A model generated the notes under the pieces. It made no database searches and was not told the origin of the DNA. It saw only the letters and a list, made by a program, of their open reading frames with translations. A stretch of DNA of 64,000 nucleotides, from NCBI RefSeq assembly GCF_004006295.1, contig NZ_CP026095.1:2528001-2592000 (forward strand), written 5' to 3'. The position numbers and the translations under genes were made by a program. The DNA comes from Peribacillus asahii. GTDB lineage: Bacteria > Bacillota > Bacilli > Bacillales > DSM-1321. The stretch's first letter is position 1; each line of letters opens with the position of its first letter. Shown here piece after piece: positions 1 to 64,000 of this stretch.

Positions 1-65
1 CTATTACTTTATTCTCATAGTTGCAAATTGGCTCCGATACTTTATTCCATCCGTTATATGAAAGT

Positions 66-803
66 TCAATAGTCAATTCCATAACCATCTTGGGGAACGA
101 TTAAGTCGGGAAACGGTCAAGATTGTACACAGTACCATGCACAATGCATTCGAAAAGGCTGTAACACTTGGAAAAGTTTCTAAAAATCCGTGTAATGGTG
201 TAGAAATTAAAGGAGAAAAAAAATAAAAGAGAAATACAATTCATTGAATCTGAACATATCTCGCACTTTTTAAAAGAATCCTATCAATATGGATATATTT
301 ATTGGATTTTCTTTAAAGTGTTGATTGAAACAGGAATGCGAAAAGGGGAAGCTGCTACTAACAACCCTAACGAAATGTTTATCAGTACCAAAACAGCTAA
401 TTCTGTGAGAGTCGTTACGATTAGCTAAACTCTTGCTAGTGAGTTACATTTTCAGAAGAAATATCAAAATCAAAATAAACTCTCTCTGAAAGAGAATTAT
501 CACCACAACTTAAATTTAGTTCTATGCTGCAATGATGGCAATTACATGCCTAAAACAAGTTTATTTAATGCCTTTTCTAAAATTCTCAAAAAGTGTGGGC
601 TTCCTTCTTTACCTATTCATTCTTTGAGACATACACACGCGGTTTTACTTCTGGAAGCCAGGGCAGATATGAAATATGTCCAAGAACGATTAGGTCATAG
701 TAGCATTCAAATCACTTCTGATGTGTATTCGCATATAAGTAAAACAATCGAAATGGATAGAATGGACAAATACGAAGAGTATATGAAAAACATACTCAAA
801 TAA
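66..803 (+). pseudogene. Decayed tyrosine recombinase (phage/ICE-type integrase)
   Basis: Three reading-frame blocks together make a phage-type integrase. The core-binding part (about 66-225) reads LSRETVKIVHSTMHNAFEKA and ends at a stop after a poly-A run. A second block in another frame (about 226-350) contains ETGMRKGEA, and after a short deletion a TKTANSVR segment resembling the catalytic-domain beta hairpin runs into a stop near 428. The C-terminal block (546-803) keeps HSLRHTH, the LGH motif and the tyrosine in SDVYSHI. The gene therefore has a frameshift, an internal deletion and a premature stop, and cannot encode a full recombinase. It lies just beyond the glnA terminator, which suggests an old element insertion there. 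Two similar C-terminal remnants occur at 15560 and 18822. Confidence 0.85.
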
Positions 804-879
804 TCACTTTTTAAATAAAATCGGGCAAAAATCGGGCACTCAAAAAAATAGGCGGAAAACTATTCGAATCGCCCGACAT

Positions 880-914
880 AAAAAAAGCCCCGATACCAGA
901 GATATCAAGGCTTT
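880..914 (-). terminator. Intrinsic terminator of the glnA-like gene
   Basis: On the minus strand, AAAGCC and four further bases pair through two G-U wobbles with the matching arm ending GGCTTT (arms 884-893 and 905-914), followed by a T run at 880-886. It lies 8 bp after the glutamine synthetase stop codon. Confidence 0.75.
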
Positions 915-921
915 GAATAGT

Positions 922-2286
922 TTAGAATTTAGATTGATAGTTTTCGATTTCCCATGAATGAACAGCTGTGCGGTAGCTATCCCATTCTGCTTTTTTCATA
1001 GAAACATATTCGTTATATACGTGATCGCCTAATGCTTTATAAGCAAATTCGCTTGATTCTAATTCACTGATTGCTTCCTTTAAGCTACCAGGTAAGTTGT
1101 CAATTCCGAGTTCCGCTTTTCTTTCTTCTGTCATATGGAAGATATCTTCATTAATCGGAGCTGGTGCTTCTAACCCTTTTTCGATTCCATCTAAACCTGC
1201 AGAAGCAATGACTGCGAACGTTAAGTAAGGGTTAGCTGATGGATCTGGACAGCGCAATTCCACACGTGTCGCAAGACCTTTTTTCGCTGGAATACGAATA
1301 AGTGCTGAACGGTTAGAAGCAGACCAAGCAAGGTAACAAGGTGCTTCATAGCCTGGAACTAAGCGTTTATAAGAGTTTACTAACGGATTTGTTACTGCCG
1401 CAAAGCTCTTCACGTTTTCTAGTACCCCTGCAATAAATTGATACGCTTTTTCGGATAATTGCAACTCATCTGAAGGATCAAAGAATGCATTTTCGCTGCC
1501 TTCAAAGAATGACATATTTACGTGCATACCAGAACCGTTGATTCCGAATACTGGCTTTGGCATAAATGTAGCATGCAGTCCGAATTTCTTTGCAACGGTC
1601 TTCACGACCCATTTATACGTAGTTGATCGGTCTGCTGCAGTTAGTGCATCTGCATATTTAAAGCTAAGTTCATGTTGCCCTTCTGCTACCTCATGATGAG
1701 ATGCTTCAATCGTAAAGCCTATCGCTTTTAAAGCACGGTAGATTTCTAAACGAACACGTTCTCCAAGATCATGTGGTGATGGTTCGAAATAGCCTGCTTT
1801 ATCGCCAAGTTCTCGAGTTGCATAACCGTTTTCATCCGTTTTAAATAGGAAAAACTCTAACTCAGGTCCTACTGAAATCGTAAAACCTTTATCAGCTGCA
1901 CGTTCCATTGTTTTCTTTAGTACATTTCTTGTATCTCCCTCAAAAAGAGTTCCATCTGGGTTTTTTACAGAGCATAAGAATCGTGCCTCCGAATACCCTT
2001 CTTCTACCGTCCAAGGAAGAACAGCAAATGTAGCTAAATCTGGTTGTAGATATAGATCTGATTTATTAATAGGTGAAAAACCTGTAATAGAAGAACCATC
2101 AAACATCATCTTACCTTCTACTACATCTTCTAATTGTTCAGATGTTACCGTGATATGCTTTAAGATCCCTTCAATATCTACAAATTGTAAGTGTAGTAGT
2201 TCAACACTTTTTTCTTTAATTGTCTCTTTAATTTGTTCTAAAACTGCAGTCTCTGTCGTTATATTTGCAATAAGTGTTTTAGTCAT
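922..2286 (-). CDS. glnA: Type I glutamine synthetase (divergent paralogue)
   Basis: Glutamine synthetase joins glutamate and ammonia using ATP. The 454-residue protein has the beta-grasp N-domain and the catalytic signatures MFDGSS (about 61-66), PELEFFLF (141-148), NGSGMH, the NSYKRLVPGYEAP loop and RSALIRIP. It is about 12 residues longer at the N-terminus than the B. subtilis enzyme. After MFDGSS, where the B. subtilis feedback-inhibited enzyme has VRIEESD with Arg62, this protein reads SPINKSD, so that arginine is a proline. No glnR lies upstream, unlike the usual glnRA operon. This is probably a second GS-I, with altered or absent feedback control by inference. The start has a GAGAGGTAGGG ribosome site and the gene ends in its own terminator. 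Confidence 0.93.
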   Translation of the reverse strand: MTKTLIANITTETAVLEQIKETIKEKSVELLHLQFVDIEGILKHITVTSEQLEDVVEGKMMFDGSSITGFSPINKSDLYLQPDLATFAVLPWTVEEGYSEARFLCSVKNPDGTLFEGDTRNVLKKTMERAADKGFTISVGPELEFFLFKTDENGYATRELGDKAGYFEPSPHDLGERVRLEIYRALKAIGFTIEASHHEVAEGQHELSFKYADALTAADRSTTYKWVVKTVAKKFGLHATFMPKPVFGINGSGMHVNMSFFEGSENAFFDPSDELQLSEKAYQFIAGVLENVKSFAAVTNPLVNSYKRLVPGYEAPCYLAWSASNRSALIRIPAKKGLATRVELRCPDPSANPYLTFAVIASAGLDGIEKGLEAPAPINEDIFHMTEERKAELGIDNLPGSLKEAISELESSEFAYKALGDHVYNEYVSMKKAEWDSYRTAVHSWEIENYQSKF

Positions 2287-2658
2287 GTTGCCCTACCTCT
2301 CATATACATGTTATATTTTATATCATTCGATAATTTGATTATATTTTAATCTATATGATTTGACAACTATTTTTTGAATATTTATGCTAGTTTATTAATT
2401 TTTAATTTATCCTAGTTAATAATAAAAGTTTGTTTTACTTCAAACGACAATTATGAAAGCTCATTAATAAAAAAATCGAGCAAATATTAATAGAAATATA
2501 TTTAAGGGTTTTTGTTTTAAATGACATTAAATAATATTTGTATTTATACTAAAGACACTGTTAAAGAACAATGTTGATTTTCTTATTGAACTAACGTAAG
2601 CGGTTTAACAGAAAACTGTGTAAAATGGACAAAAAGAGTGTAGAGGTGGAATTATTAC
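2287..2658. other. AT-rich intergenic region between divergent genes
   Basis: This stretch separates divergently transcribed glnA and the hypothetical gene at 2659. Apart from the possible GlnR/TnrA box next to glnA I see no gene and no strong hairpin. It presumably holds both promoters. Confidence 0.5.
2309..2325. promoter_or_regulatory. Possible GlnR/TnrA box upstream of glnA
   Basis: The 17 bases TGTTATATTTTATATCA match the GlnR/TnrA consensus TGTNAN7TNACA at all but one defined position. The site sits 23-39 bp upstream of the glnA start. Chance matches are likely in such AT-rich DNA, so this is suggestive only. Confidence 0.35.
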
Positions 2659-3210
2659 ATGAAGTTTGAATATAAGTTTTTTACTCGTTGGGTTGTGGAT
2701 GGATTTATAGAAATAAATTCTCAAAGGTCATCATTTGATGGAATCACTTATGTAAGAGACTGCTTAGGTGATTTACTTAATGCACTTATGTATCTAAATG
2801 CTGATTGCGTTTCAAAAGGGGATGGGTTAACAACAAATACAAGTTGTGAGTGGAACGCAGAACCTAGTATTACAACTTGGAATTTCACATTAAAAACTAA
2901 TGGGATGTTACATGTTATAGTCACATATGATGGTAAGGAAGAAGATGAAGATATAGTAGATATCAATACAGAATGTCCTTATGATTCCTTATTGGAGGTA
3001 ATCATTTTGGAAGTGGATTCTTTAATTAAAAAACATGGAGTTGTGGGATATAAAGAAAATTGGGACCATGAGTTCCCTCTAAGTACATTCTTGAAATTAA
3101 AAAACTATTTACTTAACAAAAAGACCTATTCATTAGAGGAAATAGGGGATGAATATAGTGAAATAAAGACGAGTCAGTTGCATAATGATTTGGATTTATT
3201 ATTCAAATAA
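2659..3210 (+). CDS. Hypothetical acidic protein
   Basis: I do not recognise this 183-residue family. There is no signal peptide or membrane segment. The protein is acidic, with a DGKEEDEDIVD stretch near the middle and a predicted helical C-terminus. The start codon follows an AGGTGG-type ribosome site at suitable distance. The gene stands alone, AT-rich, between glnA and the VWA/macro pair. Size, acidity and isolation beside decayed mobile DNA resemble orphan immunity proteins of toxin systems, but no motif proves that. A terminator lies about 95 bp downstream. Confidence 0.6.
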   Translation: MKFEYKFFTRWVVDGFIEINSQRSSFDGITYVRDCLGDLLNALMYLNADCVSKGDGLTTNTSCEWNAEPSITTWNFTLKTNGMLHVIVTYDGKEEDEDIVDINTECPYDSLLEVIILEVDSLIKKHGVVGYKENWDHEFPLSTFLKLKNYLLNKKTYSLEEIGDEYSEIKTSQLHNDLDLLFK

Positions 3211-3271
3211 ATTAAGTCAAACTACATTTCAATACTAAAATTATACATAGCTTTGTTCGAGAAATATCAAG

Positions 3272-3301
3272 GCTTGTTGAACGAAGGGTGCTTTAGTTAA
3301 A
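3272..3301 (+). repeat. Short dispersed repeat, copy 1
   Basis: A 30-base segment ending GGGTGCTTTAGTTAAA matches a segment at 18351-18380 at about 23 of 30 positions by eye. Both copies lie directly upstream of a strong plus-strand hairpin. The two arms of the segment are partly complementary. It may belong to a dispersed Bacillus intergenic repeat family. Confidence 0.45.
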
Positions 3302-3303
3302 TA

Positions 3304-3334
3304 AGACCATCAAAAATGATGGTCTATTTTTTTT
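3304..3334 (+). terminator. Intrinsic terminator
   Basis: Perfect 8-bp stem AGACCATC/GATGGTCT (3304-3311 and 3318-3325) followed by a run of T residues. Confidence 0.8.
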
Positions 3335-3615
3335 ATATCTTAAATATCAACATTATTGTTTCAGAGCCATACTAAAAAACGAATGATGATTTACAACTCA
3401 AATCTGGAGACCATATATTATTGGCGGTATTAAAAAGTTACCTAAATCTTATGTTTCTCATGCAGTAAACAATAATGGCCCTTCTCTAAGAAACGAGAAG
3501 AGCTCTATACTAAAATATTAAATTCCTTTATGGTAGTATTTTAATTTTTAAAATTGGCTATTCAAAATTTTTCAGGGACATGAAAAGGTAGTTTTACTTC
3601 CCCGAAAATCACATT

Positions 3616-4272
3616 TTATTCATTCCTTGAACGCCGATTATAATCTCTTTCGATTCCTTCTTTCCAGCTTCGATTAATCTTTTTGCCACTTCGGAGGTTT
3701 ACCACAGCCTCATTCACCGCTTCATAATTTAATTGCGTTCCTATATGGTCAGCATGGTATTCAACTGCGAAGTCCTCATCGATTCCAAATTGTGCAGCAG
3801 TTGAGATGGCATCGATATTGGCTCCAAGGAACATAAATTCCCAGCCATATTCCGCTTTTTGATGCTGCACCATTTTTTTAATTTTATTCGTTGTGTATTC
3901 ACGGCTAGCATTTTCCATTCCATCCGTTGTAATAACGAATAGTACCTTTTCTGCACGTTCATCCTCGCTTGTTCTCTTTTGTACATTAATTATTTTTTGA
4001 ATGGTGAAACCAATAGCATCTAATAAGGCAGTAGTCCCCCCTACTTCATAATCTTCTTCAGTAATAGGAGATATGCCTTTTACATTTATTCGGTCATGCA
4101 ATAATTCGTAAAGGTGATCGAACAATACGGTAGTGACAAAGGCTTCTCCTTCAGCTTTTTGTTGTTTCCTAAGCATCGCATTAAAACCACCAATTGTATC
4201 TGTTTCAAGTCCTGCCATGGAGCCGCTTTTATCTAAAATAAAAACTAATTCTGTTAAATTCCTTTTCATCAT
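3616..4272 (-). CDS. VWA-domain protein
   Basis: A single von Willebrand factor A domain of about 218 residues. The metal-ion-dependent adhesion site reads DKSGS at about residues 14-18, with the supporting GGTTALLDAI and TTDGMEN segments later. There is no signal peptide, so it acts in the cytoplasm. VWA proteins of this stand-alone type usually serve as metal-dependent binding partners rather than enzymes. I chose the ATG at 4272 because GGAGG lies 6 bases before it. It lies about 74 bp downstream of the macro-domain gene on the same strand, so the two are probably co-transcribed and may work together; this link is inferred. Confidence 0.82.
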   Translation of the reverse strand: MMKRNLTELVFILDKSGSMAGLETDTIGGFNAMLRKQQKAEGEAFVTTVLFDHLYELLHDRINVKGISPITEEDYEVGGTTALLDAIGFTIQKIINVQKRTSEDERAEKVLFVITTDGMENASREYTTNKIKKMVQHQKAEYGWEFMFLGANIDAISTAAQFGIDEDFAVEYHADHIGTQLNYEAVNEAVVNLRSGKKINRSWKEGIERDYNRRSRNE

Positions 4273-4346
4273 CGTCATCCTCCGTTCATTGATAAACTTA
4301 GGATAACAATGATTTGATAAGAAATGGTCGCTTTGAAAGCGACATT

Positions 4347-5351
4347 TTAAGCACCGAGTAATGGTTGATCAAAAGCAAATAAGGCTTCATTGATTTCATG
4401 AATATTATAGTTATCTTGTTGAATAAAGAACTCAATAATGACATCAAATTTACTACTACGTGACAAGGTATAACCAGCAGTAGTTAGCAACTCCACCGTT
4501 TCCTCTAAATTCAATTTTAAAGCAATGGCAAAGGCAATAGCGGTTTTCTTCTTTGGAGTATAATCGACTCCATTCCGAATTTTTGAGAATAATCGGCGGT
4601 CAATATTCGCCCTTTTATACGTCTCAACATCCGTCATTCCTTTTTCATCAATTAAACGAAGCAGCCGCTCGGAAAAAGATTCCTCGAGTTGGTTCAACAG
4701 GTTTACTAAAGAATCGTTTGCTTCTTCGTGTAGGTCCTGCTGAAAAATTTCAACTTCCTGCAATTGGTCCATTGCATATCGTTCTTCTCTTCTAATACGA
4801 TTAAACGTGCTTTCTACTTCTTCTACATAATGCTCGTCAATATATTGATGAATGGAGGTAAACAATTTCTTGCTTAAACCGAAAGATTGTTTATCAAAAA
4901 CAACTAGATAAACGAGCATGTCATAATTTAATAAAAATGAACTGATAGTGGAAACCGCAATTTGCAATGCTTCCTCTTTTGGATAACCATATATGCCAGT
5001 CGAAATCAATGGAAAAGCTATAGATTCACACTGATAATTCTTTGCTAGTTCCAAAGAGTTATAGTAAGCTGCCTTTAACAGAGTTGCTTCTTGATTTGAA
5101 CCACCTTGCCAAATAGGTCCCGGTGTATGAATGATAAACTTTGCATCCAATTTAAACCCATCGGTAATAACAGCTTCTCCAACCTGGCACTCACCGATTT
5201 TATCGCATGCTTCTTGCAACTCGCTGACACCCGCTGCACGAAATATAGCACCACATACACCACCACCTATTTTCAGTGCTGTATTCGCGGCATTTACAAT
5301 CGCATCTACCTTCATCTTTGTAATATCATTGCGAACGATTTCTAATGGCAT
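4347..5351 (-). CDS. Macro-domain protein with C-terminal helical/HTH-like domain
   Basis: The N-terminal part (about 1-170) is a macro domain, a fold that binds ADP-ribose and in many members hydrolyses O-acetyl-ADP-ribose or removes ADP-ribose from proteins. NAANTALKIGGGVCGAI (about 20-36) and the STGIYGYP loop are its ligand-binding motifs. A charged, probably coiled linker (185-235) leads to a C-terminal domain with an IDRRLFSKIRNG segment that looks like a DNA-binding HTH. The start at 5351 is preferred over an upstream in-frame ATG (5402) because GGGGAAGG sits just before it. Gene order suggests an operon with the VWA gene. A copy of its 5' end occurs at about 6265-6400. Confidence 0.85.
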   Translation of the reverse strand: MPLEIVRNDITKMKVDAIVNAANTALKIGGGVCGAIFRAAGVSELQEACDKIGECQVGEAVITDGFKLDAKFIIHTPGPIWQGGSNQEATLLKAAYYNSLELAKNYQCESIAFPLISTGIYGYPKEEALQIAVSTISSFLLNYDMLVYLVVFDKQSFGLSKKLFTSIHQYIDEHYVEEVESTFNRIRREERYAMDQLQEVEIFQQDLHEEANDSLVNLLNQLEESFSERLLRLIDEKGMTDVETYKRANIDRRLFSKIRNGVDYTPKKKTAIAFAIALKLNLEETVELLTTAGYTLSRSSKFDVIIEFFIQQDNYNIHEINEALFAFDQPLLGA

Positions 5352-5584
5352 AGTACCTTCCCCTTCCCTACAAAACATCTTTTTCACTATACTTCCAATC
5401 ATAGCTAATTAAGGGAGTTTTAAAAAGACTCCAAAAATAGTCCTTTCACTCTAATACTAAGGTACTTTTAGGATATTTTCCCTATTGATTCCAAAAAAAT
5501 ATTAATATAATATTTTCACTATGAATTTTACAAAAATTCATAAATATTCTTTTACATATCATTTAAAAAATGGAGGTAGTTTTG

Positions 5585-6091
5585 GTGAAAAGGAAATTAT
5601 ATTCATATGTAACAGCCCTTTTATTAGCAGTAACGGCATTGTTATTTTACCCTTCTCAATCCCAGGCATTAAGCGGTAACGAAGCATCATATTTTTATTG
5701 GATGCAAAGTGGAACACCAAGTTATCAATCTACGTCTTATGGTAGTTGGACAAGCCATAAAGGAACGATTGTTGGGCCTGGCACTATGAAAAAAAGCTAT
5801 ACTACAAAAAGCAGCTTCTCAATTACTGGAAGTGCTGGAATACCAGTTAAAGCAGTAGAAGTAGGTTTAGAAGCAGGGTTCTCTAAAGAAAAAACACTAT
5901 CTACCTCAGTATCTAGAAGTATTCCAAAAGGAAAAACAGGGGTATTTCAAACTAGATATCAATATAAAACATATAAAGTAAAAATGGTACAATGGGTAAG
6001 CATCGATGGCAGAAAGTCAAAAACAGGTAAAACTAAATATGTAACGGTTAAGAAAAGAACAGATGTACAAGGACGAATTATTTTAAAATAA
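5585..6091 (+). CDS. Secreted beta-rich protein of unknown function
   Basis: The start is taken at GTG 5585, 7 bases after GGAGGT; an in-frame ATG at 5570 overlaps that ribosome site. The protein begins with a clear signal peptide (VKRKLY, then a hydrophobic core ending at SQSQA). The mature part, about 140 residues, alternates polar and hydrophobic residues (YTTKSSFSITGSAG, EKTLSTSVSRSIPKG), as expected for long beta strands. That pattern occurs in small secreted beta-sandwich and aerolysin-like proteins, but I see no diagnostic motif. It stands alone on the plus strand and is followed by a strong terminator. Confidence 0.75.
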   Translation: MKRKLYSYVTALLLAVTALLFYPSQSQALSGNEASYFYWMQSGTPSYQSTSYGSWTSHKGTIVGPGTMKKSYTTKSSFSITGSAGIPVKAVEVGLEAGFSKEKTLSTSVSRSIPKGKTGVFQTRYQYKTYKVKMVQWVSIDGRKSKTGKTKYVTVKKRTDVQGRIILK

Positions 6092-6120
6092 AAAAGCTGC
6101 TTTCATGCGAGATACGTTGA

Positions 6121-6160
6121 AAAAAGCAAGGTCTAATTGTGACCTTGCTTTTTTCAATAA
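6121..6160. terminator. Bidirectional intrinsic terminator
   Basis: A 14-bp perfect stem, AAAAAAGCAAGGTC with its complement (6121-6134 and 6142-6155), has T runs readable on both strands. It ends the secreted-protein gene at 5585-6091. Confidence 0.9.
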
Positions 6161-6164
6161 TTTA

Positions 6165-6245
6165 ATTTATTGAACCGCATCGAACTTGTTTACTTTCCAC
6201 TTCGACCCTGATTTGCAGAAAGTAACCGTACGTTTTACGAACAGT
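6165..6245 (-). pseudogene. 3' fragment of an IseA-like gene
   Basis: About 75 bases closely match the 3' end of the secreted-protein gene at 7518-8048, with a few substitutions; the end of the coding sequence (KFDAVQ) appears here as KFDAVQ again. The match stops abruptly near 6245. It is directly followed by a fragment of the macro gene, forming a two-gene scar. Confidence 0.8.
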
Positions 6246-6264
6246 GCACTGTTCGTCACAGCTT

Positions 6265-6401
6265 CTCTAACCTTGCATCCACCTTCATCTTTGTAATATC
6301 ATTGCGAACGATTTCTAATGGCATGGCACCTTCCCCTTCCCTACAAAACATCTTTTTCACTATACTTCCAATCATAGCTAATTAAGAGGAGTTTAAAAAG
6401 A
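6265..6401 (-). pseudogene. 5' fragment of the macro-domain gene
   Basis: This stretch repeats, with a few differences, the start and upstream region of the macro gene at about 5290-5415, including the GGGGAAGG ribosome site and the MPLEI start. Similarity ends on the right near 6401, just upstream of the start region. Only about 25 codons remain, so it is not functional. Confidence 0.85.
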
Positions 6402-6654
6402 GGAAGAGTGTTGCGGACAGCCCCGTTGATTTTTTGAGTTACAATTTCACATGCAAATTTAGAATAAGTATATAGAGTCAAAATAATATAAAAAAACGAA
6501 ACCACCATTTTAGATATACGGTTTCCTATTTAATAATTATAAATGTTGAATCAAATCGTAACCTTGAGGGAACGAGCGAGCAGGTGCAATTCAGCAGCGT
6601 CCTTGAAGCAAAGAAAGCTGATCAGATTGATACTATTAACCTTGATAAACGAAC

Positions 6655-6701
6655 AAAAAGAGAGAGTGTGTTTTGAAGAAAAGATCAATCAAAACACACT
6701 C
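6655..6701 (-). terminator. Intrinsic terminator of the small acidic protein gene
   Basis: A perfect 13-bp stem, GAGTGTGTTTTGA with its complement (6664-6676 and 6689-6701), is followed on the minus strand by TCTCTTTTTG. It lies 38 bp after the stop of the gene at 6739-6903. Confidence 0.75.
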
Positions 6702-6738
6702 CAACCGAATAAATATATAGAAAGAAGTTGTTTTAGAG

Positions 6739-6903
6739 TTACTCATTTGTTTTTTCTTTTGAATCTCCCCTCTTTGTACCAGGTACTTCTATTGAATCAT
6801 TCTGCATCATTTCAATCTCAAATGATTCATTGTCACTTGCAGAAGGATCTGTATCCCAATCCTCACTTAACATAGCAGGTTCATTACTTCCCTTTTTCTT
6901 CAT
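6739..6903 (-). CDS. Small acidic hypothetical protein
   Basis: A 54-residue, highly charged protein beginning MKKKGSNEPAMLSEDWD, rich in Asp, Glu, Ser and Asn and without hydrophobic segments; probably unstructured. The start at 6903 follows an excellent AAAGGAGGGGG site; an in-frame ATG further upstream overlaps that site and is less likely. A terminator follows. I do not recognise the family. Confidence 0.65.
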   Translation of the reverse strand: MKKKGSNEPAMLSEDWDTDPSASDNESFEIEMMQNDSIEVPGTKRGDSKEKTNE

Positions 6904-6999
6904 GAAACCCCCTCCTTTGCAATTCATTTATTAAAGTAATTTTCCTATTTATCTTTTGACACAAGGGAAAAAGTATTCCATAAATATTGTTCGTAAATC

Positions 7000-7480
7000 A
7001 ACTTTCATTAATTCAGATGTTCTTTCCTTTTACTATAAAAATCCCCCTTGGATATGGTTATCTAAAAGGGAAAAACGACGAGCTTAATGGCTATAAAAGA
7101 CAGGTGATGTCCCCTCTTATTTTGAGGTGCGAAGCTGGTTCTTTAAAACGTCAACCAATCCGTTTAAAAATCAAACTAAGGACGAGAGATCCAACGGTTT
7201 GGCAGGTATAATAGCTAGAACCAAGCCGAGCTAACTTAATTCCCATTTTTAGTATGCTCGGCTTGGTAACAAGACTATACCTGCCAAAATCCTTTAGTCG
7301 AGGAGAAAAGGGAAAACAAAAAATCGGAACTGGTGCAGAAATTTGAAGATCTCTATTTTTAGTGGGAAGAGTAGTACTATCTACATATCAACGAAAAACT
7401 AAATAGTCTCTAGCAGCCAACAAAAAGAACATAATGAAGAGGCGATTTTCCATTCATTACTGAGCGGAAAATCGCCTTTT
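7000..7480 (+). other. Unexplained hairpin-rich segment, possible structured RNA or element remnant
   Basis: This 480-base stretch has no convincing gene; a 74-codon ORF at 6987-7211 lacks a ribosome site. Its key feature is a long nested inverted repeat: outer arms TTTGGCAGGTATA (7198-7210) and complement (7276-7288), inner arms ACCAAGCCGAGC (7220-7231) and complement (7256-7267), separated by 8-9 unpaired bases and a 24-base loop. A plus-strand terminator follows at 7441-7476. This could be a small RNA gene or the end of a mobile element. I recognise neither a known riboswitch nor a group II intron domain. Confidence 0.4.
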
Positions 7481-7481
7481 T
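7441..7481 (+). terminator. Intrinsic terminator with no obvious gene upstream
   Basis: An 11-bp perfect stem GGCGATTTTCC/GGAAAATCGCC (7441-7451 and 7466-7476) followed by TTTTTGTC on the plus strand. The minus strand lacks a T run. It therefore terminates a plus-strand transcript although no plus-strand gene precedes it. Confidence 0.75.
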
Positions 7482-7517
7482 GTCTTTATGAGTATCGCCT
7501 TTTTAAGAGGATTTCAT

Positions 7518-8048
7518 TTATTGAACTGCATCAAACTTGTTTACTTTCCACTTCGATCCTGATTTGTAGAAAGTAACCGTACGTTTCACACTACCACCAT
7601 CAACAGTAGGTACAGTGAATTTGTATGAACGAACGTTTTGTTTTTTATCAATTAATTTTACTTTTGCTTTCTTCCATTCCAACATGCCGAAGCCATCGCC
7701 GACAGGCCTAGCTAATTTTCCTTTATACGTAATATATCTATAATCTTTTAAACCTTTTTGTATCGCACTATTGGTAAATGTTTCTGATAAGTATTTAACG
7801 AGTTTGTCTTTTGTATTAAATTCTTTACAAAGATAAGAATACTGTGTGCCTTTATAAGTAAATGTCTTTTGTAAACATGAGGTGTTTTTATATCCGTGTA
7901 ACGCGTTCCAAAAATGAATGCTAGCGTTATTTGCTATTTTTATCGCATTTGCATCTGATAAATTCTGTGAGGTAGTGTTTGCTGTAACTCCGGTACTTAA
8001 TATACCAAATACAATGACCGATAATACGATAACTGCAAATTTTTTCAT
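7518..8048 (-). CDS. Secreted IseA/YoeB-like protein (putative DL-endopeptidase inhibitor)
   Basis: A 176-residue protein with a typical signal peptide (MKKFAVIVLSVIVFG, cleavage near TGVTA). The mature domain, with ANNASIHFWNAL near its start and ITYKGKLA...DGFGMLEWKKAKVKL in the middle, resembles B. subtilis IseA (YoeB). IseA is exported and inhibits D,L-endopeptidase autolysins in the cell wall. I match it by motif order and length (IseA is about 180 residues), not by alignment. One cysteine pair is present (NTSC and YLCKEF). The gene is monocistronic. A fragment of its 3' end is repeated at 6165. Confidence 0.65.
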   Translation of the reverse strand: MKKFAVIVLSVIVFGILSTGVTANTTSQNLSDANAIKIANNASIHFWNALHGYKNTSCLQKTFTYKGTQYSYLCKEFNTKDKLVKYLSETFTNSAIQKGLKDYRYITYKGKLARPVGDGFGMLEWKKAKVKLIDKKQNVRSYKFTVPTVDGGSVKRTVTFYKSGSKWKVNKFDAVQ

Positions 8049-8297
8049 CTTTTCTATCCCCTATCCATAAAGAGATTCAACGTGAGCGGACTAAAAAACC
8101 TCCAATCTATATTTTAAATTAATTTTAACATAATTTAACAAAAATTTCTTCAAAGATTCATTTTAAAAATTTGCCATAAACTCGAGTGTAAATTAAAGAT
8201 ATCTACTTATATCATTCTTCATACCATCAAAAAAAATGCTGAACTTCCCTCAAAATAAGAAATTCAGTATTTTTGATCACAATTCATAAACATCGAT

Positions 8298-9584
8298 TTA
8301 TTTGGCTAGGAGTTTCATGATTTCTTTATCGCCATTTTCTTCGGCATATTCATAAGCCGTATATCCTTCTTCATTTTTGGTTTCCTTGTTAGCCCCACTT
8401 TTTATGAGAAGTTCTACAATGTCAGAATTTCCATTCATGGCAGCAATCATAAGTGGTGTATCGCCATAGTAATCTTTTGCATCAAGATTACTTCCTGATT
8501 GAACTAGTAGTTCGGCTGCTTCATGAGAATCATTATAGACAGCATAATGAATGGCCGTTGAATCATCACTATCTTTCGCATTCACGTCCGCTCCACTATC
8601 TATTTCTTTTTTCATCGTATCGAGATCGTTTACACTTGCAGCATCCATTAATTCCGTAACATTTTCCACCTCATATTCCGATGCATCATCATTCCAAGCA
8701 TATTCACTTAGGAATTGATCCGCTTTATTCACAGCATAAAATATACCAAATAATAGTGCTGGAAAAATGCCAAGAGTCAAGAACAATCCAAGAACGACAT
8801 TTCGTTTTCTCTCTTTAAATAGTGTATATTCATGAGGATTTTGCCAGTGATATAGACCATTCATTCTTTTAGGGAGATCAGGATGAGTAGACAGTTTTTC
8901 ACTTAGCCATGTGAAAAATCCTTTTTCCTCCTCAAGTTGAGACATGAATGCTTCTTGATTCACACGATAATGCAATTGTTTTCCTATTGCTAGAATGGTT
9001 AAAGCATTTTGGGCTGCTTCCATATTTTTTATATAAAAAGCAGCGTAACGATCACATGTATACTCACAAGCTCTCATATATGCTTCACCTAAAAAAGGCA
9101 TCCACATCGCTGGTAAGATCAAGAAATGTACTAAAACATGTCTTCTCTTCAAATGTGCAAATTCATGTGCTAACACGAACAGCATCTCATCTTCTTTGTC
9201 ACTTTCAATTAAATCAAATATTTCCGAATACACAACAACCATATTCTTACCGAAAAAACGGGTGGCAAACGCATTCAGCATTCCCATACTTTCCATAACA
9301 TACATAGCTGGAACCTTTTCCAGTCCCATTTCAGCTGACAGTTTCTCCGCTTTTTCATATATTTCCGGAAATTGCTGTGGGGAAATTCTCACTGCATTTC
9401 GACGGATCTGTGCTATACTAATGGCATGAAAAAAATAAGAAATAAGAGCAAGAACAAGGATAATCACAATACCTATAATAGAAAAAGCCAATGTAATATA
9501 ACATAATATACTTACAAGTAAGACCAATCCAAAATAAATATTTTCTTTATTATGTACTAAATTCTTCTGTAACTCTTCATTCAT
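8298..9584 (-). CDS. M48-family membrane metallopeptidase fused to ankyrin repeats
   Basis: The 428-residue protein has two N-terminal membrane segments (about 17-55), then an M48 (HtpX/Ste24-like) zinc peptidase domain: HEFAH at 140-144 supplies two ligands and the glutamate in ACEYTCD (about 174) is the likely third. A further membrane segment follows near 265-290. The C-terminal 115 residues are ankyrin repeats (DSTAIHYAVYNDSHEAAELL, then GDTPLMIAAMNGNSDIVELL). HtpX-like peptidases degrade misfolded membrane proteins; the ankyrins probably bind a protein partner or substrate. This combination is unusual. The gene stands alone. Confidence 0.88.
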   Translation of the reverse strand: MNEELQKNLVHNKENIYFGLVLLVSILCYITLAFSIIGIVIILVLALISYFFHAISIAQIRRNAVRISPQQFPEIYEKAEKLSAEMGLEKVPAMYVMESMGMLNAFATRFFGKNMVVVYSEIFDLIESDKEDEMLFVLAHEFAHLKRRHVLVHFLILPAMWMPFLGEAYMRACEYTCDRYAAFYIKNMEAAQNALTILAIGKQLHYRVNQEAFMSQLEEEKGFFTWLSEKLSTHPDLPKRMNGLYHWQNPHEYTLFKERKRNVVLGLFLTLGIFPALLFGIFYAVNKADQFLSEYAWNDDASEYEVENVTELMDAASVNDLDTMKKEIDSGADVNAKDSDDSTAIHYAVYNDSHEAAELLVQSGSNLDAKDYYGDTPLMIAAMNGNSDIVELLIKSGANKETKNEEGYTAYEYAEENGDKEIMKLLAK

Positions 9585-9754
9585 TTCTGTAAATCATACC
9601 CCTCTCTATCTTTTAAACAACCATTTTAGAATAAATGGGAGATTTTCAAAACACAAGTTGTCAATCAAAATAAACCCTCATTCTCCATACAAATAGTCCT
9701 ATAGCACTAAATACAACATATAGAAATACTGAAAAAACCCAGGAATATTTTTGA

Positions 9755-11014
9755 TCAATCTCTCTTCACTGTAACTTGAGGCAAACGAGCACTCAACACC
9801 CCTGCAATGACTAACAATACAAAGGCCATGATAAAGGATTGCTGATAATTCCCCGTTTGGTCGAACAAAATGCCAGGAATATACGAACCTAAGGCTGAGC
9901 CAAGTTGATGACTCATAAATAACCACCCCGAAAGCAGGCCGACAGATTGGCCTTCAAAATATTCCGAAAGCAATTTAACCGTTGGTGCAACGGTCGCAAA
10001 ATCAACTAATCCAAAGGAAATCGCAAAAATAAATAACAGTATTGGATATTCAATAAATAGGACGAGCCCTGACCCGCTCGCAGCGAATACTAAAAACGCC
10101 ACCGTAATCGCTCTTGTAAAATATAAGACTACTAATATGTTTTTATTATTAAAGCGATCAGCTAATATGCCGGAAACAAGCGTTCCAATGACATTAAAAG
10201 CAGCAAGCGTACTAACCGCAGCACTTGTTACAGGCGCTGAAAATCCACAGGCTTGCGCAAAGGGGATTAAATGTGTGTCCATTAATCCCGTTGTTGTAAA
10301 ACCGCAAATGGCAAACGGAATTAATAAAAACCAGAAGCGACGATCCGCTTTCGATTTTGTTTGTACGACTGGCTTTTCTTCCTGCTTTTCTTCTTGATTT
10401 TTTTCATAACCAAACGGCTCCATTCCTGCTTTAAAGGGGTCAGATTTTAACAACCAAGCAAGTAATGGACTAACAATACAAATTAAAAACAGACCAATGA
10501 TACAAACCGTCCATCTCCAACCAACAGCATCAATAAGCAGAAGCGAACTTGGGACAATAATCATTTGTCCGGCACCAAATCCCGCTTCATTAATTCCAAG
10601 TGCTAACCCTCTTTTTTTCTGAAACCAGGTTGTCACAGCAACCGTTGCTGTGACACCTGAAGCACCGCCAAATCCAATCGAAGCGACAATTCCGTACAAA
10701 ATAAACATTTGCCAAAGCTCTGTCGCAAAAAAACTAAGCAAAACCGCAAAACCAATGATGAGTGTGCTCATGTAAAATACTCTTTTGATGCCATATTGAT
10801 CAATCATCTTTCCAACAATCGGTTGAAAAATGGCAAATACGATAAAGCTAATAAAGGAGATCGCTGAAGTCGTTGTACGGTTCGTTGTAAAAGTTGTTTC
10901 CCAAGGCTCCATAAAAGCCCCATACGTGTATCGTACGCCTTGCGCTGCCAAAATCCCGATAAACGTGACAGCGAGTATAATCCACGCATAATGAATATGA
11001 TGTCTTGTTCTCAC
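9755..11014 (-). CDS. MFS transporter (OFA-like), partner of dsdA
   Basis: A 419-residue permease with about twelve membrane helices and a central charged loop (EKNQEEKQEEKP). Major-facilitator features include GKMIDQYGIKR after the second helix and ADRFNNK at the start of the second half. The length and the PWETTF N-terminal motif suit the oxalate/formate-antiporter-like branch. It starts with GTG after AGAAGGATAA and lies 22 bp downstream of the D-serine dehydratase gene. Co-transcription suggests it carries D-serine or a related amino or carboxylic acid, but the substrate is inferred only from context. Confidence 0.87.
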   Translation of the reverse strand: MRTRHHIHYAWIILAVTFIGILAAQGVRYTYGAFMEPWETTFTTNRTTTSAISFISFIVFAIFQPIVGKMIDQYGIKRVFYMSTLIIGFAVLLSFFATELWQMFILYGIVASIGFGGASGVTATVAVTTWFQKKRGLALGINEAGFGAGQMIIVPSSLLLIDAVGWRWTVCIIGLFLICIVSPLLAWLLKSDPFKAGMEPFGYEKNQEEKQEEKPVVQTKSKADRRFWFLLIPFAICGFTTTGLMDTHLIPFAQACGFSAPVTSAAVSTLAAFNVIGTLVSGILADRFNNKNILVVLYFTRAITVAFLVFAASGSGLVLFIEYPILLFIFAISFGLVDFATVAPTVKLLSEYFEGQSVGLLSGWLFMSHQLGSALGSYIPGILFDQTGNYQQSFIMAFVLLVIAGVLSARLPQVTVKRD

Positions 11015-11036
11015 CGGTTATCCTTCTTCCTATTCA

Positions 11037-12323
11037 TTATTTTGCTAGATATTCATCCATCATATCTTTCGGCACCATACTGCCGCCTGTCGCCCAAATA
11101 ATATGTGTCGCTTGTGCCATCTTATCTTCTAGATGATGGTTTTTCAGATACTTCTGGCCTTCCAGCGTTTGACTAAGTTGGATGGGTCCATACGCACCAG
11201 CTAGTGCAGATGGTTCTAATTGGTAATTTTCTGTCTCAGCCATCGCTTTTAATAAGTGAAACAAGCGCTCATCTTCAATCGTATAACTTCCGCTTAACAA
11301 ATCACTCATCTTCTCACAAACCAATTTCGATGCTCTTCCAACTGCAAGTCCATCTGCCTCTGTTCGATTATCAATCCCTACATCCTGTACCGAAATTTGA
11401 TCAAACTTGCCTGTCATGAGACCTAGCACCATACAAGGGGAATGCGTTGGTTCAGCAAAAAAACAATGAACGGCTTCTCCAAAAATGAGCTTTAATCCGT
11501 AAGTAATGCCGCCAGGTCCTCCACCAACACCGCATGGTAAATAGACAAATAACGGATGATCTGAATCGACAACAATGCCTTGTTCCTTCAATTGTTGCTC
11601 TAAGCGTAAAGCCGCTGTTGCATAGCCATAGAACAAATCTTCTGAATTTTCATCGTCAATAAAATGACAGTTCTCATTTTGCTCTGCTTCCTGCCTCCCA
11701 GCTTCAACCGCTTTACTATAATCATCTGCATATTCTTTTACAATTGCACCAAGGCTAGTAAGCTTATCTTTCTTCCATTGCTTCGCATCTTGTGACATAT
11801 GAACGGTCACTTGAAAGCCTAGCATTCTACTAATAATTCCAATACTTAGTCCTAAATTCCCCGTTGAACCGACGGCAATGGAATATTGCGAAAATAAGGA
11901 TCGGAATGTTTCGTGAGTAAGCTTTGCGTAATCATCTGTCTCTCTCAGAAGTTTATGTTCTATCGCAATGCTCTCAGCATATTTTAGAACCTCATAAATA
12001 CCGCCTCTCGCTTTGATTGAACCAGAAATCGGTAAATGACTATCACATTTTAATAGTAAACGCCCTTCTATTACCGCGTTGTATGTATTCTCTAAATATC
12101 TCTGCATATGGTGTATCTTTACAAGAGGCGATTCAATGATACCACTCGCTTCTTTTGTTTCAGGAAAAACGTTTGCAATATACGGAGCAAATCGTTTAAG
12201 ACGAGCTTCCGCATCTATCACCTTTTCCCCGGGCACCGTCTGTTGTGCATAGTTTGGATTAGTCCAAAACACCTCTTTTGTCGCAATGAGATCTGTTAAC
12301 TGTGGAATTATTTTTTTCTCCAT
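11037..12323 (-). CDS. dsdA: D-serine dehydratase (D-serine ammonia-lyase)
   Basis: This PLP enzyme turns D-serine into pyruvate and ammonia. The 428-residue length matches DsdA. The PLP lysine lies in SGSIKARGG (about K104); GSTGNLGLS binds the substrate carboxylate region and CGVGGGPGG is the glycine-rich phosphate loop. The start follows AAGGAG at good distance. It heads a two-gene operon with the MFS transporter. No DsdC-type regulator is adjacent. In spore-formers the enzyme detoxifies D-serine, which can disturb cell-wall and pantothenate metabolism. Confidence 0.95.
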
Positions 12324-12471
12324 ATAAATCTCCTTATCTGTATAAATTTTTCTTTCTATAAATCCTCTATCTCTGTTAAATTCCTTTCCTCCGTTTTATT
12401 ATAACGAAAAAATGAACTTTGTACGTAAAATTCAAGTCTAATCCATAAACAGATGTCTGCACCTTATAAAG

Positions 12472-12501
12472 AAAAAAAACTCAATCATCATGATTGAGTT
12501 T
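12472..12501 (-). terminator. Intrinsic terminator of the endolysin pair
   Basis: Stem AAACTCAATCA/TGATTGAGTTT (12477-12487 and 12491-12501) with a T run on the minus strand at 12472-12479. Confidence 0.85.
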
Positions 12502-12555
12502 CATCTAAACATTCTAAAATGTGCTCAATCTAAATCAAATAGTAAGCTAATTGCA

Positions 12556-12996
12556 TCATGATCCAAATAGTTTTGCAAAAGTAGTCTTACCAACTATTCC
12601 ATCTACATCTAATCGATTCGCACGTTGAAATGCTCGCACTGCACTTTCTGTACCGTCTCCAAAATGTCCGTCTACGCCTTTTGGATTATAGGCTTTGATA
12701 TATAACATGGCTTGTACAATATACGTGATATTTCCTTTTGTCCCTTTACGTACATTACGAACAGCTGCTTTCGTTTTTGTTCCCCATTTACCATCTACAT
12801 CTAACCCAACCTTAAATTGTTTATTAAGTTCAGTTTGTAATCCTTTTATAAGCGCTGTTTTCATTTTAGTTTTATACAAACCATCTACATCTAATTTAGC
12901 ATTATATCGACTATTTAATGTTTTCTGAATCGCTTTAATGATTGGATCTCCATTATTTTTAAAGAGTGGTTCCTTCTTGATGACTTCCGATTTCAC
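12556..12996 (-). CDS. Peptidoglycan-binding protein, second half of a two-ORF endolysin
   Basis: A 146-residue protein built of repeated peptidoglycan-binding segments (IKAIQKTLNSRYNAKLDVDG, LQTELNKQFKVGLDVDGKWG, VRAFQRANRLDVDGIVGKTT). It begins with GTG that overlaps the stop codon of the upstream M15 peptidase ORF as GTGA. The two together have the domain order of one-chain endolysins such as Ply500-type enzymes. Either translation is coupled, a -1 slip occurs at GAAAAGTGA, or a single gene was split by mutation. Without the upstream catalytic domain this ORF would only bind wall material. Confidence 0.85.
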   Translation of the reverse strand: MKSEVIKKEPLFKNNGDPIIKAIQKTLNSRYNAKLDVDGLYKTKMKTALIKGLQTELNKQFKVGLDVDGKWGTKTKAAVRNVRKGTKGNITYIVQAMLYIKAYNPKGVDGHFGDGTESAVRAFQRANRLDVDGIVGKTTFAKLFGS

Positions 12997-13511
12997 TTTT
13001 CTTTCGTCCCACCCACTTTAGAGGTTAGACTAGGGCGTTTTCCGGATTGTAACTGAGAGTAAGATAGGCCTCCTGCCATTTCAAGGTGTGGGTAATCCTT
13101 GAAGTTTTTCCAATCCCCTCCCCAATCAAAACCTAATTCTTTCCCAATTTCTGCAACCCTTCTCCATTGGTCATTCACTGTCCACAATGCTCGTCTTCCA
13201 TCATCGCTTGAAATGAAATAATCGATGGCCACTCCAAAGTTGTGATAGGACTGACCAGGCTTAGCATTTGTTACTTTTGGTTTAGACATATTACTATAAT
13301 TTTTTCCGTTATAACTATATCCTAGGCGCCCTTGACCATATAACTTTGCTTGTTCCTCCATAGAACGATAACCCGCACTGATTTGTACATAAATCCCTTC
13401 TTCATATGCCCGTTTAATCATTTCAAGTGCGGATTCTTTTACAACCGGATGGATACCGCTCCCCATATTTTTAACAGATCCGTATAATAAAGTTTGTAGC
13501 GATACTGGCAT
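12993..13511 (-). CDS. M15 peptidase (L-alanyl-D-glutamate endopeptidase), first half of an endolysin
   Basis: The 172-residue protein is a VanY/Ply500-like zinc peptidase that cuts the L-Ala-D-Glu bond of peptidoglycan stem peptides. Zinc ligands are visible as H90 and D97 (SYHNFGVAID) and H142 (DYPHLEM); SAGYRS is the usual upstream motif. There is no signal peptide, as in phage endolysins and CwlK-like relatives. The ribosome site is AGGAGGTGAT. The C-terminus runs into the overlapping peptidoglycan-binding ORF. No holin is seen next to it, so it could be a prophage relic or a stand-alone autolysin. Confidence 0.9.
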   Translation of the reverse strand: MPVSLQTLLYGSVKNMGSGIHPVVKESALEMIKRAYEEGIYVQISAGYRSMEEQAKLYGQGRLGYSYNGKNYSNMSKPKVTNAKPGQSYHNFGVAIDYFISSDDGRRALWTVNDQWRRVAEIGKELGFDWGGDWKNFKDYPHLEMAGGLSYSQLQSGKRPSLTSKVGGTKEK

Positions 13512-13664
13512 TTAAATCACCTCCTATTTTTTATATGTTTCATTCCTTAGACTTGTTTGTATATCTAACTAGTAAAGTTAATTTGGCGATTACCTAGCTG
13601 GATAACTTGTTTCAAACTTTTTCTTTGCTTATGTATGTATTTTTTATTGATAATAAGTGCAATA

Positions 13665-13688
13665 GAAAAAGCCAACTTTATTGTTGGC
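13665..13688 (-). terminator. Intrinsic terminator
   Basis: Stem GCCAAC/GTTGGC (13671-13676 and 13683-13688), T run on the minus strand. It ends the zinc-ribbon gene at 13799-14044. Confidence 0.7.
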
Positions 13689-13798
13689 CATAAAAGAATC
13701 ATAAGTTACTAGCAAACCCACTAAGGCTTTTTTTGAAAGTTGCTCAACTGATTCTATATAATAAATGTATGTACTGCATAAAGATAGCTTAGTACTTG

Positions 13799-14044
13799 TT
13801 ATTCTTCTTGGATAAAAACGACTTGATCGTGACCGCATGATTTGCAAGACATCAAGTGAGGGCAAATTTGATCTCTTGCTGTATTCGGATATCCATCTCC
13901 CATTTTTGCCGTTTCTTCATCATTATAATGACCGTATGGATCTAAAAAGTCGGATACTTTTCCTGAGTCATCTAATAAAGTTCCACATAACGTGCAATGC
14001 ATTTCCAATTCCTTGAATGCATTACATAATGGACATATCGCCAT
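13799..14044 (-). CDS. Small zinc-ribbon protein
   Basis: An 81-residue protein with three Cys pairs: CPLC near the N-terminus, CTLC about 14 residues later and CKSC near the C-terminus, plus a further CPH. This spacing suits one or two zinc ribbons. I set the start at ATG 14044 because AGAAGGAG lies 8 bases before it; a GTG three codons upstream overlaps that site. The function is unknown. A terminator follows about 110 bp downstream. Confidence 0.7.
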   Translation of the reverse strand: MAICPLCNAFKELEMHCTLCGTLLDDSGKVSDFLDPYGHYNDEETAKMGDGYPNTARDQICPHLMSCKSCGHDQVVFIQEE

Positions 14045-14323
14045 CAGGTTCACTCCTTCTACTCATAATCACACCTTATCTATTTCCGTATACTAGTTAC
14101 ATGGTGTTTTTAACCAAAACTAAATCATAGCCTTTTCTTTTACTCTTCCCTTAAATCCCTTCTACTATATCCATTAATATTTTCAAACATACACTTAAAA
14201 TTTGTCCTAATATCGAAATTTTTCTTAGCATAAACGTATTTTAAAATATCTTTTTTGTAATTATTATTATATAATGTTAAATATTGACTAAACTTTACTT
14301 TTTATTGATATAGGAGTTCATTT

Positions 14324-14494
14324 ATGAATACAAAATCTGTACCTCTTAAACATTTGGAAGATGCCATTCATTGTTTAAGAACCCATATGATTACTGTCGG
14401 AATATCGAAAGGGTTTAATCATCCCGATACCATTAAATATAGTCAAACATTAGATGTTTTATTGAACAGATATCAGAAAACTAAACTGAATTGA
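14324..14494 (+). CDS. Spo0E-like sporulation regulatory peptide (aspartyl-phosphate phosphatase family)
   Basis: A 56-residue ORF after TAGGAG. It matches the Spo0E-like family pattern: a first helix ending HCLRTHMITVG, then KGFNHPDTIKYSQTLDVLL, which contains the SQxLD signature, and a C-terminal YQ. Spo0E proteins dephosphorylate Spo0A-P and so delay sporulation; the acidic residue of the SQxLD motif takes part in catalysis. The gene is isolated between the zinc-ribbon and nucleotidyltransferase genes. The family match is by motif reading. Confidence 0.85.
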   Translation: MNTKSVPLKHLEDAIHCLRTHMITVGISKGFNHPDTIKYSQTLDVLLNRYQKTKLN

Positions 14495-14527
14495 TATAGA
14501 GCTAACATCAGCGTAACTTACTGTTTA

Positions 14528-15298
14528 TTAAGATGATCTCAACCCTAGCCCTTGTTGATTAATCTCGATTAACAATTCATTAATTCTATGATAATCAGGT
14601 ATTGGAGGAAGCGTGGATTTTTCACATGATACTTTTAATTGATCATCATACATTCTAAGCATGTCCAAAGCTTCATTGAAAGTGAATTTTCCGTTTCTAC
14701 AATCTAACAAAAGTTGGCGATTGCTTCTGTATGTGCTGTAATCTCCAGTTTCTAATATCTCAATAGCACTTGTTAGAAGGCGAATACTGTGCATAAAAAA
14801 TTTATGGTCATATCTAAATTCCTCCATTAAATCTTGGTTCCCTGTTTCATTAGATTGTTTACTTTTTAATTTTTGCATTTGGGAATAGGCATAGCCGCCG
14901 AATTTCTTTTGAATATGCTTAGATAAAAACAAATGGCGATGATCAATAAGCATTTGTCCTAAATGGGTAACTTTTAGATAATCTTCTTGTCGGACGAACA
15001 GAATTTCAATATTGTTCGGAACTCCTTTCATCGCATCTTTTACGAATTTATTAATATGAATGATACTTACATCGACATCATCTTTCGTGTTGCGGAAGTT
15101 CTTCCCTCCAGTAGTGTTATATTCGTTAAAAGATTCTAATCCCAAGTAATAATCAATAGGAGGGATGCATACCCCTTTAAAATCCTTATCTGATGTTTCT
15201 GTGTTTGTACCATAGGCATAACTTCCTGTTGGAGATAAGATGATTGTTCTTTCTTCTAACCAATCTAAATTGGATTGGTCTAATTTTAAGTCCGTCAT
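14528..15298 (-). CDS. Predicted nucleotidyltransferase (RlaP/YcgL-type, pol-beta superfamily)
   Basis: A 256-residue protein of the DNA polymerase beta nucleotidyltransferase superfamily. GSYAYGTNTETSDKDFKGV (about 26-44) gives the GS motif and the first catalytic acidic pair, and DDVDVSIIH (about 73-81) the third acidic residue. The C-terminal half is helical and probably binds the substrate. Relatives such as B. subtilis YcgL and phage RlaP are linked to RNA repair, but the substrate is not established. The gene is monocistronic and follows GGAAGGAG. It lies in the accessory strip with integrase remnants on both sides. Confidence 0.85.
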   Translation of the reverse strand: MTDLKLDQSNLDWLEERTIILSPTGSYAYGTNTETSDKDFKGVCIPPIDYYLGLESFNEYNTTGGKNFRNTKDDVDVSIIHINKFVKDAMKGVPNNIEILFVRQEDYLKVTHLGQMLIDHRHLFLSKHIQKKFGGYAYSQMQKLKSKQSNETGNQDLMEEFRYDHKFFMHSIRLLTSAIEILETGDYSTYRSNRQLLLDCRNGKFTFNEALDMLRMYDDQLKVSCEKSTLPPIPDYHRINELLIEINQQGLGLRSS

Positions 15299-15493
15299 TA
15301 ACTACGCTCCTTCCTGTACATCATGATGTTTGCTTCGCATTATTCACTAGACTAAGTTAGCCATCTATATTTTATAATTCCACGAAAGGAATTGTGATTC
15401 ATATAAAAAGCTTAGGGACAGTAGTTCAATTCTTAGGTTTTATCGCAAACCTAATACCTATCCTTTCTTTGTTAAATGACCTTATTAATCATG

Positions 15494-15526
15494 CGATTGT
15501 TGGCTCACACAAATGAGCCAACAATC
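15494..15526. repeat. Perfect 13-bp inverted repeat
   Basis: GATTGTTGGCTCA (15494-15506) and its complement (15514-15526) flank a 7-base loop. No T run follows on either strand, so it is not a normal terminator. It lies just before the second integrase remnant. Confidence 0.6.
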
Positions 15527-15559
15527 AACAGCACCATATAAAAAGCCATCTTTCAAGAA

Positions 15560-15730
15560 AACAAATTAGCACCACTTTCCTCCTGCATAAATTGCGTTAT
15601 ATACACGCTGTTATGCGATTGGAAAGTGGTGCTCTTATGAAATTTGTAAGTGAGCGTCTTGGCCATGCAACTATAAAAATGATAGCAAATCTGTATCTGA
15701 CTATGACAACAAATACGAACGGGGCAGGTT
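15560..15730 (+). pseudogene. Integrase C-terminal remnant
   Basis: The DNA matches the integrase tail at about 18880-19050, including the stretch encoding FVSERLGHATIKM (here KFVSERLGHATIKM then a decayed tail), but has stops and small deletions, and the HxLRHTH motif is disrupted. The reading frame shifts near 15635. This is the most decayed of three integrase remnants in the window. Confidence 0.75.
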
Positions 15731-15869
15731 AGTTTAAGTAAATAGATGTGCAAGGAATTTATTGGCTCTGTGGGTTATGAAGGTTCACAAGTTCTAAATC
15801 TCATAAAAATTCTATACCTATCTTGGCTTATTGTATAACTTGAAGAACCCTATGGTGATTCACCCCAAT

Positions 15870-15895
15870 AAAAAAGCATCCGATTATTCGGATGC
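15870..15895 (-). terminator. Intrinsic terminator overlapping a stop codon
   Basis: Stem GCATCCGA/TCGGATGC (15876-15883 and 15888-15895) with a T run on the minus strand. Its first arm lies in the last codons of the gene at 15884-16093. Confidence 0.85.
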
Positions 15896-16093
15896 ATACT
15901 TAAGTATTCCATGTAAATAGACTGAGTATTCTCTTTGTATATATTCTCTTAATTTAATTCTTTTTTCTGTTTCCAATACTCTAACCAATTCTTGAATCTT
16001 TTTTTCATTTTCTTTTGTAGTAGGAATCTCTAATGAAAACAAATTACCTCGACTACTATTTAGTAATTTTTTTAATAATTGAACTTTATTCAT
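15884..16093 (-). CDS. Hypothetical small helical protein
   Basis: A 69-residue protein starting MNKVQLLKKLLNSS, mostly helical and charged, with a KRIKLREYIQREYSVYL segment near the end. I set the start at 16093 because AAAGGGGA lies just before it; an ATG ten codons upstream has no ribosome site. The terminator begins inside the last codons, which supports this being a real gene. The family is not recognised. Confidence 0.6.
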   Translation of the reverse strand: MNKVQLLKKLLNSSRGNLFSLEIPTTKENEKKIQELVRVLETEKRIKLREYIQREYSVYLHGILKYASE

Positions 16094-16231
16094 TGGATAA
16101 TCCCCTTTATCTATATTCGACATAAAGGTGACTTTTTCCTTGGAACATCTTATATTGTTTCAAGTTTTACCTACTTTCCACTAGAAAATGTGATTACAGG
16201 TAACTATGACAGGAATGGGGTAGCTTTTTTA

Positions 16232-16414
16232 CTAGCTTTTTTTATAACTACCTTCTATCAATCTAATCATATCACGCCCTGATATCTTTCCTATTTCATT
16301 ATAACCTTCTTCATCACGCAAACTCAAGTACCAGCTGCTATCGTTATCTTCATTTAACCTATATAACTTATTGGTAAAAACATTTGTATAAAAATCTCCA
16401 TTTCTTAGCCTCAT
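16232..16414 (-). CDS. Hypothetical small protein
   Basis: A 60-residue soluble protein beginning MRLRNGDFYTNVFTNKLYRL, with an SSWYLSLRDEEGY centre. The start at 16414 follows GAGAGGAGGGAC at good spacing. It lies 14 bp downstream of the broken membrane-protein gene and may be co-transcribed with it. I do not recognise it. Confidence 0.6.
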   Translation of the reverse strand: MRLRNGDFYTNVFTNKLYRLNEDNDSSWYLSLRDEEGYNEIGKISGRDMIRLIEGSYKKS

Positions 16415-16428
16415 GCTGTCCCTCCTCT

Positions 16429-16855
16429 CTAATGTATACAAACTGTATTATGCCCAAGATATCGACCTGGAGCCAGATAGGACCAAGTAACACTCCAAAT
16501 ATCCTTAAGTTTGAGGAAAAAATCAGTCCAACGGTTACAAAAAACGCAGTGAATACATACAGAAGAAAAGAACAAGGGTCTTTCCCTCCGCCTGCATCTT
16601 TTACCGCATCCCACACATCGCAAACAAATATAAACAAGGGTAAAACATCAGCCACTGATAATCCGCATGTTGTATGGCATCACCAATTTCCCCATGAAAG
16701 CTTAAAAGTATGACCTGATTAAAATTGGCTTGTACATTTATCAGAAATTCAAGAATCAATAAAACTGTTCCTTTAAAATATTTTCCGTTTAAATACTGAC
16801 CAAACCCTGGGAGTGCAATACTCCACATTAGTTTTTCAAATGCACTTTTATTCAT
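16429..16855 (-). pseudogene. Membrane protein broken by a frameshift
   Basis: The N-terminal part (MNKSAFEKLMWSIALPGFGQ, then a long hydrophobic stretch and DYQWLMFYPCLYLFAM) stops soon after, near 16605. The continuation lies in another frame: WDAVKDAGGGKDP, then SFLLYVFTAFFVTVGLIF and RIFGVLLGPIW. Removing a TG pair near 16635, where the DNA reads ATGTGTGGGATG, joins both parts into one protein of about 130-140 residues with three or four membrane helices. A second frame change near 16480 is possible, so the exact end is unsure. The family looks like a small Bacillus membrane protein of unknown function. Confidence 0.75.
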
Positions 16856-16880
16856 TTATATACCATAATAATTATTTCTA

Positions 16881-17885
16881 TTATTTTTCTTTTGCAATTT
16901 CTTTTCTATTAGGAGCAAGTGGAGGCTGCTCTAACCATTTATTTTGCACCATAATATTAAACCACTTTTTAATAACCATAAGATTTTGTAGAATGGTGCT
17001 TTCGTAAGTGGCTACAAGGTCTGTTCGCATGGCTGTTGCTAGACCTGTCCCATGATAAATCTGTGCAGTTTGGAACAAGAGACCCATATGATACATCATT
17101 AACTTATCGGAAAAAGGAGAGTTCGTTGAAGTAGTCACTTCTGTTTCCCATGACTTAGGACTTGGTAAATTATCCTTTTGCATTATTTTTAGAAAGTCCT
17201 TTATTTGTTCATCAGCCGTTTTCTCGGAATCCTCTAAAAATTTTCTTACTTCTTTTGTTTGAGCGACTTGACTGAATGCAATAGAAAGAGTTTTAGTCAT
17301 AATACTCTTTTTAAGGTTGAAAGAAATACTTATGATTTCTGTCGCTGCTAACATTCTACCCTTTCCGAAAAATCCATCTTTAAAATCCTGACTAGAAATA
17401 AATTCAGGATTTTCAGCAGGATAAAATAAAGGATCTCTCTGAAAGCTTCCTTTCTCGAGTAATAAGTCAATTGTTTGATGATACATTCGCTTCCCATCAT
17501 TATCACATGAGTCGTAAAAATACCTTAAGTCCTCTCTGACAGAAACGCCTAATGAAGTTGAATGTCCTAGCAAACCATGTAAAGTCATGATATGTAAATA
17601 GTTTAGGCAAAATATATCAGTAAACAGTCTCTCTGTACCTTTATTGAGGTCAGATTCAGTAAATCCAATTGGAACTGGAAATCCTTCGTTCTCTATAAAA
17701 GTTGCGATTTGTTTCTTTTGTTTTGCAAACGTCTCGATTGCATCTTGAAAAATAGATTTTATGGACTCGTCCTCAATAATGGAGACCATATATCTGTTTA
17801 CAATATCAACAGCTGTTCCATTTACATACTCTCCCCACAAAGATCCTATTTCGGAAGATGTGAGTTTTAATTTATCTTTATCCAC
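16881..17885 (-). CDS. DUF3231 family protein
   Basis: A 334-residue protein made of two similar helical halves of about 160 residues (LTSSEIGSLWGEYVNGTAVD at the start, and a second unit with LMMYHMGLLFQTAQIYHGTG). This is the DUF3231 pattern, with a ferritin-like four-helix arrangement and conserved Asp/Glu/His, found mainly in spore-formers. The function is unknown. It starts with GTG after AAGAGGTGAT. It lies 26 bp upstream of the frameshifted membrane gene on the same strand, so the two may form an operon. Confidence 0.85.
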   Translation of the reverse strand: MDKDKLKLTSSEIGSLWGEYVNGTAVDIVNRYMVSIIEDESIKSIFQDAIETFAKQKKQIATFIENEGFPVPIGFTESDLNKGTERLFTDIFCLNYLHIMTLHGLLGHSTSLGVSVREDLRYFYDSCDNDGKRMYHQTIDLLLEKGSFQRDPLFYPAENPEFISSQDFKDGFFGKGRMLAATEIISISFNLKKSIMTKTLSIAFSQVAQTKEVRKFLEDSEKTADEQIKDFLKIMQKDNLPSPKSWETEVTTSTNSPFSDKLMMYHMGLLFQTAQIYHGTGLATAMRTDLVATYESTILQNLMVIKKWFNIMVQNKWLEQPPLAPNRKEIAKEK

Positions 17886-18006
17886 GTTATCACCTCTTGG
17901 ATATTATTTACCAATATAGCTAGCGATATGAATTTCTTTGAATAATAAGAGAACATTCCACTGAATTTCACTAAGAAGAAATTTATGAAGAAGATTAAAG
18001 CTCACT

Positions 18007-18041
18007 AAAAAAGGCAAGCACAATTCTATGCTTACCTTTTT
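18007..18041 (-). terminator. Intrinsic terminator
   Basis: Arms AAAAAGGTAAGCA and its partner (18029-18041 and 18008-18020) pair on the minus strand with one U-G wobble and carry a T run. Confidence 0.65.
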
Positions 18042-18085
18042 CTACAACAACGCGAATTAGGCGATACTTGCGGAATACTCCATAC

Positions 18086-18205
18086 TTAAGTTAAAGATGG
18101 CATTCTTAACAAAGATGTTAATCTGTTGGTTGTATTACTAATTAAGAATGCTACTCTAATACCCAAAATAATTAAGCTTGAGAATAAGCTAAAAAGAATA
18201 TTCAA
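18086..18205 (-). CDS. Possible small hydrophobic peptide
   Basis: A 39-codon ORF starts with TTG 6 bases after GGAGGG and reads a hydrophobic helix (LFSLFSSLIILGIRVAFLI) with a short basic tail. A 9-bp palindrome lies just upstream and a terminator just downstream. The layout resembles a small regulated membrane peptide, but there is no independent support for translation. Confidence 0.3.
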   Translation of the reverse strand: MNILFSLFSSLIILGIRVAFLISNTTNRLTSLLRMPSLT

Positions 18206-18228
18206 AGTATATCCCTCCACATTGAAGT

Positions 18229-18248
18229 TTAGCGTTATTTAACGCTAA
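18229..18248. promoter_or_regulatory. Palindrome, possible operator
   Basis: TTAGCGTTA and TAACGCTAA are separated by two bases (18229-18248). It lies 10 bases upstream of the GGAGGG site of the small ORF at 18086-18205 and could be an operator or 5' hairpin. Confidence 0.4.
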
Positions 18249-18350
18249 GGCTTATTATAAATCTGAGAAGCAAATTTATTCAGTGTGGTACTCAATCAAA
18301 AAGTTATTTTCATTCAAATTTCGATGATAATATATAATAAAAGAGAAGTT

Positions 18351-18380
18351 GCTTATTCAACTGACGGGGGCTTTAGTAAA
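18351..18380 (+). repeat. Short dispersed repeat, copy 2
   Basis: Matches the segment at 3272-3301 at about 23 of 30 bases, including the shared GCTTTAGT core. As at the other copy, a strong hairpin follows directly. Confidence 0.45.
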
Positions 18381-18435
18381 AAAACAAATCCTAATTTTAT
18401 CTTTGAGTTGCATAGATAAAATTAGGATTTGTTTT
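18381..18435. terminator. Bidirectional intrinsic terminator
   Basis: A perfect 22-bp stem, from AAAACAAATCC onward (18381-18402 paired with 18414-18435), with an 11-base loop and T residues on both strands. Confidence 0.8.
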
Positions 18436-18557
18436 AATGAGCAATTCTTAACGTTGTAAATCGGAAATGCTAGCTGTACTCCTATAAAGAAGGCTAAGTG
18501 GAATACATTGTTTAGAATTTTATATGAATATTGTTTTTTTATTTTAATGTATGTTTA

Positions 18558-18818
18558 CTATTTCATGATGTCTTTCTTAGTCCGTTGCTCAAACAAACTA
18601 AGAAAAACATTAACAATTTCGGGGTCGAATTGTGTCCCTTTATTTTTTTGAATCTCGTTAAGAATGTATTCAAGATTAAGTTCATTTCTATAAACACGTT
18701 TGGAAGACATGGCATCAAAGGTATCTGCTACAGCAACTATTCGGGCAACTAATGGTATTTGTCTTCCCTTTAATCCTGTTGGGTAACCTTTACCATTCTT
18801 CAGAGTTTTTAATAACCA
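18558..18818 (-). pseudogene. C-terminal fragment of an HD-GYP protein
   Basis: The fragment reads NGKGYPTGLKG, then ARIVAVADTFDAMSS and a YRNEL segment, all signatures of the HD-GYP domain that hydrolyses cyclic di-GMP. The catalytic HD pair and any sensor domain are missing. The frame meets an integrase fragment at about 18815-18822 on the opposite strand, so the 5' part was lost by insertion or deletion. It would be inactive. Confidence 0.85.
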
Positions 18819-18821
18819 GGG

Positions 18822-19081
18822 CAAATGGTAAAGAAATGGGCGAGTATGGTGTAAACAAAGCGATTGCTTATATTTTAAAGAAAACAAATCTGCACCACAT
18901 TTCTCCACATGGATTGCGCCATACACACGCCGTTATGTTATTGGAAAGTGGTGCTGATATTAAGTTTGTGAGTGAACGTCTTGGTCATGCGACCATAAAA
19001 ATGACAGCAGATGTGTACCTGCATATCACAAAAAAATACGAAGCCGAGAATTTATTAAAACTCGAGTCATATTTAAGTTAA
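18822..19081 (+). pseudogene. Integrase C-terminal fragment
   Basis: About 86 codons of a tyrosine recombinase catalytic domain remain: SPHGLRHTHAVMLLESGADI, FVSERLGHATIKM and DVYLHITKKY, giving the R-H, H and Tyr residues of the active site. The first catalytic arginine and the core-binding domain are absent. An open frame starts at 18752, but its first 23 codons derive from the HD-GYP side. It is followed by GGGCAAATGGTGGGCA, which resembles GGGCAAAAATCGGGCA after the first remnant. Confidence 0.85.
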
Positions 19082-19111
19082 TTGAAAAGAAGGTGGGCAA
19101 ATGGTGGGCAA

Positions 19112-19134
19112 GTTGAGGCTTGATAAGCCTCAAC
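19112..19134. repeat. Hairpin without T run between pabBC and the integrase fragment
   Basis: GTTGAGGCTT (19112-19121) and its complement (19125-19134) form a perfect 10-bp stem. It lies 10 bp beyond the pabBC stop but lacks a T run on either strand. It may be the old pabBC terminator whose T run was replaced when an element inserted. Confidence 0.5.
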
Positions 19135-19144
19135 GCCCGTCATA

Positions 19145-20872
19145 TCACATCATTTCACACCTTATCCATTTACGTACGCTGTTAATAAACCAAACCTCCT
19201 CAGCTTTTAGCAACTCTGCCTTCGTAATCACTTTCTCCTCGATTTCTTTTTGAAGCAATAATTGCTTGCGGAACGTACCTGCCAGCAACCCACATTCAAC
19301 AGGAGGAGTGTACAATTTTCCATTCAACTTAACGACAACATTTCCATTCGTAAATTCAGTGATTTCCTCGTTTTCATTCCAAAGCAATACATCAAACACA
19401 TTTTGTTTTGAAAATGTTTCATAAGCTTGACGATTTGTCGTTTTAAAATAAACAAATGGATGATTTGTCTTGATTGGAGAATCAGCCAATCTAATTGAAA
19501 TTGTAGAATATGCATCTTCAATTGTCATCCCGCTAACTTCTACTTTGTTTGTTTTTGAAACAACTAAACGTACTTTATATAAACCATCCGAATGCTGCTC
19601 CGCAAATTGATGGAGCTCATTTGTCACATCTTCTTCGACAATCGGAAATTGAAAATATTCAGCTGCTTCCATTAATCTTTTGATATGGTGATGAAATAAA
19701 TAATATTCACCATTTTCTAATCGAAATGACTCTAACAATTGAAAGTCAGGTCGAACTTCCGTTAACAATTTTGCTTTTAAGAACGCTTCTGCATATTCTT
19801 CGCTTAGTACCGAATCCCAAGTAATTCCGCCACCGGCTCCATATTCGGCACGCCCTGTTTCTGTATCAATCCAAACGGTGCGAATCGGTACATTAAAGAT
19901 GGCCTCACGTTCAGGTGTGATATAGCCGATAGCGCCACAATATACTTCTCTTGGGGAATCTTCAACATGTGTAATAATGTCCATCGTTTTAATTTTCGGA
20001 GCTCCTGTTATGGAACCACATGGAAAAAGTGCTTTAAAAATATCAGTAATCGTTGTATGTTCTTTCGTTTTTGCTTTCACAGTAGACGTCATTTGCCACA
20101 CAGTTGGATACTGTTCAATTTCAAACAATGCTGGAACATGAACTGATCCATTTTCTGCAATAACACTCACATCATTTCGTAATAAATCAACAATCATGAC
20201 ATTTTCCGCTTGGTTTTTTGCAGATTCAGCCAGCCAACTAGCTTGTTCTCGATCCTGCTCTAGAAATAGCCCTCTTTTCACCGTTCCTTTCATTGGTTTT
20301 GTTGTAATCACATCATCTCTCCAATGAAAAAACAATTCCGGTGATGCCGATAAAATTCGATAGTTTCCTATATGTAAATAAGCACTGTAATCCGAATTCT
20401 GTGCCTTCTCTAACTGTTGATAAAAGGCAAAATCATCTCCTTCAAATTGTGCTTGTAAACGTAAGGTATAGTTCACTTGATAAGTATTGCCTTTTTTTAT
20501 TTCTGTTTTAATGTTTGTAAAGCCTGCCTCATATTGCTCTTTTGATGTGCTGGAAGTCCAATTGGATAATTGAAAAGATCCAGTATTGCACTCCTTCAAA
20601 AAAGTTGGTTGTTCAAAAATCCCAAACCAAAGCAGCGGCATTCTTTCCCCCTGTTTCACCATAAAAGCCGAATCAAATGCTGGTGCAGCTTCATAGGAAA
20701 CATAGCCCGCGGCATAATACCCTTGATCAACATAAGCTTGTACTTCCAGCATTTTCGTTAGCACTTCATCTAGATTAGATGTTTCGACGATTTGCTTTGG
20801 ATGTGTAAAAAAAAGCGGTTGTTTAATTCCCTGTTCGTTTGCAAAATGAAAAAATAATGAGTTTTGTTCCAT
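19145..20872 (-). CDS. pabB: Aminodeoxychorismate synthase component I fused to aminodeoxychorismate lyase (PabB-PabC)
   Basis: The 575-residue protein carries both late steps of p-aminobenzoate synthesis for folate. Residues about 100-350 form the chorismate-binding PabB domain, with NYTLRL, SASPELFF, PMKGTVKRG, the ENVMIVDLLRND motif and GSITGAPK. Residues about 365-575 form a class IV PLP-type lyase domain like PabC (LFHHHIKRLMEAA, YKVRLVVS, ITEFTNGNVVVK, CGLLAGTFR). The glutaminase PabA is not in the window. The gene is monocistronic. Such fusions occur in several Firmicutes. The start codon has a GAGG site close by. Confidence 0.93.
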   Translation of the reverse strand: MEQNSLFFHFANEQGIKQPLFFTHPKQIVETSNLDEVLTKMLEVQAYVDQGYYAAGYVSYEAAPAFDSAFMVKQGERMPLLWFGIFEQPTFLKECNTGSFQLSNWTSSTSKEQYEAGFTNIKTEIKKGNTYQVNYTLRLQAQFEGDDFAFYQQLEKAQNSDYSAYLHIGNYRILSASPELFFHWRDDVITTKPMKGTVKRGLFLEQDREQASWLAESAKNQAENVMIVDLLRNDVSVIAENGSVHVPALFEIEQYPTVWQMTSTVKAKTKEHTTITDIFKALFPCGSITGAPKIKTMDIITHVEDSPREVYCGAIGYITPEREAIFNVPIRTVWIDTETGRAEYGAGGGITWDSVLSEEYAEAFLKAKLLTEVRPDFQLLESFRLENGEYYLFHHHIKRLMEAAEYFQFPIVEEDVTNELHQFAEQHSDGLYKVRLVVSKTNKVEVSGMTIEDAYSTISIRLADSPIKTNHPFVYFKTTNRQAYETFSKQNVFDVLLWNENEEITEFTNGNVVVKLNGKLYTPPVECGLLAGTFRKQLLLQKEIEEKVITKAELLKAEEVWFINSVRKWIRCEMM

Positions 20873-20974
20873 ACATACCTCTTGTTAACATAATATAATT
20901 ATAATCAATTCATTTTTATAAATCATCCATGAGATATTCGTTTGAACCCTCATGAATGATTCTTTCATTTTATT

Positions 20975-21979
20975 TTATTTCATTCCTACTACTTCTGCTA
21001 CCATTTCAAAAGAACGAAGACGTGCTTGATGATTGTAAGTTGTTGTAGCAATAATGATTTCGTCTGCATTCGTATTTTGCGCTAAATTCTCTAATCGCTT
21101 TTTCACTTCTTCATGTGTGCCAATAATCGTATTTTGTAACTGCTTCATTACGAGACTTTTTTCATATTCTGACCAAAGATTCTCCATTGAATCCACAGGT
21201 GGTGGTAATTGGCCGGGTGTATTACGAATGAGATTTAGGAATTGCTGTTGATGAGAAGTCGCGATTCGCTGCGCTTCTTCCATTGTATCTGCCGCATACA
21301 CATTTACTGCTACCATCACATGCGGCCCGTCTAGCACTTCAGAAGGTTTAAAGTATTGACGATACCTAGCAAGGGCTAATTGCATATTTTCCGGTGAGAA
21401 ATGGCTGGCAAATGAAAAAGGTAACCCAAGTTCCGCTGCAAGCACAGCACTAAAGCCGCTCGAACCAAGCAGCCAAATGGGAATGTCTTGTCCTTCCCCT
21501 GGAATCGCCCGTACGCGATTATTACGTGAAGCAGGATTTAGATACATCCTTAACTCAGCTAATTGTTCAGGAAAATCTTGACCTTGATTGCGAGGGTCGC
21601 GTCTAAGAGCCACTGCTGTTTGTTGATCACTGCCTGGTGCACGCCCTAATCCTAAATCAATTCTCCCTGGATACATTGCTTCTAGTGTACCAAATTGTTC
21701 CGCAATGACAAGCGGTGAATGATTAGGCAGCATAATTCCACCTGAACCAACACGAATCGTTTTCGTCGCATTCGCTACATAACCAATGACAACAGATGTA
21801 GCTGAACTTGCAATGCCTGGCATATTATGATGCTCAGCAAGCCAATAACGATGGTACCCCCACTTTTCTGCATGCTGTGCAAGATCGACTGAATGTTGAA
21901 ATGATTCGGCAGGTGAACCACCAACGGTAATTTGTGCTAAATCTAATATGGAAAATTTTATATTTGATAATGTGTCCAC
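20975..21979 (-). CDS. Luciferase-like (LLM class) flavin-dependent monooxygenase
   Basis: This TIM-barrel protein belongs to the bacterial luciferase-like family: [13 protein letters not shown] at the N-terminus, [15 protein letters not shown], then [22 protein letters not shown] and [13 protein letters not shown]. Members use FMNH2 or F420; the natural substrate here is unknown. I prefer the GTG start at 21979, preceded by AGAAGTGA, because relatives begin shortly before FSILDL; an in-frame start at 22012 is also open and would add eleven residues. The gene is transcribed alone, with no flavin reductase partner next to it. Confidence 0.88.
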
Positions 21980-22302
21980 TTTATTCACTTCTTTCTTCAT
22001 TAGATGATGCAATACATTGTCATCTTATATTAAGATAACCTAAAAATGCATCCAATTTGCTTGATTGCAATAAAACAACCTTACTAATTTATCTATTTGT
22101 TTTACACTTTATTTGGAATGAACGATTATTAAGTATTCTATCGAGGTCATTTATTGAATACAAATAAATTGAATGTGTTTGGTGGATAAATCGTTTAAAT
22201 TAGCCAATAAAATCTCGTTTCAATTGGTAAATTGTTGTATCCGATTGATAAATTGACAAAAATCGTATTCTGACGAGGTGAAATTTTAAATATAAAATTT
22301 AG

Positions 22303-22334
22303 AACAAAAAGACGAGCACGTTCGTATGCCCGCC
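22303..22334 (-). terminator. Intrinsic terminator of the helicase gene
   Basis: On the minus strand GGCGGGCA pairs with TGCTCGTC through two G-U wobbles (22327-22334 and 22311-22318), followed by TTTTTG. It starts 11 bp after the helicase stop codon. Confidence 0.75.
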
Positions 22335-22344
22335 TTTTTCGTGC

Positions 22345-24585
22345 TTATTCTGATACAATCACTTGATTGATAAATTGTTCAGCCATTACAGCTGAATCTA
22401 GCCTGGCTGCAATAAACGGTGGCTGCACCCGATTGTTTGCTTCAACAGGAACACCCAACCAGACAAATCTTTGATCGATGATAATGAACGGAAATGCAAT
22501 GGCTGTTAGTATAAAACGATTGGCGGGAAGCTCACGATTTATTTTGGGTGAAATAAGCGTAATATTCGCTGAACAGTTTTGTAGTACCGGCAGCCATTCA
22601 TCCGGTAATTGAAAAGAATTAGGTAAAGCTACGATGATGTCTCGCTTTGCTGACGTTAAATCATCAAATAGTTTTTCTAATTTTCTTGCATGCATCCATT
22701 GTAAACGAGGATGCTGATGCTTGACCCACTGGCCAATTTCATTTGTTTGAACTAGTTGGCGATGCTGTGTTTGATGATCGACTAATTGGCGGATTGTTTT
22801 ACTGCGATATACAAATTTCTTTACAAAATTGGTATCACATACATGAATAAACTTTCCTTTTGTACGCGTAATCGCTACATTTATTAAGCGTTCACTATCT
22901 TTTCCCATCAGTAGTAATCCTGCACGATTTTGCGGATAGCTATCAACCGTATCAAAAATCATCATATCACGCTCACTGCCTTGAAAACGATGAACAGTGG
23001 CCGCAATCAAATCGGCTGTTTGACGCTCCTTTGCATATATATCATTTAATAGCAATTCCATTAAATCGGCTTGCGCACGATACGGCGTCACATAGCCAAT
23101 CGAACGAGCACCATCGATATAAGCTTCATGAAGCAGTTGAAAGGAGAGCAGCAATTGCCAAGGATTCACTCGTGAATGAGTCGTTCGCTCTGACACACAA
23201 TATTCTCCCGAAAAACTCGTATTTAACAAAATGGAAGCTCGATTCATAAAAGGCTCCATTTCAGCAATCGACTTTCTACTTTCCTCCACACTTTTGTGAT
23301 CACCAACAAAGTCATGATAAATATAATGATTCGTAAAAGCAGAAATTTCCGGATGCATGCGTCGCTGTTCTTTTAAAAGAAATAAATGCGGATGCAGCTC
23401 TCCGGCTTCGACAACGGTTGCTACCCCCGAACGATGAAAAACATCTTCCTTTAACCATTGCTTCACAATCGCATCTTTAGCTGCAGCAATTGGCGGCAAT
23501 TGCTTAAAATCACCGCAAACGATGATATGTTTCGCGAGTGAAGCAGCAAAAGCCACTTGCGGCACATAGGCCATACTCGCTTCATCTAATATCACGACAT
23601 CATATTCTTGCTCATAAATGGTAGCATCCGTTGCCGCCTTCGCCAATGTGGTTCCAATTATTTTCGCTTCTTTTATAAAGCTCATCTCTTTTTGACGAAT
23701 TTTCTCTAAAATTCTTGCCAGCTTTTTCTCTAATTCAATTAATTGTTCTGAATCGCGTACGCTAAAAGAGCCGGCTAAATCCTGCTTTAACAGTCGTTTT
23801 TCTTCTATTAATTGTTCTTTTTCTTTTAGCAAGCTTGGTTCTTTTTTTTGCAGCAGCTGACCGGAAACAATATCTTCATGCTTCGTTAAGCTTTCTCCAA
23901 TTTGGGTGCCATAACGAAGCACTTCTCCTTCTTGAAATCGATCTTTCTTCTTCACAAAAGCAGAAATTTCCGCCATTAACACATCGACAGCTTGATTGCT
24001 ATGCGCTAAAATAAGCACCTTTTTCTCTTTTAAATAGTGGTTGGAAGCCGTTCGGGCCAGCGTATACGTTTTGCCTGTTCCCGGCGGTCCCCAAACGAAT
24101 GTAACCGGATTATATTTAGAACGCAAAAACAGTTCTTTTACAGCCGTTTGCCCGCTTTCATTTGGATGCTTTGCTGGCATAGAAGGGTCCATTAATCGCT
24201 TAATTCGTAAGCGCTTTTGCTTGCTTTTCGCCGCTTCTAGTAAACGGCTTATTAGTTGTTCTAACAACTCCCACGGATCATGGAAAAGAAATGCTTCACT
24301 TATTACATCTCCAAGTGAACGGTCAAATGCTAGAATGATGCTTTTCCCTTCTGAAGATAAAATGCGTCCCTTCTCCTTTATTCCTCCCCACTCCATGCGA
24401 ACCGAACTGCCTACTGGGATTTTAACAGATATACCTGTTTCAAAATAATACGTATAAGCCTCGCCACTTGAAAGCTGTTTTCCATTTGAAATTAAATATT
24501 TTGTGCTTCCAAACTTTTTCAAATGGAGAATTTCAAGCTGCAGGGCCTCTTGCCATTCTTTAATATATTCTATCGTTGAATTCAT
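22345..24585 (-). CDS. Superfamily 1 (Upf1/Dna2-like) DNA/RNA helicase
   Basis: The 746-residue protein has the AAA_11/AAA_12 helicase core: Walker A WGPPGTGKTYTLAR (about 164-177), DEASMAYVPQ as motif II, GDFKQLPP as motif III, YRAQADLMELLL, HRFQGSERDMMIFD as motif V and NVAITRTKGKF as motif VI. A beta-barrel-like N-terminal domain precedes it and a C-terminal phospholipase D-like extension with IIVALPNSF and ITLISPK follows. It unwinds nucleic acid with ATP; the precise role is unknown. It is monocistronic with terminators on both sides. Confidence 0.9.
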   Translation of the reverse strand: MNSTIEYIKEWQEALQLEILHLKKFGSTKYLISNGKQLSSGEAYTYYFETGISVKIPVGSSVRMEWGGIKEKGRILSSEGKSIILAFDRSLGDVISEAFLFHDPWELLEQLISRLLEAAKSKQKRLRIKRLMDPSMPAKHPNESGQTAVKELFLRSKYNPVTFVWGPPGTGKTYTLARTASNHYLKEKKVLILAHSNQAVDVLMAEISAFVKKKDRFQEGEVLRYGTQIGESLTKHEDIVSGQLLQKKEPSLLKEKEQLIEEKRLLKQDLAGSFSVRDSEQLIELEKKLARILEKIRQKEMSFIKEAKIIGTTLAKAATDATIYEQEYDVVILDEASMAYVPQVAFAASLAKHIIVCGDFKQLPPIAAAKDAIVKQWLKEDVFHRSGVATVVEAGELHPHLFLLKEQRRMHPEISAFTNHYIYHDFVGDHKSVEESRKSIAEMEPFMNRASILLNTSFSGEYCVSERTTHSRVNPWQLLLSFQLLHEAYIDGARSIGYVTPYRAQADLMELLLNDIYAKERQTADLIAATVHRFQGSERDMMIFDTVDSYPQNRAGLLLMGKDSERLINVAITRTKGKFIHVCDTNFVKKFVYRSKTIRQLVDHQTQHRQLVQTNEIGQWVKHQHPRLQWMHARKLEKLFDDLTSAKRDIIVALPNSFQLPDEWLPVLQNCSANITLISPKINRELPANRFILTAIAFPFIIIDQRFVWLGVPVEANNRVQPPFIAARLDSAVMAEQFINQVIVSE

Positions 24586-24615
24586 CTTTCTCTTCCCTTG
24601 GTTTCCTTATAATAG

Positions 24616-24652
24616 ATAAACAGGCTCAATCGAATCGATTGAGCCTGTTTTT
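24616..24652 (-). terminator. Intrinsic terminator of pepF
   Basis: A perfect 15-bp stem, AAACAGGCTCAATCG with its complement (24618-24632 and 24636-24650), a 3-base loop, and T residues on each side. Confidence 0.88.
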
Positions 24653-24701
24653 CAGACATCTTACTATATCATTTTTCTTAAATTTATACCAACAGGAATT
24701 A

Positions 24702-26498
24702 TTACTTTTCCATTAATTCAACAAATTCGTCAACAAGATCATTAAAGATACGTAAAGCATTAGCAATCGGTTCTGGTTTCGTTAAATCAACTCCAGCTTT
24801 TTTCAATAATGCAAGAGGCTTGTCGGAGCTTCCACTTTTTAAAAACGTTAAATAATTTTCTAATGCCTCTTTGTCTCCGGACAAAATCGTATCAGCAATA
24901 ATAATCGCAGATGTATAGCCTGTTGCGTATTTGTAAACGTAGAACGGGCGATAAAAATGTGGAATCCGTGTCCAGCCGTATTTGACTTCATCATCAAAAA
25001 CAAGATCTTCTCCATTATATGTTCGGAAAATGGACTCATATACCCCATTAAAGACATCAGCATTCAATGGTTCATCTTGCTCCGCTTTTTCATGAACTGT
25101 TTTTTCAAACTCCGCAAACATTACTTGTGTAAAGAACGTTCCTTTAAAGCTGTCAATAAAATGATTCAGTAAATGTTTTTTCTTATCGATTTCTTTTGTC
25201 GTCTTTAATAAATGACGGATTAATAAAATCTCATTGACTGTTGACGCCACTTCTGCAACAAAAATAGAATAACCAGCTGAAATGCGCGGCTGATGAGTAG
25301 AACTGAAATATGAATGCATGCCATGACCACATTCATGAGCTAACGTGAACACACTATCTAAATCATCTCGATGATTTAATAAAATAAATGGATGCACGCC
25401 ATATACTCCAAGGTTATAGGCTCCCGAACGCTTCCCAGGTGTTTCGCGGACATCTAGATAACGATTTTCTTTAAAACTCGCTAATGTTGACGTGTATTCT
25501 TCACCAAGCGGCTTTAATGCTTCGAGCATAAGTGCATAGCCTTCTTCATAAGAAATTTCCTCTTTTGCACCTTGTACTAACGGTACACTTAAATCATACG
25601 CACGTAACTCATCGACCCCTAATACTTTCTTTCGCAATTGCATATATTTTTTCATTGGGGCTATGTTTTGTTTAGTTGACATAATCAAATTATCATAAAC
25701 TTCTTTCGGTACTTCATCACTAAATAATGATTTTTCTAAAGCAGATGGATAATTTCTTAATCTTGACATATTGACATTATTGCGAATGGCTGCTGCAAGT
25801 GTGGAGCCAATCGTGTTTTTCAATTGAACATACGGTTTATAATAAGCTTTATAAGCTTCTTTTCGCTTATCACGATCTTCTTCCTCCATTAACTTCGCAT
25901 ACATACCACGTGTTAGTTCTACTTTGTCTCCGGATTCCGTTGTCACATTTCCAAACTTGATATCTGCGTTATTAATCATACCAAACGTTTTTTGCGGGGC
26001 TGACATTGCCTCACCAATTTGAGAAATAACCGCTTCTTGCTCTTTTGTTAAAACATGGGCTTTATATCGATAAGAATCCCATAAATCTTCTTCAAAATAT
26101 TCTAACCCTTTCACTTCTGCTATGTAGCTCTTTAATGTAGATTCTTCCAAACTTAACAAAAAGGGCATAAAAAATGAAGTGGCCTGACTAATTTTTCTCC
26201 CTAATTGGCCCGCACGATCCAGCAAAGCTTGCGATTCGCTATTTCTTGTATCTAAATCCGTTTGCAGCATCGCATAAACATATAATTTATTGTATGCACT
26301 CCCAAGCTCTTCACTTGCATGAAGGTATTCATATAAATCCTTAGCATTATGAATCGCTCCATCATACGCTTTAAGCGGATCAATGTTCTTTGATACTCGT
26401 TCAAAATCCGCTTCCCATTGTTCCTGGCTTTCATAAATATCCGCTAAATTCCACTTTTCTTCTTCTTTTACTTCTTCACGTGTTTTAAACGTTTGCAT
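24702..26498 (-). CDS. pepF: Oligoendopeptidase F
   Basis: A 598-residue cytosolic M3-family zinc peptidase that cuts peptides of roughly 7-17 residues. The zinc site HECGHGMHSYF lies near residue 390, with a downstream glutamate in AEVASTVNE as the third ligand. The first half is helical and the length equals typical PepF. The start follows AGGGAGTGAT. In B. subtilis, PepF overproduction slows sporulation by degrading a PhrA-type peptide; that link is family knowledge, not visible here. It is monocistronic with a clear terminator. Confidence 0.95.
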   Translation of the reverse strand: MQTFKTREEVKEEEKWNLADIYESQEQWEADFERVSKNIDPLKAYDGAIHNAKDLYEYLHASEELGSAYNKLYVYAMLQTDLDTRNSESQALLDRAGQLGRKISQATSFFMPFLLSLEESTLKSYIAEVKGLEYFEEDLWDSYRYKAHVLTKEQEAVISQIGEAMSAPQKTFGMINNADIKFGNVTTESGDKVELTRGMYAKLMEEEDRDKRKEAYKAYYKPYVQLKNTIGSTLAAAIRNNVNMSRLRNYPSALEKSLFSDEVPKEVYDNLIMSTKQNIAPMKKYMQLRKKVLGVDELRAYDLSVPLVQGAKEEISYEEGYALMLEALKPLGEEYTSTLASFKENRYLDVRETPGKRSGAYNLGVYGVHPFILLNHRDDLDSVFTLAHECGHGMHSYFSSTHQPRISAGYSIFVAEVASTVNEILLIRHLLKTTKEIDKKKHLLNHFIDSFKGTFFTQVMFAEFEKTVHEKAEQDEPLNADVFNGVYESIFRTYNGEDLVFDDEVKYGWTRIPHFYRPFYVYKYATGYTSAIIIADTILSGDKEALENYLTFLKSGSSDKPLALLKKAGVDLTKPEPIANALRIFNDLVDEFVELMEK

Positions 26499-26556
26499 AG
26501 CATCACTCCCTTTCTTATTCTTCTCTTTATTATAAGCGAACCACGGAAAAAAACTG

Positions 26557-26590
26557 CATGAAAAGCACCAGCATGGAAGTCATACTGGTG
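26557..26590 (-). terminator. Intrinsic terminator of the azoreductase gene
   Basis: Arms CACCAGTATG and CATGCTGGTG on the minus strand (26581-26590 and 26566-26575) pair with one wobble and are followed by TTTT. Confidence 0.75.
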
Positions 26591-26600
26591 TTTAAACAAT

Positions 26601-27227
26601 TTAAAATTTACTTGCTACTTGCGCTACTTTTTCTAAACCATCTGCAATGATTTCTTGAGCGCGATCTGGATATTGATTGTGCCCTTCAATCACGACTGTT
26701 TCTGGACTAGAAATGCCCCAGAAGTTAAGCATTACTTTTACATAATTAACGGCCATCTCTACAGAATTCATTTCTGGAGTAGAATAGTCAGAACCACGTG
26801 CATTTAATAAGACAACTTTCTTATCACCCGCTAATCCTACTGGACCTTCTGGGGTATATTTAAATGTTTTCCCTGATTGTGCGAGATAAGAAATATAAGT
26901 AATAAGCGGTGCTGGCACGGTAAAATTCCATAAAGGAAAAGCAAACACTACTTTTTCTGCTGCTAAAAATTGATTTAAGTATTGTTCCACTACATCCGCT
27001 GCTTTTGCTTCTTCCGCTGTTAATTCTAAGCCTTGGCCGCGTTTATATCCGCCCGAAATCGCAATATTCCCAAAATAAGGAATATTAAGTGCGAAAAGAT
27101 CTAACTCTGTAATATCTTCATTTGGGTTTGCTTCTTTAAATGTGTTAACAAATGTTTCATACATTTTTGTACTAATTGCTTGATCCGCTGGACGGTCATT
27201 TGCTTTAATTAATAATACTTTAGACAT
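26601..27227 (-). CDS. azoR: FMN-dependent NADH azoreductase
   Basis: A 208-residue flavodoxin-like quinone reductase. MSKVLLIKANDRPADQAIS places the FMN phosphate loop, and FAFPLWNFTVPAPLITYIS plus LLNARGSDYS are AzoR hallmarks. It reduces quinones and azo dyes with NADH and protects from quinone and thiol stress. I set the start at 27227 because GGAGGAAC lies just before it; the frame is open five codons further. The gene is alone, with its own terminator; its regulator is not adjacent. Confidence 0.93.
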   Translation of the reverse strand: MSKVLLIKANDRPADQAISTKMYETFVNTFKEANPNEDITELDLFALNIPYFGNIAISGGYKRGQGLELTAEEAKAADVVEQYLNQFLAAEKVVFAFPLWNFTVPAPLITYISYLAQSGKTFKYTPEGPVGLAGDKKVVLLNARGSDYSTPEMNSVEMAVNYVKVMLNFWGISSPETVVIEGHNQYPDRAQEIIADGLEKVAQVASKF

Positions 27228-27442
27228 ATTCTGTTCCTCCACCTGCTGTATTTACCTAAAAAGCATATGTTGTCAATCCAAATATAACCGCTTAAAATAC
27301 CTTGGTTTAAATACAATTACATTCTAGATATACATTTAAAATTACTACAAGCGATTTGTCTTTATAGTATCTATAACATTTCATTGATGTTAAAATCGAA
27401 ATCGCTTTATTAATTTTCCTCTATTCTCATCTTACATAGCAT

Positions 27443-27480
27443 GCAAAAAAACCCTTTTTCTAAAAAAGGGTTTTTTTTCG
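27443..27480. terminator. Bidirectional intrinsic terminator
   Basis: AAAAAACCCTTTTT and its complement around the loop CTA, with long T runs on both strands. It lies about 30 bp after the ilvE stop. Confidence 0.85.
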
Positions 27481-27508
27481 TATTTGTATATTAGTGTGAT
27501 TGTGTAAT

Positions 27509-28585
27509 TTAATCTTCTAATTTTGTAATCCAATTTAACGGATCTGCTACTTTACCGTTTTGGATTCCTGTTAATGTATCATATAATTTTTGAGATAATT
27601 CGCCTGTTTCACCGTTGTTAATGACCATTTGTTCCTCTTTCCAATAAAATTCACCAATTGGAGAAATAACAGCAGCTGTTCCTGTTCCAAACGCTTCTTC
27701 TAATTGACCAGCTTTATACGCATCGTAAACTTCTTGCATTGAAATACGACGCTCTGTTACTGGAACATTCCAATATTGCAATAATTCAATAATTGAAGCA
27801 CGAGTAATCCCTTGAAGAATGCTGCCATTAAGAGCCGGTGTAACAACTTCACCGTTGATTTTGAAGAATACGTTCATACTACCTACTTCTTCAACATATT
27901 TCTTCTCTACACCGTCTAACCAAAGAACTTGTGAGTACCCTGACTTTTCAGATATTTCCTGTGCTTTTAAGCTAGAAGCGTAGTTACCGCCTGTTTTAGC
28001 TTCACCTGTTCCACCTCTAACAGTACGGGCAAAGTCTGTTTCCACCGCGATTCTAACTGGTTTAATTCCTTCTTTATAATAAGAACCTACTGGTGACATA
28101 ATAATAATAAATTTATAACGATCCGACGGTGATACACCTAAGTATGGTTCTGTTGCAATAATAAATGGACGGATATATAAAGATGTACCTTCTTCTTGCG
28201 GAATCCAATCACGCTCGACACGAATTAACTCTTTTAATGCTTTTAAAGCGAATTCTGCATCTATCTCTGGAATACATAAACGTTCGTTTGATCTATTTAA
28301 GCGTTCAAAATTCTTTTCTGGACGGAATAAAAGAACTTCTTCCTCTTCTGTCAAATAAGCTTTTAATCCTTCAAAAACAGATTGTCCATAGTGAAAAATC
28401 ATTGCCGATGGCTCTAATGTGAGCGGTTGATAAGGAACGATTCTTGGATCATGCCATCCTTGTCCTTGTATATAATCCATAATAAACATATGATCGGTAA
28501 AATTCTTACCAAATTGAAGTTGATCCGCTTGCGGCTTTTCCTTTTTTGTTGTGCTAAGCGTGATTGCCAATTCTTGTTCCTTCAT
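27509..28585 (-). CDS. ilvE: Branched-chain amino acid aminotransferase
   Basis: A 358-residue class IV PLP aminotransferase that exchanges amino groups between leucine, isoleucine or valine and 2-oxoglutarate. The PLP lysine sits in GGTGEAKTGGNYASS (about residue 203); SVFEGLKAY, RPEKNFERLNRS, EEVGSMNVFF and GSILQGITR are the other conserved segments. Length and motifs suit the B. subtilis YbgE/YwaA group. I use the ATG at 28585, 7 bases after AAGGAG; a TTG two codons upstream is also open. No other branched-chain genes are near. Confidence 0.95.
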   Translation of the reverse strand: MKEQELAITLSTTKKEKPQADQLQFGKNFTDHMFIMDYIQGQGWHDPRIVPYQPLTLEPSAMIFHYGQSVFEGLKAYLTEEEEVLLFRPEKNFERLNRSNERLCIPEIDAEFALKALKELIRVERDWIPQEEGTSLYIRPFIIATEPYLGVSPSDRYKFIIIMSPVGSYYKEGIKPVRIAVETDFARTVRGGTGEAKTGGNYASSLKAQEISEKSGYSQVLWLDGVEKKYVEEVGSMNVFFKINGEVVTPALNGSILQGITRASIIELLQYWNVPVTERRISMQEVYDAYKAGQLEEAFGTGTAAVISPIGEFYWKEEQMVINNGETGELSQKLYDTLTGIQNGKVADPLNWITKLED

Positions 28586-28974
28586 TACCAAGACTCCTTG
28601 TTGATTTAATTTACTAGACTTTTGATTAAAATCTGTATTAATTATTTTACTCCTTCCATGAAGTAAAGTTCAACCCCTATATCACAAAATTTTCGGAAAA
28701 TTTTTATTTTCAATTTGTAAATAGACTGAGAATATAAGAAAATTCACTTGTTATATATATACATTTATTTATAGTAATACAGACTAATTGTTATATAACA
28801 CATGGAACAACTATAGTTTTTTTAAAAAAATCACCTGTAATATCATTTTATAATAGCTTTTTAGTAACACAGATGGCATAATAATTTGGGTGAAGTTAAT
28901 TGTACTATATCAACAGGAATTTGTTTCACAAATTTACAAATGATTGAATTTAAAAGAACAACCAGGGGTACAAG
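28586..28974. other. AT-rich divergent promoter region (ilvE / FNT channel)
   Basis: No ORF or strong terminator is visible. The region holds the divergent promoters of ilvE and the formate/nitrite channel, and a small palindrome at 28918-28934. Confidence 0.5.
28918..28934. promoter_or_regulatory. Palindrome upstream of the FNT channel gene
   Basis: AATTTGT-TTC-ACAAATT is a perfect 7-bp dyad 41 bp upstream of the FNT start. It resembles half-sites of redox regulators such as Rex (TTGTGA/TCACAA) only loosely. Confidence 0.3.
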
Positions 28975-29802
28975 ATGGGTTACAATAATCCACAAGAAAT
29001 GGCGAATATCGCCGTAAAAACAGGGGTAAAGAAAGTTTCAATGCCACTTTTAAGCATTCTCATTTTAGGTTTTTTAGGTGGCGCTTACATTTCATTAGGA
29101 TACTTATTCCATATTCGCGTCGTTGCCGATTTACCGCATGAATGGGGTACACTGAATGCTTTAATCGGAGGTGCAGTCTTCCCGCTGGGCTTAATTCTTA
29201 CAATCATCGCTGGTGGTGAATTATTAACAGGAAATATGATGGCTGTTCCAATGGCCGCACTCGCTAAGAAAGTTACAGTTAAACAACTGACAATCAACTG
29301 GACATTAATTACCATCACCAACTTTATTGGTGCTGTTTTTGTTGCCTATTTTTTCGGACATCTACTTGGATTAACAGGATCAGGCGTCTACTTAGAAAAA
29401 ACGATTTATACAGCAACAGCTAAGGTAGAAGATAGTTTTTGGATGGCTTTTATCTCAGCTGTTGGTTGTAACTGGCTTGTTGGACTAGGGGTATGGATTA
29501 CTTATAGTGCAGAAGATAATGCTGGAAAAATTATGGGTATGATTTTCCCAATTGTCGCATTCGTAGCTATCGGTTTTCAACACGTTGTGGCCAATATGTT
29601 TATCATTCCAGCTGCAATTTTTGCAGGAGCCTTAACGTGGACGGACTACTTCAGTAATTTCGTACCGGTATTTTTAGGAAACGCAGTTGGCGGCGGCATT
29701 TTAGTAGCCGGTTTATTCTTCGGAGCGTATATCCATTCTAATAAGAAGAAAACAGAAGAAAAAGAAATAGAAGATGTCCCTTACTTGAAGAAAACATCTT
29801 AA
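28975..29802 (+). CDS. Formate/nitrite transporter family (FNT) channel
   Basis: A 275-residue membrane protein with six helices and the FNT repeats: GFLGGAYISLGYLF in the first half, GGELLTGNMM in the broken second helix, and VGCNWLVGLGVW plus FQHVVANMF in the second half. FNT pores pass formate, nitrite or hydrosulfide as weak acids. Length and motifs resemble B. subtilis YrhG and YwcJ, but the substrate cannot be read from this. The C-terminus is charged (KKKTEEKEIEDV). It stands alone with its own terminator. Confidence 0.9.
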   Translation: MGYNNPQEMANIAVKTGVKKVSMPLLSILILGFLGGAYISLGYLFHIRVVADLPHEWGTLNALIGGAVFPLGLILTIIAGGELLTGNMMAVPMAALAKKVTVKQLTINWTLITITNFIGAVFVAYFFGHLLGLTGSGVYLEKTIYTATAKVEDSFWMAFISAVGCNWLVGLGVWITYSAEDNAGKIMGMIFPIVAFVAIGFQHVVANMFIIPAAIFAGALTWTDYFSNFVPVFLGNAVGGGILVAGLFFGAYIHSNKKKTEEKEIEDVPYLKKTS

Positions 29803-29814
29803 GCTTATATTAAA

Positions 29815-29852
29815 AACAAAGTCTCTATCATAACGATAGAGGCTTTGTTTTG
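29815..29852 (+). terminator. Intrinsic terminator of the FNT gene
   Basis: AACAAAGTCTCTATC pairs with GATAGAGGCTTTGTT (one mismatch; 29815-29829 and 29835-29849), followed by T residues. Confidence 0.8.
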
Positions 29853-29887
29853 GCATTCACTTGTATGATGATATGTACACATACAAC

Positions 29888-30337
29888 TTATTTTACTATT
29901 CTTCTGCAAAAACGGATAAGCCGTTTCCAAAAACTCCTTTTCACCGGCTTTATGTTTACACTTTTCTGTTTTTTTTCTATATAAATATTATCTCGATCAA
30001 TGGCGAACTCTTCTGCAAAAACTAACCCCAGGTCAGAGTTATGATCTTTATTTAACACAATTTTATAGCGAATATTGTGAGTCGTTGCCAATTTCACATA
30101 TTTAATAAGGTGGGTATAATTCATATGACCATTTAAAAATACGCACGCTTTCGGATGTTGTTTGAATAATGGAAGAAGTTCTGTGTATACTTCTTTTTCT
30201 AGCACTTGTGCTTGAGTAAGCACCACAATAACGCGCTCTCGTAATGAACTAAGGTATTTTCGTCTTTCTGCTGGATTAATTTCCTTCTTTCCATACATTC
30301 CCTGCTCTAAATAATCCTCAATATTAGCTTTTGCCAT
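29888..30337 (-). CDS. yueI: YueI-like protein (DUF1694)
   Basis: A 149-residue protein matching the Bacillus YueI family: an N-terminal EDYLEQGMYGKKEINPAERR segment, then LSSLRERVIVVLTQAQV, and a C-terminal Rossmann-like part with NGHMNYTHLIKYVKLA and LGLVFAEEFAIDRDNIY. The function of YueI is unknown. The basic C-terminus (KRSFWKRLIRFCRRIVK) could contact membranes or RNA. I use the ATG at 30337; a GTG three codons upstream overlaps the GGGGGTGGAG site. Divergent from the L,D-transpeptidase gene. Confidence 0.85.
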   Translation of the reverse strand: MAKANIEDYLEQGMYGKKEINPAERRKYLSSLRERVIVVLTQAQVLEKEVYTELLPLFKQHPKACVFLNGHMNYTHLIKYVKLATTHNIRYKIVLNKDHNSDLGLVFAEEFAIDRDNIYIEKKQKSVNIKPVKRSFWKRLIRFCRRIVK

Positions 30338-30504
30338 ATTCTCCACCCCCCATTGTTTACTTCAATGTATGAAATCATCCATAAAGTGTGTTTCCTAAAA
30401 ACATATCCTGCTTTTATACCTATTTTAGCTTCTATTTGTCATCCAGATTCTTTACGATGCATAAAATAAAAGGATTCGCCAATTTAGAAGGATGGGAAAG
30501 AGAT

Positions 30505-31251
30505 ATGAAGAAATTACTCGTAGTGCTATTATTTTTCGTTTCTTGTTTTGTTTTTTACAGTCCGCCTGCCGGTGCCGCTTCAAAGCAATTGATTATCATT
30601 AATAAAACTACTAATCAATTAGCCTACTATGAGAATAATAAACTCACCAAAATTTTTCTCGTTGCGACTGGTAAAAAACCTTCGTACACCCCCGAAGGAA
30701 AGTTTAAGATTGTCAACAAAATTGTCAACAGACCGTACTACAAAGAAAACATTAGAGGCGGTGACCCAAGAAATCCTTTAGGGAACAGATGGCTTGGCAT
30801 TAATGCAAGAAACACGCCGGGTAATACCTATGCCATTCATGGCAATAATAACGCCAGTTCTATTGGTAAATATGTAAGTGCTGGCTGCGTTCGCATGTAC
30901 AATGAAGATGTAAAGTGGCTTTATTCAAAAGTAAAAGTAGGTACGCCTGTTATTATTACAAGCTCGTCTAAATCATTTAAAGCTATTGCCGCTGCTAATG
31001 GCTTTAAAGTGACAGGGACCGAAACAATGCCAGTTGGAACAGTCGATACAGTACTGAAAAAAGGAAGTCAAGGTCCTCAAGTTGTTGCGCTACAAAAGAA
31101 ACTAACCTCACTTGGCTATTCAACAAAAGGAACAGACGGTATATTTGGTTCGAATACGGAAAAGGCCGTTAAAAAGTTTCAAAAGGATAACAACTTAACC
31201 GCGGATGGGGTCGTCGGCTCGCAAACGCGAAAAGCATTAAACTTCAATTAA
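30505..31251 (+). CDS. L,D-transpeptidase with C-terminal peptidoglycan-binding domain
   Basis: A secreted 248-residue wall enzyme that makes 3-3 cross-links or anchors proteins to meso-DAP. A signal peptide (MKKLLVVLLFFVSC, cleavage near PAGAA) is followed by a YkuD domain whose catalytic signature contains H112 (AIHGNNN) and C128 (YVSAGCVRM). Residues about 185-248 are a peptidoglycan-binding repeat with LKKGSQGPQVVALQKKL. The start at 30505 is chosen because the signal peptide begins there; the open frame extends 39 codons upstream without a ribosome site. A second, different L,D-transpeptidase lies at the right edge. Confidence 0.92.
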   Translation: MKKLLVVLLFFVSCFVFYSPPAGAASKQLIIINKTTNQLAYYENNKLTKIFLVATGKKPSYTPEGKFKIVNKIVNRPYYKENIRGGDPRNPLGNRWLGINARNTPGNTYAIHGNNNASSIGKYVSAGCVRMYNEDVKWLYSKVKVGTPVIITSSSKSFKAIAAANGFKVTGTETMPVGTVDTVLKKGSQGPQVVALQKKLTSLGYSTKGTDGIFGSNTEKAVKKFQKDNNLTADGVVGSQTRKALNFN

Positions 31252-31274
31252 CGCTTTTGTTACTACTCCCTCCA

Positions 31275-31290
31275 ACAAATATGTTATAAT
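31275..31290 (+). promoter_or_regulatory. Extended -10 promoter element
   Basis: TGTTATAAT, an extended -10 of the TGnTATAAT type, lies about 65 bp upstream of the small ORF at 31350. A good -35 at 17 bp spacing is not seen, which fits an extended -10 promoter. Confidence 0.4.
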
Positions 31291-31349
31291 TCACCTAGAA
31301 ATGGTAAATTCTATGCCGTATCTTAATTCTTTTTTTGGAGGTCTTATAC

Positions 31350-31451
31350 ATGTACGATGAACTTCTTGTTGGCATTATTAAGGGAGTTTTTGTTGTTGGA
31401 TCTGTTGCTATGTTCGTTATGCTCGGCTTTATTAAAGGCCGTCAGTCTTAA
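31350..31451 (+). CDS. Small membrane peptide
   Basis: A 33-residue ORF (MYDELLVGIIKG, then VFVVGSVAMFVMLGFIKGRQS) after TTTGGAGGTC, with an extended -10 promoter upstream and a terminator about 90 bp downstream. One hydrophobic helix with a basic end predicts a single-pass membrane peptide. The family is unknown; good ribosome site, promoter and terminator make it likely to be expressed. Confidence 0.6.
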   Translation: MYDELLVGIIKGVFVVGSVAMFVMLGFIKGRQS

Positions 31452-31538
31452 TCCTCATCTTACAACCAAGAATAATGCATCAGGATTAGCCCATTCATGC
31501 GTATGTACCTTCATGACAATCTTATCATAACTTCGTAT

Positions 31539-31568
31539 AAAGCTCCTTCAAGTGAGGAGCTTTTTTTC
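31539..31568 (+). terminator. Intrinsic terminator
   Basis: AAAGCTCCT/AGGAGCTTT (31539-31547 and 31555-31563) followed by a T run. Confidence 0.85.
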
Positions 31569-31603
31569 TTTGTTAAAAAGAGCCTATCACTCAACTTTTT
31601 TAA

Positions 31604-31637
31604 CAAAGAAAAAAGCATGCACACATTGTCATGCTTT
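31604..31637 (-). terminator. Intrinsic terminator of the 43-residue ORF
   Basis: On the minus strand AAAGCATG pairs with CATGCTTT (arms 31612-31619 and 31630-31637), followed by TTTTTTC. It starts at the stop codon of the ORF at 31637-31768. Confidence 0.75.
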
Positions 31638-31768
31638 CACTCATCTCTTGTTTTTTCCAATACTTGATCAATATCGTATATATGAAACGTATGAAGTTGA
31701 TTTGCAACCGATTCTGTCTCTATATCTACCGTCGCTAACAATAATTGATCGATATCGATTATTCTCAA
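31637..31768 (-). CDS. Small hypothetical protein
   Basis: A 43-residue acidic ORF starting with TTG 7 bases after GGGGAGAG and ending directly at a terminator. It reads IDIDQLLLATVDIETESVAN, then a short segment ending DQVLEKTRDE. It has two short helices and no cysteine or membrane segment. Ribosome site plus terminator argue that it is a real gene. The family is not recognised. Confidence 0.55.
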   Translation of the reverse strand: MRIIDIDQLLLATVDIETESVANQLHTFHIYDIDQVLEKTRDE

Positions 31769-31900
31769 ATCAAATCTCTCCCCTTTAATTTATGTTCTAT
31801 TACACGATACGAGATCATGGTTAAACAATGTGGGGGTAACTTCTTTAATGTAATAATTGTTATTTACTTGTTACAGATTTGAAACGAATCTTGTACGCTT

Positions 31901-32284
31901 TTACGCTACAAATACAGAGTGAAGCATTTTTTCTAATTTATAAAACGTACCACTGCAAATATCAACATATGGCATGTTGTGAAAAATCGATTTTTTTCCA
32001 AGATGATAATGTTCTTTCTCAGGAGAATATACAATAATCTTTTTCTTTAAAGCAAGCGCATAGCCAATCGTATACAAACTCCCTTTTCCAGCCTTGAGAA
32101 ACACTAAAATAAAATCAGCCTCTTCTATCATTTGCTCTTCCGACTCACCTATGTTTACAGTATTAGACTTACAAGATGTTTGGCTTAAATCATTCAAACA
32201 ATTGTAGCCTCTTGTTTTGAGCTTCTTCACTAACGAACGCACTTGCTTTTTATTTTTTTCATCCGTTGCTAAATAATATTGCAC
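31901..32284 (-). CDS. Nucleoside 2-deoxyribosyltransferase-like protein
   Basis: A 127-residue single-domain protein. The strand-turn-helix ADFILVFLKAGKG followed by YTIGYALALKKKIIVYSPE matches the fold of nucleoside 2-deoxyribosyltransferases and related TIR-like nucleotide-binding proteins, where an E/Y near GYA binds the base. The usual catalytic glutamate of the E-x-G-YA motif is here in YTIGYA, so catalysis is doubtful. It starts with GTG after a GGGGGG tract. It stands alone; cytosolic. Confidence 0.6.
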   Translation of the reverse strand: MQYYLATDEKNKKQVRSLVKKLKTRGYNCLNDLSQTSCKSNTVNIGESEEQMIEEADFILVFLKAGKGSLYTIGYALALKKKIIVYSPEKEHYHLGKKSIFHNMPYVDICSGTFYKLEKMLHSVFVA

Positions 32285-32361
32285 AAATATCCCCCCGTTA
32301 ATAAGTCTTATTACTTGTTACCTATATAATTTATTCTTTGCAAAAAACAAAATATCCTTTA

Positions 32362-32399
32362 TAAAAAACAAAAACCTTATCCATATAATAGATAAGGTT
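32362..32399 (-). terminator. Intrinsic terminator
   Basis: AACCTTATC/GATAAGGTT (32373-32381 and 32391-32399), then a T run on the minus strand. It lies about 75 bp downstream of the gene at 32475. Confidence 0.8.
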
Positions 32400-32474
32400 G
32401 AAAATCCGACTAGGATGTTTAGTACTTTTTTCAAAACCGACATTTAAGCCAAGCCTTTTCGAAAAAGAACATTC

Positions 32475-32885
32475 TTATATATATTTAGCATCTTCAAACG
32501 GTGCATAAAAATGACCTTTGGGTGCCAACATATCTGTCTCCGATACACGTTGTTCTCCATTTACTTCATATGTACCTGCTGGATAGTAATCAAAGTAATC
32601 ACTTTCTATATGAAGCTTTACAAAATATTCGTTCAAATCATCCATTAACTGTTGATATTTTTCACGATTGATTACTTTCCCATATTCATCAACCTGAAAG
32701 TTACGGTGAATTGCATCTTGAAGCAGTTCATGATGTGATGCTGTAATATACAAATCAACATCCCCACATTCCATGCATAATAATAGCCCTTCTTCTTTCA
32801 CTTCCTCATAGGAATCTTGCACAAGTTCTTTTAAAATCGCCTCAATTTGTTCTACATTCACTAAGTCAACTGTCGTTTGCAGCAC
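32475..32885 (-). CDS. Hypothetical acidic protein
   Basis: A 136-residue acidic protein starting with GTG after GAGGAGGGG. It has a helical N-terminal half, an LLLCMECGDVDLYIT segment and a C-terminal DYFDYYPAGTYEVNG region that ends with PFEDAKYI. I see no signal, membrane or catalytic motif. Possibly one of the small regulatory or stress proteins of spore-formers; not recognised. Confidence 0.6.
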   Translation of the reverse strand: MLQTTVDLVNVEQIEAILKELVQDSYEEVKEEGLLLCMECGDVDLYITASHHELLQDAIHRNFQVDEYGKVINREKYQQLMDDLNEYFVKLHIESDYFDYYPAGTYEVNGEQRVSETDMLAPKGHFYAPFEDAKYI

Positions 32886-33022
32886 TCCTACCCCTCCTCA
32901 TCTAAAATAGTAACGATTCAACAAGATCATTTAACATAGCTAAAGTAATTAAGTAAATTTTATAACGTTCTGCTCAAAAAGTCTTTTCTGAAGTTTTAGA
33001 AATAACTGTAAATTTATAAAAT

Positions 33023-33925
33023 CTATAATAATATAAGGAAAACAATTGGCAAAGTAACCAAACTTAAGACCGTACTAATAAATGTTACGCTAGAAACAAA
33101 CTCGGGTTCTGTTTCAAATTGCAGGGCGTACATCGTCGTATTAGCTGCAGATGGCATCGCGGCAACAATAATCATAATTTGTTTAACGACTTCATCTACA
33201 GGGAGAATCAGGGTTAGTAAAAATGCGATTGTTGGCGAAATCGCTAATTTAAGGAACAAAGCAAGCGAAATTCTTCGTACTTTCATTTTTCGTAACGAAA
33301 TGGTCGCTAACTGCATTCCTAGTACAAGCATTACGGTTGGGATCGCTGCATCCGCCACAAGACTAATAGCTTCCATAATCGGTTTACTTAATGGGATATG
33401 GAAGAAATGAAACAGCCAACCCGCCATTGCACCATATACAATCGGCATTCGTCTGACGGCACGAAGCGCAGACTGAATTCCATTTCCTTCAGGGCTTCCC
33501 TTTGCTGCATAATAAATCCCAATCGTACACATTACAAGCTGTTGACCGACCATCAGGACAATTGCATAATCTAAACCAACAGCACCAAATAATAAGAAAA
33601 TAACCGGTGTGCCATAATTTCCATTATTCATAAATGCAGAAGCCAAAATCAAGCTGCACGTTTCCGTTCGCGAATACGAGCGAATAAACGAAACAATATA
33701 GACAATTAAAACGAGCGATATACAAAGAATAAATGTAAAGAAAATTAAAAATAAATAATCCGTATTAAATTCCGTTGTATAAAAAGTGCGAAAAACAAGA
33801 AAAGGTGACATTAAATAAACAGACACCGTTGAGATTGCTTTTGGTTCTAAATGAAATTTCTTCTGACCGATAAACCCCAGGACAAATATACTAAAAATAG
33901 GCAATAATACACCTAAAAACTCCAA
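33023..33925 (-). CDS. AEC family transporter (auxin efflux carrier type)
   Basis: A 300-residue membrane protein with about ten helices. FLGVLLPIFSIFVLGFIGQKK opens the family's first helix, and NNGNYGTPV with its central asparagine is the broken-helix substrate motif of this class. MAAMPSAANTTMYALQF corresponds to the second. AEC carriers export malate or other small acids and amino acids in bacteria; the substrate is not predictable. I set the start at TTG 33925, with GAAGG 8 bases before it; the frame is open to 33970. Monocistronic. Confidence 0.85.
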   Translation of the reverse strand: MEFLGVLLPIFSIFVLGFIGQKKFHLEPKAISTVSVYLMSPFLVFRTFYTTEFNTDYLFLIFFTFILCISLVLIVYIVSFIRSYSRTETCSLILASAFMNNGNYGTPVIFLLFGAVGLDYAIVLMVGQQLVMCTIGIYYAAKGSPEGNGIQSALRAVRRMPIVYGAMAGWLFHFFHIPLSKPIMEAISLVADAAIPTVMLVLGMQLATISLRKMKVRRISLALFLKLAISPTIAFLLTLILPVDEVVKQIMIIVAAMPSAANTTMYALQFETEPEFVSSVTFISTVLSLVTLPIVFLILL

Positions 33926-34119
33926 TTTCCTCACCTTCACTACTAAAATATTTATATCCAACTCTATCACTTCCTATAACGAAAGTAAAATTAGGCTAGG
34001 ATACATCCCCTCTTTATACACACTTAGCATGTCATTAAACCCATTTCATGGTAATATGTATATATGAGTTATGTTACAAAATTTAACATTAATATTCATA
34101 ACGAAAAGGAGTGTTAAAC

Positions 34120-34587
34120 ATGGATGTAAAATTCATGGATATGGCTGTTCAACTAGCGAAAGACAATGTGTTAGCAAAAGGCGGCGGTCCCTTTGGAGCC
34201 GTGATTGTTAAAGATGGAAAAATTATCGGTAAAGGATGTAATAATGTCACAACAACAAATGACCCAACAGCCCATGCTGAAGTTCAAGCCATTCGCGATG
34301 CATGCAACAATTTAAATTCCTTCCAACTAGACGATTGCGAAGTGTATACAAGCTGCGAGCCTTGCCCAATGTGTATCGGTGCTTTATACTGGGCACGCCC
34401 AAAAGCCGTTTATTATGCTTGTACGAAAGAAGATGCTGCTGCAATCGGTTTCGATGATCAATTTATCTATGAAGAGCTAGAACTCCCCATCCATCAACGC
34501 TCCTTACAAATGAAAAAGCTAGATTCTCCACACTATGATTTACCGTTTAGAACGTGGGAAACTTTCAGCGATAAAGTAGAATATTAA
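34120..34587 (+). CDS. guaD: Guanine deaminase
   Basis: A 155-residue cytidine-deaminase-fold enzyme that converts guanine to xanthine. The zinc site is H52-A-E54 (TAHAEVQAIR) and P-C82-P-M-C85. Length, GGGPFGAVIVKDGK and the C-terminal HYDLPFRTWE match B. subtilis GuaD (156 residues) more closely than tRNA adenosine deaminase. The start at 34120 follows AAAAGGAG. It lies 113 bp upstream of adenine deaminase in the same orientation, a shared purine-salvage context. No purine riboswitch-like structure is seen upstream. Confidence 0.9.
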   Translation: MDVKFMDMAVQLAKDNVLAKGGGPFGAVIVKDGKIIGKGCNNVTTTNDPTAHAEVQAIRDACNNLNSFQLDDCEVYTSCEPCPMCIGALYWARPKAVYYACTKEDAAAIGFDDQFIYEELELPIHQRSLQMKKLDSPHYDLPFRTWETFSDKVEY

Positions 34588-34700
34588 TTCAAAGCTTTGT
34601 TAAATAATATTATTGATCACACAAATAAGCTAAACTCAACCGTGTACCATAACAGAGTTTAATTCATAAAAAGATGATGTAACAAAGGAGTGATGGACCG

Positions 34701-36449
34701 ATGGATCAACGTATGTTGCAAAAACGAATTAACGTAGCTTCCGGGAAAGAAGCGGCTGATTGCGTCATTAAAAATGGAAAAATTATCGATGTGTTTAACG
34801 GAAATATCTTTGAAGGAGATATCGCCATTGTGGACGGCTTTTTTGCCGGCATCGGAACATATACGGGTAAAAAAGAAATCGATGCCGAAGGAAAGTATGT
34901 ATCACCATCCTTCATTGATGGACATGTTCATATCGAATCCTCCATGGTTCGTCCTTCAGAATTTGCGAAAGCACTGCTTGTGCACGGTGTAACATGTGTC
35001 ATCGCTGATCCTCATGAGATTGCTAATGTTGCTGGATCAACGGGCATTCAATATATGCTGGACCAATCGGAGCAGCTCTCTTTTGACTTCTACTTTATGC
35101 TCCCCTCTTGCGTTCCTGCTACTTCTTTTGAACATGCTGGCGCGACATTAAACAGCTCAGATTTATTACCATTTTATCAGCATCCCCGCGTACTTGGATT
35201 AGCAGAAGTAATGAATTATCCAGCTGTCGAAAGTTGTGATGCTGATATGTTACAAAAATTAGCAGATGCAAACTCCTTGCATAAAAAAATAGATGGTCAT
35301 GCCGCGGGATTAACAAACCAACAGCTAAACGTGTATGGGAGTGCTCATATTACAACTGATCACGAAAGTACAACAGCCAAAGAGGCTCAGGCACGACTTC
35401 GAAATGGTATGTATTTAATGCTTCGGGAAGGTACCGTTGCCAAAGACTTAATCAATCTTCTTCCCGCTATCAACCAAAACAATATTCACCGCTGCTTATT
35501 TGTCACAGATGACCGTCATCTAGATGATATTCATCATGAAGGAAGCATCGATTATAATGTTCGCCTAGCCATTACACACGGGATTGAACCGATTAATGCA
35601 ATTAAAATGGCCTCTATTCATACAGCACAATGTTTTGGATTAGCGAATCAAGGAGCCATTGCTCCTGGATATAAAGCGGACTTTTTATTACTCAATGATT
35701 TATCTTCCATTAATATTGATTCAGTTTATAAAAGTGGAGAACTAGTTTGTGCACAGGGTGAACTGATTCCTTTTCCGGAAGTACAACCATTGGGCATAGA
35801 AGATTCATTGAAAAATACCGTTCATTTTCATGAGTTACAAGCAACGGACTTTGCTATTTCTTTCGCAAATAACTTAGCTAATATTATCGAAATTATCCCA
35901 AATAGTCTTATTACAAAACATCTAGTCGAAAAAGTGAATGTTGACGATACAGGTGTATTTCAATATTCAAGCGATATCGATCACTTAACTTTAGCTGTGA
36001 TTGAACGACATCATCATACAAAAAATATAGGGCTCGGCATTGTGAAAGGCCTCGGATTAAAGTCAGGGGCCATTGCGACAACGGTTGCTCATGATTCCCA
36101 TAATTTAATCATCGCGGGAACAAACAACGAAGACATGGCGATAGCTGCTCGAACGATTAAAGAAATGCAAGGCGGTTTAGTCGTCATTCAGCATGGTGAA
36201 GTATTGGCCTCATTATCACTACCGATTGCTGGTTTAATGTCGACCTCCCCCTATCAACAAGTAATTACGAAATTAGCAGAAATAGATCAAGCACTAACCA
36301 AATTGAACGCAAGTCAACAATTTAATCCGTTTTTAACACTTGCATTTTTAGCATTGCCTGTCATTCCTGAAATTAAATTAACTGATCAAGGGCTATTCCT
36401 TACTTCTTCTTTTTCTCATATTCCAATTGAAGCCGTATCGTCTACTTAA
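34701..36449 (+). CDS. ade: Adenine deaminase
   Basis: A 582-residue amidohydrolase that converts adenine to hypoxanthine and ammonia. SFIDGHVHIESSM gives the HxH metal site, followed by ADPHEIANV, HAAGLTNQQL, LVTDDRH-type FVTDDRHLDD and a C-terminal Ade-specific domain with GLGIVKGLGLKSGAIATTVAHDSHN. Length matches AdeC of B. subtilis (577). The ribosome site is AAAGGAGTGAT. With guaD upstream it forms a purine-salvage pair. A terminator follows. Confidence 0.95.
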   Translation: MDQRMLQKRINVASGKEAADCVIKNGKIIDVFNGNIFEGDIAIVDGFFAGIGTYTGKKEIDAEGKYVSPSFIDGHVHIESSMVRPSEFAKALLVHGVTCVIADPHEIANVAGSTGIQYMLDQSEQLSFDFYFMLPSCVPATSFEHAGATLNSSDLLPFYQHPRVLGLAEVMNYPAVESCDADMLQKLADANSLHKKIDGHAAGLTNQQLNVYGSAHITTDHESTTAKEAQARLRNGMYLMLREGTVAKDLINLLPAINQNNIHRCLFVTDDRHLDDIHHEGSIDYNVRLAITHGIEPINAIKMASIHTAQCFGLANQGAIAPGYKADFLLLNDLSSINIDSVYKSGELVCAQGELIPFPEVQPLGIEDSLKNTVHFHELQATDFAISFANNLANIIEIIPNSLITKHLVEKVNVDDTGVFQYSSDIDHLTLAVIERHHHTKNIGLGIVKGLGLKSGAIATTVAHDSHNLIIAGTNNEDMAIAARTIKEMQGGLVVIQHGEVLASLSLPIAGLMSTSPYQQVITKLAEIDQALTKLNASQQFNPFLTLAFLALPVIPEIKLTDQGLFLTSSFSHIPIEAVSST

Positions 36450-36463
36450 CAGAATCAGCTTAT

Positions 36464-36493
36464 GGTGTTCCTCTCTTTTGAGGGCACCTTTTT
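36464..36493 (+). terminator. Intrinsic terminator of ade
   Basis: GGTG-tt-CCTC pairs with GAGG-g-CACC (36464-36473 and 36480-36488), followed by TTTTT. Confidence 0.75.
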
Positions 36494-36529
36494 GACGCTA
36501 TAATACGAGATACAAAGGAGGGAAATACC

Positions 36530-37586
36530 TTGACATTCATTGGCTATCTCGGCACATACACAAGAGGAATAAGCAAGGGAATCTATTCATTTACACTTGA
36601 CCCAAAAACAAGCACAATTAGTCAACCTCGCTTAGCTGCGACATTAACGGATCCAACTTATTTAGCTATTAGTGATAACAACCAATTTTTATATGCCAAC
36701 TATAAAGTAGAGGGAAAAGGCGCTATTGCAAGCTTTTCCATTCATCACAATACCGGTGAACTGACTTTATTACATACATCTGAATCTAAAAATGGATCGT
36801 ATTGCCATATTAGTGTAACCAAGAACAACAACATGCTTGTTGCAGCAAGCTATGGAGACGGACTTATTGAATCCTATCATATTGAGGAAAATGCCGCTCT
36901 TAGCCATGTTATATCCACTATTCAACATAGAGGTTCGGGTCCAAACAAAGAGCGACAAGAAAAAGCGCATACTCATTATGCTGGATTCTCCCCTGATGAG
37001 CAGTATATCATTGCTGTCGATTTAGGAATCGATTCCATCCTTACATATCGCGTCAAACAAGATCAACTTCATGAAGTAAATCGGTTAGCAACAGCTCCTG
37101 GCAGCGGCCCAAGACATCTTGTTTTTCATCCAAATCAACAATACGTCTACGTCATGGCCGAGCTTCGTCCGGAAGTCATCGTTCTCCAATTCGAAAAAAA
37201 ACACCGGATGTTTTAAGATGATTCAAAGCATTCGCTCTGTTCCAAGTGATTTCTACGCCAACAATCAAGGAAGTGCGATTTCTATATCGTCTGACGGTCG
37301 TTTTGTTTACGCAGCTAATCGCGGTCACAATAGCATTGCAGTGTTTGCTGTTGATAGCGAAACCGGACACCTTACCTTACTACAGCTTATCGGAACAGAA
37401 GGACATTGGCCGCGAGATTTCTCACTTGATCCGTCTGAAGCATTTCTTGTTGCTGCAAATGAGGAATCAGGGAACCTTACTTTATTTGCACGCGACCAGC
37501 AAACAGGACGATTAACGCTGCTTCAAGGGAGCGTATCCGTTCCTTATCCGGTATGTGTGAAGTTCCTTTCTTATACCCAACGTTAG
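36530..37586 (+). pseudogene. YkgB-type 6-phosphogluconolactonase/lactonase, frameshifted
   Basis: This is a seven-bladed beta-propeller lactonase family gene of about 350 codons broken into two frames. The first part (36530-37216, TTG start 8 bases after GGAGG) reads GYLGTYTRGISKGIYSF, FHPNQQYVYVMAEL and stops at HRMF. The second part resumes in the +1 frame at NTGCFKMIQSIRSVPSDF and runs through AANRGHNSIAVFAVD to 37586. The switch falls in a run of eight A after 37193 (GAAAAAAAACACC); seven A would restore one frame. Repeat motifs DPTYLAISDNNQFLYA and SPDEQYIIAVDLG are typical of YkgB. Either a read error, a mutation, or slippage rescue. Confidence 0.85.
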
Positions 37587-37692
37587 ATATTGAAAGGTTG
37601 TTTAGGCGAAAAAATAAAAGTTTATCACGCCTACTGCCTTAATAATGCAAAACTTGTACCCCATACTATAGGGCTGCCCATGGTAGACGCAC

Positions 37693-37723
37693 GAAAAAGA
37701 GGATGAGCTTCATACTCATCCTC
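37693..37723 (-). terminator. Intrinsic terminator of the Nudix gene
   Basis: GAGGATGAG/CTCATCCTC (37699-37707 and 37715-37723), followed by TTTTTC on the minus strand; the stem overlaps the stop codon of the gene. Confidence 0.8.
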
Positions 37724-38345
37724 ACTTCAATCGACAAAACGCCTCTAAAAAATGCGTTAAAATCCTCGCGGTCAGTCCCCAAATGACGCGATTTTCATAT
37801 CGATAAAAATATTCATCCATTTTTCGCGGCTGCCAGTCATAGTTTTTACCTCCGATGATTAAATCAAGAGGAAACTGCTCATCAAGCTCTATCTTATAGT
37901 TCACTTGAAAAATCCTAGGTGGATGTTCAATAAAAAACGCTAATGGAACCGTAAAAATAGAAGCTACTTCAGCTTGGTTTACTTGAATATCATCGAGATT
38001 ATGTATATAACCAGCAAATGGAGTTATCTTTGTTCCAAATGGTGTCACAATATAATCTAACGGATAAAGGTCGCCAATATCACGCCTGTTTAATCCAAGT
38101 TCCTCCATCGTCTCACGAATTGCTGTCTGTTTTTCATCACGGTCATCATGATCCACTCTTCCACCCGGAAAACAAATGTCTCCCGGCTGACGCTTCAATG
38201 TATGAGCTCGCTCTTCAAAAAGAATATGAAGTCCATCTTCTTTCTCAACGAGCGGCAATAGAACCGCGAATTTAGAAAATGTTTCACTTCCTAATATAGA
38301 AGGTTTATGTTCTGCTAATCTTTTGTTCAATTCTCCCGCATCCAT
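37722..38345 (-). CDS. CoA pyrophosphatase-type Nudix hydrolase
   Basis: A 207-residue Nudix enzyme. The box GGRVDHDDRDEKQTAIRE...EELG fits GX5EX7REUXEEXGU (about 72-95), with PGDICFPGG just before it, the signature of the CoA/NADH-type subgroup (YeaB/NudL). The family hydrolyses CoA and its derivatives to phosphopantetheine and 3',5'-ADP. An LPLVEKEDGLHILFEER beginning and VTPFGTKITPFAGYI suit it too. The start follows GAGGTGAGATG. Monocistronic. Confidence 0.9.
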   Translation of the reverse strand: MDAGELNKRLAEHKPSILGSETFSKFAVLLPLVEKEDGLHILFEERAHTLKRQPGDICFPGGRVDHDDRDEKQTAIRETMEELGLNRRDIGDLYPLDYIVTPFGTKITPFAGYIHNLDDIQVNQAEVASIFTVPLAFFIEHPPRIFQVNYKIELDEQFPLDLIIGGKNYDWQPRKMDEYFYRYENRVIWGLTARILTHFLEAFCRLK

Positions 38346-38414
38346 TCATCTCACCTCATTTATTACTATACCTCTATTGTATACTGCTTGTAGTGCCGAG
38401 TCTAAATTTTATGC

Positions 38415-38449
38415 AATCAAAAAACCGCAGCTTTATATAGCTACGGTTT
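38415..38449 (-). terminator. Intrinsic terminator of the surface-sugar operon
   Basis: AAACCGTAGCT pairs with AGCTGCGGTTT (one wobble) on the minus strand, arms 38422-38432 and 38439-38449, followed by a T run. Confidence 0.75.
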
Positions 38450-38467
38450 ACTCAACATTCGATTTCA

Positions 38468-39769
38468 TTACAACGCTTTTAATAATTTTTTCACAAGCTC
38501 CGATGTTTTACATTCATGAACATTGCCTAAATTAACAACTTGAATTTGTTCAAATCGTTCTGGATCAATACAATTACGCGTATCAAAAATCATTTTCCCG
38601 TTCATTTGTTGAGATAAAATATCCAGATCCATCTCTTTAAATTCTTGATGGTCAGTTAGGAGTAAGATAAGATCAGCCTTTTGCACCGCCTCTTCCGCTG
38701 ATACTACCGGCATTTTACTCACTGGAACATGAGGATCATGGAAGGTCAGCTCGATATTTTTTTGTTTCATTAATAAGTTAATAACTTCAATAGCTGGGCT
38801 TTCTCGTAAATCATCGACATTTCCTTTATACGAAAGACCAAAGATGGCAACCTTCGGAAACTGCCGATGTCTGAGCAACATATTAACACAATCGACAATA
38901 TACTGCGGCATGCTCCTGTTTGTTTCACGAGCTAATCCAATCATTTTGGCTGCCTTAGGGGCCTCAGCGACAATAAAATGTGGATCAACCGCTAAGCAAT
39001 GCCCTCCTACTCCAGGCCCTGGCTGATGAATATTCACACGAGGATGTTTATTGGCCATTCTAATCACATCAAGTGCATTGATATTTAACTCAAAACAAAT
39101 TTTAGCTAATTCATTCGCAAGAGCAATATTTACATCACGAAACGTATTTTCCATCAGCTTGGCCATTTCAGCAGTACTTGCATTCGTCCGAATAATTTCT
39201 CCTTTAACAAAGGTTTCATATACAGCAGCACCTGCATTCGTACAAGCTTCTGTAATGCCGCCGACCACTCGATTGTTATACACCAATTCATGGAAAATTT
39301 GTCCAGGTAATACACGTTCAGGACAGTGAACGACATACACATCCTCACCAATCGTATAACCTGCTTTTTCTAATAAAGGAGCAATCTGATCTTCCATGCT
39401 TCTTGGAGCAATTGTCGATTCAATAATGATTGTATTTCCTTTTTGAATAAACGGGAGAATCTGTTTCATCGCTTGTAACACATGGGTTAAATCACATGAT
39501 CTATGTACATCCTTTTTATTTGGCGTTGGCACAGCAATTAAGAATACATCGGCTGCTTCCGGCATTACTGAAGCACGAAACTTTCCGCTTTTAACAACTT
39601 CTGTTAAAAACTCCTGCAATCCAGGTTCCTCAATATGGATTTTACCATCATTTAATTGATTAATAATTTCTGGTACAAGATCCACACCTACCACTTCTAC
39701 TCCATGTTTAGCAAACATAATTGAAGTTGGTAATCCAATATATCCTAATCCCATTGTACATAATTTCAT
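38468..39769 (-). CDS. wecC: UDP-N-acetyl-D-mannosaminuronate-type nucleotide-sugar dehydrogenase
   Basis: A 433-residue UDP-sugar dehydrogenase. MKLCTMGLGYIGLPTS is the NAD-binding Rossmann start; the catalytic cysteine lies in GPGVGGHCLAVDP (about residue 255), with EMAKLMENTFRDVNIALANE as the conserved central helix. These motifs fit the WecC branch, which oxidises UDP-ManNAc to UDP-ManNAcA, rather than UDP-glucose dehydrogenase. It is the last gene of a three-gene operon with two glycosyltransferases, suggesting a wall or capsule polysaccharide. The epimerase WecB is not in this window. Confidence 0.87.
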   Translation of the reverse strand: MKLCTMGLGYIGLPTSIMFAKHGVEVVGVDLVPEIINQLNDGKIHIEEPGLQEFLTEVVKSGKFRASVMPEAADVFLIAVPTPNKKDVHRSCDLTHVLQAMKQILPFIQKGNTIIIESTIAPRSMEDQIAPLLEKAGYTIGEDVYVVHCPERVLPGQIFHELVYNNRVVGGITEACTNAGAAVYETFVKGEIIRTNASTAEMAKLMENTFRDVNIALANELAKICFELNINALDVIRMANKHPRVNIHQPGPGVGGHCLAVDPHFIVAEAPKAAKMIGLARETNRSMPQYIVDCVNMLLRHRQFPKVAIFGLSYKGNVDDLRESPAIEVINLLMKQKNIELTFHDPHVPVSKMPVVSAEEAVQKADLILLLTDHQEFKEMDLDILSQQMNGKMIFDTRNCIDPERFEQIQVVNLGNVHECKTSELVKKLLKAL

Positions 39770-39810
39770 CTATTCCCCACTCCTCATGATTTATATATGA
39801 ATCTACTACT

Positions 39811-41127
39811 TTAGGCTGATTCGTAAATCTCAATGAAGGCTTCTTTTTCTTTTTTCCAATTATATTTTTCACGAGCATGTAAACAATTTACACTCATTCG
39901 CTCGCGAACTTCGGGATGATTCAATAAATAATTGACACCTTCAGCAATGGATGCCGGCTCATGTGAATCAACACAAACACCAATTTTCTCCTCTTCTACA
40001 ACTTTCTGAATTTCCGGAAAACTACAAGCGATAACAGGCACTCCGCTCATCATATATTCAAACAGCTTATTAGAAGAGGCTGAATAATGATTGAAACAAA
40101 CATTGTTTAATACTTGAAATCCTAGGTAAGCATGCTTCGTATAATGAAGAAGTTCATCCACCGGTACTTTCGGAATAAACTTAATACGATGTTCAAGATT
40201 TCGTTCCGCAACCATATTGACTAACTCTGGCTTTAGCCGACCATCGCCAATGAACACAACCGTACCTCTTTCCATCATCGGAACCGCTTCAACAATCTTC
40301 TCTAACCCTCGTCCCGTTTGGATGCCCCCTTGATACAAGAGAATCGGTTCATCTTGTTCAATTTGCAATAATTCTGCCAAATTAATAGCTGAGCTTTTCT
40401 CAGGGTTAGTTGGAATCGGGTAATTATGAACAACATTCGGATAATGTCCATAACGATCATCATGATATTTAGCACGCGTATGATTTTCGGTAATGATTTC
40501 ATCAACGAACCATAGCAAAACTCGTTCCATGATGCCGTAAATAGGACTGTTATATCCCGTTCGACTCGTTTGGACTTCATGAGAATCATAAATGAGCTTT
40601 TTACGGCGAAACCACTTAGCTGAGAGTACACCTTGCATAAGCGTGTTTAAATCATTCGAGTGATAGAAATCATATTTCTTTTTTCGACCATACCGCACCA
40701 TTTGGCTAAAAATATAACCTCGAACCATTAATGTTGGAATTTTTGTTTTCGTTAGTGCAAAGATCAAGATTCCTGCTAAAGCAAGCAAACTAAAATAGAT
40801 GGTTACTCCAAACCAATTTGTAATCACTTCAAGATTCAATAAAATATTGAAAGTAATTAAAAACAGAAGCAGCATTTCAATTTTTTTTTTCTTAACTTTT
40901 TTAATGAAACGAATGACACGAAGAAGTGAATTCATTCGATTATTAACTCGGATAATCCGAAAACCGTTTGGATGCTGCTCCTCTTTTGCTAACTGTTCAT
41001 CTTTCCAATTATGAATCGCAATTAAATCTACGTCATAGCCAACTTCCGTTAATGCCGAGCATTCTCTAAGCACCCTGGCATCATTTGTGAAGTGGTTCCA
41101 AACAAACATGCATACTTTTTTAGACAT
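39811..41127 (-). CDS. Glycosyltransferase, GT4-like, membrane-anchored
   Basis: A 438-residue retaining GT-B transferase. The N-terminal acceptor domain begins VCMFVWNHFTNDARVLRE; a pair of hydrophobic helices (about 90-140, LLLFLITFNILLNLEV and LALAGILIFAL) anchors it at the membrane. The C-terminal donor domain has LYQGGIQTGRGLEKIVEA and a late E-x7-E-type loop (SNKLFEYMMSGVPVIA). I chose the start at 41127, which follows TTGGAGG. It ends 42 bp before wecC and starts 22 bp after the next GT, so the three form an operon. Confidence 0.88.
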   Translation of the reverse strand: MSKKVCMFVWNHFTNDARVLRECSALTEVGYDVDLIAIHNWKDEQLAKEEQHPNGFRIIRVNNRMNSLLRVIRFIKKVKKKKIEMLLLFLITFNILLNLEVITNWFGVTIYFSLLALAGILIFALTKTKIPTLMVRGYIFSQMVRYGRKKKYDFYHSNDLNTLMQGVLSAKWFRRKKLIYDSHEVQTSRTGYNSPIYGIMERVLLWFVDEIITENHTRAKYHDDRYGHYPNVVHNYPIPTNPEKSSAINLAELLQIEQDEPILLYQGGIQTGRGLEKIVEAVPMMERGTVVFIGDGRLKPELVNMVAERNLEHRIKFIPKVPVDELLHYTKHAYLGFQVLNNVCFNHYSASSNKLFEYMMSGVPVIACSFPEIQKVVEEEKIGVCVDSHEPASIAEGVNYLLNHPEVRERMSVNCLHAREKYNWKKEKEAFIEIYESA

Positions 41128-41148
41128 CTTAGCCTCCAAGAATATGAT

Positions 41149-42351
41149 TTACTGAGCTTCTAATATGTGGCGCAATCCTTCGATATTATGATTCCAGTAA
41201 AAATGTTGTTTAGCATATTGATAGCCATTGTTTCCAAAAAGGTTCATTAACCCTCGATTTTGAGCAAGCATCACGATATGATCTGCAATTTGCTCAACAC
41301 TTCTATTTTCAGCTATAAGCCCGCATCGCGCTCCTCGAATCAAGTTTGCTGCAAAGCCTGAAACATCGGCGACAATCGGCTTGCCAACACACATATAATC
41401 AATAATTTTCCCCGGTAATACTTTATCAAAAACCGATTTTTCTACTAAACTAACATAGGCAATATGAGCAGCCGCTAATTCCTGAAGAGTCGCTTTTCTG
41501 CTTTTCGCTTGAGTGAAAGTAATATTGTTCAATCCTCTTGCTTTTATTTCGGTTTCCACTTCATTTTTTCGAAAACCATATCCGATAATGACAAACTCAA
41601 TGTTTGAATATTCCTTTAAACGTTCCGCAACGCTAAGCAGTTTCAAAATATCTTGCGCTAAACCAATATTCCCGGTATACATCACCTTTATTTTTTCTTC
41701 CGATAATGGCGGAGGACGGAGAGCAAGATTCAATTCTTCACTTGTTAAAGAGTTTGGAATAAAACGAATTCGCTGTGCCTCTACTCCTTTTGACTGAATA
41801 TACTCTTTGAAAATAGGACTATTAATAATAATTTGATCAGATGCTTTGTATAATTTTTTTTCGAACCAATAAGCTCCTTTTAACACGGCTTTATTAGTAA
41901 ATGCACCCACCCCCAATAAACTCTCCGGCCATAAATCTCGAACATCGGTAATAAGTTTCGCCTTCATTTTCCGTTTCGCAATCATGCCTGCCACACTCGG
42001 AAAAATAGGCGGTGTGGAGATAAATACATAATCGTATTTTTTCTTTAGCTTAAAGATTGTCAAAATAAATAAAAACATCGATTCTAGGTAATGAAATAGC
42101 CGAAACCAAATACTACTTGTGTACTTTTTTATTTTTGCTGGGTGAATTCTAATTACATCCTGTTCAATATCCTCTTCATCCCAAAACTGTTCATCTTGAT
42201 ACAAATTCTGATTAGGGTAACTCGGATTCATCGTTAATACGGTCACTTCATATCCGCTTCTCTTTAAATGCAGATATATATTTTTTAAGCGATTTGCGCC
42301 GCTCCCAATTTCAGGATAAAAGTTTTGGACAATCATTAGGATGCTTTTCAT
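41149..42351 (-). CDS. Glycosyltransferase family 4 (WbuB-like)
   Basis: A 400-residue GT4 enzyme. MIVQNFYPEIGSGANRLKNI opens the acceptor domain; TDVRDLWPESLLGVGAF is the hallmark of WbuB-like transferases, which add a deoxyamino sugar in O-antigen or capsule synthesis. The donor domain holds VMYTGNIGLAQD, FVIIGYGFRKNE and GKIIDYMCVGKPIVA. It is the first gene of the operon with the second GT and wecC. Ribosome site AGGTGATAGG. It probably transfers a sugar to a lipid-linked wall or capsule precursor. Confidence 0.88.
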   Translation of the reverse strand: MKSILMIVQNFYPEIGSGANRLKNIYLHLKRSGYEVTVLTMNPSYPNQNLYQDEQFWDEEDIEQDVIRIHPAKIKKYTSSIWFRLFHYLESMFLFILTIFKLKKKYDYVFISTPPIFPSVAGMIAKRKMKAKLITDVRDLWPESLLGVGAFTNKAVLKGAYWFEKKLYKASDQIIINSPIFKEYIQSKGVEAQRIRFIPNSLTSEELNLALRPPPLSEEKIKVMYTGNIGLAQDILKLLSVAERLKEYSNIEFVIIGYGFRKNEVETEIKARGLNNITFTQAKSRKATLQELAAAHIAYVSLVEKSVFDKVLPGKIIDYMCVGKPIVADVSGFAANLIRGARCGLIAENRSVEQIADHIVMLAQNRGLMNLFGNNGYQYAKQHFYWNHNIEGLRHILEAQ

Positions 42352-42560
42352 ATAAAACCTATCACCTCTATCCCTCCAGTATTTGTAATCTAACTTCAGT
42401 ATAATGAGCGAATATGTAGCACGTATTAATGGAGAATAAAGAAATGTTTAACAATATGAAGGTTTTATTGAAGATTTGTGAAGGTGGAATAAAATTGAAA
42501 TATTTGAATCAAATACAATAACTTTCTCACCATACAGCTTAATTTTTTTACAAAATCATA

Positions 42561-42593
42561 AAAAAACGCCTGGAAGAGTATCCTCCAAACGCT
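42561..42593 (-). terminator. Intrinsic terminator of the thioredoxin-like gene
   Basis: AGCGTTTGGA pairs with TCCAGGCGTT through wobbles on the minus strand (42584-42593 and 42566-42575), then a T run. Located 12 bp after the stop. Confidence 0.65.
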
Positions 42594-42604
42594 TTCCCCT
42601 ACAA

Positions 42605-43156
42605 TTATGCTAATTTTTCCTTTACACTATCAATGACTGCACGCCACATGTTCGGATCAGTTGTAATGGTTTGTTTAAATTCACGATACATATTTTTCTG
42701 CTTTTCTTCAAAATCAGGTGAATCACTCGCTGGCAAATCATTTCTTAACGATGTAACGAGCTGCTGAATCTCATCTGCTCTCGGTCCCCAAACGCGAACT
42801 TCCTTTCCTTCTTGATCAATAAAAACAAAAATCGGAATTGAACGTGACGTTCCATTCGTCAAATATTGATTCATTAATTCCAAGTTTTCATCTCGAATAA
42901 GGAAGCGCAATTCAATATCACTTACTTCAGCCATTCTTTGAATAATCGGCACGTTCAATGCTGCATCTCCACACCAATCCGCGGTTAGTACAATCCCTCT
43001 CCAGTTGCGCTCACGAAGGTCCGTTAAGAAACGTTGATCTTCGTCATTTAATTGTACCTGCTCATAAACTGCCGTTACTTCAACTTGATTCACTTGCATA
43101 CTTGTACGATATTGTTCAAATGTTTGGCCTTTTTCAAACCATTTATTTAATGTCAT
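42605..43156 (-). CDS. Thioredoxin-family protein with one active-site cysteine
   Basis: A 183-residue cytosolic protein of the thioredoxin fold (Thioredoxin_9 type). The usual WCGPC is WCGD at residues 61-64, so only the first cysteine remains. The strand GIVLTADWCGDAALNVP and the cis-proline loop TSRSIPIFVFID (about 118) are typical. These proteins are thought to act as thiol-dependent bacillithiol partners or disulfide sensors, not classical reductases. It is alone; ribosome site AAGGGAGTG. Confidence 0.82.
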   Translation of the reverse strand: MTLNKWFEKGQTFEQYRTSMQVNQVEVTAVYEQVQLNDEDQRFLTDLRERNWRGIVLTADWCGDAALNVPIIQRMAEVSDIELRFLIRDENLELMNQYLTNGTSRSIPIFVFIDQEGKEVRVWGPRADEIQQLVTSLRNDLPASDSPDFEEKQKNMYREFKQTITTDPNMWRAVIDSVKEKLA

Positions 43157-43236
43157 ATGCCCACTCCCTTTTCTTTATATACGAACACCCTAATCGTAAC
43201 AGGTTCTTGCATTCATTTGCTAACGAAACAATTCGG

Positions 43237-44190
43237 CTACTCTTGCCACTGAGGGAACTTATCATCTTCATCAAACTCGATAATAACATGGGTTACGCCT
43301 CTTTCATTCAAAATAGCGGACCTTAAACGATCTTTAATATCATCCGCTTTCGCAAGCGTAATGGAAGCATCGAGTTCTATCTCCAATTCAACGTGAAAGT
43401 CTTCCCCTTCTTTAATGACCAGCAGTTCTTGAATATCACGCACATCTGGATCATCCATCACCATCTGCCCAATTTTCAGCTGCATATCATGATCTGCCTC
43501 ACCTAGAGCCCCAGCTGCATTATCCAGAAATACTCGTCCAACTACAAAGAACATCATAAGACCAATAATGGCAGAAGCAAACCCCTCCGCTGTATCAAAT
43601 GGTGTAAACCTGGCTAACAAAATCGCAATAATGGCTAATAAACCACCTGATGTGGCTACCGCATCTTCCATAAACACAAGCTTGGTCGCTGGTTTTGCAC
43701 GCTTCAGTGCTCCAAAGCTTTTGTATAAAACCGACAAGCCCTTTGCTTCCGTTCCTGTTTCATGCAGCACTTCTTTCATTGCCTTATACAGTACATACAT
43801 TTCTAAAATAACAGCAATCGATAATACTGATAAATTGATTAAAATACCTTCTGATTCAACTGGATGCAAAATATGATGAATCCCTTCTTTAACCGTTTCA
43901 TACGACATAATCCCAACAATTAATACCGCACCTAATAAAACAAGATTGACTAGTCGCCCAAATCCATTAGGAAATCGATCTGTTGGCGACTTCTTACTTA
44001 ACGCAGATCCAATAAATACAAACAATTGATTGGCCGCATCGCCTAAACTATGTAAGGTTTCAGCAAACATCGCCACATTGCCCGTAATAGAAAAAGCTAC
44101 CCCTTTTAAAATCGCAATAATCGTGTTCACACAAGCTGCAATAAAAGCGGATTTATTCCCCTTTTTCAACAACTGAAATAATTCTCTCAT
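43237..44190 (-). CDS. Cation diffusion facilitator (CDF) family metal transporter
   Basis: A 317-residue protein with six helices and a C-terminal cytosolic domain. ETLHSLGDAANQ carries the HxxxD zinc pair of helix 2, and FMEDAVATSGG that of helix 5. SKKSPTDRFPNGFGR fits the Zn/Fe/Mn group. The cytosolic tail begins DVRDIQELLVIKEGEDFHVELEIELD. CDFs export Zn, Mn or Fe in exchange for protons. The gene is alone, starting after GAAGGGACT. Metal specificity is unknown. Confidence 0.9.
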   Translation of the reverse strand: MRELFQLLKKGNKSAFIAACVNTIIAILKGVAFSITGNVAMFAETLHSLGDAANQLFVFIGSALSKKSPTDRFPNGFGRLVNLVLLGAVLIVGIMSYETVKEGIHHILHPVESEGILINLSVLSIAVILEMYVLYKAMKEVLHETGTEAKGLSVLYKSFGALKRAKPATKLVFMEDAVATSGGLLAIIAILLARFTPFDTAEGFASAIIGLMMFFVVGRVFLDNAAGALGEADHDMQLKIGQMVMDDPDVRDIQELLVIKEGEDFHVELEIELDASITLAKADDIKDRLRSAILNERGVTHVIIEFDEDDKFPQWQE

Positions 44191-44402
44191 CCGTGGTAGT
44201 CCCTTCTTGTTTGGTTTATCGAAAGTTATTATCTCCAGAACAAAGGAAAAGAGTACCTTTTTTTACGCTAATTTATTTTTTATTCTTGCATGGTTTTAGA
44301 ATTTGTTTTGCCAATTATTCCATTCCTTAACCATGGAAGCGGTCAGTTTACCGTTTGAATCTCGTGCAAATTATTAATTTTAGCCAAGTTCATGTTAAGA
44401 CG

Positions 44403-44801
44403 TTAAAACACTCCATTTTTATTTGGAGAGTTCTCTGGTATAGATTGACCAATATCCCACAATTCCACAATTCGTTCATCCTGAAAGCGGAAGATATGAA
44501 CAACAGCCCCACCAAGGTCATTAGGATTCTGTTTGACATGAGAGTGAACTACAACGGTCTCGTTCTCTTCGATAGCAAGTTTAACCTCAAGTGTCTTGTG
44601 GGGATTTTGGGCTGCACTCTCTTCCATCGCTAGCAGTAATGAATCAGCATCTTCGGGGAAAAAGGGGTTATGATGGCGAAAGCCAGGGCCAATGTGTCTC
44701 TGATATGCTTCACTAACTCTCCCCGATGCTACGAGTTGTAGAAACGACACTGCTTTCTCTTTATTATTGAGTGTCGTTTTAGACTGGTGTTCCGTATTCA
44801 T
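44403..44801 (-). CDS. SnoaL-like small protein
   Basis: A 132-residue protein of the SnoaL/NTF2-like fold: LQLVASGRVSEAYQRHIGPG, then FRHHNPFFP, and a C-terminal VVHIFRFQDERIVELWDIGQ. Members act as small cyclases, isomerases or binding proteins in many pathways; the reaction cannot be told. It has an N-terminal flexible tail, no signal. Ribosome site GAGGGGCTGAT. It lies next to the broken amine oxidase gene but is separated by 70 bp. Confidence 0.7.
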   Translation of the reverse strand: MNTEHQSKTTLNNKEKAVSFLQLVASGRVSEAYQRHIGPGFRHHNPFFPEDADSLLLAMEESAAQNPHKTLEVKLAIEENETVVVHSHVKQNPNDLGGAVVHIFRFQDERIVELWDIGQSIPENSPNKNGVF

Positions 44802-44872
44802 CTTAATCAGCCCCTCATTTCATTTTTAGGATTTATTACATTTTAGAATTAAATGCATTTTAAAGGTATTAT

Positions 44873-46206
44873 TCAAGTAAACCTATTTAATACTTCTTTT
44901 GCCGCACGTTCTCCTGATTGTATCGCGCCTTCCATATAAAATTTCCATTCATCTGCCGTTTCCGTACTCGCCCAATGAATCGGTCCAATAGATTGATGCA
45001 GCCATTCACCGAAGGAAGTAATAATTTCAGGAGGAAAATGAGCCGCATATCCCCTCGAATCCAGGGTTCCTCTGTCCAATCTTTTTCATAAAACTCAATT
45101 GGTTGCTCAGCTTTCGGACCGAACAAGAGCCCTATTTCTTTTAACACCGTTTGCTTTCGGTGTTGCTTTTCAAGTTGAGCCAATTCCTTTGCGTATCTTC
45201 CTCCAGAGAGCACCGTTAAAACACCTTTCCTTCCATCAATTGGCGAACTATCTGCAACAAGCCGGATCAGCCCTCTATCGCACTGTGCGTGTCCGTTTAA
45301 GCCTTCCTCTCTCCAAAATGGCTTGTCATAAATAAGAATCATCTTGATAACAGAAGATTGGTTAATCTTCCCGGTTATTATACTTCGCCCCGCTGGAAGA
45401 GGCGGATTATATTCAATGCGACTGCTAACAGCTGGCGGAACAGCGACAATTACTTTTTTTGCCTTCCATACTTGTTTTTCAGTAAAAACAAGTACGCCAT
45501 TTTCGCCGTATTCAATTCTTTTTACTGGCGTACTGACATATATATAATCTTTCATTGCATCTGCCATCTTCAACGCAAGTGTATACGCACCTTCTGAAAA
45601 CCACTCCTCTTCCGCTGTCAGGACATGCTGGAAACCGCCGCTTGTTTTTACGCACCATAAAAAATCTAATGCTGAAGGTTCAGAAAGCTCTACACACATT
45701 ACTTCTGCAAATAGACGAAAAAAGTTTCTCCCTTCCTCTGTAAACATATTAGTTTGAATCCATGCATCGAGGTTGTATGTGTCTAGTTCTTTTGCTAAAG
45801 ATGAATCCCATATGTCTTGTTCAGGTAATTCTGCTACCAAGCGTTCTATTTTGCCTTTGAGCTGGAACAAGTCAGAAAAACCTTCAGGTGAAAGAGGAGG
45901 GTGTTCCCCTTCTATTTTCTGTATCGTCCCTCTTAAATTGTACGTCGTTTTACCTTTAGTATAGGTTTTTACAAGAGGCAAGCTAAATTCTTTAGCGAGA
46001 GCTCTTATTCGCCTTTGATAGCGTCCGACCCACTGCGCTCCGAGGTCAACTGTTACAGCATCTTTTGTTTGAAAGCTGTGTACACGTCCACCTACACGGT
46101 CCATAGCTTCTATCACAGCAATATTTACCTTTCTTTTTGTTAGCTCCCATGCAGCAGAAAGCCCCGCAAACCCGGCACCCACAATAACCACATCTACCTC
46201 TTTCAT
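44873..46206 (-). pseudogene. Flavin monoamine oxidase family protein, frameshifted
   Basis: The N-terminal part has a dinucleotide-binding motif (VVIVGAGFAGLSAAWELTKR), RVGGRV, AKKVIVAVPP, and SGGRYAKEL, typical of flavin amine oxidases; they oxidise amines to aldehydes and hydrogen peroxide. Near 45055 the frame shifts: the DNA reads CGAGGGGATATG and one more G would give RGGYAAHFPPE, which continues in the other frame to the C-terminal FAD-binding segment (GPIHWASTETA) and stop at 44873. I set the start at 46206 because GGGAGGAAT lies before it. Total about 445 codons. Confidence 0.87.
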
Positions 46207-46485
46207 AACATTCCTCCCTAAAACATTCTGCTGAAACATCATTTTCATCATTCATTTACCTATTCTGAACGTTTCATGCATTATTAATGACACACGCTCT
46301 CCTGCAGTCAGTAGCACGCTTTCGGAGTAGTTGATAAAAACAGGATTAGTCATAACAATTTTATCATTATCAGTTATAATATTAGATTTAACGGCATCAG
46401 CTTCAAATTTCTTACTGTATTAGAAATAGAATTAGTTACTTTATTTTGTAATTACTCCTAACTATTCTCACATAAACTTTATTAT

Positions 46486-46749
46486 TTACGTTCTAATTTT
46501 CATAAGATAAGCAATTACAAAAGCAAGTAATGGCAGAAATAAAAACAAGATAAAGAAACCTTTTTGAGTAGATAAAATGATGGCTGGAATTAAAATGGCG
46601 AGTCCGCTAAAGAAAAATCCTTTCCAAGATTTTTTTAGACCTCCCCATAAAAGCAAAACGACTGAAACGATAATCAACAACCATAATACTGCACCTACAA
46701 ATAGAAACCCTACACTCGATAAGATTGTGCCTACAAAGAAGTCATTCAT
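46486..46749 (-). CDS. Small membrane protein
   Basis: An 87-residue protein with three hydrophobic stretches (TILSSVGFLFVGAVLWLLII; SVVLLLWGG; GFFFSGLAILIPAII; FILFLFLPLLAFVIAYLM) and short basic loops (KKSWK). Topology: about three membrane spans. The start has AAAGGGAGGGATAAG. No relative recognised. Confidence 0.65.
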   Translation of the reverse strand: MNDFFVGTILSSVGFLFVGAVLWLLIIVSVVLLLWGGLKKSWKGFFFSGLAILIPAIILSTQKGFFILFLFLPLLAFVIAYLMKIRT

Positions 46750-47177
46750 TTGTCTTATCCCTCCCTTTTAACTTTTCTTTCTCTCGATACATCATATGTT
46801 GCAAGTTCTAATTTTTCTTTTCATTTTAAATGTAGTTCTAGTTATCTGGTGATTCAATTATATCGAGGCCATCACTAGGGTGTTACTACGATTAAAAGCT
46901 TCAGAGAAAAAATGAAAATAACTCCCCACACTCATTAACCATTCTATTATTTTCAAAAAATATTATTTACATATAAAGGACAAGATATTATTATGACGAT
47001 ACCGAAACAACCTTTTCTTTAAAAAAGGAAAATCATTTTTACTATTGATGGATAATCAAGATCAGAGACATAACCCGTATAAACAGTGAGAAAATCACTG
47101 GATTGAAAAAGCATATGAATGATTCACATAGCTTATTCTATACTACCGCCTTTTCTTGATATTAATAGGAGGACATC
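46750..47177. other. Intergenic, nothing recognised
   Basis: A 428-base AT-rich gap between the divergent small membrane protein gene and the LysE exporter gene. I see no ORF with a ribosome site, no strong terminator and no clear repeat; it holds the two promoters at least. Confidence 0.5.
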
Positions 47178-47786
47178 ATGTTATCAGCATTACTTCATGG
47201 AATTATACTAGCCTTTGGATTAATTCTTCCTCTTGGCGCGCAGAACATCTTTATCTTTAACCAAGGGGCTTCTCAACCAAGGTTAAGAGGGGCGATTCCG
47301 GTTATTATTACCGCTTCACTTTGCGATACGTTTCTTATTTTATTAGCAGTTTTAGGAGTATCTATTATTGTACTAACAGTTCCAGCATTACAGATAGGGA
47401 TTTTTTCCATTGGAATTGTATTTCTTCTTTATATGGGGTGGTCCATTTGGAATAGTGATACTGCAAATGTAAGTCAAAAAGAAGCAGCCATGCCGCCTAA
47501 GAAACAGATTATGTTTGCCATGTCTGTATCCTTGCTGAATCCTCATGCCATTCTTGATACAGTCGGTGTCATTGGAACAAGTTCTCTCAGCTATACTGGT
47601 CTAGAAAAAATAGCATTCACAGCTGCATGTATAGTCGTCTCATGGCTATGGTTTCTAGGCCTTGCTGTATGCGGGAAGATAGTAGGCAACTTTGATACAA
47701 AAGGGAAAGTTTTGAAAATAATTAATAAAGTCTCAGCACTCATTATATGGGCAGTAGCCATATATCTTGTTAGCCAACTGCTATGA
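47178..47786 (+). CDS. LysE/ArgO family amino acid exporter
   Basis: A 202-residue membrane protein with six helices. LPLGAQNIFIFNQGASQPR is the LysE-family signature, and FAMSVSLLNPHAILDTVGVIGT with its NPxA repeat is the second. Such exporters drive out lysine, arginine or other amino acids. Length equals ArgO/LysE. It starts after AGGAGGACATC. No LysG-type regulator is adjacent. It stands alone, convergent with the alcohol dehydrogenase gene. Confidence 0.88.
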   Translation: MLSALLHGIILAFGLILPLGAQNIFIFNQGASQPRLRGAIPVIITASLCDTFLILLAVLGVSIIVLTVPALQIGIFSIGIVFLLYMGWSIWNSDTANVSQKEAAMPPKKQIMFAMSVSLLNPHAILDTVGVIGTSSLSYTGLEKIAFTAACIVVSWLWFLGLAVCGKIVGNFDTKGKVLKIINKVSALIIWAVAIYLVSQLL

Positions 47787-47851
47787 CAAATAAGTATCAG
47801 TAAATTAGGATGATTGTAAGATAAAGACCTGTATTCCAAAGCTTAAAAATG

Positions 47852-47894
47852 TAAAAATAAAAAGATGTCCCAAAAGCTAAGCTTTTGGGACATC
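47852..47894 (-). terminator. Intrinsic terminator between convergent genes
   Basis: GATGTCCCAAAAGCT (47864-47878) and its complement (47880-47894), with a T run on the minus strand; it ends the alcohol dehydrogenase gene. Confidence 0.88.
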
Positions 47895-47930
47895 CTCAAA
47901 ATTACCATTAAAACCTATCATTTACGCAAC

Positions 47931-48971
47931 TTACATTGTACTGATGTCAATCACGAATCGATACTTCACATCTGAAGCTAATACGCGTTCATAAGCTTCG
48001 TCAATTTGGTCAGCTGAAATGACTTCAATCTTAGGAACAATATTATGTTCTGCACAGAACTCCAACATTTCCTGAGTCTCACGGATGCCCCCAATCATTG
48101 AGCCTGCAAATGAACGGCGATGACCAATTAAATTAAACACGTTTAGTGACAACGGTTCTGCAGGAGCACCGACGTTTACAAGAGTGCCATCAAGAGTAAG
48201 AAGTCCTAAATATGCATCCAGGTTAATCTTTGCACTTACTGTGTTAATAATTAAGTCAAAGGTTCCGACAAGTTTCTCGAATGTTTCTGGATCTTTTGTG
48301 GCATAGTAGTTGTCTGCGCCCAAGTGCAAGCCATCTTCCTTCTTCTTCAATGTTTGTGACAGAACCGTAACCTCGGCACCCATGGCATGTGCAATTTGGA
48401 CAGCCATATGACCAAGACCGCCCATACCAACTACAGCTACTTTCTTACCTGGGCCAGCTCCCCAATGATTTAGTGGAGAATATGTCGTAATACCTGCGCA
48501 TAGTAATGGTGCTGCAGCGTCAAACTCAATGCTATCAGGAATTCTGACTACGAAGTCCTCTGTTACGACAATGTGGGTAGAGTAACCACCTTGAGTAGGC
48601 TCGCCGTATTTGTCAACACCAGCATAGGTAGGGATATTTCCTTTAAGACAGTATTGCTCTTCTCCTTTACGGCAGTTGTCGCATTCACCGCAGGAGTCAA
48701 CCATACATCCGACCCCTACACGGTCACCGACCTTGTACTTTGTCACCTCAGCTCCTACATCCGTGACAATTCCCGCAATCTCATGTCCAGGTACGAGTGG
48801 ATAGTTCACTGGACCCCATTCTCCATGTGCAGTATGGATGTCAGAATGGCATATTCCTGCATATTTAATTTCAATGAGAACATCATGCAAATCAAGATCG
48901 CGTCGTTTAATTTCAGCAGCTCGAAACGGTTTGTCTGGACCGTCAACAGCTCGTGCTTTAGCAATTATCAT
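47931..48971 (-). CDS. adhA: Zinc-dependent alcohol/aldehyde dehydrogenase (AdhA-like)
   Basis: A 346-residue medium-chain dehydrogenase. Catalytic zinc: C41 and H63-E64 (GICHSD, GHEIAG); structural zinc: four Cys between about 98 and 112 ([15 protein letters not shown]). NADP-binding [19 protein letters not shown]. It reduces aldehydes or oxidises alcohols. The divergent MerR gene, 388 bp away, and a MerR-type operator in its promoter match the B. subtilis adhA-adhR arrangement, where AdhR induces adhA in response to aldehydes. The regulation is inferred from that similarity and from the site. Confidence 0.9.
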
Positions 48972-49094
48972 AAAAAAAGCCTCCTATTAATTTATATTTT
49001 TCAAGAGAATGCGCTTATACCGGTATAAATGAAGACCTCAATTTATAATTCCCCTTCATTCATTTCTATCTCCACTTTTTTCTCTTGCAAAACC

Positions 49095-49125
49095 ATGTTA
49101 ATCCCTATAGTTAACTCTAAGTCAA
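49095..49125 (-). promoter_or_regulatory. MerR-type promoter of adhA
   Basis: On the minus strand TTGACT (-35) and TAACAT (-10) are separated by 19 bp, the overlong spacing typical of MerR-controlled promoters; the spacer carries the dyad core AGTTAACT. It lies about 120 bp upstream of the adhA start. Confidence 0.6.
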
Positions 49126-49307
49126 GCAATTAGTTTATATTTCTTTTGAAAATCTCCCTAGCCATACAAGTTCCATACCATCTAGCAATCTAGCCTATAG
49201 CTAACTACATTTTTTTTAAAAGTAAGTATAGCCCTAATGCACAAAGCCGATTTCTACTTTCCCTATAAGACGACTTTGACATCCAAAAAATGCCGTGATA
49301 AAATCCC

Positions 49308-49338
49308 TTTACAACATAGAGTTAACTCGAAGTCTATA
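49308..49338 (+). promoter_or_regulatory. MerR-type promoter of the merR gene
   Basis: TTTACA and TCTATA with a 19-bp spacer containing AGTTAACT, the same core as in the adhA promoter. It lies about 20 bp upstream of the regulator gene, which suggests autoregulation. Confidence 0.55.
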
Positions 49339-49358
49339 TCATTAAGAAAGGTAGATGA

Positions 49359-49778
49359 ATGATGAAGACATATTCTATCAGCGAAGTGGCAAAAGAATTG
49401 AATCTTACCGTATATACCTTGCGTTACTACGACAAAGAGGGACTTATGCCTTTTGTAGAACGGACACCTAGCGGAACACGATTGTTTAAAGAATCCGATA
49501 TCGGTGCTTTAAAAGTGATTGAATGTCTAAAAGCCACTGGGATGCCCATTAAGGAAATAAAAAACTTCATTGATTGGTGTTCTGACGGGGATTCCACGTT
49601 GCAAAAAAGATATGATATGTTTATAGAAAGAAAAGCACTTGTGGAAGCACAGATGGAAGAGCTTAAAAAAACAATCGAACTTATCGAACATAAATGTTCA
49701 TATTACAAGACTGCTTTAGATGCTGGAACGGAAGATATTCATAAAAAAGATAAAATAGAGATTTCCGTTACTAATTAA
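49359..49778 (+). CDS. MerR-family regulator, AdhR/NmlR-like
   Basis: A 139-residue regulator with an N-terminal winged HTH (SISEVAKELNLTVYTLRYYDKEGL, about 6-29), a dimer helix and a C-terminal coiled helix with KKTIELIEHK. A cysteine in ALKVIECLKATGMPIKEI (about C55-56) is the conserved thiol of the AdhR/NmlR group, which senses aldehydes or nitric oxide and S-nitrosoglutathione. It is divergent from adhA and has a dyad in its own promoter. A perfect terminator follows. Confidence 0.85.
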   Translation: MMKTYSISEVAKELNLTVYTLRYYDKEGLMPFVERTPSGTRLFKESDIGALKVIECLKATGMPIKEIKNFIDWCSDGDSTLQKRYDMFIERKALVEAQMEELKKTIELIEHKCSYYKTALDAGTEDIHKKDKIEISVTN

Positions 49779-49781
49779 TAG

Positions 49782-49829
49782 AAAACCACCTGTATTTCAT
49801 AAATGTATGAAATACAGGTGGTTTTATTT
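49782..49829. terminator. Perfect 20-bp hairpin terminator
   Basis: AAAACCACCTGTATTTCATA and its complement (49782-49801 and 49806-49825) around a 4-base loop, T residues on both sides. It ends the MerR gene. Confidence 0.88.
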
Positions 49830-49839
49830 GTATCAATAA

Positions 49840-50010
49840 CTACCTCTTAGTATTTACTACAAACAAAAATAGATTTTTCAAGCAATCCTCACAACGCGCC
49901 ACAATGATTAATTTTGCTCTTTCTTGTGCGAGTTTCTTAGTCGTTTCTTCGCCAATTCCACTTGATGTCCCCCCCATAATAAAGATTACTTTTTCTGCAA
50001 TGTTTACCAT
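49840..50010 (-). pseudogene. Truncated short-chain dehydrogenase (SDR)
   Basis: A 56-residue ORF begins with MVNIAEKVIFIMGGTSSGIG, where GGTSSGIG is the TGxxxGxG-type cofactor loop of short-chain dehydrogenases, and continues to AKLIIVARC, then diverges and stops. Catalytic Ser-Tyr-Lys is absent, so it is a 5' remnant. It starts after GGGGGGAC and has a MerR-like promoter core upstream, which suggests it once belonged to the same regulon. A terminator of the merR gene lies at its 3' side. Confidence 0.75.
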
Positions 50011-50040
50011 GAAGTCCCCCCTTATAGCTAATTCAGAAGA

Positions 50041-50071
50041 CCTTTACAATATAGACTTAACTATAAGTCAA
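50041..50071 (-). promoter_or_regulatory. MerR-like operator upstream of the SDR remnant
   Basis: The minus strand has TTGACT, then AGTTAAGT within the next bases, and TTTACA occurs at the opposite end; the layout matches the two neighbouring MerR-type promoters. It lies 31-61 bp upstream of the SDR start. The -10 sequence is not clear. Confidence 0.45.
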
Positions 50072-50196
50072 TTATGGTAATTGGCTTCATTTTTTTTAAA
50101 AGTAACAATACAGTATCAGCAAATTATTTGGAGTTTAAGTATGGTTCGATGAAACCGAATTCTTCAATAGTTATTGTTTAAAGCCGAATTAAAGAA

Positions 50197-50233
50197 AAAA
50201 GCCGATTTCCTTTTCATGGGATAATCGACTTTT
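50197..50233 (-). terminator. Imperfect intrinsic terminator
   Basis: On the minus strand AAAAAGTCGATT pairs with AATCGGCTTTTTT (one wobble), with a 15-base loop. It lies 150 bp beyond the gene at 50380. Confidence 0.5.
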
Positions 50234-50379
50234 TCTATAACTTTGTAAAGGAATATACTTAAACTAAACTGCGACATTCACCACATCAAGAATTCCACAT
50301 TACCCCAACTAAAGAAAGAGTATCTTAACAATCCTACTACTATAATAAGCATGTGTATTGAAGGATTTTTACCCAATAG

Positions 50380-51023
50380 TTAAATCGTCCATTCATCGTG
50401 AACAATACCTACAAGGTACCACGTACTGCCTTTTTTCTCATACACGAGCTTTAAACTCGACCAATCCATACCACTGTATTTCTTAGTGCCTCCAAAGTAA
50501 TATTCAACCACGATGGAGTTTGGGTACACCTTACGAATATTGTTAACCGTATTTCCTTTCCCTATCGTTTGATTATACCCGACTTTTTTCATATTTTTAT
50601 AATCGCGGTCATAAATAAAATTACGGTAGTACTGATTAAACGTCGCCTTGATTGGATTACCTGAGCCATCATATGCCCCCATGTGTAAACGGTCTTGCTG
50701 GTTGGGAGCTTTCCTATTTGAGAAGGCTTAAATACAAGGTCAGATTTTTTGTCCACATACGTATAGGGCGAGAACCTAACTCCCTTATCAGGATGAATCA
50801 TAGTTTTTAATTGTTTCATATTCTTATTTTTAATAGCCTCAACCGTTGCTTTTGCTTTTTTGCTAATGACAGCCTTCGCTTGTTTCGGAGACAGCTTGCT
50901 AGATACCGAAACTTGTTGAGTATTTATTTCTTCAAATTTCATTATCGGTTGGGTCTCTTGAACATCTATATGTGTTCCAGATAACAAAACAGTAAGGCCC
51001 AAAATAACTCCCTGTATACTCAT
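50380..51023 (-). pseudogene. Secreted or anchored protein of unknown function, frameshifted
   Basis: Two overlapping frames form one protein. The first (start 51023 after GAGGGGCG) has a hydrophobic N-terminal segment (MSIQGVILGLTVLLSG), a helical region (LSPKQAKAVISKKAKATVEA) and reads TSKTVYTWG, then loses the frame. The second continues with AYDGSGNPIKATFNQYYRNF and ends HDEWTI. The frames meet at a run of five G near 50684; six G would join them into one chain of about 213 residues. The C-terminal half, with WSSLKLVYEKKGSTWYLVGI, resembles extracellular NTF2-like domains of Bacillus wall proteins. Function unknown. Confidence 0.72.
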
Positions 51024-51118
51024 TACTTCGCCCCTCACTTTAAATAATCATTCGCTTCTTTTTAGATCAAATAGAGTAGACATGATTTTTTAAGGATTTT
51101 ATCTTCTACATTTAATAG

Positions 51119-51169
51119 CCTCTTCATTAAAGTACATAGATAGAGCTATTCTGTATTTTAATGAAGAGG
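51119..51169. repeat. Inverted repeat
   Basis: CCTCTTCATTAAA and its complement (51119-51131 and 51157-51169) flank a further short stem. There is no T run, so it is not a standard terminator. It lies between the broken secreted gene and the serine hydrolase gene. Confidence 0.45.
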
Positions 51170-51254
51170 AAAATTTAGGTCTTATGCTTAACCCGCATTC
51201 TTATTGAAATACATATTTCATAACAGATGAATGAAGTTTTTGTTTCAGGATACT

Positions 51255-53252
51255 CTATAAGTTTACATTAATAATTTTGGCAATTAATGCAGCAGCTTCT
51301 TGTCTTTTCATAATTTTTTTCGATTGATAATTAACTGTACCATCTTTTTTCGGTTTGATTTCAGGTCCATATAACCTCAATGCTACAATAGTTTTAACAC
51401 TGTCTAAAGCCCATTTATCAGTGGAACCAGATAATTTTGCATCCATCGGCTGAACTCCGCTTAAGGCAAGCACCCGATATACATAGCTTGCAGCTTCCTG
51501 ACGAGTTATTGTAGCATTTGGCTTAAATGTTTTTGAAGTAGATGTTACAATCCCATACTCTACAGCTGTTTGGACAACAGCTTTTGCTTTATGATTTTTC
51601 ATATCTGTAAAACGAACAGGGTTATTCGATAGTTGGATATTCGTTGCTGTTAATAAAACAGTTAAAAATTCAGCCCTTTTAATCGATTCTTTTCCACCAA
51701 ATGTGCCATCCTTCTTTGCTTCAAGAGCATCTTGAATTTGAAGCGTTTGGATATATTTGCTATATGGGTCTTTTGTTGAAACATCCTTGAAAGGTTTAAT
51801 AAAACGCTTCTCAGCGTAACTAACATCTCCACCATATTTCAAGTAATCTATTTTACCTTTGGTCTCGTGGAATATGAGATATTCGCCATTTTTATCAACA
51901 AACACTAACGGTTCGATTTGTCGGAAAGTATTTTTCCCTAAAACGGAATGAGCTATTTGTATTTGTCCATTTCCAACGGATTTCACTTCTGTAACGAATG
52001 TCTTAATCCTTAGATCTCTATAGAACCCTGCAAACTTTTCGAGTTTCTTTTTTGAGGTTTTTAAATATTGATATTTTGTTCCTTCCTGTGGGAAAAATTT
52101 AGTCATAAACGCGTTATAAAACTCTAATCTCGGACCGCCCATCATATTACCGGAAAGGAAAACACCTATTTTCTTGTTAGGAACTAGCCAAACGTCGGAG
52201 CTGAAGCCAGGGATATCTCCTCCTTTATTGACAACGTATTCATTGCTAATTAAAGAATAAGGAGCTTCAAAACCTAAAGTGGTATCAGGAAATTTCGGAT
52301 GAATCATTTGTTGATATTTATGCATTAATTGGATGTTTTTTTCGCTCAATACTGACTTACCTTTATATGTCCCACTGTTTAATTGAGCAATCATAAACTT
52401 CGCCATATCCCCTCCTGTCGTAAACATTCCTCCATCTGGTAGATTAGTAGGTTTCACGTTATAAACAGGCATTGGCTTTCCTGAAACAGGATCGTATCCA
52501 GTCGCTAAGCTTTTCAGTAAATCCGGACTAAATACGGTATAAGAATGGTTCATTTCAAGAATAGAGAATACATTTTCTTTCATATAGTCTTCATAACGCT
52601 TACCAGTAACTTTTTCAATAAGGTAACCTTGGAGTAATGATGCAAAGTTGTCATACATGTAGGATGTACCCGGCTTTCTAATAACAGGCGGGAAGTTCTC
52701 CTTAACATAATCTTCTAATGGATAATATGTTTCAAAATCCCCGTGGATGTCGTCTATTTTTACCTCACGAGGCTCAAAGCCGGTATTATGCAAAATTAAA
52801 TGCTTTACGCGAACGGGTTCTTTAAACGGATTCTTAAATTTGATTTCCGGGAAATAGGTTCGAATATCCTCTTCCAAATCCACTTTTCCTTGATCCACTA
52901 ATTGCAAAAGCGCCATTGCAGTAAAGGTTTTCGTAACAGACCCTACACGAAAAAGAGTTTCATCTGGGTTGACCGCTGTTTTTTTCTCAACATCAGCATA
53001 CCCGTAGCCTTTGTTTAAAAGAACTTGATCTCCTTGAACAACTGTTACCACTGCGCCAGGAGCACTTCTTTGCACCTGTTCATTGCTAAAAAAATCATCC
53101 ACAAATTTGACTAATTCATCCCGATCAATGTTTACATTTGCTTCTTTGTTAACTTCGATTACATTTGCCTTTGTGCTCAGTGGAAAAATTAACGTACTAA
53201 ATATAAACGTTAACAAAATAATGAAAAGAAAGGCTTTATTCCATCTCCTCAC
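51255..53252 (-). CDS. Secreted serine beta-lactamase-family hydrolase with SLH domains
   Basis: A 665-residue exported protein. The signal peptide (AFLFIILLTFIFSTLIFPLS) is followed by a class C beta-lactamase/DD-peptidase-like domain: nucleophile S105-V-T-K108 (SxxK), Y-x-N in YMYDNFAS (about 222), and GG of NKGGDIPGF. Residues about 490-665 hold two or three SLH repeats (KDPYSKYIQTLQIQDAL, RAEFLTVLL, FTDMKNHKAKAVVQTAVEYGI, RQEAASYVYRVL), which bind pyruvylated secondary wall polymer. It is therefore probably displayed on the cell wall, and may act as an esterase or muropeptidase. GTG start after AAAGGAGGAG. Confidence 0.9.
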   Translation of the reverse strand: MRRWNKAFLFIILLTFIFSTLIFPLSTKANVIEVNKEANVNIDRDELVKFVDDFFSNEQVQRSAPGAVVTVVQGDQVLLNKGYGYADVEKKTAVNPDETLFRVGSVTKTFTAMALLQLVDQGKVDLEEDIRTYFPEIKFKNPFKEPVRVKHLILHNTGFEPREVKIDDIHGDFETYYPLEDYVKENFPPVIRKPGTSYMYDNFASLLQGYLIEKVTGKRYEDYMKENVFSILEMNHSYTVFSPDLLKSLATGYDPVSGKPMPVYNVKPTNLPDGGMFTTGGDMAKFMIAQLNSGTYKGKSVLSEKNIQLMHKYQQMIHPKFPDTTLGFEAPYSLISNEYVVNKGGDIPGFSSDVWLVPNKKIGVFLSGNMMGGPRLEFYNAFMTKFFPQEGTKYQYLKTSKKKLEKFAGFYRDLRIKTFVTEVKSVGNGQIQIAHSVLGKNTFRQIEPLVFVDKNGEYLIFHETKGKIDYLKYGGDVSYAEKRFIKPFKDVSTKDPYSKYIQTLQIQDALEAKKDGTFGGKESIKRAEFLTVLLTATNIQLSNNPVRFTDMKNHKAKAVVQTAVEYGIVTSTSKTFKPNATITRQEAASYVYRVLALSGVQPMDAKLSGSTDKWALDSVKTIVALRLYGPEIKPKKDGTVNYQSKKIMKRQEAAALIAKIINVNL

Positions 53253-53448
53253 ACAAACTCCTCCTTTTTAGTCATGTACTATAGAAAACATCAGAGGAAA
53301 TTTGATTGAATTCAATTTATAATAGAATAGTAGTTTTCACGAAAAATTAACCCTATTAATATCCATTTATATAAAAAACAACCAAATTAACCCTACTAAA
53401 ATTTTAACTACTCATTTGAAAGTTTACAAGATACAAGTTAGAAAATGT

Positions 53449-53485
53449 AAAAAGGCAACAACCGAAAGGGTTTAGTTGCCTTTTT
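53449..53485 (-). terminator. Intrinsic terminator of the quinone reductase gene
   Basis: AAAAAGGCAAC/GTTGCCTTTTT (53449-53459 and 53475-53485), with T runs. It lies 48 bp after the stop. Confidence 0.85.
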
Positions 53486-53532
53486 GTGACATATACAGTC
53501 TCTAATGATAACAAAAAACACGGATTCACTCT

Positions 53533-54500
53533 TCACACAGTGATAACGACTTTTCCTTGAGCGTGTCCTTCTTCAAAATACTTGAAAGCTTCGGGAACTT
53601 CACTCAACTTATATTCTCTATCGATAACAGGTTTTACTTTACCAGCCTCAAGAAGTTCTTTCATAAAAATCAGATCTTTTTGGTTTGGCCTTTGCAAAAA
53701 GCTCCCCATTTTCTTTCTCCCGGTTATTGAAATCCAAGGCCCCAGAACCATGACTTGGAACATTTGAGCCCCGGAACCTCCGACGTGAACAAAAGTTCCT
53801 TTTGGACTTAATGCACGCTTATACACTGAAATCGGTTGATATCCATTAGCAGCAAGAATCAGGTCATAACGCTCCGCTTTTTTGGTAAAATCTTCTTTCA
53901 TATAATCAATGACATGATCTGCACCAATCGATCGCACAATGTTTACATTTCTCGTACTGCACACTCCAGTTACCTCAGCCCCGAATGATTTAGCAATCTG
54001 TACTGCGAAAGTTCCCACACCGCCAGAGGCACCATAAATCAAAACCTTTTGCCCAGCTTGAATCTTGCCTTTATCCCGTAGACTCTGTAGAGCCGTGACT
54101 GCCGCCATAGGTACTGCAGCAGCTTCCTCAAAAGACATATTAGATGGTTTTGGTACTAATGCATTTTCGGGAACAGATACATATTCGGCAAAACCACCCC
54201 AACCACAACCAGATAGGTCTCCAAAAACCTCATCACCTGGTTGAAACTGCTTAACGTTTGTCCCAACCGCTTCCACCCGACCTGCTATATCACCCCGGGT
54301 ATGGAGTATTTTGGTTTAAGAAGACCAAAAGCAAAGCGGGCTAAAAACGGTTCCCCTTTCAAAAGAACCAGGTTACCGTAGTTGATCGATGCTGCATGAA
54401 CTTTTACCAATACTTGATTATCCTTAGGAATAGGTTTTTCGACCTCTTTTAATTTAAGAATATCAGGTGGACCATATTTGTTATAAACAATAGCTTTCAT
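53533..54500 (-). pseudogene. Zinc-free quinone oxidoreductase-type dehydrogenase, frameshifted
   Basis: A medium-chain NADPH:quinone reductase gene of about 322 codons in two frames. The N-terminal frame (start 54500 after AGGAGGGAG) reads MKAIVYNKYGPPDIL and HAASINYGN, then stops at PGVI. The C-terminal frame continues with AGRVEAVGTNVKQFQPGDEV, has the NADP loop YGASGGVGTFAVQIA, and ends at 53533. One base missing after GGGGT near 54286 would restore PG-V-DIAG. There is no zinc ligand set. It may be a real null allele or a read error. Confidence 0.87.
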
Positions 54501-54721
54501 AATTCTCCCTCCTAATTTACTTTGAATTAATCAATTTATCTCATTTAAAATAATAAATATCACGAAAGAAACGAAAAAAGACCCTAAAATTAAAAGATAT
54601 TCAAGACTGGAGTCGCTAAAAAATTATTTAACATATCTTTTAATATAGTGCTTTACTCATTTTTACAATCTATACATACGTAAAATCCCTATCCTTTTTG
54701 TAGATAGTGCACTATCGGTAA

Positions 54722-54757
54722 TAAAAAAATCCCCTCAGAATATCAGTCTGAGAGGAT
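54722..54757 (-). terminator. Intrinsic terminator, gene upstream missing
   Basis: ATCCTCTCAGA and TCTGAGGGGAT (one wobble) pair on the minus strand at 54747-54757 and 54729-54739, then a T run. The DNA just upstream (54760-54875) has no gene, only a decayed sigma-54 promoter. Confidence 0.75.
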
Positions 54758-54808
54758 ATAAAAATGTTCTAAATCTACTCTATCAGCGCCTCGATTATTC
54801 ATTAATAA

Positions 54809-54824
54809 GGCAAGTTCCATGCTA
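54809..54824 (-). promoter_or_regulatory. Decayed sigma-54 promoter copy
   Basis: TAGCATGGAACTTGCC keeps the -12 GC and the spacing but has AG where the -24 GG should be. Upstream bases (TTTAGGGTTTTG and TTGCGA) match the flank of the promoter at 58981. It has no gene before the next terminator. Confidence 0.55.
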
Positions 54825-54875
54825 ACTAAACATACATCAAAACCCTAAAATTCTCGCAAGAATGAGAGTTTAATA

Positions 54876-54922
54876 GCAAAAAAATAGATCATACACAAGA
54901 AACTCCCTGGCATGATCTATTT
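54876..54922 (-). terminator. Intrinsic terminator of the fadF-like gene
   Basis: AAATAGATCAT/ATGATCTATTT (54882-54892 and 54912-54922) and a T run on the minus strand, 44 bp after the stop. Confidence 0.8.
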
Positions 54923-54965
54923 TCTTACGTTCTTTTCTTGCTAATTAAGTTTATTATTCTATAAA

Positions 54966-57044
54966 TCACAATGCTTTTTCCAAAATTTCAACGATGTCAT
55001 AATTTTCTACTGTCCCCTCAACTTCTTTTGCCTTTACTCCATCACTAATCATCGTTAAGCAGTATGGACAACCACTTCCAATCATTGTTGGTTTTGTCTC
55101 AAGAAGTTGTTCTGTTCTTGCAATGTTAATCCGTGTTCCAGTATTCTCTTCCGTCCACATCATACCACCGCCAGCTCCACAGCACATAGCATTTTCGCGG
55201 TTGCGGCCAGCTTCAACAAGTTTTACACCTGGAATCGCTTTTAAGATTTCACGAGGCGGATCATAGACTGTATTATAGCGCCCTAAATAACAGGAGTCAT
55301 GGTAAGTGATGACCTCATTCAATTCTTTTGTGAATTTTATTTTTCCTTCTTTGATCCACTGATCCAACAATTCTGTATGATGATATACTTCTGCTTCAAG
55401 ACCAAATTCCGGGTACTCATTTTTCAACGTATTATAGGCATGTGGATCCATCGTTACGATTTTCTTCACATTATGCTTTTGGAATGTTTCAATATTGGCA
55501 TTGGCCAATTCCTGGAATAAAAATTCATTTCCGAGTCTTCGTGGTGTATCACCTGAGTTTTTCTCTTTATTCCCCAGAATAGCAAATGAAATGCCTGCCA
55601 CATTCATGATACGGGCAAATGACTGGGCAATCTTTTGACTACGGTTATCATAGGAACCCATGGAGCCGACAAAGAATAAATATTCAAACTCTTCTCCGGA
55701 CTTCTCCATTTCTTTAACAGTTGGAACATGAATATCCTCGCGTCCTTCACGCCAATCTCCACGTTCTTTTCGATTAAGTCCCCACGGATTTCCCTGCCGT
55801 TCGATATTTGTAATTGCACGCTGAGCATCAGGATTCATTTTTCCTTCTGTTAAGACAAGATAACGGCGTAGATCGATAATTTTATCTACATGCTCATTCA
55901 TCACCGGGCATTGATCTTCACAGTTACGACATGTCGTACATGCCCAAATCTCTTCTTCTGTAATGACATCTCCAATTAAACTCACACCTTCGCTCGCTGC
56001 TGCTACTTCCTGAAACCCAGCCTCAGCTAAAGCTAATTGATTCCCTTTTGTGCTTTTAAAAGCAAAAGCCGGCATCCACGGTTCTCTAGAAGTAACCGCT
56101 GCTCCTTTTTCTGTCAAGTGATTCCTCATCTTCACAATCAGATCCATTGGAGATAACGTTTTTCCCGTTCCTGAAGCGGGGCACATATTCGTGCATCGTC
56201 CACATTCTGCACATGCATACAGATCAATCAGCTGATGCTGAGTAAAATTTTCAATTTTCCCGACACCAAATTCTTCAGCCGTCTCATCCTCAAAATCAAT
56301 CTTCCTTAACTTCCCAACAGGTCCGCTTTTCTTAAAAAAGATATTGACCATGGCAAATAACTCATGAAATTGCTTGGATTGTGGGACAAACACCAGAAAT
56401 GTGAAGACCGTTAACATATGAACCCACCAAAATACGTAGAACAACACAGTTCCTGCGGTTGATCCAATGCCAGCAAATAATAACGCAATAGCACCAGAAA
56501 ATGGGGCATAGGCCAGATTCGGTTCATGATCTAACATAATTACTTCGAATCCTAATGTAAGCAAGATGGATAAGGTTAGCGTACATAAAGCGATATAGAC
56601 AAAAGCAGCTTTACCATCACGCTTCCATTGCAATCGCTTTAACTTTTCCCCATAACGGCGGTAAAATCCATATACGACAGCTAACAGCATAAGGAATGTA
56701 GCCCACTCCTGCAGAAGACTGAAATATTTATGCCCCTCACCAAAAGGAAATTCATAGCCTTTAATAAATCCTTTTATGATAAGTTCTATGAGTCCTATTT
56801 GAATGATAAAAAAGGTATAAAATAATACTAGATGCATCAAACCGCTTTTCTTGTCTTTAAATAATTTGGACTGACCAAAACCATTGATTAATATCAGATT
56901 GATTCGTTCTTTAAGGTTTGGTTCAAACTCAGCTTTTTTGCCAAGCTTGATAAATAAATAACGGGTATATACAAGATTGACAAACAAATATGCTGCATAT
57001 CCAGCCACAGCTAGGAAAACAAGTAAATTCAACAATGATAACAT
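54966..57044 (-). CDS. fadF: FadF-like membrane Fe-S oxidoreductase (electron acceptor for acyl-CoA dehydrogenases)
   Basis: The 692-residue protein resembles B. subtilis FadF/YwjF: about 260 residues with five or six membrane helices of the nitrate-reductase-gamma type, then two 4Fe-4S motifs (CAECGRCTNMCPASG and CTTCRNCEDQCPVM), then two CCG domains (HDSCYLGRYN, AMCCGAGGG). It passes electrons from acyl-CoA dehydrogenation to the quinone pool. The start at 57044 follows TTGGAGGG; the frame extends upstream without a ribosome site. It is downstream of the MaoC and enoyl-CoA hydratase genes on the same strand, so it is likely part of the same transcript. Confidence 0.9.
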   Translation of the reverse strand: MLSLLNLLVFLAVAGYAAYLFVNLVYTRYLFIKLGKKAEFEPNLKERINLILINGFGQSKLFKDKKSGLMHLVLFYTFFIIQIGLIELIIKGFIKGYEFPFGEGHKYFSLLQEWATFLMLLAVVYGFYRRYGEKLKRLQWKRDGKAAFVYIALCTLTLSILLTLGFEVIMLDHEPNLAYAPFSGAIALLFAGIGSTAGTVLFYVFWWVHMLTVFTFLVFVPQSKQFHELFAMVNIFFKKSGPVGKLRKIDFEDETAEEFGVGKIENFTQHQLIDLYACAECGRCTNMCPASGTGKTLSPMDLIVKMRNHLTEKGAAVTSREPWMPAFAFKSTKGNQLALAEAGFQEVAAASEGVSLIGDVITEEEIWACTTCRNCEDQCPVMNEHVDKIIDLRRYLVLTEGKMNPDAQRAITNIERQGNPWGLNRKERGDWREGREDIHVPTVKEMEKSGEEFEYLFFVGSMGSYDNRSQKIAQSFARIMNVAGISFAILGNKEKNSGDTPRRLGNEFLFQELANANIETFQKHNVKKIVTMDPHAYNTLKNEYPEFGLEAEVYHHTELLDQWIKEGKIKFTKELNEVITYHDSCYLGRYNTVYDPPREILKAIPGVKLVEAGRNRENAMCCGAGGGMMWTEENTGTRINIARTEQLLETKPTMIGSGCPYCLTMISDGVKAKEVEGTVENYDIVEILEKAL

Positions 57045-57129
57045 TCTTTTGTCCCTCCAATGACAAACTTTTGAAGTAAATAGGAGGAAGTGAATTCCTC
57101 CCATTGCACTATTAAATTCCTGTGCCAAT

Positions 57130-57275
57130 CATGGTTTTCTTGAATTCCTCCGTATAATCACGTAGATATTCATTTGCATCTGTCCATTTTCATTGGATAT
57201 ATGTATCCAATCTTGGATACTTGCTAACGTAAAACAATTATGTTGTCCTGTGATTGAACTATTGAATGAAATATT
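57130..57275 (-). pseudogene. Decayed small ORF, copy 1
   Basis: The minus strand reads HSIVQSQDNIIVLR, then after stops and frame changes WTDANEYLRDYTEEFKKTMI with a stop. A similar decayed sequence is at 62855-62960. It probably was a short protein of about 45-50 residues between the MaoC and FadF genes. Function unknown; aromatic-rich helical ends are also seen in phasins, but this is only an impression. Confidence 0.5.
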
Positions 57276-57346
57276 CCCTCTCTGCCGTTTCTATTTCATG
57301 TTTACCGATTACTTGAGGGAATCCCTATCCTATTTCTCCTTACTTT

Positions 57347-57763
57347 CTATAGTTTCATAACGACTGCTTCTCCATCTACCACCATCTTCTGGTGCTGATT
57401 CAATACTTGCGTTTTCAACTTAATAATTTTCTTATCATCCCTTTTTTCCATTACCTCAACAGTTGCCTTAATCGTATCCCCAATTTTAACGGGAGCAGTA
57501 AACTTTAAGTTTTGGGACAAATAGATAGAATTCACTCCAGGTAGCTTCGTTCCAATAACTGTAGAAATAAAACTACCTGTTAAAAAGCCGTGGGCAATTC
57601 TTTCTTTAAAAGGTGTTTCCTTAGCAAACTCCTCATCAAGGTGAATCGGGTTAATATCGCCAGTCAGCCCAGCAAATTGAGTTATATCAGAATCTGTAAT
57701 AGTCTTAGTGAAAAATTCCATATCCCCTACTTGAATATCGTTGTACGTTAGTTCTTTTATCAT
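57347..57763 (-). CDS. MaoC-type (R)-specific enoyl-CoA hydratase
   Basis: A 138-residue hotdog protein. TDSDITQFAGLTGDINPIHLD (about 22-42) is the hydratase 2 motif with catalytic Asp and His; AHGFLTGSFIS and LKFTAPVKIGDTI are also typical. It hydrates trans-2-enoyl-CoA to (R)-3-hydroxyacyl-CoA, as PhaJ does. The start at 57763 follows AAAGGAGATG. It lies 165 bp downstream of the (S)-specific enoyl-CoA hydratase gene, so both stereochemical hydratases may be expressed from one sigma-54 promoter. Substrate chain length is not predictable. Confidence 0.9.
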   Translation of the reverse strand: MIKELTYNDIQVGDMEFFTKTITDSDITQFAGLTGDINPIHLDEEFAKETPFKERIAHGFLTGSFISTVIGTKLPGVNSIYLSQNLKFTAPVKIGDTIKATVEVMEKRDDKKIIKLKTQVLNQHQKMVVDGEAVVMKL

Positions 57764-57928
57764 TAATAAACATCTCCTTTTATTTTTATCAGAGTTATAT
57801 ATCGCAATCTTTTCAGCCCTATTTTTGTACAAAAGAAGCCAGCAAATCCTACAACGCTTTCACATTTGACTCATCTGAGGCTCGTCTTCTGACAAAGAAA
57901 ATTAAGTGAATAAAATCCGTTTCTCCAT

Positions 57929-58711
57929 TTAGCTCCCTGAAAACGATGCCTGTCTTTTTTCAAGAAAAGCTTTCGTTCCTTCTACCTTGTCTTCTGTTCC
58001 ATACAAAAAGGCTTGGGCTAAGGTTTCAATCAGTAATCCAGTATCCATATCAACCTCAAAACCTCGATTAACAACAAGCTTAGCCATTTGAACAGCAAGC
58101 GGTCCTTTTGCCAATATTCGTTCAGCCTTTTCACAGACAGCATCCATCAATTCCTCTAATGGAACCACGTCTGACACTAAACCAATCGCTTTCGCCTCAC
58201 CCGCGGAAATGAATTCCCCTGTTAAAATCATATTCATCGCTCGACCCTTACCGATGATTCTCGTTAATCGCTGCGTCCCGCCAGCACCCGGGATAACCGA
58301 TAAATTCAACTCAGGTAAACCGAATTTTGCATTATCAGATGCCATCCGAATATCACAGCTCATTGCCAATTCGCTTCCACCGCCAAGAGCAAACCCATTA
58401 ATGGCGGCAATGGTTGCTTTTTTACTATTTTCAATGCGGCGATACACTTCGGTCATACTTCCATTATTGAATGCATCGATTGATTTCCTAGTCGTAAGCT
58501 GGTTAATATCAGCTCCCGCTGCAAACGCCTTATCACCAACTCCGGTAAAAACAATAACTCCTATTTCCTTATCATTCTCTAACTCTTCCAATGCAGATAA
58601 GATTTCCGTAACCGTTTGATTATTCAGGGCGTTTCTTACTTCAGGACGATTAATTTTAATAATGCCAATTTGATTTTCCTTTTCAAGCAATAGATTTTGA
58701 TAGACCATCAT
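57929..58711 (-). CDS. Enoyl-CoA hydratase/isomerase (crotonase family)
   Basis: A 260-residue crotonase. AFAAGADINQL (about 62-72) and NGFALGGGSELAMSCD (about 104-119) form the CoA oxyanion hole and first catalytic Glu; LPELNLSVIPGAGGTQRL (about 136-153) has the second Glu. Both catalytic Glu are thus present, as in true hydratases. It adds water to trans-2-enoyl-CoA in beta-oxidation. AGGAGG precedes two consecutive ATG codons. It lies downstream of a sigma-54 promoter and a decayed acyl-CoA dehydrogenase, upstream of MaoC and fadF. Confidence 0.92.
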   Translation of the reverse strand: MMVYQNLLLEKENQIGIIKINRPEVRNALNNQTVTEILSALEELENDKEIGVIVFTGVGDKAFAAGADINQLTTRKSIDAFNNGSMTEVYRRIENSKKATIAAINGFALGGGSELAMSCDIRMASDNAKFGLPELNLSVIPGAGGTQRLTRIIGKGRAMNMILTGEFISAGEAKAIGLVSDVVPLEELMDAVCEKAERILAKGPLAVQMAKLVVNRGFEVDMDTGLLIETLAQAFLYGTEDKVEGTKAFLEKRQASFSGS

Positions 58712-58724
58712 GAATTCCTCCTCA

Positions 58725-58954
58725 TTATTGATATTTCCGATGTAATTGGACGGAAATAATCTTCTTTTGAATTTCAGGTATCCCTTCGTAAATTCTTATA
58801 ATTCGCGCATCACGTTAACACCCATTCCACCTAGCTTTTTCTACACATGTCTTGAAGCGATCCCTTCTCTGTCCCATTTTTTCTAGTTTGGCAAATTCCT
58901 TTATCATTTTTTTCGAAAATACTCTTGTTCTTCTGTAAATGAAAAATTGAATAA
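58725..58954 (-). pseudogene. Acyl-CoA dehydrogenase remnant
   Basis: The minus strand reads an acyl-CoA dehydrogenase N-terminus, LFNFSFTEEQEYFRKK then IKEFAK, then after frame changes LGGMGVN, and last RIIRIYEGIPEIQKKIISVQ with a stop. These match the two ends of the intact enzyme at 59190 (RITQIYEGTNEIQRL). About 300 codons of the middle have been lost. An AGGAGGG site and a sigma-54 promoter stand in front of it, so it was once the first gene of the operon. Confidence 0.85.
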
Positions 58955-58980
58955 TGTAATCCCTCCTCGCTTATTAATAA

Positions 58981-58996
58981 TGCAAGTTTCATACCA
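58981..58996 (-). promoter_or_regulatory. Sigma-54 (RpoN) promoter, enoyl-CoA hydratase operon
   Basis: TGGTATGAAACTTGCA has the -24 GG and -12 GC with 10 bases between, as in TGGCAC-N5-TTGCA. It lies about 27 bp upstream of the acyl-CoA dehydrogenase remnant and is identical to the promoter at 62975. Confidence 0.8.
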
Positions 58997-59189
58997 ACAA
59001 GTATCCTTGGAAAGGATGCGCCAAAACCCTAATTTTTTTCGCAAAATTGATAATTTTCTTAAAACTGCGAAGCAAAAATGAATATTACATACTTTCTCAG
59101 CACGACGAACCGAATCAACGAGCTTAGATCTAAAATCAAAAAACAACAAACCAAACGAGACTCGCAAAACTTAGTGTAGCAAAGGCATA

Positions 59190-60338
59190 TTAATTTTCGT
59201 CAAGCACGTTTCTAGAAATGATCAATCTTTGGATTTCATTTGTTCCTTCATAAATTTGTGTAATGCGGGCATCGCGATAAAAACGCTCCACTGGATAATC
59301 GGATACATATCCCATTCCACCATGAATTTGAACCGCTTTATCTGCCACTCGATTAAAGACATCTGAGGCAAACAATTTAGCCATAGAAGACTCTTTCACT
59401 ACTTTTTTCCCTTCATCGACCATATGTGCCGCTTTTAGCATTAAATTTCTTGCCGCTTCTGTTTCCGTTGCCATATCCGCTAACATCCATTGAATCGCTT
59501 GGTTCGAAGCAATCGGTTTTCCAAATTGAATTCTTTCCTTCGCATAGGAAGCCGATAATTCAATTAGTTTTTCAGAAGATCCAACTGCTCTTGCGGCTAG
59601 CCCAATGCGGCCTTCACTAAGAATTTTTAAAGCGGCCATGTACCCCATTCCGACTTCACCGATAACGTTTTCCTCCGGAACTTCACAGTTTTCGAAAATT
59701 AATTGTGCCGTATACGAACCACGCAGACCCATTTTTTTGTCTTTTTTACCAATCGTAAAACCTGGAAAATCTTTTTCTACTAGAAAAGCCGTAATGCCCC
59801 CTTTTGCTCTTTTATCTTTATCTGTCAGTGCAAAAACCGTAAAAACATCAGCAATCGGTGCATTTGTAATAAAATGCTTTGTTCCGTTTAGAATCCATTT
59901 ATCCCCTACCTTTTCTGCTCTTGTCGATAAGTTCGTTGCGTCTGATCCTGCACCTGGCTCAGATAAAGCAAATGCCGCTGTCTTTCTGCCTGTCGCAAGC
60001 TCCGGTAAATATTTATCCTTTAAAAATGGAGAAGCTAAGCGAACTAGCCCTGTACTTCCAATACCTGTATGAGCACTAATCAACGTAGCAAATCCGTTAT
60101 GTGTTCTTCCTAGCTGCTCCAAAACCGCAGCTTTTCCAACCATTCCTAATCCGATTCCACCGTATTCTTCAGGGATACTCATTCCGAATAATCCAAGTTC
60201 TTTTGCTTGCGCGATTAAATGCTCAGGAATTCTATCCTCTTCTTCAATTTGTTGCGCGAACGGCTCTACTTCATTTTCTACAAAGTTTCTTACCATTTGT
60301 CTAATTTGCTCAATTTCTGGATTTACTGTCGTAAACAT
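59190..60338 (-). CDS. Acyl-CoA dehydrogenase
   Basis: A 382-residue flavin enzyme doing the first step of beta-oxidation. FALSEPGAGSDATNLSTRAE (FAD/substrate loop), ITNAPIADVFTVFA, and the C-terminal RFYRDARITQIYEGTNEIQR motif with the catalytic glutamate (EGTNE) are present. It resembles short/medium-chain members. It has its own sigma-54 promoter about 40 bp upstream and an AGGGGG ribosome site. FadF downstream is its likely electron acceptor together with ETF, which is not in the window. Confidence 0.93.
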   Translation of the reverse strand: MFTTVNPEIEQIRQMVRNFVENEVEPFAQQIEEEDRIPEHLIAQAKELGLFGMSIPEEYGGIGLGMVGKAAVLEQLGRTHNGFATLISAHTGIGSTGLVRLASPFLKDKYLPELATGRKTAAFALSEPGAGSDATNLSTRAEKVGDKWILNGTKHFITNAPIADVFTVFALTDKDKRAKGGITAFLVEKDFPGFTIGKKDKKMGLRGSYTAQLIFENCEVPEENVIGEVGMGYMAALKILSEGRIGLAARAVGSSEKLIELSASYAKERIQFGKPIASNQAIQWMLADMATETEAARNLMLKAAHMVDEGKKVVKESSMAKLFASDVFNRVADKAVQIHGGMGYVSDYPVERFYRDARITQIYEGTNEIQRLIISRNVLDEN

Positions 60339-60377
60339 GTCAATTCCCCCTAATAATTTGGAATACTATATACATAA

Positions 60378-60393
60378 TGCAAAAAGTGTGCCA
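60378..60393 (-). promoter_or_regulatory. Sigma-54 (RpoN) promoter of the acyl-CoA dehydrogenase
   Basis: TGGCACACTTTTTGCA matches the consensus in all key positions (-24 GG, -12 GC, 10 bases between). It lies 40-55 bp upstream of the start. The flanks differ from those of the other three copies. Confidence 0.88.
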
Positions 60394-60490
60394 AAAGGAA
60401 ATTGCTTACCTTTATCGGATTTACTTACTACTTATTCTTTGTCGATTTATATTTAAATCAACCATATAGATTACTAGCAGGTTCTCGCGT

Positions 60491-60521
60491 TTCAAAAATG
60501 AATCAACGTTTCATTTTTGAA
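60491..60521. promoter_or_regulatory. Possible enhancer site (inverted repeat)
   Basis: TTCAAAAATGAA and TTCATTTTTGAA, perfect complements around 7 bases (60491-60502 and 60510-60521), lie about 100 bp upstream of the sigma-54 promoter, a normal position for an enhancer-binding site. Confidence 0.5.
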
Positions 60522-60802
60522 TCACACGATAATTGTTGAAAAAACAAGTTTCAACTCATATTCGCCCATCTCCACGAGAACATGTCTTTGTACGATTCAA
60601 CAACTTCCTGCACAAGGTCCTTAAATTAAACAAAAAAATCCATCTGATAAGCTCCATTTCAAATAAAAATATTATATTTTTCAGCCACAGTACGTTGACT
60701 CTATATATGTTCAACTTGTTAATCCGACATAAAAACGTTTATTTGAATACGCTGTTGATGTCGACAAGTGCACTGTGGTCATCAATACATACAGAAATAT
60801 CC

Positions 60803-60941
60803 TTACCTTATTCCAGCAGCATCCGCTAAATATTCAATAAGATGCAGATAAATTGTCTCGCTCAATCCCTACTTTTATTTGAAGTAGACATCCAAGATTA
60901 GTTGTAATCATGATAGTCGCTTTTGTTTCTTTCACCTCCTT
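60803..60941 (-). pseudogene. GlcF-like C-terminal remnant
   Basis: The minus strand reads TIMITTNLGCLLQIKVGIER, which matches the CCG-domain end of GlcF (glycolate oxidase iron-sulfur subunit), then a stop and frame change, then HLIEYLADAAGIR and a stop. Only about 45 codons remain. A deletion removed the rest. No intact glycolate oxidase gene is near. Confidence 0.75.
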
Positions 60942-61020
60942 CTACAGGTTCTTTTTCAAGCTGGTGTAAAATCAACTTCATTTCCTCTAGTTCTTCTTAT
61001 TGCAGTTACAAATTCAGATA

Positions 61021-61050
61021 CAAAAAAATACACACTACTGAGTAGTGTGC
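61021..61050 (-). terminator. Intrinsic terminator of the sigma-54 regulator gene
   Basis: CACACTAC and GTAGTGTG around TCA on the minus strand, then a T run at 61022-61029. A similar hairpin is at 63089-63118. Confidence 0.75.
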
Positions 61051-61060
61051 AAATATAGTA

Positions 61061-62365
61061 TTATTTCAGATTGTACTTAGCTATTTTTCGATACAAGCTG
61101 GCAATATGTATTTTTAGTTTTTGAGCAGCTAGAGTTCGATCACCATTTGCTTCTTGTAAAGCTCGTTGGATTGCGTTTATCTCTGCACTTCTCACTTCTT
61201 CCTCTAAACTTTGCAGAGGCGTGATTTCCCTATTTTTTGGATTGGTAGACATCTGGCGTGAAAAATAGATCGTATTCATCGAAAGGGTATCTCCTTCAAC
61301 AATATTCATTCCCCTTTCAATAAAGGCCTTTAATTCACGAACATTTCCTGGCCATTCATAGTTCAAGATCCACTCTTGCAGCTTGGAATCAATGAATTTA
61401 ACGTCCAGATCAAACCTCTCATTAAAAAAATCGATAAAATAATGAGCTAATGATAGGAGATCCTCTTTTCTCTCCCGAAGTGAAGGAATTGTTAAATCGA
61501 AGACATAAAGTCGATAAAATAAATCCTGCCTAAACTTCCCTTCCTCAACAAGTTTTCCTAAGTCACGATTCGTTGCTGCAATAATACGGATATCGATATT
61601 TTTACTAACGGTTCCTCCTATGCGCTCAACCTCTTTTTCCTGAAGCACACGGAGCAGCTTTCCTTGTGCTTCATAAGGAAGTTCTGATATTTCATCAAGA
61701 AAAAGGGTACCATTCATAGCTAATTCAAACTTTCCAGGTTTTCCTTCCTTTCTTGCTCCACTAAATGCTCCGGGTTCATAGCCAAAAAGCTCTGATTCAA
61801 ATAATTCCCCCGGGATAGCTGCACAATTTATCGCAATAAAAGGATTGTTTTTCCTTCTGCTTATACCATGAATCGCTTGAGCGAATAATTCCTTTCCCGT
61901 CCCACTTTCCCCTGTCAGCAGCACAGTTGAATTACTAGTCGCAATTCGAATGGCTAATTCTTTAGCCTCCTTCATCGCCATACTATCCCCAATAATTTCC
62001 TCAAAGCTGTATTTATTTTGGTGGGGCTTTTTTTTGTTCATTTTAGCTAAATCAATCGCATGCATGAACGATACCATTTCATGATGCTCAATATCTCCAT
62101 CACGGGCTATCACCCGATAAATCTCCTGTTGATTCTGTTTCGTCACTCTAATTAAACAATTAATCCCGGAAATAACACCGAAGAAGACTTTTTTACGCCT
62201 TCGGCCATACATTCCATGGATTACATCATAAATTGGAGCCCCTAAGTAAGCACTCTTATTTATCGAAAAGTTTTCACAAAAATCTGGGCTGAGGTGAATC
62301 AGTCGCCCGCTGCCATCAACTTCAATGTATCCCCAGTCTTCTAGTAAATTTATCGTCTTCTCCAT
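61061..62365 (-). CDS. Sigma-54-dependent enhancer-binding protein
   Basis: A 434-residue transcriptional activator. The N-terminal domain (about 1-110) is PAS-like and probably senses a small ligand. The AAA+ domain has Walker A GESGTGKE (about 148-155), the sigma-54 contact loop GAFSGA (usual form GAFTGA), Walker B LFLDEISEL and NVRELKAFIE. The C-terminus has a Fis-type HTH (RTLAAQKLKIHIASLYRKI). It resembles RocR/BkdR-type regulators. The start at 62365 follows AAAGGTGAT. It is 5 bp from the MaoC gene and shares that gene's sigma-54 promoter, so it is probably autoregulated. Confidence 0.93.
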   Translation of the reverse strand: MEKTINLLEDWGYIEVDGSGRLIHLSPDFCENFSINKSAYLGAPIYDVIHGMYGRRRKKVFFGVISGINCLIRVTKQNQQEIYRVIARDGDIEHHEMVSFMHAIDLAKMNKKKPHQNKYSFEEIIGDSMAMKEAKELAIRIATSNSTVLLTGESGTGKELFAQAIHGISRRKNNPFIAINCAAIPGELFESELFGYEPGAFSGARKEGKPGKFELAMNGTLFLDEISELPYEAQGKLLRVLQEKEVERIGGTVSKNIDIRIIAATNRDLGKLVEEGKFRQDLFYRLYVFDLTIPSLRERKEDLLSLAHYFIDFFNERFDLDVKFIDSKLQEWILNYEWPGNVRELKAFIERGMNIVEGDTLSMNTIYFSRQMSTNPKNREITPLQSLEEEVRSAEINAIQRALQEANGDRTLAAQKLKIHIASLYRKIAKYNLK

Positions 62366-62370
62366 ATCAA

Positions 62371-62793
62371 TCACCTTTCCGATAATACAAAAAGAACAAC
62401 TTGTCCTTTAATTACCTCGGTTCCATTTTGATTAAAGCATGTAACCTTTTGCGTAACCCAATTTCTTTCAAGATTAACATCAATAATCGTCAATTCAGCG
62501 GTAATGACATCTCCGGCATGTACCGGATGATAATAAATCATCTCTTTTTGCAGCAATACACAAGCACGTCCCGGAAGTTTATCGGTAATCACTTGGGTAA
62601 CTAATCCCTCCACCAACATTCCAGGAACAATCGGCTGCGAATAACGATGATTCTTCCAACTATCCTCATTTCGTTGATAGATTGGATTAAAATCTTTTGT
62701 TAATTCATTGCATTGTTGAACATCGTCTTCTGTAAATATCCGTCGCAAACGGGCTATTTGTCCGATAAACAATTCCGAAGTAGATAAGTTCAT
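62371..62793 (-). CDS. MaoC-like hotdog dehydratase
   Basis: A 140-residue single hotdog protein. FTEDDVQQCNELTKDFNPIY (about 20-39) and IVPGMLVEGLVTQVI match the MaoC/FabZ fold; the usual catalytic D-x4-H pair reads DFNPIYQ, so the histidine is replaced by tyrosine and activity is uncertain. It may be a thioesterase-like or substrate-binding variant. Ribosome site AAAGGAGAG. It is the first gene of the sigma-54-dependent operon with the enhancer-binding regulator. Confidence 0.8.
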   Translation of the reverse strand: MNLSTSELFIGQIARLRRIFTEDDVQQCNELTKDFNPIYQRNEDSWKNHRYSQPIVPGMLVEGLVTQVITDKLPGRACVLLQKEMIYYHPVHAGDVITAELTIIDVNLERNWVTQKVTCFNQNGTEVIKGQVVLFVLSER

Positions 62794-62854
62794 TTATACT
62801 CTCCTTTATTCACAGACTTTTCTGCTGTATCAAAAGTAAGTTTCATAATCACAT

Positions 62855-62960
62855 AGATTTTCATTTGCATCTCTCCATTCTCATTTTATCTGTCCAATAC
62901 TTAAACGTAGAACAATCATGTTGTTTTGTGATTGATATATTGAACGGAACATTGCTCCTC
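62855..62960 (-). pseudogene. Decayed small ORF, copy 2
   Basis: An AGAGGAG site is followed by MFRSIYQSQNNMIVLRLSIG, then a stop, then RDANENLCDY. The pattern matches the sequence at 57130-57275. It sits directly behind the sigma-54 promoter, before the MaoC gene. Confidence 0.5.
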
Positions 62961-62974
62961 TTGCTTAATCATAT

Positions 62975-62990
62975 TGCAAGTTTCATACCA
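62975..62990 (-). promoter_or_regulatory. Sigma-54 (RpoN) promoter of the MaoC-regulator operon
   Basis: TGGTATGAAACTTGCA, identical to the promoter at 58981. It lies about 180 bp upstream of the MaoC start, with a decayed small ORF in between. Confidence 0.8.
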
Positions 62991-63044
62991 ACAAGTATCC
63001 TTTATAAAAAAAGACCTAGATTCAGATAATCTCGCAAAAGTGAT

Positions 63045-63083
63045 AATTTTTCGCATAATTGCGAATCGATTTTGCGAAAAATT
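63045..63083. promoter_or_regulatory. Possible enhancer sites (nested dyads)
   Basis: TTCGCATAATTGCGAA (63050-63065) is a palindrome, and AATTTTTCGCA at 63045-63055 pairs with TGCGAAAAATT at 63073-63083. Related TCGCA/TGCGA motifs occur upstream of 58981 and of 54809, as expected for sites of one activator. Confidence 0.55.
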
Positions 63084-63088
63084 ATTCA

Positions 63089-63118
63089 TAAAAAAATGCA
63101 CACTACTAGGTAGCGTAC
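63089..63118 (-). terminator. Intrinsic terminator of the L,D-transpeptidase gene
   Basis: TGTACGCTAC and GTAGTGTGCA pair on the minus strand with wobbles, followed by TTTTTTT (63089-63095). It closely resembles the terminator at 61021. Confidence 0.65.
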
Positions 63119-63187
63119 ATTAAGCTTACTTGTATAAGGCGTACCCCCAACATGTTGTACACGAAGCACAATGTAATCCCCCTTTCA

Positions 63188-64000
63188 TTATCCTCGCCAC
63201 TTGTACCTGACACCCGGATTTTTTTCACTTTCGAGTGATTCCCCTGTTAACACAAGCGGAATTCCTTCAGGCAAGGATGAAGCAGCGGGAGCATCGTCTA
63301 ATATTTTTAAAAGAGTTCCTTTTGGGACAAATGGATATAGTTCTTCAATATGGTGATTCAACAAGCGGAAGCAGCCTGCTGACACACTTCTTCCGACCGA
63401 AGAAGGCTTGTTTGTTCCATGTATGGCTACTTCTTGTTCGAGTACAATCCCTCTTGTGCCAAACGGAGAGCCTGGACCATTCGGTTCCACCACTCTTTCC
63501 GTTACATATGAAGATGAAAACGGCATTCCTTTTTTTCCTGTAGCTATAGGGTAAACAGCAATCGGTCTGCCATGAAATGAAAGTGCCAATTTGTGCACAC
63601 TCGGGTAAACGAGGATTTCCACTAGTTCTTTTCGAGCATCAAGAGGGGTACCTGCTAAAAGAAGAGTATAGCTTTGGCTCGTTCGTTTGTACGTAATTCC
63701 TTTAGGAACATATGAAATCCAGTTATTCGGATAAGGACTCGCTAACTCCTCAAGCGAAACAGGATAGCGTTTTTTTGCTTGATAAAAATGCACAATCGCG
63801 CTGTTTACAACGAGCCATTCTATATGCTTTAGATTTGTTACATCAACCGTCAGCAATGCACCATCTTTTTGAGCAATATTAGTCTCCTGCTGTGAAGCGT
63901 TTTTTTTCTTGTGCCCAGGTGTAGAATCATGTATCGCTGTAGACGCATCAACATCGTTTTCTTCCGTGAACCTATCTGTAAAGTGAAAAAAATAACGATC
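63188..64000 (-). CDS. L,D-transpeptidase, truncated by the window edge
   Basis: The frame is open from 63188 to 64000, so the N-terminus (including any signal or anchor) lies outside. The visible 270 residues have a charged linker, a helical segment (LKHIEWLVVNSAIVHFYQAK), a LysM-like or prefix region, and a YkuD domain with the catalytic motif AIHGTNKPSSVG and SVSAGCFRL (Cys). YkuD domains make 3-3 cross-links in the wall. A TTG at 63856 lacks a ribosome site, which supports the longer reading. No peptidoglycan-binding tail is present, unlike the homologue at 30505. Confidence 0.85.
   Translation of the reverse strand, partial: DRYFFHFTDRFTEENDVDASTAIHDSTPGHKKKNASQQETNIAQKDGALLTVDVTNLKHIEWLVVNSAIVHFYQAKKRYPVSLEELASPYPNNWISYVPKGITYKRTSQSYTLLLAGTPLDARKELVEILVYPSVHKLALSFHGRPIAVYPIATGKKGMPFSSSYVTERVVEPNGPGSPFGTRGIVLEQEVAIHGTNKPSSVGRSVSAGCFRLLNHHIEELYPFVPKGTLLKILDDAPAASSLPEGIPLVLTGESLESEKNPGVRYKWRG

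Follow-up and report, generated by a model that had tools for sequence, protein, structure and literature searches.

Bad-ali gene clusters are known in R. palustris, Aromatoleum sp. CIB and Rhodococcus, and in the sections of the survey drawn on here their regulators are the MarR-type BadR in Gram-negatives and TetR-type proteins in Gram-positives (PMC9795900). The same sections describe badK as often lying elsewhere, and CoA-ester intermediates as the inducers in the two cases studied. Sigma-54 control of related enzymes is represented by CrbR, an enhancer-binding protein (EBP) acting with a sigma-54 promoter ahead of crotonase, MaoC, acyl-CoA dehydrogenase (ACD) and ETF genes; in the portion of that source used here, the signal of some sigma-54 activators of acyl-CoA operons, CrbR among them, is given as unknown (PMC6615313).

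The locus described here lies in a 64,000-nucleotide stretch of DNA, the window, and is likely to combine two sigma-54 modules. The first, module A, would be a trimmed version of a Bacillaceae regulon, probably acquired horizontally, and module B a duplicated unit of another EBP. The organism, Peribacillus asahii, is a soil bacterium. Module A is proposed to include promoters P62975 and P58981, a relic promoter P54809, an EBP, a MaoC-like protein coupled to it, an enoyl-CoA hydratase/crotonase (ECH), the hydratase MaoC1 and a FadF-like oxidoreductase. As in bad-ali clusters, AliA-, AliB-, BadH- and BadI-like enzymes are clustered at the relatives’ loci; unlike the clusters in the surveyed sections (PMC9795900), those here have sigma-54 promoters, an EBP and a coupled MaoC. 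The gene content also resembles that around CrbR. However, CrbR has an operator of the form TGT-N10-12-ACA rather than TTCGCA-N4-TGCGAA, the predicted role of CrbR is butyrate/butanol synthesis, and the portion of its source used here describes no Tyr-for-His MaoC beside the EBP (PMC6615313).

The original prediction placed three good -24/-12 promoters at 58981, 60378 and 62975. These are the three sites in the 64 kb that score at least 17.4 with a weight matrix approximating the published -24/-12 consensus, against a mean of 0.1 in 60 Markov-1 resamplings. All three lie on the minus strand within 4 kb. P58981 (58981-58997, TTGGTATGAAACTTGCA) stands ahead of an aliB pseudogene, ECH, MaoC1 and FadF, P62975 (62975-62991, TTGGTATGAAACTTGCA) ahead of the maoC-EBP transcript, and P60378 (60378-60394, TTGGCACACTTTTTGCA) belongs to module B. 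The core said to be identical over 16 bases in two promoters is indeed shared by P58981 and P62975, but is 17 bases long; the surrounding sequences (58963-59008 and 62955-63002) match at 90%. The suspected decayed fourth copy was also recovered: P54809 (54809-54825, minus strand, TTAGCATGGAACTTGCC) scores 8.2, and its flank (54801-54826) matches 58973-58998 at 85%. This relic is absent from P. asahii MA001. Strong -24/-12 sites are kept in both genomes. At three relatives’ loci (L046, L048 and L055) the counterpart of P62975 precedes etfB-etfA-ACD-maoC-EBP.

A flank with TCGCA/TGCGA half-sites had been taken to mark the promoters as copies of one module. This held for P58981, P62975 and P54809, which have two, four and one half-sites respectively up to 150 bp upstream, but not for P60378, which has none. 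Judged by their sequences, the first three are copies of one regulatory unit, module A. The composite operator of P62975 (63030-63079, minus strand) consists of an inner dyad, TTCGCAATTATGCGAA at 63050-63065, and outer half-sites, the dyad ending 58 bp upstream of the -24 box. The operator of P58981 (59036-59071, minus strand) is partly decayed, with an inner dyad, TTCGCAGTTTTAAGAA, carrying two mismatches and one outer half-site. The exact dyad at P62975 is kept in P. asahii MA001, and the inner dyad at P58981 is the same there, half of it being lost in both genomes.

The module A operator can be written as TTCGCA-N4-TGCGAA plus outer half-sites. Among 33 module A promoters, which were hand-picked and are related by descent, 29 have a dyad with at most two mismatches, in 29 the dyad fits best 56-60 bp ahead of the -24 box, and 27 combine the two; in the other six the dyad is off the usual distance or has at least three mismatches. 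Only one of 27 control promoters has a dyad with at most two mismatches, and that one lies 4 bp from the box. Loci L056 and L066 have no promoter scoring at least 16. The genome contains three exact copies of the dyad: two lie upstream of module A promoters, ending 58-59 bp away, and one falls within a coding sequence, with no site scoring at least 11.5 in the 3 kb examined. The TCGCA-N4-TGCGA dyad, already suspected of being a regulatory motif and conserved across related promoters, is likely to be the operator of module A.

The sigma-54 gene that such promoters presuppose is present: rpoN was found at G000:C1:4323282-4323413 (PF00309, E 3.3e-15). The EBP gene of module A (61061-62374, minus strand, with an in-frame ATG at 62365) is intact and is followed by a terminator-like hairpin (61029-61051, minus strand). 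It encodes a weak PAS-like N-terminus, an AAA+ domain (PF00158, E 2.8e-69), an AAA lid and a Fis-type HTH (PF02954, E 2.3e-8), and has a dN/dS of 0.08 against P. asahii MA001. Its loop reads GAFSGA instead of GAFTGA, as it does in 11 of 11 aligned orthologues, a departure that counts against the proposed reading. The Thr-to-Ser change in this loop is tolerated in PspF. In architecture and in its association with -24/-12 promoters of catabolic operons the protein is like BkdR, GabR, SoxR and the other PAS-EBPs of Bacillus thuringiensis, but all eight B. thuringiensis EBPs have GAFTGA and their targets differ (PMC4428206). In a single EBP tree, whose branches are long and whose outgroup is distant, the window and P. 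asahii rows fall in a seven-row clade (support 96/100) that includes Bacillus sp. V3B, EB600, B15-48, Niallia and a Thermoactinomycetaceae MAG. A paralogue at 1.286 Mb of the same genome falls outside this clade. On this one tree, module A of the window is probably a horizontally acquired copy.

Module B lies in a duplicated segment. The stretch 59189-60942 (minus strand) is 90% identical in DNA to L036:9030-10835 (G000:C1 about 1265030-1266835), and the acyl-CoA dehydrogenase that it encodes (59190-60338, minus strand) is 99% identical in protein to the copy at G000:C1:1265686-1266831. When P60378 was tested for the operator of P58981 and P62975 it failed, with five mismatches to the module A dyad. 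It has its own putative operator, TTCAAAAATGAA-N7-TTCATTTTTGAA (60491-60521, minus strand), common to the source segment and to two loci of other genomes (L037 and L038). A different EBP is encoded nearby at all three, in the source genome at G000:C1:1259676-1261388; these EBPs are homologous to one another (54-70% identity) and carry HTH_50 where the module A EBP has HTH_8. The dehydrogenase and P60378 thus probably obey another EBP and belong to another regulon. The original prediction had put all three promoters under one activator (61061-62365), which is unsupported because P60378 is duplicated, free of half-sites and provided with a different operator that accompanies a different EBP. A single sigma-54 fatty-acid regulon, in which the EBP at 61061-62374 governs all three promoters, would fit three strong promoters in 4 kb, the acyl-CoA oxidation enzymes encoded here and the sigma-54 control predicted for such COGs in Bacilli in the part of PMC12316311 used. 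Set against the operator and EBP of module B, and the AliA-, AliB- and BadH-like genes of the orthologous operons, it seems very improbable.

The remaining genes of module A, all on the minus strand, are ECH (57929-58711, dN/dS 0.05), a candidate BadK-type hydratase on pathway grounds; MaoC1 (57347-57832), with an intact D-x-N-P-x-H motif; and the FadF-like membrane Fe-S oxidoreductase (54966-57128, Fer4 and CCG domains, dN/dS 0.06), which may be the electron outlet from ETF. Between them, on the same strand, are remnants. The N-terminal part of an aliB-like pseudogene with stops (58805-58969) is 60% identical to residues 2-61 of the AliB-like protein at L048 (E 1e-15). It is fused, at what is a deletion joint, to the C-terminal remnant of a second acyl-CoA dehydrogenase (58728-58814, 79% identity over 29 residues, E 5e-10). 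The first 16 codons of etfB survive between P62975 and maoC (62817-62864, E 0.001-0.004). A second, probable etfB start (57144-57173) has 10 residues and an E of 0.4 alone, but is contained in a repeat (57154-57283) whose other copy is 62845-62961 (75% match, E 5e-18). Within 54000-63300 no AliA match below E 0.4 and no BadH match up to E 1 was found, and the BadI query finds a crotonase paralogue (36% identity), so that apart from the aliB fragment the window copy, unlike bad-ali clusters, is without the four genes. The earlier reading had omitted the fused pseudogene, the etfB remnants and the Tyr-for-His change in the coupled MaoC described below.

Because of the fused pseudogene and the two etfB stubs, module A of the window is probably deletion-trimmed. 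These scars, the decay of P54809 and that of the operator at P58981 might also suggest a dead relic, a deletion product with pseudogenes whose regulation is lost and which has a paralogue elsewhere. This too is improbable: the dN/dS of EBP, coupled MaoC, ECH and FadF against P. asahii MA001 is 0.05-0.09, so these genes are under purifying selection, and both genomes keep the strong -24/-12 sites and the exact P62975 dyad.

The original prediction assigned the locus to ordinary fatty-acid degradation, but the orthologous operons encode AliB-, BadI-, AliA- and BadH-like enzymes, at scores below family cut-offs. Of 29 loci with a maoC-EBP pair, 25 have BadI-, AliA- and BadH-like genes and 21 an AliB-like gene; homologues of all four occur at 21, four lack the AliB-like ORF, L044 is the trimmed P. 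asahii copy, and L055, L065 and L066 end shortly after the EBP gene. The maoC profile and an AliA homologue were each found in nine of 299 genomes, the same nine, although in G043 the AliA match is on another contig and barely over threshold, and the ligase at the maoC-EBP locus is only 32% identical. In the window’s own genome a locus of the maoC-EBP-aliB-badI-aliA-badH-SDR type, with the same operator, is intact at 1.286 Mb.

At the three loci scanned (L022, L048 and L067) the best NCBIfam matches are TIGR03207 for the AliB-like, TIGR03208 for the AliA-like and TIGR03206 for the BadH-like protein, so that the best family of the dehydrogenase, ligase and SDR is in each case one of the cyclohexanecarboxylate pathway, all below cut-off. 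None of the 12 scores for AliA, AliB, BadH and BadI reaches its cut-off. For the ligase there are also hits to models of medium-chain fatty-acid ligases. At all three loci the BadI-like protein exceeds the cut-off set for TIGR01929 (menB), though with the badI model the genome’s own BadI-like protein scores 349 bits against 318 for the presumed housekeeping MenB, a difference of 31. The AliB-like ORF is absent at four of the five loci closest to the window EBP (L045, L046, L056 and L059) and kept in L048, leaving the pathway label weakest where it matters. The same sigma-54 module might therefore serve a linear, branched or other cyclic acid, and we regard this as a serious possibility, albeit short of an even chance. 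The clusters point to degradation of alicyclic (naphthenic-acid-type) acids in some Bacillaceae under a plan outside those in the surveyed sections of PMC9795900.

The coupled MaoC-like protein (62371-62793, minus strand) is encoded with a 4-nt overlap with the EBP gene and matches hot-dog hydratases. Alignment to the solved R-hydratases 1iq6, 5cpg and 3ir3 shows that Asp34 is kept but that the catalytic His is Tyr39, so that the Asp-His pair of the D-x-N-P-x-H motif expected of an (R)-specific enoyl-CoA hydratase is incomplete. Tyr is found in 29 of 29 EBP-linked rows, with Asp lost in L033 alone, while the other Pfam-matched MaoC proteins of the genome, MaoC1 included, keep His (5/5). A His-less hot-dog gene directly precedes the EBP gene at 12 of 12 examined loci from the EBP search and 24 of 25 from the MaoC search. 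Enzyme activity has probably been lost, and the protein may be a sensor for the EBP. There is nearly an even chance, given the retained Asp, the hydratase matches and the presence of Tyr in six MaoC copies inside enzyme operons away from the EBP gene, that it is an ordinary or altered pathway enzyme; the invariance of Tyr in EBP-linked rows, the His of the other MaoC proteins and the gene’s position argue against this.

FapR of Bacillus offers a precedent: a repressor in which a hot-dog acyl-CoA sensor is fused to a DNA-binding domain. The putative sensor here would share the hot-dog fold’s role in transcription control, but as a separate protein beside an activator. The FapR model weakly matched MaoC1 but did not match the coupled MaoC.

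A composite of several relatives gives the parent regulon as P54-etfB-etfA-ACD-maoC-EBP followed by P54-(aliB-like)-badI-like-aliA-like-badH-like-(ACD)-ECH-SDR-maoC, continued in some by etfB or FadF. Deletions would have removed etfBA, the ligase and the ring-cleavage genes, leaving two transcripts: that of the EBP, which would be autoregulatory, and that of ECH, MaoC and FadF. The window locus and that at 1.286 Mb may function as a single split regulon. An alicyclic acid would be converted to its CoA ester and an acyl-CoA intermediate then sensed, perhaps with a share taken by the His-less MaoC. The EBP, bound at TTCGCA-N4-TGCGAA, would loop to RNA polymerase-sigma-54 and open the promoters, the window locus supplying hydratases, possibly for the BadK step, and an ETF:quinone outlet. 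Module B would add an acyl-CoA dehydrogenase gene that was copied together with a promoter and operator answering to another EBP.

The window shows that distal genes can come under a sigma-54 promoter through deletion, and that a sigma-54 unit from a different regulon can be inserted among them. With the hot-dog gene placed before the EBP gene, the idea of a separate acyl-CoA sensor subunit is open to direct test. We tentatively suggest, as a rather unlikely scheme, a two-part switch in Bacillaceae in which the Tyr-for-His MaoC pseudo-enzyme binds an alicyclic acyl-CoA and licenses the AAA+ ring of the EBP. Sigma-54 control would be a third plan for bad-ali type clusters and cyclohexanecarboxylate-type degradation, beside MarR and TetR.

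The three -24/-12 promoters (P58981, P60378 and P62975, named by position), the decayed fourth copy at 54809 and their genes lie where the original prediction had placed them, and the 4.89 Mb source genome, in which the window spans G000:C1:2528001-2592000, contains an rpoN gene. Scored with a matrix that approximates the published -24/-12 consensus, the window holds three -24/-12 sites at 17.4 or above, against a mean of 0.1 in 60 resampled sequences. A sigma-70 scan found 7 sites where shuffles gave an expectation of 19, with one weak match overlapping P60378. A further -24/-12-like site, TTGGCAGAATTATTGCA (40364-40380, score 17.0), lies within the open reading frame 39811-41139. We consider it probable that the region is a composite of two modules. 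Module A comprises P62975, P58981, the relic at 54809, the gene for the sigma-54 activator (EBP, 61061-62374), the MaoC gene overlapping it (coupled MaoC, 62371-62793), an enoyl-CoA hydratase gene (ECH, 57929-58711), MaoC1 (57347-57832) and FadF (54966-57128), and module B is P60378 with an acyl-CoA dehydrogenase gene (59190-60338).

It had been proposed that one activator serves all three promoters. This had to be abandoned, as P60378 lacks the TCGCA/TGCGA array found upstream of P58981 and P62975 and instead has a different operator, TTCAAAAATGAA-N7-TTCATTTTTGAA. The segment 59189-60942 matches the source genome's own contig at about 1265030-1266835 (90% for the DNA, 99% for the encoded protein), and the operator pair is likewise present at that source locus, L036. 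In homologous loci of two other genomes (L037 in G003, L038 in G018) the promoter is preceded by two elements, TTCAAAAATGAA or TTCAATAATGAA. At all three the dehydrogenase gene is preceded by an EBP gene of 570-578 codons, the end of which lies 0.2-4.3 kb upstream, and these EBPs, mutually 54-70% identical, have PAS and HTH_50 domains, against HTH_8 in the window EBP. With a different operator, and this other type of EBP at L036, L037 and L038, P60378 would most likely belong to the regulon of the other activator.

The source locus is another sigma-54 locus with the TTCAAAAATGAA operator (L036:3676-18642, about 1.2597-1.2746 Mb) and starts with the 570 aa PAS-EBP. By eye, this is followed by a GntR-like regulator, an FAD-linked oxidase and Fe-S gene, an acyl-CoA dehydrogenase, an MFS gene and a ligase, and further on by two 3-hydroxyacyl-CoA dehydrogenase-like genes, an acyl-CoA dehydrogenase, a thiolase and a crotonase. 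In the window, 68 bp at 60929-60996 match L036:6099-6166 at 94%, extending the module B duplicate across an internal gap of some 3 kb with respect to the source.

For module A we compared 33 promoters in 30 sequences (the window, the loci fetched for comparison and the copies in P. asahii MA001), hand-picked as homologous from before aliB-, badI-, etfB- or maoC-type operons. These rows share a common descent, and the P value calculated from them should not be read as a probability of function. Placed optimally, TTCGCA-N4-TGCGAA had at most two mismatches in 29 of the 33 (the exceptions being L045, L065 and the second promoters of L046 and L048) and stood 56-60 bp before the -24 box in 29 (all except L033, L065, L067 and the second promoter of L046); both limits held in 27. 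L065 is a doubtful pick, its promoter not standing before any labelled gene. Outside the 33 are ten promoter-like places, mostly within genes (L027, L030, L047, L050, two in L051, L052, L054, two in L061), and L053 and L044, which are the L025 and L024 loci. A dyad with at most two mismatches occurred in one of 27 control promoters, 4 bp from the box; the 17 own-genome controls were taken from among the matches listed, mostly on the forward strand and exclusive of the window's own sites. A search of the source genome for exact copies of this dyad gave three, of which two stand, at 63050-63065 in the window and at 1287530 in the paralogous locus near 1.286 Mb. The third, at G000:C1:2226857, lies inside a coding sequence and was rejected as an operator site. 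At P58981 half of the inner dyad has been lost, in the window and in P. asahii MA001 alike.

As the operator is common to the window and the 1.286 Mb locus, and 34 of 41 residues at the HTH end of their EBPs are identical (in a comparison that set aside L051, L061 and L068 as out of register and L063 as truncated), the two loci may act as one split regulon. AliB-, BadI-, AliA- and BadH-like genes occur around the 1.286 Mb locus (L022, L023), and a close counterpart of the window ECH was not found there; the hydratase step could be supplied by the window ECH.

A MaoC profile search of the named genome collection found a MaoC-like gene directly before the EBP gene in 24 of 25 loci, and these with L022, L026, L027 and L030 make up 29 pair loci. 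The homologous EBPs of G004, G012 and G030 lie outside this comparison, as does L068 outside the 29, where the MaoC gene before the EBP is broken and reads in two frames. A promoter scoring at least 16 is present at 27 of the 29 (none in L056 or L066). The pair is followed by BadI-, AliA- and BadH-like genes at 25 of the 29 and by an AliB-like gene at 21. Among the incomplete loci, L044 is the trimmed P. asahii MA001 copy, and L055, L065 and L066 end soon after the EBP gene. Scanning three loci (L022, L048, L067) against NCBIfam gave as best matches AliB cyclohexanecarboxyl-CoA dehydrogenase (TIGR03207), AliA cyclohexanecarboxylate-CoA ligase (TIGR03208) and, for the SDR, BadH 2-hydroxycyclohexanecarboxyl-CoA dehydrogenase (TIGR03206), together with a crotonase similar to both MenB and BadI. 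All 12 of their bad-ali scores fell short of the curated cut-off, and that of menB (TIGR01929) was passed by the BadI-like protein. A better menB match lies elsewhere in the source genome, at 3982408, with neighbours that look men-like by eye, but as the BadI-like protein's own menB score is still over the cut-off we keep the name BadI-like. On these scores, a cyclohexanecarboxylate pathway is likely, not proven, for the relatives' operons. Module A might serve another substrate, a reading we hold to be possible though somewhat doubtful; its odds are raised, and those of the two-module composite lowered, by the missing AliB-like ORFs of L045, L046, L056 and L059. Among 299 genomes of the order the MaoC profile matched nine and an AliA homologue was present in nine, the same nine, although in one (G043) the ligase match is on a different contig and barely over a threshold of our own setting. 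G043 also carries AliB-, BadI- and BadH-like genes at its maoC-EBP locus, 63-71% identical, and the ligase encoded there is more distant.

We rejected an origin of module A by simple duplication, within the genome, of the 1.286 Mb locus, because the paralogue there shares 70% identity with the window EBP and the EBPs of L045, L046, L048, L056 and L059 share 82-86%. The tree agrees: the window and P. asahii MA001 EBPs group with Bacillus, Niallia and a Thermoactinomycetaceae MAG (a clade of seven rows, 96/100), and the paralogue falls outside it. The simplest reading of this one tree is that module A was acquired from outside and then trimmed. In L046 and L048, two of the closest relatives by EBP (identity 84-86%), P54 is followed by two ETF genes (domains confirmed for L048), an acyl-CoA dehydrogenase gene, maoC and EBP, and L055, judged by gene sizes, has the same layout. 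Of this the window retains P62975, 16 codons from the start of etfB (62817-62864, E 0.001-0.004) and then maoC-EBP. Downstream of P58981, some 55 aliB codons (58805-58969) are joined to the 29 C-terminal codons of another acyl-CoA dehydrogenase gene (58728-58814), followed by ECH. In G031 the two sides of the joint map some 6 kb from each other (L026: 8763-8977 and up to 2658). The DNA around 58981 and 62975 is 90% alike over 48 bp, and a repeat of about 120-130 bp matches 57154-57283 to 62845-62961 at 75%. Within this repeat, between MaoC1 and FadF, 57144-57173 is a probable second etfB start remnant, weak alone (E 0.4), at the place where L056 and L059 have, by eye, an EtfB-like gene after MaoC1.

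In the window genome and its congener P. asahii MA001 alike, each of the three frames on the strand of the fused pseudogene contains stops. Comparison of these two genomes gave dN/dS ratios of 0.077 (EBP), 0.090 (coupled MaoC), 0.054 (ECH), 0.056 (FadF) and 0.275 (MaoC1), values which indicate that the remaining window genes are maintained by selection. The segment 54636-54870, including the decayed promoter, is missing from P. asahii MA001, where L041 aligns on either side. In the same genome the zinc-type quinone oxidoreductase gene is open (322 aa, L041:4510-5478), while in the window (53533-54500) it is apparently broken by a frame change near 54276-54300.

In the R-hydratase motif D-x-N-P-x-H the Asp and His have catalytic roles. 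The motif of the solved structures 1iq6, 5cpg and 3ir3 aligns to D-x-x-P-x-Y in the coupled MaoC. Tyr replaces His in the EBP-linked MaoC in all 29 rows of the locus comparison and in L033 (which has Glu in place of Asp), and in all 11 EBP-linked rows of the tree set, which overlaps these. Tyr is also found in six MaoC copies within operons and in three such rows of the tree set. His is kept in four MaoC1-type rows of the locus comparison and in all five Pfam-matched MaoC proteins of the genome besides the paralogue's, MaoC1 included. The coupled MaoC is probably a hot-dog protein without enzyme activity, and its production beside a sigma-54 activator suggests that it could be an acyl-CoA sensor for the EBP. 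That it is an altered enzyme is a possibility we rate at least as highly. At six loci a second Tyr-type MaoC lies between the aliB-like and badI-like genes (L027:12772, L049:11218, L051:11133, L058:11219, L061:11295, L068:4628) and is possibly a partner of the EBP-linked MaoC.

The AlphaFold models were poor (mean pLDDT 61 for the coupled MaoC from a 12-row alignment, 59 for the EBP from 11 rows; the EBP of L031 in G018, shorter and with an in-frame stop, was excluded from alignment A2 and its MaoC retained in A1). With them, Foldseek matched the coupled MaoC to hot-dog hydratases and the EBP to AAA+ sigma-54 activators. A PAS domain in the window EBP is predicted from strand order and a Pfam match below threshold (17.3 bits against a cut-off of 22.6); of four orthologues scanned, three show a match of this kind and L026 shows none.

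Sigma-54 regulation of enzymes like these has precedents. In the parts of a survey of bad-ali clusters considered here, the regulators are MarR-type in Gram-negatives and TetR-type in Gram-positives, and BadR responds to CoA-ester intermediates (PMC9795900), in contrast to the sigma-54 control predicted here. Titles and abstract beginnings on MaoC or hot-dog proteins with sigma-54, cyclohexanecarboxylate in Bacillus or Peribacillus, and SigL with beta-oxidation did not describe this system, nor at that level did we find an AliA/AliB-type sigma-54 regulon, its operator or its Tyr-MaoC partner in print.
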